From Clostridia bacterium (GTDB taxonomy: Bacteria > Bacillota_A > Clostridia > Oscillospirales > CAG-272), in the NCBI GenBank assembly GCA_017414605.1, contig JAFQLG010000024.1:1-17177 (forward strand): DNA of 17,177 nt. Direction: 5' to 3'. The notes under the pieces were generated by a model. It saw nothing but the letters and a program-made list of their open reading frames with translations. It made no database searches and had not been told where the DNA came from. The translations under genes and the position numbers were made by a program. This document shows positions 1-17,177 of the stretch, piece by piece (within the stretch, counting starts at the first letter, position 1; every line of letters begins with the position of its first letter).

Positions 1-387
1 ACCGTATCTGTATCTGTCACGCCGAGGATTTCTGCTCAGAGCGCATATTCCGTCACCGTACTCGGCGCGCGCTCTTGCGATAGCGCCCGAAAGGAGAGTG
101 TCGTCACCCGTGTTGCCGTAACCGTAATAGCCGCCCTTGGTAGGCGCGGTCATATCCGGAACGGACGCCAGAACGGGATACTTACAGCACTGGCTGATAT
201 CCTCCTCAGAACGGACGGTTACATTAAACATTTCCTTAATTACTATCACAACAACGGAAAGAACAAGACCCAACAAAAAGCCTAATATGGCGTTTTTAAC
301 GTAGTTGGGAGAGCTTGGCTCCGAAGGGAGCACCGCAGGGTCAACAAGCTTTGCCGACGTGTTCTCAACAATATCGCGGATCCTACC
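1..387 (-). CDS. Wzz/YveK-type polysaccharide chain-length protein, fragment
   Basis: The minus-strand frame is open from base 414 to base 1. It reads a short segment ending in ENTSAKLVDPAVLPSEP, a proline/serine turn (PSSPN), one hydrophobic helix (AILGFLLGLVLSVVVIVI), and then KEMFNVTVRSEEDI, KYPVLASVPDM and a glycine/tyrosine stretch (KGGYYGYG). This is the typical second transmembrane helix and cytoplasmic tail of Wzz/capsular co-polymerase proteins, which set chain length of exopolysaccharide with a partner or fused BY-kinase. The N-terminal helix and periplasmic domain are missing: no start codon exists at a sensible place and an in-frame stop sits at 415-417, just past the point where resemblance ends. 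The 3' end runs off the window, so whether a tyrosine kinase domain is fused cannot be seen. The tail after YYGYG does not match the usual family sequence well and could contain an error. Confidence 0.7.
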
Positions 388-396
388 AGCATGATC
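376..396. other. Probable chimeric or rearrangement junction
   Basis: Two genes that both lack their 5' ends meet here head to head: the Wzz-like fragment on the minus strand and the oxidoreductase fragment on the plus strand. Family resemblance of each stops within this interval, and each frame continues past it as meaningless sequence. The stretch contains two GATC sites (379-382, inside a GGATCC, and 393-396). A GATC joint would fit ligation of restriction fragments during library construction, but it may be coincidence. Confidence 0.6.
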
Positions 397-783
397 ACCA
401 TCGGCGGTGGCGGCTCAATTCAGGAGTACATCGTTCACCAGTGCGAAATGGTTGTAAAGAAGATGGGAACCGATATCGCGAGCGTTGTGGCTAATCCCCA
501 CGGAACGCAGATGTTCATTACCGTTAGCTTTGCAAGCGGCAAGACCGCAACCATGATATACGGCCGCTCAATGCCTTTTGGAACCTATATGGCTAATGCC
601 GAGGGTAAAGAGGGCTGGAAGCAGGTAACTCAGCCCTTCTTCAAGGGACTTATCGCCGACATACTCAACTTCTATGAAACGGGTAAGTTCAGCTTTGACG
701 GCGAGGAAACCAAGGCTGTTATCAAGCTTCGCGAGATGGCAGTTGCGGCATCCGAAAACACAGGCACAGTAATTGAGGCATAA
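391..783 (+). CDS. Gfo/Idh/MocA-family oxidoreductase, C-terminal fragment
   Basis: Open plus-strand frame, 130 residues from the first Met, ending at TAA 781-783. It resembles the C-terminal half of NAD(P)-dependent sugar/inositol-dehydrogenase-like oxidoreductases: a GGGGS loop followed by YIVHQCEMVVKKMG (the helix carrying the conserved His), then beta strands of the substrate domain (SFASGKTATMIYG) and the closing helix FFKGLIADILNFYETG with ETKAVIKLREMAVAAS. The N-terminal Rossmann domain is absent. The Met at 391 is almost certainly internal: the frame stays open upstream, no ribosome binding site precedes it, and upstream sequence belongs to another gene on the opposite strand. Substrate cannot be assigned from this half. 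Confidence 0.65.
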   Translation: MITIGGGGSIQEYIVHQCEMVVKKMGTDIASVVANPHGTQMFITVSFASGKTATMIYGRSMPFGTYMANAEGKEGWKQVTQPFFKGLIADILNFYETGKFSFDGEETKAVIKLREMAVAASENTGTVIEA

Positions 784-797
784 AATTATAAAGCTTT

Positions 798-838
798 GGC
801 GTTGGGAGCTGAATTTCGGCTTCCAACGCCTTTTTTTT
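798..838 (+). terminator. Intrinsic terminator of the oxidoreductase fragment
   Basis: A 12-bp stem (GGCGTTGGGAGC with GCTTCCAACGCC, one G-T wobble) around a nine-base loop is followed by eight T residues. It lies 14 bases past the stop codon. Confidence 0.9.
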
Positions 839-849
839 GCATTGACAGA

Positions 850-878
850 TTGACTTTTTTTGAGTTTTGCGGTATAAT
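850..878 (+). promoter_or_regulatory. Promoter of the ABC exporter
   Basis: TTGACT (850-855), 17-base spacer, TATAAT (873-878). A second TTGACA at 842-847 is 8 bases too far upstream for this -10. The predicted start near 885 leaves a leader of about 23 bases before ATG 908, with AGGAG at 897-901. Confidence 0.8.
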
Positions 879-907
879 ATTGGAGTATTTTGATGTAGGA
901 GAAGCAG

Positions 908-2641
908 ATGTTAAAGAGATTTATAAATTATTACAAGCCGCACAAAAAGATGTTAGCACTTGATATGCTGGCGGCTTTGCTTATTTCGGTTATCGGAATG
1001 GTGTATCCGATAGTCACAAACAAAATGCTCAACGAGTATATACCCAATAAAATGTACGTCACTATCGTTATAGCGGGCGCTATCGTGCTGGCTTTGTACG
1101 TTGTGAGAATGCTTTTGCGCTATTTCGTGCAGTATTACGGACACCTGATAGGCGTAAAGATGCAGTCCAGGATGCGCCAGGATCTTTTCGGACACCTGCA
1201 AAAGCTGCCCTTTAAGTTTTACGATAACAACGAAACGGGCCGCATAATGACGCGAATCACAAGCGATCTTTTCGAGGTCTGCGAGCTCGCGCACCACGGA
1301 CCCGAGAATCTGCTCATCAGCTCGGTTATGATAGTGCTTTCCTTTATCTATCTTATGTCGATAGATTGGATACTGACACTTATTATCTTTGCCTGCGTGC
1401 CGATCCTCGTTGTAGTGACCATGCATTACAGAAAGGCAATGAAGAGTGCCTTTGACGATAGGAGAAAGAGCAATGCCACCATAAACGCCGCGGTTGAAAG
1501 CAGCGTAACGGGAATCCGCGTTACCAAGGCATACACAAACTCGGATCGCGAGCTTGAAAAGTTCAAAAAGGGTGATGATGCATTTGTGGATTCGTCAAGA
1601 CGGGCATATAGCGCCATGGCAAAGTTCCATTCCTCAACCTCATTTGTAACCGATGTCTTCAACGTGTTCATTCTCATCGCGGGCGGACTTTTCCTCTATG
1701 CAGGCAGAATTTCATTCGGTGACTATTCCACGTTTATCGTATCCGTCAACCTCTTTATAAATCCCGTAAACACTCTTATCGGCTTTATGGAGCAGTTCCA
1801 GAACGGCGTCAGCGGATTTAAGAGATTCTGTGAGATAATGGACGAGGAGCCCGAAACCGATGCAGAGGGAGCCTCGGAGCTTGAGGGGGTTGAAGGTGTT
1901 ATCGAATTTCGCAACGTAAGCTATGCTTATCAGGACAGCCGCGAGGTGCTGCACAACGTAAACCTCAAGCTTGAAAAGGGCAGAAAGCTTGCCTTGGTCG
2001 GACCCTCGGGCGGCGGAAAGACCACTCTTTGCCACCTTTTACCCAACTTTTATAAGCTTGACGAAGGTAGCGGCGAGATACTGATAGACGGCAAGAACAT
2101 AAAGGATCTCACCTTGGGCTCGGTGCGTAAGAATATCGGTATAGTTCAGCAGGACGTGTTTCTGTTCGTTGGAACGATAAAGGAAAACATTCTTTACGGC
2201 AGACCCGATGCAAGCGACGAGGAGGTCTATGAGGCGGCGCGCAGAGCCAATATCCACGATTATATAATGACACTTGAAAAAGGCTATGACACCGAGATAG
2301 GCGAGCGCGGAGTAAAGCTATCGGGCGGACAAAAGCAAAGATTGAGTATCGCGCGCGTTTTCCTTAAGGACCCTGCAATTCTCATTCTGGATGAGGCGAC
2401 CAGCGCGCTTGACAATACGACCGAGGTGCTTATCCAACAGTCACTTGACGAGCTTTGTAAGGGAAGAACCACGCTTGTCGTGGCGCACAGACTTTCCACC
2501 ATACGCAACGCGGACGAGATCGCCGTTGTGCTGGACGGTAAAATAACAGAGCGCGGCACACACGAGGAGCTTATGGCAAAGGACGGAACTTATAAGAAGC
2601 TATATTCGCTCCAATTCAGAGAAAACGACCTGTTTGAATAA
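908..2641 (+). CDS. ABC exporter half-transporter (fused permease-ATPase, MsbA/MdlB-like)
   Basis: 577 residues, the usual length for a half-exporter. The N-terminal ~320 residues are an ABC type-1 membrane domain with about six hydrophobic helices and the family coupling sequences (PFKFYDNNETGRIMTRITSD near residues 101-120). The ATPase domain follows: Walker A GPSGGGKT at 365-372, Q-loop glutamine at 414/415, signature LSGGQKQR from 471, Walker B ILILDE at 491-496 with the catalytic Glu at 496, and H-loop His 527. All catalytic residues are present. Such proteins work as homo- or heterodimers exporting lipids, peptides or drugs from the cytoplasmic membrane; no second half-transporter is adjacent, so a homodimer is the simple reading. 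Substrate is unknown. It is transcribed alone between its own promoter and terminator; ATG 908 is set by AGGAG six bases upstream. Confidence 0.93.
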   Translation: MLKRFINYYKPHKKMLALDMLAALLISVIGMVYPIVTNKMLNEYIPNKMYVTIVIAGAIVLALYVVRMLLRYFVQYYGHLIGVKMQSRMRQDLFGHLQKLPFKFYDNNETGRIMTRITSDLFEVCELAHHGPENLLISSVMIVLSFIYLMSIDWILTLIIFACVPILVVVTMHYRKAMKSAFDDRRKSNATINAAVESSVTGIRVTKAYTNSDRELEKFKKGDDAFVDSSRRAYSAMAKFHSSTSFVTDVFNVFILIAGGLFLYAGRISFGDYSTFIVSVNLFINPVNTLIGFMEQFQNGVSGFKRFCEIMDEEPETDAEGASELEGVEGVIEFRNVSYAYQDSREVLHNVNLKLEKGRKLALVGPSGGGKTTLCHLLPNFYKLDEGSGEILIDGKNIKDLTLGSVRKNIGIVQQDVFLFVGTIKENILYGRPDASDEEVYEAARRANIHDYIMTLEKGYDTEIGERGVKLSGGQKQRLSIARVFLKDPAILILDEATSALDNTTEVLIQQSLDELCKGRTTLVVAHRLSTIRNADEIAVVLDGKITERGTHEELMAKDGTYKKLYSLQFRENDLFE

Positions 2642-2645
2642 AAAC

Positions 2646-2680
2646 AAATGACCTTTCGCGAAAGCGAAAGGTCATTTTTA
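2646..2680 (+). terminator. Bidirectional intrinsic terminator
   Basis: A perfect 14-bp stem (AAATGACCTTTCGC / GCGAAAGGTCATTT) closes a GAAA tetraloop, with T residues after it on the plus strand and a T-rich run after it on the minus strand. It lies between the convergent ABC exporter and the minus-strand gene ending at 2691, and probably serves both. Confidence 0.88.
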
Positions 2681-2690
2681 ACAGTTAAAG

Positions 2691-3611
2691 TCAAACGGCA
2701 AATACTATTATCGCGCAGACTATAAATGCTATAACTGCAACCGCGAGAGCTATTGCAATGGCGCGGAGGAACTTGTTATAGGGGTGCTTTGCCTTGAATG
2801 AGAAGATAAGGCAAACGATAGCCGCCGCAAGAGGCGCTATGCCGAGAAGCAGGACAAGCAAAACAGTTGAGATTATCTGCATAGGCAGAGGCTCGTAGCC
2901 GCCGCCGTCAATAATGATGTCGGAGTCGCCGCCGAGCTGACTTAAAATGTCCTTGTCGGTTATCTTGTAAACGGTAACTGTGCCGTGATCCATGGCATCA
3001 AATACCTCGGCGCCGTCTGCACCAAACTGATAGTAGTCCAGGTAGTAGTAGTCATCGCCGTCGGTAAATATATATCCCGAGGTCTTTTCAAAAAATCCGT
3101 CGTCGCTTGTATTGGTAACGCCGAGATAGAACTCGTATTGAGCAACCCAATATCCCTTCATCAAAATCGGAGTTGACATAAGCTTTGCCGCCGTTGTGTC
3201 AAGGGTCTGGTAGCCGAAAATGTAGTCGTTTGAGATGTAAGACCTGCCGCCATTCTCTAAAAACTCCTCAAGTGCGCCAACGTATGCCGTGTCCAGATAA
3301 TAAATTATGGTATCTCCGCCCTTTGCAAATGAGAGGTCCAGCATAATGAAAGCACCGTAATCATAAGCGCTGCAATAGAGAATATCGTTGTTCTGCTCCT
3401 CCGTGTAGCTTATGTTGCGGATATCAACGCAGTTACAATTAAGATTGAGATAAAGCGGATCGTATTTTACGTAGGTCTTGCCGCCGTAGGTGACAGACGT
3501 GTAATCATCCGAGATGCAAAGCTCGCCGCCGTTCGCCGCAAAAGCGGGAATTATCAGCGCGCACGCCACAAGTAAAACCGAAATAAGAGTTAAAGCAATT
3601 CTTTTTTTCAT
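2691..3611 (-). CDS. Unrecognised secreted/membrane-anchored protein, last gene of the GntR-ABC operon
   Basis: 306 residues from ATG 3611, chosen because AGGAGGG lies just upstream and the product then begins with a signal sequence (MKKR followed by a 20-residue hydrophobic stretch). Cleavage could be by signal peptidase I after AFA (residue 25); an LVAC sequence ending at Cys17 also resembles a lipobox. Residues ~26-230 form an extracytoplasmic domain rich in Tyr and Asp (for example DGDDYYYLDYYQ), without any motif I recognise. Two transmembrane helices follow in the last ~75 residues (MQIISTVLLVLLLGIAPLAA and ALAVAVIAFIVCAIIVFAV), separated by a short basic loop FKAKHPYNKFLR. The gene starts 13 bases after the ABC-2 permease stop, so it is co-transcribed with the transporter and may be an accessory or sensor part of it; that role is inference. 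Confidence 0.75.
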   Translation of the reverse strand: MKKRIALTLISVLLVACALIIPAFAANGGELCISDDYTSVTYGGKTYVKYDPLYLNLNCNCVDIRNISYTEEQNNDILYCSAYDYGAFIMLDLSFAKGGDTIIYYLDTAYVGALEEFLENGGRSYISNDYIFGYQTLDTTAAKLMSTPILMKGYWVAQYEFYLGVTNTSDDGFFEKTSGYIFTDGDDYYYLDYYQFGADGAEVFDAMDHGTVTVYKITDKDILSQLGGDSDIIIDGGGYEPLPMQIISTVLLVLLLGIAPLAAAIVCLIFSFKAKHPYNKFLRAIAIALAVAVIAFIVCAIIVFAV

Positions 3612-3624
3612 ATTTCCGCCCTCC

Positions 3625-4467
3625 TTATGCAAGATTGAGCTTGCGGTCAAGCAGCCAATGTACAAGCGTGTATATGGCAATGCAAGCCGCCACAACTATA
3701 GCACCAAGAACCAGCAGAACGAGCGCCGCGAGAGGCATAAGTGCCTGCTGACTTATCTTTTCAAGCGTTGGCGAGATACCAACGAGCCCAACCGTTGTTA
3801 TCAATTGGGAGATAAAGGACATTGCCGCATTTACAAGGTAGTAGATACCGATAGCGGCAAAGACCTTGTTCTTTTTGGTTATCGTTGCGGCAACGGTGAT
3901 GCAGGTGAATACCAAAAGAGTGGAGAATAGCACGGATGCCGCCAGAATTACGATTATTTCGATAAGGTAGATATAGGCGTATGCGCCAAGCTCCTCAAAG
4001 GCGCCGTCAATAACAACACCGAAAAGATTGCCGATATATCCCCAGAATTCACCCGTAAAGAACTCAGGTCCGAAATGAATGAGCATAACTATAGCCGCGT
4101 CTATCGCAACCACAGCCAGCGTGGAAGCGGTGATAAGAATAGCGGATATGAGCTTGGAATTGAGCAGCTGGTGGCGTTTTACGGGCAGCGTAAACGTCAG
4201 ATAGCCCTCGTCAGAGAAGAAATTCTGATAAAATCTTACGTAAATAAAGATTTCCGCAGAAACGATGAATGCCGAAACGCCAATTACCGTAAGCACGATG
4301 GCGAGAATTGAGAACAACGTCAAAAATACGTTTTCCTCGGTTTCGGGCATGGAAAGAACGTTCAGCGCGATACCGCAGAGAACGGCAAGACCTAAAGAGG
4401 ATACCGCGGCTATCCACCAATATTTGAATGTGGCGCGCAGGTCATATTTCAATAGCTTTTTCAACAT
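3625..4467 (-). CDS. ABC-2 type transporter permease (YtrC/D-like position)
   Basis: 280 residues with about six strongly hydrophobic helices (for example IAAVSSLGLAVLCGIALNVL and LFSILAIVLTVIGVSAFIVS) and a short basic N-terminus, MLKKLLKYDLRATFKYWW, typical of ABC-2 permeases encoded beside a separate ATPase. The sequence EGYLTFTLPVKRHQLLNSKLI near residues 95-115 is the cytoplasmic coupling region common in this group. Its ATG overlaps the stop of the ATPase gene by one base (TGATG) and has AGGAGG within the end of that gene, so translation is probably coupled and the two form one transporter. Substrate is unknown; related GntR-linked systems respond to cell-wall-active antibiotics, which is only an analogy here. 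Confidence 0.85.
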   Translation of the reverse strand: MLKKLLKYDLRATFKYWWIAAVSSLGLAVLCGIALNVLSMPETEENVFLTLFSILAIVLTVIGVSAFIVSAEIFIYVRFYQNFFSDEGYLTFTLPVKRHQLLNSKLISAILITASTLAVVAIDAAIVMLIHFGPEFFTGEFWGYIGNLFGVVIDGAFEELGAYAYIYLIEIIVILAASVLFSTLLVFTCITVAATITKKNKVFAAIGIYYLVNAAMSFISQLITTVGLVGISPTLEKISQQALMPLAALVLLVLGAIVVAACIAIYTLVHWLLDRKLNLA

Positions 4468-5183
4468 CAGAGCGCACCTCCTTTGTTTCTGAACACCTCG
4501 CGGAACATTTCGTCAAGCGATTTGCCCGATTCGGCTCTTGCGTCCTCAACGCAGCCGGAGGCGATTATCTTGCCGTCGTGCGAGAGGAAAACGTAATCGT
4601 CCAGCACCTGCTCAACGTCTGAAATGAGGTGAGTGGTGATGATTATGGTAGCGTTTTCGTCATAGTTTGAAACTATGGTGCTGAGAATGTAGTCGCGAGC
4701 CGCAGGGTCAACGCCGGCAATAGGCTCGTCAAGCAGGTAGAGCTTGGCGCGTCTTGACATTACCAAAATGAGCTGTACCTTCTCCTTTGTACCCTTGGAA
4801 AGCGTTTTTAAGCGAGCCTTGGGATCGATATTGAGCGCTGATAGCAGGGAATAGGCGCGCGATTTATCAAAATCGGAGTAAAACTCCTCAAAAAAGTTTA
4901 CAAGCTCGTCAACCTTCATCCAGGAATTGAAATAGGTGCGTTCGGGCAGATAGGAGATCATCGCCTTTGTTTTTTCGCCAACCATTTCGCCGCCAACGTA
5001 TATCTCGCCCTCGTTAGGCTGGAGAAGACCCGCAATAAGCTTTATAAGTGTCGATTTTCCGCAGCCGTTAGGGCCTAAAAGACCAACTATCTTGCCCGCG
5101 GGTATGGCGAGATCAAACCCGTCCAGCACGAAATGGCCTTTTTTGTAGGCTTTTTTCAAGCCCTTACATTCAAGAACGTTCAT
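4467..5183 (-). CDS. ABC transporter ATP-binding protein (YtrB-like)
   Basis: 238 residues, normal for a stand-alone ABC ATPase. Walker A GPNGCGKST is at 37-45, a degenerate signature LSKGTKEK at 128-135 (family members of this type often have LSKGM rather than LSGGQ), Walker B LYLLDEP at 148-154 with catalytic Glu153, D-loop AGVDP at 156-160 and H-loop His185. It should power the ABC-2 permease encoded next. Its start at 5183 lies inside the end of the GntR gene (14-base overlap), with GGAGGAG-like sequence upstream, which indicates tight co-translation. The gene order regulator-ATPase-permease matches the Bacillus ytrABC arrangement. Confidence 0.92.
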   Translation of the reverse strand: MNVLECKGLKKAYKKGHFVLDGFDLAIPAGKIVGLLGPNGCGKSTLIKLIAGLLQPNEGEIYVGGEMVGEKTKAMISYLPERTYFNSWMKVDELVNFFEEFYSDFDKSRAYSLLSALNIDPKARLKTLSKGTKEKVQLILVMSRRAKLYLLDEPIAGVDPAARDYILSTIVSNYDENATIIITTHLISDVEQVLDDYVFLSHDGKIIASGCVEDARAESGKSLDEMFREVFRNKGGAL

Positions 5184-5538
5184 ATAGCTCCTCCTTTATC
5201 ATTTTTTCTATTATCTCGTCGCTAAGCGACATCTGTCTGGCACTTGTGATAAAGTCCAGAACCAATTTTTTGGCGTCCTCCTCGCGAGCGGCAGAGATTA
5301 CCTCGGGATGTGCGGTAACGAAACGGCCAAGCGTTCCGTGTGATTCCACAAGCCCGTCGTTCTCAAGTTCGGCAAGCGCGCGCTGAACTGTGTTGGGGTT
5401 CACCGCCGCCTCAACTGCCAGCTGACGAACGCTGGGTATCTGCTCTGCGGGGGAATACTCGCCAGAAACTATCCGCTTGCGAATTATCTCGGAAAGCTGA
5501 ACGTAAACGGGTCTGTCGGGAGAAAAGCTCCACGCCAT
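5170..5538 (-). CDS. GntR-family transcriptional regulator, YtrA subfamily
   Basis: 122 residues from ATG 5538, chosen over the longer open frame because AAAGGAG lies seven bases upstream and the protein then starts at the conserved N-terminus (SPDRPVYVQLSEIIRKRI). Residues ~8-76 are the GntR winged helix: IPSVRQLAVEAAVNPNTVQRALAELENDGLVESHGTLGRFV is almost the family consensus. The remaining ~45 residues are a short helical dimerisation tail (KKLVLDFITSARQMSLSDEIIEKMIKEELYE) with no ligand-binding domain, which defines the YtrA type. It is the first gene of the ABC operon and most likely represses it through the palindrome just downstream of its -10 box. What signal lifts repression cannot be read from the sequence. 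Confidence 0.93.
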   Translation of the reverse strand: MAWSFSPDRPVYVQLSEIIRKRIVSGEYSPAEQIPSVRQLAVEAAVNPNTVQRALAELENDGLVESHGTLGRFVTAHPEVISAAREEDAKKLVLDFITSARQMSLSDEIIEKMIKEELYERS

Positions 5539-5553
5539 CGTATCACTCCTTTC

Positions 5554-5583
5554 GTGTATTAGTGTACTAATACAATAATACAC
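5554..5583. promoter_or_regulatory. Palindromic operator, probable GntR (YtrA-type) site
   Basis: TGTATTAGT (5555-5563), two-base centre, ACTAATACA (5566-5574): perfect 9-bp arms. A wider pair, GTGTATTA (5554-5561) and TAATACAC (5576-5583), is nested around it and runs into the -10 box of the minus-strand promoter. The position, covering the -10 and transcription start of the operon that encodes a GntR protein, is what autorepression would need. Confidence 0.75.
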
Positions 5584-5603
5584 CACCAAATGTAATTTGT
5601 CAA
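5575..5603 (-). promoter_or_regulatory. Promoter of the GntR-ABC operon
   Basis: On the minus strand TTGACA (5603-5598), 17-base spacer and TATTAT (5580-5575). The start is expected near 5568, inside the palindrome, giving a leader of about 30 bases before ATG 5538. Confidence 0.85.
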
Positions 5604-5622
5604 TAGTTTTTTGCAAAAAATA

Positions 5623-5651
5623 TTGACAAATATAATCGACAGGTATATAAT
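5623..5651 (+). promoter_or_regulatory. Promoter of the structured RNA
   Basis: TTGACA (5623-5628), 17-base spacer, TATAAT (5646-5651): a full consensus match. The expected start is near 5658, which is exactly the first base of the long closing helix of the RNA. It is back to back with the GntR operon promoter. Confidence 0.88.
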
Positions 5652-5657
5652 GAAAGA

Positions 5658-5820
5658 GCCAAACTAACTTAATAAACGTGAAAGACGGGTGTACTATCTT
5701 TATTTATAGGGATAGTTAGACTCTTTTTTGGGCATAATAATAGCTATGAATTTGATAAAATGCAAATTCCAATTATGCTGTTATTATGGTTACACCTATT
5801 TCACGTAATGTTAGTTTGGC
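5658..5820 (+). ncRNA. Structured non-coding RNA, family not recognised (6S-like or leader RNA)
   Basis: The transcript folds by long-range pairing visible by eye. P1 pairs 5658-5668 with 5810-5820 (11 perfect bp, GCCAAACTAAC / GTTAGTTTGGC). P2 pairs 5676-5683 with 5799-5806 (ACGTGAAA / TTTCACGT, 8 bp). P3 pairs 5688-5693 with 5791-5796 (GGTGTA / TACACC, 6 bp). Inside are two hairpins: A, 5693-5716, 10 bp with a TTTA loop; and B, 5733-5744 with 5777-5788 (12 bp), capped by GAATTT / AAATTC (5748-5753 with 5764-5769). The linker 5717-5731 between A and B is T-rich. A consensus promoter starts it at P1 and a strong terminator ends the transcript at ~5872. No ORF with a ribosome binding site fits. 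A rod of interrupted helices of this length recalls 6S RNA, but the junction is more lopsided than in known 6S RNAs. It could instead be a leader controlling the lipoprotein gene at 5901. Confidence 0.65.
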
Positions 5821-5842
5821 GACTATCGGAGTTTGCGTTTTT

Positions 5843-5872
5843 GTGCGGTTACTTCGGTAGCCGCACTTTTTT
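5843..5872 (+). terminator. Intrinsic terminator of the structured RNA
   Basis: Ten-bp stem GTGCGGTTAC / GTAGCCGCAC (one wobble) with the extra-stable TTCG tetraloop, followed by six T residues. It lies 23 bases after P1 of the RNA and 28 bases before the lipoprotein ATG. Confidence 0.93.
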
Positions 5873-5900
5873 ATTCTTATATCATACTTTGGAGGGAAAA

Positions 5901-6864
5901 ATGAAAAGAATTGTAATTGTTATGATGGTGCTGATTTTAGTGTTTGCGTTTGTATCTTGTGAGGTTACTGAAATTGACACAAACACCACCGTTGCGGAAA
6001 AAGAAGAGATTACAACAGGGACAAATGAACAAACAACAGGACAAAAAGAAGAAACGTCTACCGAAACGAAAGAGGAAACCACCGAAAGAAATCAGGCAAA
6101 TAATGAGATAACATTTGCCGAACAAACGGTCATTGATAACGATGAAATCAGTATAACGATTACAAAAATCGATCCTGACGATTTTTGGGGATATGCTTTG
6201 GACGTAAGGCTTGAGAACAAGTCAAGCGAAAAAACATATATGTTTGCTCTTTATGGTGTGACTGTGAATGGAGTTGAGTGCGAGGCGTTGCTCGCGGAGG
6301 AGGTCGCACCCGGTAAAAAAGCAAATAGCAGTATAATAATTTATGGCGACACGTTAGAAGAAAACGGTATAACCCTATTCACCGATATTGCATTGGATTT
6401 CCATGTATATAACAGCGAGGATTGGTTGGATGAGGAGCTTTCGTTTGAAACCGTACATATTTATCCTTACGGAAAAGAGAAAGCTGAAAAATACGTGCGA
6501 GAGTCTCAGGCGACCGACAATGTAATTGTTGATAATGAGAATGTAACGGTTATTGTAACAGGCTATGAGCATGACATAATTTGGGGATACACTGTAAATA
6601 TGTTTGTGATAAACCATACTGATAAAGAGGTAATGCTCAGTGCAGATGAAGTCTCGGTTAACGGTTATATGATAGATCCTTTTTTTTGCAACCTCTGTCG
6701 GTGCCGGTAATTGTAAATTTGCTGAAATATCTTGGTTAGACAATAGTTTTGAGGATAATGGAATAACCGAAGTTGAAGAAATAGAATTTATATTGAGAGC
6801 CTATAATTCTGAGGATTGGTTTGCGGACGATTTTGCCAATGAGAAAATAACGCTTAATCCTTAA
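5901..6864 (+). pseudogene. Lipoprotein with two tandem repeat domains, frameshifted in a T8 run
   Basis: ATG 5901 follows GGAGGG. The product starts with a lipoprotein signal (MKRIVIVMMVLILVFAFVSC, Cys20), a Thr/Glu-rich linker (residues ~24-70), and then a domain present twice: each copy has WGY near its start, a VNG turn, a DNGIT/ENGIT turn and a YNSEDW motif near its end. As written, translation stops at 6710 after a short nonsense tail (269 residues). Dropping one base from the eight T residues at 6680-6687 restores the frame through a second YNSEDW to TAA 6862-6864 (320 residues). Because the second domain is intact after the shift, this is a sequencing error, a recent mutation or a slippage switch. 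The protein should be surface-anchored; such tandem-domain lipoproteins occur in Clostridia, with unknown function. Base composition is more AT-rich than the neighbouring metabolic genes. Confidence 0.8.
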
Positions 6865-6869
6865 TATGC

Positions 6870-6903
6870 AACAAAGAGAGGGAAGAACCCTCTCTTTGTT
6901 TTT
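6870..6903 (+). terminator. Intrinsic terminator of the lipoprotein gene
   Basis: Perfect 13-bp stem (AACAAAGAGAGGG / CCCTCTCTTTGTT), five-base loop, followed by three more T residues. The T tail touches the 3' end of the minus-strand tRNA gene, so the hairpin may also act after the tRNA, although the minus-strand side has a poor T run. Confidence 0.88.
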
Positions 6904-6978
6904 GGTCGAAGTGGCGGGACTCGAACTCGCGGCCTCCAGTACCCGAAACTGGCGCGCTACCACCTGCGCTACACCTCG
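6903..6978 (-). tRNA. tRNA-Pro (anticodon CGG)
   Basis: A 76-base cloverleaf on the minus strand with encoded CCA (6905-6903). The acceptor is CGAGGTG / CACTTCG with the C1-G72 pair and A73 discriminator typical of bacterial proline tRNAs. The D stem is GCGC/GCGC with an AGGTGGTA loop; the anticodon stem CCAGT/ACTGG holds loop TTCGGGT, which gives anticodon CGG (reads CCG) followed by G37. The variable loop has 5 bases and the T loop is TTCGAGT. The T stem GCGAG/CCCGC has one A-C mismatch (positions 52-62), the only imperfection. Confidence 0.95.
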
Positions 6979-7006
6979 AAACTGATTCAATTTCAACGAC
7001 CTTAAT

Positions 7007-7035
7007 ATTATATCATCTATTTATAATTTTGTCAA
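7007..7035 (-). promoter_or_regulatory. Promoter of tRNA-Pro
   Basis: On the minus strand TTGACA (7035-7030), 17-base spacer, TATAAT (7012-7007). The start is expected about 20 bases before the mature tRNA 5' end at 6978. Confidence 0.88.
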
Positions 7036-7061
7036 TCTCATTTTTAAAAAAACTACAAACA

Positions 7062-7098
7062 AAAAGCAAGCCTTTGATTGTAAAGGCTGCTTTGTTTT
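7062..7098 (-). terminator. Intrinsic terminator, probably the old metH terminator
   Basis: Stem AGCCTTT / AAAGGCT, extended after one bulged A (7068) by five more pairs (AAAGC with GCTTT), six-base loop, T-rich sequence on both outer sides (better on the minus strand). It lies directly after the stop codon of the metH 3' relic, so it reads as the terminator that relic once used. Confidence 0.7.
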
Positions 7099-7115
7099 AA
7101 TCATTAAAATTGAAA

Positions 7116-7163
7116 TCAATTCTCCACCAAACTCTCCGCATATCTTACGGCACCCAAAGCTAT
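7116..7163 (-). pseudogene. Relic of a metH 3' end
   Basis: On the minus strand the sequence reads LGAVRYAESLVEN and a TGA stop (7118-7116). The methionine synthase encoded at 9457-11850 ends MGAVRYAESLVT. Upstream of this short piece the frame shows no similarity to MetH, so only the last dozen codons are present, with their stop and, behind it, a terminator. It is a leftover or duplicated gene end and not a gene. Confidence 0.75.
7126..7160. repeat. Direct repeat, left copy (metH 3' end)
   Basis: 35 bases match 9464-9498 at 31 positions in the same orientation, including an unbroken 17-base core (TCCGCATATCTTACGGC). The two copies bracket ktrB-ktrA. Confidence 0.85.
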
Positions 7164-7187
7164 GATCCTATGTTCATTATAAACGTG

Positions 7188-7216
7188 TTGACATAAGTGA
7201 TAAGTTGTGATATAAT
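7188..7216 (+). promoter_or_regulatory. Promoter of ktrB-ktrA
   Basis: TTGACA (7188-7193), 17-base spacer, TATAAT (7211-7216). The expected start near 7223 leaves a leader of ~75 bases. The leader can form an imperfect hairpin (GGAACCA with TGGCTCC) but is too short for a c-di-AMP riboswitch of the ydaO type, which often controls such genes. Confidence 0.85.
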
Positions 7217-7296
7217 CACATTGATAAATAATTATAATTGGAACCAGCTGACTGTAGAGGACATTGGCTCCTTTATGTTTTTTAGAGGAAAATCTT

Positions 7297-8658
7297 ATGG
7301 TTAGTAAAAAGAAATTCACATTTTCAACTACGCAGATCATATTGCTCAGCTTCCTCGTTACAATTCTTTTGGGAAGCGTGCTGTTAGCATTACCGATCAG
7401 CTCCGCCAGCGGTAAGGCCGTGCCGTATCTTGACGCGCTCTTTACAGCAACGACCTCAACCTGTGTAACGGGGCTTGTTACTCTTCCGACGGTCTCTACT
7501 TGGAGCGTGTTTGGGCAAGTCGTCATTTTAGTTTTGATACAGATAGGCGGACTTGGACTCATAACTATTATGTCGGGATTTATGCTTTTGTTGAATCGGA
7601 AAATGGGCATAGGTGACCGATTGCTCATTCAGGACGCGTTTAATCTTAACACAATGTCTGGACTTGCAAAATTTGTTAAAAACGTACTCCTTGGCACATT
7701 GATCATAGAAGGGATAGGCGCCGTTCTGTATATGATCGTGTTTGTTCCCGAGTTCGGTGCTGCGGGCATATGGATATCGATATTCAATTCGGTTTCCGCA
7801 TTTTGTAATGCAGGCATTGATATTATTGCGGAAAACAGTCTTTGCAATTATGCCACCGATCCCTTGATCAATATCGTTACATCTGCGCTCATCATTTTAG
7901 GCGGTCTGGGTTATATCGTTTGGTGGGATATGCTTCGTGTTATTAAAAGACGTTCGCAAAAGAACCGCAAGATATTCAGACACTTGACCTTGCACTCAAA
8001 GATTGCCATTACAGTTACTGCCGGACTCATTCTTTTCGGCGCGATCCTGATATTCATTTTCGAATACGAAAACCCCTCGACTATCGGAGAAATGTCCCTT
8101 TTTGATAAGATTCAGGTGTCTTTCTTCCAATCGGTCACCACGAGAACGGCAGGCTTTGCCTCTGTTCCGCAAGAGAACCTGACAAATGCCTCAGCAACCG
8201 TGTCTATTATCCTGATGATTATAGGCGGCTCACCTGTGGGAACGGCGGGAGGCATTAAGACAGTAACTATTGCCGTCCTTATATGCTCGGCATTCGCAAC
8301 CATCAGAAACAAAAACAGTGCCACTTTGTTTGATCGCCGCATTTCCGAGGCATCGGTGAAAAAAGCGGTTGCCGTGGTCGTAACCTTTCTTATGATATGT
8401 GTTACGTCAACTGTTCTTTTGATGGCAACGGGGAATGCCTCGGCTCTTGATGCAGTCTATGAAACGGTCAGCGCAACGGCAACCGTTGGACTTTCAAGAA
8501 ATTTAACGGCAACACTTAATAACTTTGGCAAGCTTGTTATCATAGTGACAATGTATTTAGGCAGAGTAGGGCCCATTTCGCTTGCAATGGCGCTTGGCAG
8601 TAAAAATGAAAATCAAAACGTCGTTTCCGAGCCGACGGAAGAGATCAATATAGGATAA
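7297..8658 (+). CDS. ktrB: Potassium uptake membrane subunit KtrB (TrkH/KtrB family)
   Basis: 453 residues from ATG 7297, preceded by AGAGGA; a TTG at 7264 would add 11 residues but has no ribosome binding site. The four pore segments of the superfamily are all visible: P1 TTSTCVTGL (52-60), P2 NSVSAFCNAG (164-173), P3 SVTTRTAGF (279-287) and P4 ETVSATATVGLS (389-400). The glycine-rich intramembrane gate loop GGSPVGTAGGIKT is at 310-322. Length and lack of extra N-terminal helices favour KtrB over TrkH. It moves potassium (with sodium coupling in characterised relatives) into the cell, gated by the cytoplasmic KtrA ring encoded next. The pair sits between two copies of the metH end, which hints at insertion. 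Confidence 0.93.
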   Translation: MVSKKKFTFSTTQIILLSFLVTILLGSVLLALPISSASGKAVPYLDALFTATTSTCVTGLVTLPTVSTWSVFGQVVILVLIQIGGLGLITIMSGFMLLLNRKMGIGDRLLIQDAFNLNTMSGLAKFVKNVLLGTLIIEGIGAVLYMIVFVPEFGAAGIWISIFNSVSAFCNAGIDIIAENSLCNYATDPLINIVTSALIILGGLGYIVWWDMLRVIKRRSQKNRKIFRHLTLHSKIAITVTAGLILFGAILIFIFEYENPSTIGEMSLFDKIQVSFFQSVTTRTAGFASVPQENLTNASATVSIILMIIGGSPVGTAGGIKTVTIAVLICSAFATIRNKNSATLFDRRISEASVKKAVAVVVTFLMICVTSTVLLMATGNASALDAVYETVSATATVGLSRNLTATLNNFGKLVIIVTMYLGRVGPISLAMALGSKNENQNVVSEPTEEINIG

Positions 8659-8669
8659 GGAGAATAACG

Positions 8670-9320
8670 ATGAAATCAAATAAAACATATGCGGTTTTTG
8701 GCCTTGGAAGATACGGTATAGCAGTGGCAAGAGAGCTTGTAGAGAACGGCATGGAAGTTATTGCTGTTGATACAGACGATAGGATCGTTAGCGATGCCGC
8801 GGCATATCTGCCTGTGTGTAAGTGTGCTGACGTGACCGATTCAGAGGTCATCTCTCGTCTGGGAATCGGAAATATTGACACAGTTATCGTTTGTATGGCA
8901 AGCAGCCTTGAGGCTAGTGTAATGGCGATAACTCTTTGCAAGGAGGTCGGTGTTAAGACCGTTATTGCAAAATGTGCCGATGAGATGCAACAAAAAATAT
9001 TGCTCCGTGTAGGTGCGGATCAGGTAGTTTTTCCCGAAAACGAATCGGGTATCCGCCTTGCAAAGAATCTCGTCAGCTCGGGATTTATTGATATGATCTC
9101 TTTGTCAAAAGATGTATCTATGGTTGAGATCGACGTAAAGGACGAGTGGTGTGGCAAGAATCTGATCGAGTTAAATCTCCGTAAAAAATACGGTTTCAAC
9201 ATCGTTGCTATTAAAAAAGGGGAAGATGTCAACGTAAATATCAATCCTGAACAGGCGCTCGATGCGGAAAGTTCATTGATCGTTATCGCAAATACAGAAA
9301 AATTGGGCAAGCTGAAGTAA
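8670..9320 (+). CDS. ktrA: Potassium uptake regulatory subunit KtrA (RCK domain)
   Basis: 216 residues, typical for KtrA. RCK_N Rossmann domain at residues ~5-125: VFGLGRYG (GxGxxG at 11-16), VIAVDTD with the acidic end of beta-2 that binds the adenine ribose of ATP/NAD, and GADQVVFPE. A linker (SGIRLAKNL) leads to an RCK_C domain at ~135-214 (SMVEIDVKDEWCGKNLIELNLRKKYGFNIVAIKK), where c-di-AMP binds in characterised Bacillota homologues. It begins 11 bases after ktrB with AAGGAG upstream. It forms an octameric ring that opens KtrB in response to nucleotides. Confidence 0.93.
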   Translation: MKSNKTYAVFGLGRYGIAVARELVENGMEVIAVDTDDRIVSDAAAYLPVCKCADVTDSEVISRLGIGNIDTVIVCMASSLEASVMAITLCKEVGVKTVIAKCADEMQQKILLRVGADQVVFPENESGIRLAKNLVSSGFIDMISLSKDVSMVEIDVKDEWCGKNLIELNLRKKYGFNIVAIKKGEDVNVNINPEQALDAESSLIVIANTEKLGKLK

Positions 9321-9430
9321 AACTCAGAATTTCATTTTTGAGTTATACTTATTTCAAGTGTTTCTCACAATGATACTAAAATATGAACCTATTATAGAAT
9401 GATGTCAACAATTCAGATCACTCACAAAAA

Positions 9431-9454
9431 GAGGGGCAATAGCCCCTCTTTTTT
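9431..9454 (+). terminator. Bidirectional terminator between ktrA and metH
   Basis: Perfect stem GAGGGGC / GCCCCTC with AATA loop, extended by A-T pairs and followed by six T residues on the plus strand; five A residues precede it, giving a T run on the minus strand too. It ends the convergent ktrBA and metH operons. Confidence 0.93.
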
Positions 9455-9456
9455 AA

Positions 9457-11850
9457 TTATGTTACCAAGCTTTCCGCATATCTTACGGCGCCCATAGCGT
9501 CCTTTGCATAGGCATCCGCGCCTATCATATTGGCGTATTGTTCGGTGAGGACCGCGCCGCCAACCATTATTTTAACCGTTGGCGCCTGCTTTCGCAAAAG
9601 CTTGATGGTCTGCTCCATGGCAGGAACGGTCGTGGTCATCAGCGCGCTCAGTCCAACGATGTCCGCACCGTTTTCAAGAGCGGCTCTGACTATCAGCTCA
9701 GGGCTAACGTCTTTTCCAAGGTCTATTACCATAAAACCGTAATTCTGGAGCAGCAAGGACACGATGTTCTTGCCAATATCGTGAATGTCGCCCTTAACGG
9801 TTGCCATAACTATGCAAAGTCGGTCGCCTCTTGTACCGTTTTTGGCGAGCTCGGGCTTGATGCGTTCAAATGCCGCCTTTGCCGCCTCGGCGCTCATAAG
9901 CAGGGCGGGGAGATAGACCGTGTGCTGCTCAAATCCGCGACCAACCGTATCAAGCGCGGGGATAATGTGCTCGTTAACTATGTCAAGCGGTTGCTTTTGA
10001 GCCAAGAGCTCGTCCGTCAGTCTGTAAGCCGCATCCTTAATGCCGTTGACTATGCAATCGTAAAGAGTACCGTCTGCCTGCCTTTTTGTGTTTTGGCAAG
10101 CCACCGCCGCCGTATTTACCTCGCCAAGCTTTTGAGCAAAATCAAGGTAATCGGCGCAGCTTGTGTCAAATCCCGAAAGCGCACAGAAGGCGCGGTATGC
10201 CTTCATCATCTCCTTGGAATGAGGATTCATTATAGCCGCAGAAAGTCCGCTGTGCAATGCCATGGTAAAGAAGTATGCGTTCAGCACGTCGCGGCAGGGC
10301 AGACCAAAGGAAACGTTGGATACGCCAAGCACCGTGTTGCAACCAAGTCGCTCGCGGATAAGACGGAGCGCGTCAAGTGTGACCTTGGCGGCATTTTGGT
10401 CGGCGCTGACCGTCATGGTAAGAGTATCAAATATCAGGTCATTTTTTGAAAGACCGTATTTCTTTGCCTCATCAAGTATTTTTTTGGCTATCTCAAAGCG
10501 CCCCTCGGCTGTGGCGGGAATTCCGTCATCGTCAAGAGTAAGCGCAACCGCCACGCCGCCGTATTTTTTCATAAGGGGGAATATGGCATCCATAGACTCC
10601 TGCTTGCCCGAGAGCGAGTTGATAAGCGCCTTTCCGTTGTAGCGTCGCAGAGCCGCCTCCATAGCAGACACGCTTGAGGTGTCTATCTGTAAGGGCAGGT
10701 CACAAACCGCCTGTATCTCGCACGTAACGCGAGCAATAGTTGCCACCTCGTCTATTTCGGGAAGCCCAACGTTTAAGTCAAGCACGTGCGCACCCGCCTC
10801 CTCTTGCGAGATAGCCTCGCTTAAAATGTAGGCGAGATCACCCTCGCGCAAGGCCTGCTTGATACGAGGCTTGCCCGTTGGGTTGATGCGCTCGCCGATA
10901 AGCAGGGGCGCTTTACCAAGCTCCAGCGCGTGAGTATATGATGAAATGAGGGAAATATCTTTTTTGCTCGGCATCTTTGGCGCAACGTCGCGCGTGTTGT
11001 CAAATGTAGCCTTGATATATTCGGGCGTTGTTCCGCAGCAGCCGCCCATTATGGAAACGCCTGCCTCGGCATAGCCGCGCATAAGACTGCCGAAATGCTC
11101 GGGCGTTACGTCATAGACCGTTCTGCCGTTTTGTACCCTTGGCAGTCCCGCGTTGGGCTTTAAGAGAACGGGAACGGACGAGTATTTCAGAAGCTGCTCA
11201 ACAACGGGAGCAAGCTGTGCGGGACCGAGAGAGCAGTTTGCGCCGATCGCGTCCGCCCCAAGACCTTCAAGCATTGCTACCATAGCGGCAGGCGATGCAC
11301 CCGTCATAAGCTTTGCATCCGCGCCGTAAGCGTTGGAAACGAAAACGGGCAGGTCACAGGATTCCTTTGCGGCAAGCAGCGCCGCCTTGGTTTCGTATGA
11401 GTCGTTCATCGTTTCAATGAATACAAGGTCAACACCGCATTTTGCACCGATAGTGACCACCTCTGAAAAAAGCGCGACCGCGCGCTCAAAATCAAGGTCG
11501 CCATAGGGAGCTAAAAGACGTCCCAGAGGGCCTACGTCAAGCGCGATAAACTTTTCTTTTGTGTTTTGTGTGAGCTCGCGCGCCTTTTTGGCATTGTCAA
11601 CGGCGGCGCAGATTATATCCTCAAGCTCGCGGTGCGAGAACTTAAGTCCGTTTGCGCCAAAGGTGTTTGTGGACACAACGTTGCTTCCCGCGTCGTAATA
11701 AGCGCGGTGAATGTCAACGATCGTGTGGGGGTGGGAAATGTTCCAGACCTCAGGCAGCTCGCCCGAGGAAAGACCGCGCTGCTGGAGCAGAGTACCCATT
11801 CCGCCGTCAAGATATATTCTGTTGTGCTTCAAGTAATCAAGAATCTTCAT
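9457..11850 (-). CDS. metH: Cobalamin-dependent methionine synthase, without reactivation domain
   Basis: 797 residues. Homocysteine domain 1-~290: the zinc-binding cysteines are C206 (GANCSLGP) and C271-C272 (GGCCGTTP). Methyltetrahydrofolate (pterin-binding) domain ~315-575, opening GERINPTGKPRIKQAL (319-334) with HVLDLNVG (355-362) and QIDTSS (388-393). Cobalamin cap ~590-670, with the VYLPALLMSAEAAKAAF helix. B12-binding domain ~675-797, with DIHDIG at 688-693; H690 is the lower axial ligand of cobalt. The fourth, AdoMet-dependent reactivation domain of the ~1200-residue E. coli enzyme is absent; it is encoded as a separate gene three bases upstream. It transfers the methyl of 5-methyl-THF to homocysteine. 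Start 11850 is set by AAGGA upstream. It is the last gene of a five-gene operon. Confidence 0.96.
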   Translation of the reverse strand: MKILDYLKHNRIYLDGGMGTLLQQRGLSSGELPEVWNISHPHTIVDIHRAYYDAGSNVVSTNTFGANGLKFSHRELEDIICAAVDNAKKARELTQNTKEKFIALDVGPLGRLLAPYGDLDFERAVALFSEVVTIGAKCGVDLVFIETMNDSYETKAALLAAKESCDLPVFVSNAYGADAKLMTGASPAAMVAMLEGLGADAIGANCSLGPAQLAPVVEQLLKYSSVPVLLKPNAGLPRVQNGRTVYDVTPEHFGSLMRGYAEAGVSIMGGCCGTTPEYIKATFDNTRDVAPKMPSKKDISLISSYTHALELGKAPLLIGERINPTGKPRIKQALREGDLAYILSEAISQEEAGAHVLDLNVGLPEIDEVATIARVTCEIQAVCDLPLQIDTSSVSAMEAALRRYNGKALINSLSGKQESMDAIFPLMKKYGGVAVALTLDDDGIPATAEGRFEIAKKILDEAKKYGLSKNDLIFDTLTMTVSADQNAAKVTLDALRLIRERLGCNTVLGVSNVSFGLPCRDVLNAYFFTMALHSGLSAAIMNPHSKEMMKAYRAFCALSGFDTSCADYLDFAQKLGEVNTAAVACQNTKRQADGTLYDCIVNGIKDAAYRLTDELLAQKQPLDIVNEHIIPALDTVGRGFEQHTVYLPALLMSAEAAKAAFERIKPELAKNGTRGDRLCIVMATVKGDIHDIGKNIVSLLLQNYGFMVIDLGKDVSPELIVRAALENGADIVGLSALMTTTVPAMEQTIKLLRKQAPTVKIMVGGAVLTEQYANMIGADAYAKDAMGAVRYAESLVT
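9464..9498. repeat. Direct repeat, right copy (inside metH 3' end)
   Basis: Second copy of the 35-base repeat described at 7126-7160. It encodes the last codons of the complete metH (GAVRYAESLV) except the final Thr and stop. Confidence 0.85.
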
Positions 11851-11853
11851 CTT

Positions 11854-12456
11854 TCAGTCCTTGTTTTTTATTCCGATTATCGCCGTAACCGATTTTGTAG
11901 GCGACATAAGAAGGCTTTCGTTGAGCGTTGCGCCTATACTTTTAGGGCAATCGAGCGCGGCAAATATCTCGCGCTGAAGACCGAGGTCAAGGTCGCCGTA
12001 GCCCGCGCTGAAACGGGGCGAGAGCGCACCGAACCTACCTTCAAGCAGGGTGACCGCCGCATCGCAGAGCGCCTCTATCCTCTCGGCGCCCAGCGCCTGA
12101 ATACAAAGCGCCAATGATGGCTCAACCTTGCCGTATTTCGCGATAAGTCTGTCAATTTCAAGTCCCACGGTTGCGGCTATGAGGATGATGTGCTCGCAAT
12201 CCGCAAGGCATTTTGCAAGATCGCGGCTTTTCACCCTTGCAAAGCCCAGATCAAGCTCGCCGTCCTCACCGCGAGTGACGTCAAACGTGGCGTATACCGC
12301 ATCGTATCGCAATTTGCCCTCACAAAGCGCCAATGCGCGATCCACAAGGCCTTCCACCTCGCAAGCAGAGGCAGGGCAGCCCATATATCTGAGTATCTCG
12401 CGCCTGTTTGTCGGCGGCGCCGCAAGGCTTATTTTTATAGGTGTGGAGTAAGTCAT
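11854..12456 (-). CDS. Stand-alone MetH reactivation-domain protein
   Basis: 200 residues. It resembles the C-terminal AdoMet-binding activation domain of methionine synthase, the form found as a separate protein in Thermotoga and many Bacillota. Recognisable elements are ILRYMGCP (21-28), the central helix IILIAATVGLEIDRLI (90-105), the domain's signature RFSAGYGDLDLGLQ (148-161, equivalent to the PGY loop that binds AdoMet), and the family ending SLLMSPTKSVTAIIGI (181-196). Its job should be to remethylate inactive cob(II)alamin on MetH using AdoMet and an electron donor. It overlaps metF by four bases (ATGA) and precedes metH by three, which fits a dedicated partner. No flavodoxin-type donor is encoded here. 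Confidence 0.88.
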   Translation of the reverse strand: MTYSTPIKISLAAPPTNRREILRYMGCPASACEVEGLVDRALALCEGKLRYDAVYATFDVTRGEDGELDLGFARVKSRDLAKCLADCEHIILIAATVGLEIDRLIAKYGKVEPSLALCIQALGAERIEALCDAAVTLLEGRFGALSPRFSAGYGDLDLGLQREIFAALDCPKSIGATLNESLLMSPTKSVTAIIGIKNKD

Positions 12457-13331
12457 TTTTTAAGTTTTGGGGATACGTTTTCCATTATCCTCTTTGCTAC
12501 CTCAATTTTATTCATTGAGTAAACGTGAACGCAGGGAACACCGCAGTCGTAAAGCTCGCAGATCTGCTCCGTTGCGTATTCGATACCCGCTTCAAGCATT
12601 GCTATTGGGTCAGCGCCGTATTTTTCAACCGTCTTCATAAGCCTTGTGGGAACGAAAGAGCCCGAAAGACTGATAGCGCGTTCTATCTGCGCCGCGTTTG
12701 TGATAGGCATTATGCCGGGGATCAGGGGTACGTCGATGCCTGCCGCACGCGCGCGGTCAAGGAAGGAATAGAAAAGGGAATTGTCAAAAAACATCTGCGT
12801 TGTGAGAAAATCGCAGCCTGCGTCAACCTTTTCTTTAAGATGTAAAATGTCATCTTTAGCGCTGGCGCTCTCGGGATGCACCTCGGGATAACAGGCTCCG
12901 CCGACGCAAAGATGGGGCGCATTTTGCTTTATTTCATAAACGAGATCGATCGCGTGGCGGTAAGCCCATAGGCTTCTGTCGCTGTCTTTCAGATCGGCGG
13001 GAATGTCACCGCGCAGAGCCATAACGTTCTCTATGCCTGCTGCCTTAATGTCGGCAATTCGGGCAAGAACGGTGTCCTTGTCGGAGGAAACGCAGGTGAG
13101 ATGCGCCAGAGATGGCACTCCATGCCGCTCTCCGATATTTTTGGCAATTTCAATGGTGTATTTGCTCGTTCCGCCGCCCGCGCCGTATGTAACACTCATA
13201 AAAGCGGGGTGCAGCTCGGCTATGCGCTCCGTCGCCTCTTTAACGGACTCAAAAGCCGTTGTGGTCTTGGGTGGAAACACCTCAAAGGAGAGGCAGGGCG
13301 CACTATTGTTAAGTATTTCGGATATCTTCAT
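12453..13331 (-). CDS. metF: Methylenetetrahydrofolate reductase
   Basis: 292 residues from ATG 13331; the frame is open further upstream, but AAAGGA lies eight bases before this ATG and the product then starts at the family N-terminus. TIM-barrel flavoprotein: SFEVFPPKT (15-23, with the catalytic Glu17 equivalent to E28 of the E. coli enzyme), SVTYGAGGGTS (near 46-56), HLTCVSSD, ALRGDIP (the Asp that contacts FAD N1), GGACYPEVHP, DFLTTQMFFD and PGIMPI. It reduces 5,10-methylene-THF to 5-methyl-THF, the methyl donor of MetH encoded two genes later. Clostridial MetF often needs a MetV partner or ferredoxin as electron source; no MetV is seen nearby. One base separates it from the upstream hydrolase gene. 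Confidence 0.96.
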   Translation of the reverse strand: MKISEILNNSAPCLSFEVFPPKTTTAFESVKEATERIAELHPAFMSVTYGAGGGTSKYTIEIAKNIGERHGVPSLAHLTCVSSDKDTVLARIADIKAAGIENVMALRGDIPADLKDSDRSLWAYRHAIDLVYEIKQNAPHLCVGGACYPEVHPESASAKDDILHLKEKVDAGCDFLTTQMFFDNSLFYSFLDRARAAGIDVPLIPGIMPITNAAQIERAISLSGSFVPTRLMKTVEKYGADPIAMLEAGIEYATEQICELYDCGVPCVHVYSMNKIEVAKRIMENVSPKLKK

Positions 13332-13332
13332 A

Positions 13333-14283
13333 TCATTTATCCTTTGTAAGACACATTTTGGTAAACTCACGCAGCTCGCGGTGATAAAGCTCGGGGTCCT
13401 CAAAGTAAGCAAGCGCGTGGCCCGCGTTTTTGACGGCTACAAGGCGCACCATATCGGGATTTGCCTCGGCAATTTTTTGGCTCATTTCAAAGGGGACGAA
13501 CCTGTCGTCGTCGCCGTGAATAATAAGAATGGGAACTTTTGTGTGCTTGACCGCCTCAACGGCAGAGGCATCGGTAAGCTTGAACTTTGCAAAAAGCCGC
13601 GCCGCAACGTATGCAAAGGGGAAGCAAAGCTTTTGGGGCAGTCCCATATCGCCGCAAACCTTTTTAATTATTTCCCAGGGGGAAGAGAACGGGCAGTCCG
13701 CAAAAATTCCCACAACGTTTTGGGGCAACTCAAGTCCCGATGCCATAAGCACCGTGCCCGCTCCCATAGAAACACCCGAAATAAATATCGGTGTGTCAGA
13801 GCCAAAGCGCGAGTTTGCGTAATTTATCCAATCCAGGCAGTCGTAACGCTCCTTTACTCCAAAGGTTATAGCGTTACCCTCGCTGCGCGTGTGCGCTCGC
13901 TGGTCAATGATAATGGCGTTGTGACCGATCTCGCGGAGTATACGATAACCGCCGCAAAAATCACGCGTGCCCATACTGCGATAGCCGTGAAAATCAATAT
14001 GTAGCGGCGCATTGTCGCAGAAATGATAGTAGCGCCCGTGCAGCTTAAGTCCGTCGCGCGAGGTAATGGTGATGGACTCGTAGGGCGCGCTGTCCAGCTC
14101 GCCGATGAGCGTAAGCATCATATCCTTGTGCCTTTGATATTGCTCCTCCTTGGGAACGTTAAATGGCTTTCTCTCGGGGTTGGGGCGCGAGAAAAAGGCT
14201 CTGCGGTATGCCGCATAGCACAAAGCGAGAAATAGCAGCGTCAAAAATGCCAGAACGGCAAGAATTATCAATAAAACGTCCAT
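13333..14283 (-). CDS. Membrane-anchored alpha/beta hydrolase (YqkD-like serine hydrolase)
   Basis: 316 residues. One N-terminal helix (VLLIILAVLAFLTLLFLALCYAAY, residues ~3-26) followed by basic residues suggests a membrane anchor with the enzyme domain in the cytoplasm or outside; topology is uncertain. The alpha/beta-hydrolase domain has the oxyanion-side HGY (99-101), nucleophile elbow GVSMGAG with Ser172, acid GDDDRFVP with Asp260, and His289 (NAGHALAY), a complete triad. The general class includes esterases and peptidases acting on small or lipid-like substrates; the substrate cannot be told. Start 14283 has GGGAGA upstream. It lies 15 bases after the HD gene and its TGA is one base from the metF start, so it is co-expressed with methionine synthesis genes, without an obvious metabolic link. 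Confidence 0.88.
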   Translation of the reverse strand: MDVLLIILAVLAFLTLLFLALCYAAYRRAFFSRPNPERKPFNVPKEEQYQRHKDMMLTLIGELDSAPYESITITSRDGLKLHGRYYHFCDNAPLHIDFHGYRSMGTRDFCGGYRILREIGHNAIIIDQRAHTRSEGNAITFGVKERYDCLDWINYANSRFGSDTPIFISGVSMGAGTVLMASGLELPQNVVGIFADCPFSSPWEIIKKVCGDMGLPQKLCFPFAYVAARLFAKFKLTDASAVEAVKHTKVPILIIHGDDDRFVPFEMSQKIAEANPDMVRLVAVKNAGHALAYFEDPELYHRELREFTKMCLTKDK

Positions 14284-14298
14284 TTATATCTCCCGAAA

Positions 14299-14961
14299 TC
14301 AGAGTAATATCTGTCCGTTTACGTTGAGGCGGAAGACAAGACCCAGCTTTTGCGCCGCGCCACGACACATCTTCATTCGTCCGAGGAATATCTCAAAATA
14401 GTCCATAACGGCAGAAACTTCGGTGTCCAGCTCAAGTCGTAGCGTAATATACTTCTTTTCCTCGCTGACAACAAGCTCGGAGTGGGTGACAGAGTAGTTA
14501 ACGTTGTCGTGAATGTCGCTTCCGTCTACGTGCTTGATGTCGCGAACTCGGGAGCGACGAACGTCGCTCTTGTCGGCGAGAATGAGCGCAGCGGCTATGG
14601 CACTTACGGGAACGCCGGTGCCCTCGTCGTGATTTCCGATGGCACTTATAACGTCGGATATCTCGCGCGGCTCCATACCCATTTCGTTGAGTATCTGGAA
14701 AGCAAGGATAGCGCCGCTCTGCGAGTGGTCAACGCGGTTGACAAGGTTGCCTATATCGTGCATAAAGCCGGCAATCTTAGCAAGCTCGATAACTCTTTCG
14801 GGGTAACCGAGCGTTTTGAGTATGTGACCTGCCGTAACCGCAACTCGCGTAACGTGAGCAAAGCTGTGCTCGGTGTATCCCAGCGCTTCAAGACAAGCGT
14901 CAGCGCGCTCAACGTAAGTCCTGATTTCAGGGCTATTTTTTATCTGTTCGTATGTTATCAT
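14299..14961 (-). CDS. HD-domain phosphohydrolase
   Basis: 220 residues from ATG 14961, chosen because AAGGAG precedes it and the promoter at 14996-15024 lies inside the longer open frame. Metal ligands of the HD fold are visible: His36 (SFAHVTRV), His68-Asp69 (AGFMHDIGN), His79 and a second NHDEG (110-114), then ALILADKSDVRRSRVR, a closing helix conserved in this clostridial HD subgroup. The C-terminal ~70 residues (YSVTHSELVV, ITLRLELD) form a small beta-rich domain typical of these proteins. Expected activity is metal-dependent phosphomonoesterase or nucleotidase; no cyclic-dinucleotide GYP motif is present. First gene of the metF-metH operon. Confidence 0.88.
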   Translation of the reverse strand: MITYEQIKNSPEIRTYVERADACLEALGYTEHSFAHVTRVAVTAGHILKTLGYPERVIELAKIAGFMHDIGNLVNRVDHSQSGAILAFQILNEMGMEPREISDVISAIGNHDEGTGVPVSAIAAALILADKSDVRRSRVRDIKHVDGSDIHDNVNYSVTHSELVVSEEKKYITLRLELDTEVSAVMDYFEIFLGRMKMCRGAAQKLGLVFRLNVNGQILL

Positions 14962-14995
14962 AAGTTCTCCTTTTTGAAAAACTATTCCATTTTTT

Positions 14996-15024
14996 ATTAT
15001 ACACCCATTTTTGCGAAAAATCAA
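14996..15024 (-). promoter_or_regulatory. Promoter of the HD-hydrolase-metF-metH operon
   Basis: On the minus strand TTGATT (15024-15019), 17-base spacer, TATAAT (15001-14996). The leader is only ~30 bases, so there is no room for a SAM or cobalamin riboswitch. Between this and the divergent cysK promoter, 15025-15141, nothing convincing was seen. Confidence 0.75.
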
Positions 15025-15141
15025 GATATTTATAGCAGAACCGCTTTGCTTTTTGACCTTAATTGATGTCAAAACCAATTTGTTCCCATAAGAGCAATTC
15101 ATTATGAGCGATACGCCCAAAGCGGTGGCTCAAACTTTTTA

Positions 15142-15170
15142 TTGACAAGATTTTCTTAAAATGCTATAAT
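15142..15170 (+). promoter_or_regulatory. Promoter of cysK-rarA
   Basis: TTGACA (15142-15147), 17-base spacer, TATAAT (15165-15170). The start near 15177 leaves a leader of under 30 bases before ATG 15205, excluding a T-box. Confidence 0.88.
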
Positions 15171-15204
15171 ATATAAGAAAAACTTTACATTTTCGGAGAT
15201 TGAA

Positions 15205-16131
15205 ATGAGGATATACCGTTCGTTTTCCGAGCTTGTCGGCGAAACGCCGTTACTTGAGCTCAAAGGACTTGAAAACTCAATAGCTGCGCGAGCAAAAATT
15301 CTTGCCAAGGTGGAGTTCTTTAACCCCGCAGGCTCGGTCAAGGACAGAGTGGCGGTCAATATGATAGACAAAGCCGAAAAAGATGGAATTTTGACACGCG
15401 AAAGCGTCATAATCGAGCCAACCTCGGGCAACACAGGCATAGGACTTGCCGCCGTGTGTGCATCGCGCGGATACAGGCTCATTATCGTTATGCCTGACAA
15501 TATGTCGCGCGAGCGAATTCAACTTATGTCGGCTTACGGCGCAGACGTCGTGTTGACGGACGGCAAGCTCGGTATGCGGGGCGCTATCGATAAGGCCGCG
15601 GAGCTTTTGAAAGCTGTTCCGGGCGCCATTCTCGCAGGTCAGTTTGAAAACCCGGCCAATCCCGAGGCGCATTATCTTACCACAGGACCTGAGATCTGGC
15701 GCGACACCGATGGCGAGGTTGATATATTTATCTCGGCAGTCGGCACGGGAGGTACTGTTAGCGGTGTGGGAAAATATCTCAAGGAAAAGAATCCCGATAT
15801 CCGCATAATCGCCGTCGAGCCGTATGGCTCACCCTATCTCTCGCAGGGAAGAGCGGGAGCGCACAAAATTCAAGGCATCGGCGCGGGCTTTGTCCCCAAA
15901 ACGCTTGATATTTCACTAATAGATGAGATAATTACCGTAAGTGACGAGGACGCCATGGCATGCGCGCGTGACGTTGCAAAAACTGACGGCTTGCTCGTTG
16001 GCATCTCGTCGGGCGCGGCACTTTGCGCGGCAAAAGCGGTCGCATCGCGCCCCGAAAACGAGGGCAAGACCATAGCTGTCATTCTTGCGGACGGCGGCGA
16101 GCGATACCTTTCCTCCGAGCTTTTCAACTAA
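15205..16131 (+). CDS. cysK: Cysteine synthase (O-acetylserine sulfhydrylase)
   Basis: 308 residues, the usual length of CysK. PLP-dependent beta-family enzyme: NPAGSVKDR with Schiff-base Lys46 (40-48), substrate loop PTSGNTG (72-78), phosphate-binding GTGGT (180-184), and GISSGAA (266-272) with the Ser that contacts the pyridine nitrogen. The substrate-side QFENPANPEAHY (146-157) and HKIQGIGAGFVP (220-231) are also typical CysK sequences and argue against cystathionine beta-synthase or threonine synthase. It makes cysteine from O-acetylserine and sulfide. GGAG lies seven bases before ATG. No cysE (serine acetyltransferase) is next to it; rarA follows after 20 bases. Confidence 0.95.
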   Translation: MRIYRSFSELVGETPLLELKGLENSIAARAKILAKVEFFNPAGSVKDRVAVNMIDKAEKDGILTRESVIIEPTSGNTGIGLAAVCASRGYRLIIVMPDNMSRERIQLMSAYGADVVLTDGKLGMRGAIDKAAELLKAVPGAILAGQFENPANPEAHYLTTGPEIWRDTDGEVDIFISAVGTGGTVSGVGKYLKEKNPDIRIIAVEPYGSPYLSQGRAGAHKIQGIGAGFVPKTLDISLIDEIITVSDEDAMACARDVAKTDGLLVGISSGAALCAAKAVASRPENEGKTIAVILADGGERYLSSELFN

Positions 16132-16151
16132 TAAAAAAGGACGATAAACAA

Positions 16152-17177
16152 ATGAGAAATGCACAGCTTGCGGATATTTTAAGGCCGCAAACGATAGACG
16201 ATATAGTGGGCCAGAGCCACCTTTTCGGCGAGCGCGGCGTGGTGCGCCGTATGCTTGAGGGCGGCAGAATTACAAATATGATATTCTTCGGCCCTCCCGG
16301 AACGGGCAAGACCACGGCGGCAGGGGTTATCGCCAAGCAGTCCGATATGGATTTTTACCGCGTGAATGCGACCAATGCCTCACTTTCCGACGTAAAGGAG
16401 ATATTGCAGTCCTCGGGCAACCTGTTTGGCTCGCGCGGAATACTGCTCTATATAGACGAGATACAGTATTTCAACCGCAAGCAGCAGCAGGCTCTGCTTG
16501 AATATATCGAGGATGGACGCGTAACGCTTATCGCATCAACCACGGAAAATCCGCATTTTTACGTTTATAACGCTATAATTTCGCGTTCCTCGCTCTTTGA
16601 GTTCAAGCCCGTTGAGCCAAAGGACTGCGGCAAGATGCTGTATCGCGCACTTGACTATCTCAACGAGGAGAATAATACTCAAAAGGTTGCAACTCAAAAG
16701 ACCGTTGAGTATATTGCATCTGCGGCGCGCGGCGACGTAAGACGCGCGATAGGTCTGTTTGAAAACGCCTATTTTGCGGCAGATGGCGAGATATTACCCG
16801 AGGACGCGGACAAATTCAACTATGGCGTTGGCAACTATAACGACGACGTGCATTACGATATGTTGGGCTGCCTTCAAAAGTCTATTCGCGGATCGGATCC
16901 CGATGCGGCGGCGTTCTACGTTGCAAAAATGATAGAGCAGGGCGATATAATCTCGCTTTGCCGCAGATTGCAGGTCATCGCAAGCGAGGACGTGGGACTC
17001 GCGTACCCGATGGCACCCGCTATAGTCAAGGCTTGCTGTGATTCGGCGCGTGAGCTCGGACTTCCCGAAGCGAGAATTCCGCTTGGACACGCGGCTATCC
17101 TGCTTGCAACCGCGCCAAAGTCCAACACACAGCACGTAGCCGTTGATGCGGCGCTTGAGGACGTTAAGGCGGGAAAG
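16152..17177 (+). CDS. rarA: Replication-associated recombination protein A (RarA/MgsA), 3'-truncated by window
   Basis: 342 codons from ATG 16152 to the window edge, open throughout; full RarA is about 420-450 residues, so most of the C-terminal tetramerisation domain end is cut off. LADILRPQTIDDIVGQSHLFG (6-26) is the family N-terminus, Walker A GPPGTGKT is at 47-54, Walker B ILLYIDEI at 97-104 continuing QYFNRKQQQALLEYIEDG, sensor 1 ASTTENP, and the lid GDVRRAIG. The C-terminal part (MIEQGDIISLCRRLQVIASEDVGLAYP, LGHAAILLATAPKSN) is the MgsA/RarA tetramer domain. It acts at stalled replication forks. AAAGGA lies 10 bases upstream and it is co-transcribed with cysK, 20 bases apart. Confidence 0.95.
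   Translation, partial: MRNAQLADILRPQTIDDIVGQSHLFGERGVVRRMLEGGRITNMIFFGPPGTGKTTAAGVIAKQSDMDFYRVNATNASLSDVKEILQSSGNLFGSRGILLYIDEIQYFNRKQQQALLEYIEDGRVTLIASTTENPHFYVYNAIISRSSLFEFKPVEPKDCGKMLYRALDYLNEENNTQKVATQKTVEYIASAARGDVRRAIGLFENAYFAADGEILPEDADKFNYGVGNYNDDVHYDMLGCLQKSIRGSDPDAAAFYVAKMIEQGDIISLCRRLQVIASEDVGLAYPMAPAIVKACCDSARELGLPEARIPLGHAAILLATAPKSNTQHVAVDAALEDVKAGK

What the first reader, a model, noticed from the sequence alone, without database searches (positions are those of the whole stretch)
5658..5872. Unassigned structured RNA between a consensus promoter and a strong terminator
Bases 5658-5820 fold into a rod of three helices (11, 8 and 6 bp formed between ends ~150 bases apart) closing on two internal hairpins (10 bp, and 12 bp plus a 6-bp cap). 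The promoter puts the transcript 5' end exactly at the first paired base, and a TTCG-loop terminator ends it ~215 bases later. No coding capacity explains the pairing. The rod with its opening ~37 bases from the 5' end recalls 6S RNA (in B. subtilis 6S-1 the product RNA starts around U40), but the loop is 39 bases on one side and 2 on the other, unlike usual 6S. It may be a divergent 6S, an unrecognised small RNA class, or a leader of the lipoprotein gene.
Basis: partly seen in the sequence, partly recalled or inferred. Interest (0 to 1): 0.72.

Follow-up and report, generated by a model that had tools for sequence, protein, structure and literature searches.

The report
Multi-copy RNA switch in gut Clostridia
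The sequence is one copy of an apparently undescribed family of folded RNA leaders that sit in front of many different genes, surface-protein genes prominent among them, in gut bacteria and look built to stop or allow transcription of the next gene by choosing between competing base pairings.

Summary
The structured RNA is real and far from chance (z -9.7). It is not 6S and matches no Rfam family. It is one copy of a multi-copy family of gut Clostridia: model R1 hits 233 of 395 genomes of one family; model R2 of a shorter form hits 79 of 291 of the class and 4-24 places in 15 genomes scanned deeper; in two phylum samples only the centre genome hits. Copies have a sigma-70-type promoter (97/105 against 0/98) and a terminator; a same-strand gene start follows within 120 nt (median 22) in 116/167, against 16/167 and 15/156 in controls. 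So it is a cis-regulatory leader. Main new point: a conserved tail before the terminator has two exclusive partners, an apical strand of the rod (about 15 bp, pseudoknot-like) and the terminator's own 5' arm and loop (antiterminator). Both show compensatory changes and beat all permutations, also in 48 later elements. Best reading: transcription attenuator of riboswitch type, trigger unknown. No expression data were available.

The parts
5623..5651 (+). promoter: TTGACA (5623-5628), 17-nt spacer, TATAAT (5646-5651)
   Evidence: sequence; same promoter position in 97 of 105 copies against 0 of 98 control positions, 42 of 48 later copies against 1 of 48
5658..5668 (+). P1 5' arm, pairs with 5810-5820; inferred transcript start
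   Evidence: fold; own arms beat permuted arms, 0 of 10000, 47 distinct arms (P1 was in the search model)
5676..5683 (+). P2 5' arm, pairs with 5799-5806
   Evidence: fold; 6 of 8 pairs with changes on both sides
5687..5693 (+). P3 5' arm, pairs with 5791-5797
   Evidence: fold; 96.6% of cells paired, 3 of 7 pairs with changes on both sides
5694..5715 (+). P4 local hairpin (5694-5702 with 5707-5715); a U run follows shortly after
   Evidence: fold; 85.6% of cells paired
5733..5788 (+). P5 stem (5733-5744 with 5777-5788) enclosing P6
   Evidence: fold; helices 5-7 (47.6-80.5% of cells paired)
5748..5769 (+). P6 hairpin (5748-5754 with 5763-5769), competes for the apical strand
   Evidence: fold; mean -6.1 kcal/mol over 105 copies
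5757..5770 (+). apical strand AAAATGCAAATTCC, 14 bp with the tail (pseudoknot-like helix)
5827..5842 (+). tail CGGAGTTTGCGTTTTT: pairs with the apical strand, or with the terminator 5' arm and loop
5845..5856 (+). antiterminator partner inside the terminator: GCG 5845-5847 and ACTTCG 5851-5856 pair with tail 5834-5836 and 5827-5832
   Evidence: window -10.7 kcal/mol; compensatory loop and tail changes in other copies
5843..5872 (+). intrinsic terminator, 10-bp stem with TTCG loop, T6
   Evidence: fold; 102 of 105 copies (it was in the search model)
5891..5896 (+). Shine-Dalgarno GGAGGG
   Evidence: sequence
5901..6710 (+). downstream gene, lipoprotein-like ORF (hydrophobic start with a lipobox by a simple pattern); ends after a T8 run near 6680
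   Evidence: ORF read; no Pfam family over its cut-off

Best explanation
The element is a cis-acting transcription attenuator leader of riboswitch type. A sigma-70-like promoter starts the RNA at P1. The rod folds, with P6 first holding the apical strand. When the tail GGAG...UUUUU emerges it either (a) pairs with the apical strand, which leaves the terminator arms free, so transcription stops near +215, or (b) pairs with the terminator's 5' arm and loop (antiterminator), so RNA polymerase reads into the gene that starts a few tens of nt later. A signal acting on the rod or on P6 (small molecule, protein or RNA; unknown) decides between them. Shown by sequence: promoter, position, rod, tail:apical complementarity, tail:terminator-arm complementarity, terminator, multi-copy distribution. 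Inferred: that the two tail pairings are alternative states in the cell, the direction (pseudoknot = off), and that a signal exists. Among the genes behind it BspA-repeat proteins and, behind the long form, lipoproteins stand out, so a surface and accessory-gene regulon is the likely purpose.
For: Position: of 177 distinct elements, 167 had at least 300 nt of flank on both sides; 116 of these have a same-strand ATG with SD within 120 nt (median 22), against 16 of 167 on the divergent side and 15 of 156 at 600 nt downstream; within 40 nt 96, 0 and 6. Promoter: 97/105 against 0/98, 42/48 against 1/48; promoters were not in the search models. Tail:apical helix: at least 12 bp, mean 14.6, and -13.5 kcal/mol or better in all 105 of the first set; 30 distinct tails, own -17.5 against permuted -12.8 +/- 0.53, 0 of 10000; later set, 34 distinct tails, own -15.55 against -12.95 +/- 0.38, 0 of 5000. 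Antiterminator: 77 distinct long-form pairs of tail and arm own -11.93 against -11.42 +/- 0.13, 33 short-form -14.45 against -12.87 +/- 0.39, each 0 of 5000; later set, 43, -15.72 against -13.06 +/- 0.37, 0 of 5000. Loop and tail change together in some copies, e.g. ACTTGGG with loop CTCAAG, TTTGAGT with CTCAGG, CGAAGG with CCTTCG in L266. Neither tail pairing was in the models. Regulon: BspA LRR_5 in 14 of 88 and 8 of 27 downstream proteins scanned, lipobox in 31 of 103 of the first set.
Against: No transcript, termination or ligand data. Two-state switching is inferred from exclusive pairings; the tail:apical helix is a pseudoknot with the rod and its reach in three dimensions was not tested. 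In the long form the antiterminator is weak (mean -12.0 against -18.4 for the pseudoknot and -15.9 for the terminator), and its permutation gain is only 0.5 kcal/mol. Some short forms have a weak tail:apical helix (worst -9.1, L281; worst -11.6 in the later set). Permutations do not correct for relatedness, and the models score tail sequence. Downstream genes have no common metabolic theme, and lipoboxes are few behind the later short-form set (3 of 34). Upstream units of tandem arrays keep an intact RNA although their gene is cut to 27-28 codons, which cis control does not explain. Of 48 later elements, 14 had no start codon by the rule used, at least three of them because a second element follows (L327, L328, L340); 51 of 167 fail the stricter rule.
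Confidence: 0.67

Rival explanations
1. A free, trans-acting small RNA. The terminator is constitutive; the next gene is expressed by leaky read-through. Because tails and apical strands match across many copies, RNAs from different loci could pair with each other and cross-regulate the set.
For: Terminator in 102/105 (it was in the model); tandem copies (L180 four units, the first cut by the contig end; L149; L295; L302, L321, L327, L328, L340); arrayed units keep an intact RNA without a full gene.
Against: Short spacing to a gene start on one fixed side (96 of 167 within 40 nt); antiterminator complementarity has no role in this model yet carries compensatory changes.
Confidence: 0.14
2. A processive antitermination element (like put or EAR RNAs, recalled): the folded RNA, alone or with a protein, modifies RNA polymerase so that it ignores the adjacent terminator.
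For: Large folded RNA directly before a terminator and gene; no ligand theme in the genes.
Against: No Rfam match (that EAR is an Rfam family is recalled); the terminator is adjacent and its 5' arm can pair with the tail, which fits strand competition better.
Confidence: 0.1
3. A mobile miniature element (MITE-like hairpin with P1 as terminal repeats) that spread through these genomes.
For: Up to 24 places per genome, tandem copies, RNA bodies that differ while flanks are nearly equal, one copy in a phage record.
Against: Constant orientation and short spacing to the next gene; internal pairs kept by compensatory change; a promoter outside P1 goes with it. Target-site duplications and empty sites were not sought.
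Confidence: 0.04
4. A divergent 6S RNA.
For: Long rod with an internal opening.
Against: No RF00013 match; ordinary 6S elsewhere in the same genomes; many copies; leader position.
Confidence: 0.01

Closest known systems
Pseudoknot riboswitches with transcriptional expression platforms (ZTP/ZMP pfl type; PMC7337938, passages seen)
   Same: Exclusive choice between a pseudoknot strand and a terminator strand in a 5' leader.
   Different: In pfl the pseudoknot acts as antiterminator; here the tail is shared by pseudoknot and antiterminator, so the pseudoknot would favour termination. Helix of about 15 bp, rod of over 100 nt, no ligand known, no Rfam match.
c-di-GMP (GEMM) riboswitches (recalled)
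   Same: Many copies per genome, some before surface-protein genes.
   Different: No Rfam match; GGDEF found in 0 of 16 genomes that carry this RNA (draft genomes).
EAR, put and LoaP leader elements (recalled; search listing)
   Same: RNA leaders that decide read-through of terminators.
   Different: Not matched by Rfam; sequence here supports strand competition with the adjacent terminator.
Type III toxin-antitoxin RNA loci (ToxIN; recalled, search listing)
   Same: Promoter, structured RNA, terminator, then a gene close behind; tandem RNAs.
   Different: No common toxin downstream; genes are unrelated.
6S RNA (RF00013)
   Same: Rod with an opening.
   Different: No match, multi-copy, leader position, separate 6S present.

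Membership tests
Transcription attenuator leader (kind) | Lies between a promoter and a start codon, same strand | tested here: met
   (promoter 97/105 and 42/48; gene start 116/167)
Transcription attenuator leader (kind) | Intrinsic terminator upstream of the ribosome-binding site | tested here: met
Transcription attenuator leader (kind) | Antiterminator exclusive with the terminator | tested here: met
   pairing and compensatory changes; sequence evidence only, weak in the long form
Transcription attenuator leader (kind) | Read-through responds to a signal | not testable with these tools
   no expression or biochemical data
Any RNA family of Rfam 15 | Match at the family's gathering score | tested here: not met
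   only tRNAs at gathering, in the window and 13 loci with elements; best sub-threshold hit sbrA 27.1 of 45 bits, on 5805-5873
6S RNA | RF00013 match | tested here: not met
   6S lies elsewhere in relatives
c-di-GMP riboswitch | Rfam match, and c-di-GMP synthesis in the genomes | tested here: not met
   GGDEF 0 of 16 genomes, controls ring in 8 of 14
Type III toxin-antitoxin | Downstream endoribonuclease toxin in each locus | tested here: not met
   unrelated downstream genes
MITE | Random orientation to neighbouring genes | tested here: not met
MITE | Target-site duplications | not tested
Processive antiterminator (put, EAR) | Suppresses distant terminators | not testable with these tools

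The most novel reading that the evidence does not exclude
An undescribed class of signal-sensing leader RNA, up to two dozen copies per genome, that coordinates surface-protein and accessory genes across a large clade of gut Clostridia by a strand exchange among P6 strand, apical strand, tail and terminator arm. Its tandem arrays, in which the RNA body varies while promoter, terminator and gene start stay nearly the same, may reflect selection for or exchange of diverse bodies, and matching tails and apical strands may let copies talk to each other.
Probability: 0.4. Interest if true: 0.87.

Novelty: new variant of a known kind. Interest (0 to 1): 0.76.

Why it matters
If right, many members of a bacterial class rely on an RNA switch that Rfam does not describe, at copy numbers that I recall chiefly for second-messenger riboswitches, and in genomes where GGDEF was not found. 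Finding its trigger would show what signal sets these genes in rumen and gut bacteria. The strand choice, readable in sequence with natural compensatory variants, is directly testable in vitro without culturing the hosts.

Tried and rejected
6S. Rfam at permissive threshold: only sub-threshold matches. MITE. c-di-GMP as ligand. Small ORF inside the RNA: the window ORF from 5760 does not keep frame in L097 (seen by eye; no coding test run). A second terminator-like hairpin at about +72 (P4 followed by a U run): noted, not tested. Viral contigs by exact pattern: 4 stretches for the apical pattern, none matching R1, 0 for the tail pattern. Plasmids: one 30-base match, not taken as real. Phages: 4 records matched, one of them a true copy by R1 (MT835503.1). 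Literature searches: titles and abstract starts in the listings describe nothing like it; only passages of PMC11109978 and PMC7337938 were seen; the library holds open-licence papers only. SLOG-like protein in 30 genomes: 25 have a match; of the 30 loci kept, 10 show the RNA on the gene's upstream side (9 well, one of them, L257, about 300 nt off; L279 weakly) and 20 do not, so the tie to that gene is partial.

Superseded or lenient counts: one search misplaced the tail in about ten elements (own -16.6 against other -14.6 there; replaced). (103 of 105 with an ORF) uses a lenient rule; one search is the strict one. In one search the downstream stretch of the L180 units was cut too wide (83-91% identity); one search gives 93-99%. 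Rows dropped: opposite-strand palindrome echoes, 26 of 68 rows and 22 of 90; one partial copy (L180 1-56); four loci that repeat others; L205. Downstream proteins left out of the Pfam scans: 5 of 93 and 7 of 34, repeats or doubtful ORFs. The elements studied are the better-scoring matches, since loci lists are capped.

Full report
Observation. Fold energy is -77.3 kcal/mol, z -9.68, 0 of 200 shuffles. Rfam finds nothing at gathering score in the window except a tRNA at 6906-6978; eight sub-threshold matches over 5600-5900 at E up to 10, best sbrA with 27.1 of 45 bits on 5805-5873.

Relatives. No whole genome is held for the window. A window protein at 9457-11850 (MetH-like by eye, not scanned) found contigs of gut and rumen Clostridia MAGs, 80 kept, best identity 66%; 20 of them gave genome handles. 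A blastn search with the RNA hit 84 of 196 genomes of the family of G001 at E <= 0.1, often several per genome (at most 4 candidates scored). A covariance model R1 from 30 copies hit 233 of 395 genomes of the family (at most 6 candidates scored) and 78 of 245 of the order. Only G001 itself hit among 378 of the phylum. Two forms exist: long (about 195-228 nt) and short (about 150-185 nt). A short-form model R2 from 32 copies hit 79 of 291 genomes of the class (at most 10 scored) and only G001 among 299 of the phylum, a sample that overlaps the first. Deeper counts: 2-15 matches in 16 genomes with R1 at E <= 0.01, opposite-strand echoes included, and 4-24 in 15 chosen genomes with R2 at E <= 1e-5. 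Named hosts include MAGs RGIG5316, SIG692, SIG672 and RGIG9437 (G001, G002, G011, G020) and SIG450 and RGIG1947 (G012, G014). One copy (R1 132.7 bits) lies in a human-faecal phage record, MT835503.1, before an EcoRI-type methyltransferase gene.

It is a leader. In 105 distinct elements a promoter of the right spacing precedes the start in 97, against 0 of 98 control positions; in 48 later short-form elements 42, against 1 of 48. With a strict rule, of 177 elements the 167 with at least 300 nt of flank were judged: 116 have a same-strand ATG with SD within 120 nt behind the terminator, median 22 nt; the divergent side gives 16 of 167 and a place 600 nt downstream 15 of 156; within 40 nt the numbers are 96, 0 and 6. 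The other 51 fail the rule; some lie before a second element or a doubtful ORF. In the window 28 nt lie between terminator and ATG. Such a gap leaves little room for another promoter (inference).

Structure. On 21 long-form copies the rod helices, the terminator and the tail helix together give 92.0% standard pairs, 27 of 71 pairs with changes on both sides, covariation 0.250 against 0.151 +/- 0.007 (0 of 500) and about 0.06 for slid partners; P5 is the least regular (47.6-80.5% of cells), and the tail helix hardly varies in this subset, with no change on both sides. Folds of 25 sampled long bodies average z -10.3, 9 short bodies -9.3. P1 is found in all 105; 47 distinct arms, own -19.2 against permuted -9.5 +/- 0.5, 0 of 10000; P1 was part of the model, so this is partly by selection.

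The tail has two partners. First, the apical strand of the rod: at least 12 bp, mean 14.6, in all 105, and the 30 distinct tails fit their own apical strand (-17.5) better than permuted ones (-12.8 +/- 0.53; 0 of 10000). Examples of joint change: GGGCCGGCG with TGCCGGTTCC (L225), GGGGCTTGTACTTTTT with AAAAAGTACAAGTTCC (L230), GGAGCTTGTG with TACAAGCTTC (L182). Second, the 5' arm and loop of the terminator: 11-13 bp in many short forms, 6+3 bp in the window. Own against permuted: long (77) -11.93 against -11.42 +/- 0.13; short (33) -14.45 against -12.87 +/- 0.39; 0 of 5000 each. In 48 elements found afterwards the tail helix (34 distinct), the antiterminator (43) and P1 (36) were each matched by 0 of 5000 permutations. 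Most terminator loops are CTTCGG (115 elements); some others, such as CTCAAG, CTCAGG and CTCCGG, go with tails that still pair. Weak cases exist: tail helix -9.1 in L281 and -10.9 in L293, worst -11.6 in the later set. Neither of the two tail pairings was in the models, but the tail's sequence was, and relatedness is not corrected for.

Mechanism. The tail can hold only one partner. With the apical strand it leaves the terminator free; with the terminator arm it blocks the terminator. P6 competes for the apical strand. Mean energies: long form (95), tail helix -18.4, antiterminator -12.0, terminator -15.9; short form (33) -15.3, -14.4, -15.7. So termination looks like the resting state, above all in the long form, and some signal that keeps tail and apical strand apart would give read-through. 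The reverse sense, a ligand that stabilises the tail helix and switches off, is equally open.

Genes. Of 88 downstream proteins scanned (of 93 of suitable length), 14 match BspA repeats, 4 Listeria-Bacteroides repeats, and single ones TIR, AMP-binding, glycosyltransferase, radical SAM, flavodoxin, AbrB/MazE-like, EcoRI methyltransferase and others. Of 27 scanned from 34 in the later set, 8 match BspA and 2 AbrB/MazE-like. Lipobox by a simple pattern: 31 of 103 but only 3 of 34 in the later set; no genome-wide background was measured. A small Cys-rich protein (..GIELTPG..CCCDEC..) recurs behind both forms, and a SLOG-like protein (name recalled; no Pfam match for two members) too. GGDEF: 0 of 16 genomes.

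Arrays. In L180 four units of promoter, RNA, terminator and the first 27-28 codons of the SLOG-like gene follow each other, the first cut by the contig start and the last with the full gene. Terminator plus gene start are 93-99% identical between units, promoters 79-92%, RNA bodies 67-72% (shuffled bodies 49-56%), with P1 arms changed on both sides; two units in L181 give 99%, 83% and 65%. Whether this is fast change, exchange with other copies or assembly of related alleles is open.

Limits. No transcript data. Literature was searched only in an open-licence library; absence there is no proof. The confidence of the best explanation was lowered by 0.01 on re-checking because in the later set lipoboxes are few and 14 of 48 gene starts are missing.

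Noticed in passing
L180 1-1730; also L181, L182: Tandem units in which terminator and the truncated start of a gene (and, less so, the promoter) are nearly identical while the RNA body between them differs strongly with pairing kept.
   Followed up: partly
L221 about 1964, L223 about 2008, L205 about 1942: A mobile element with a TnpV-like gene (one copy scanned, Pfam PF14198) begins with the same sequence right after CTTC or CCTC in the loop of the terminator at three loci, so this terminator hairpin seems to be its target.
   Followed up: partly
L200, L197, L214, L215, L220, L217, L212, L116, L112, L124, L312, L326, L335: A recurrent small Cys-rich protein (about 60-120 aa; no Pfam match for L200) behind the RNA in many genomes.
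   Followed up: no
window 6660-6710: The lipoprotein ORF ends after a run of eight T, with coding-like sequence going on in another frame; real frameshift or assembly error not decided.
   Followed up: no
window 5687-5730 and copies: In the long form the 5' strand of P3 can also pair locally, and that hairpin is followed by a U run, like a second internal terminator at about +72.
   Followed up: no
L202, L339, L342, L344: Small AbrB/MazE-like regulators with a Cys motif stand behind the RNA (Pfam match in 1 of 88 and 2 of 27 scanned; the list is partly by eye); possible regulators of the set.
   Followed up: no
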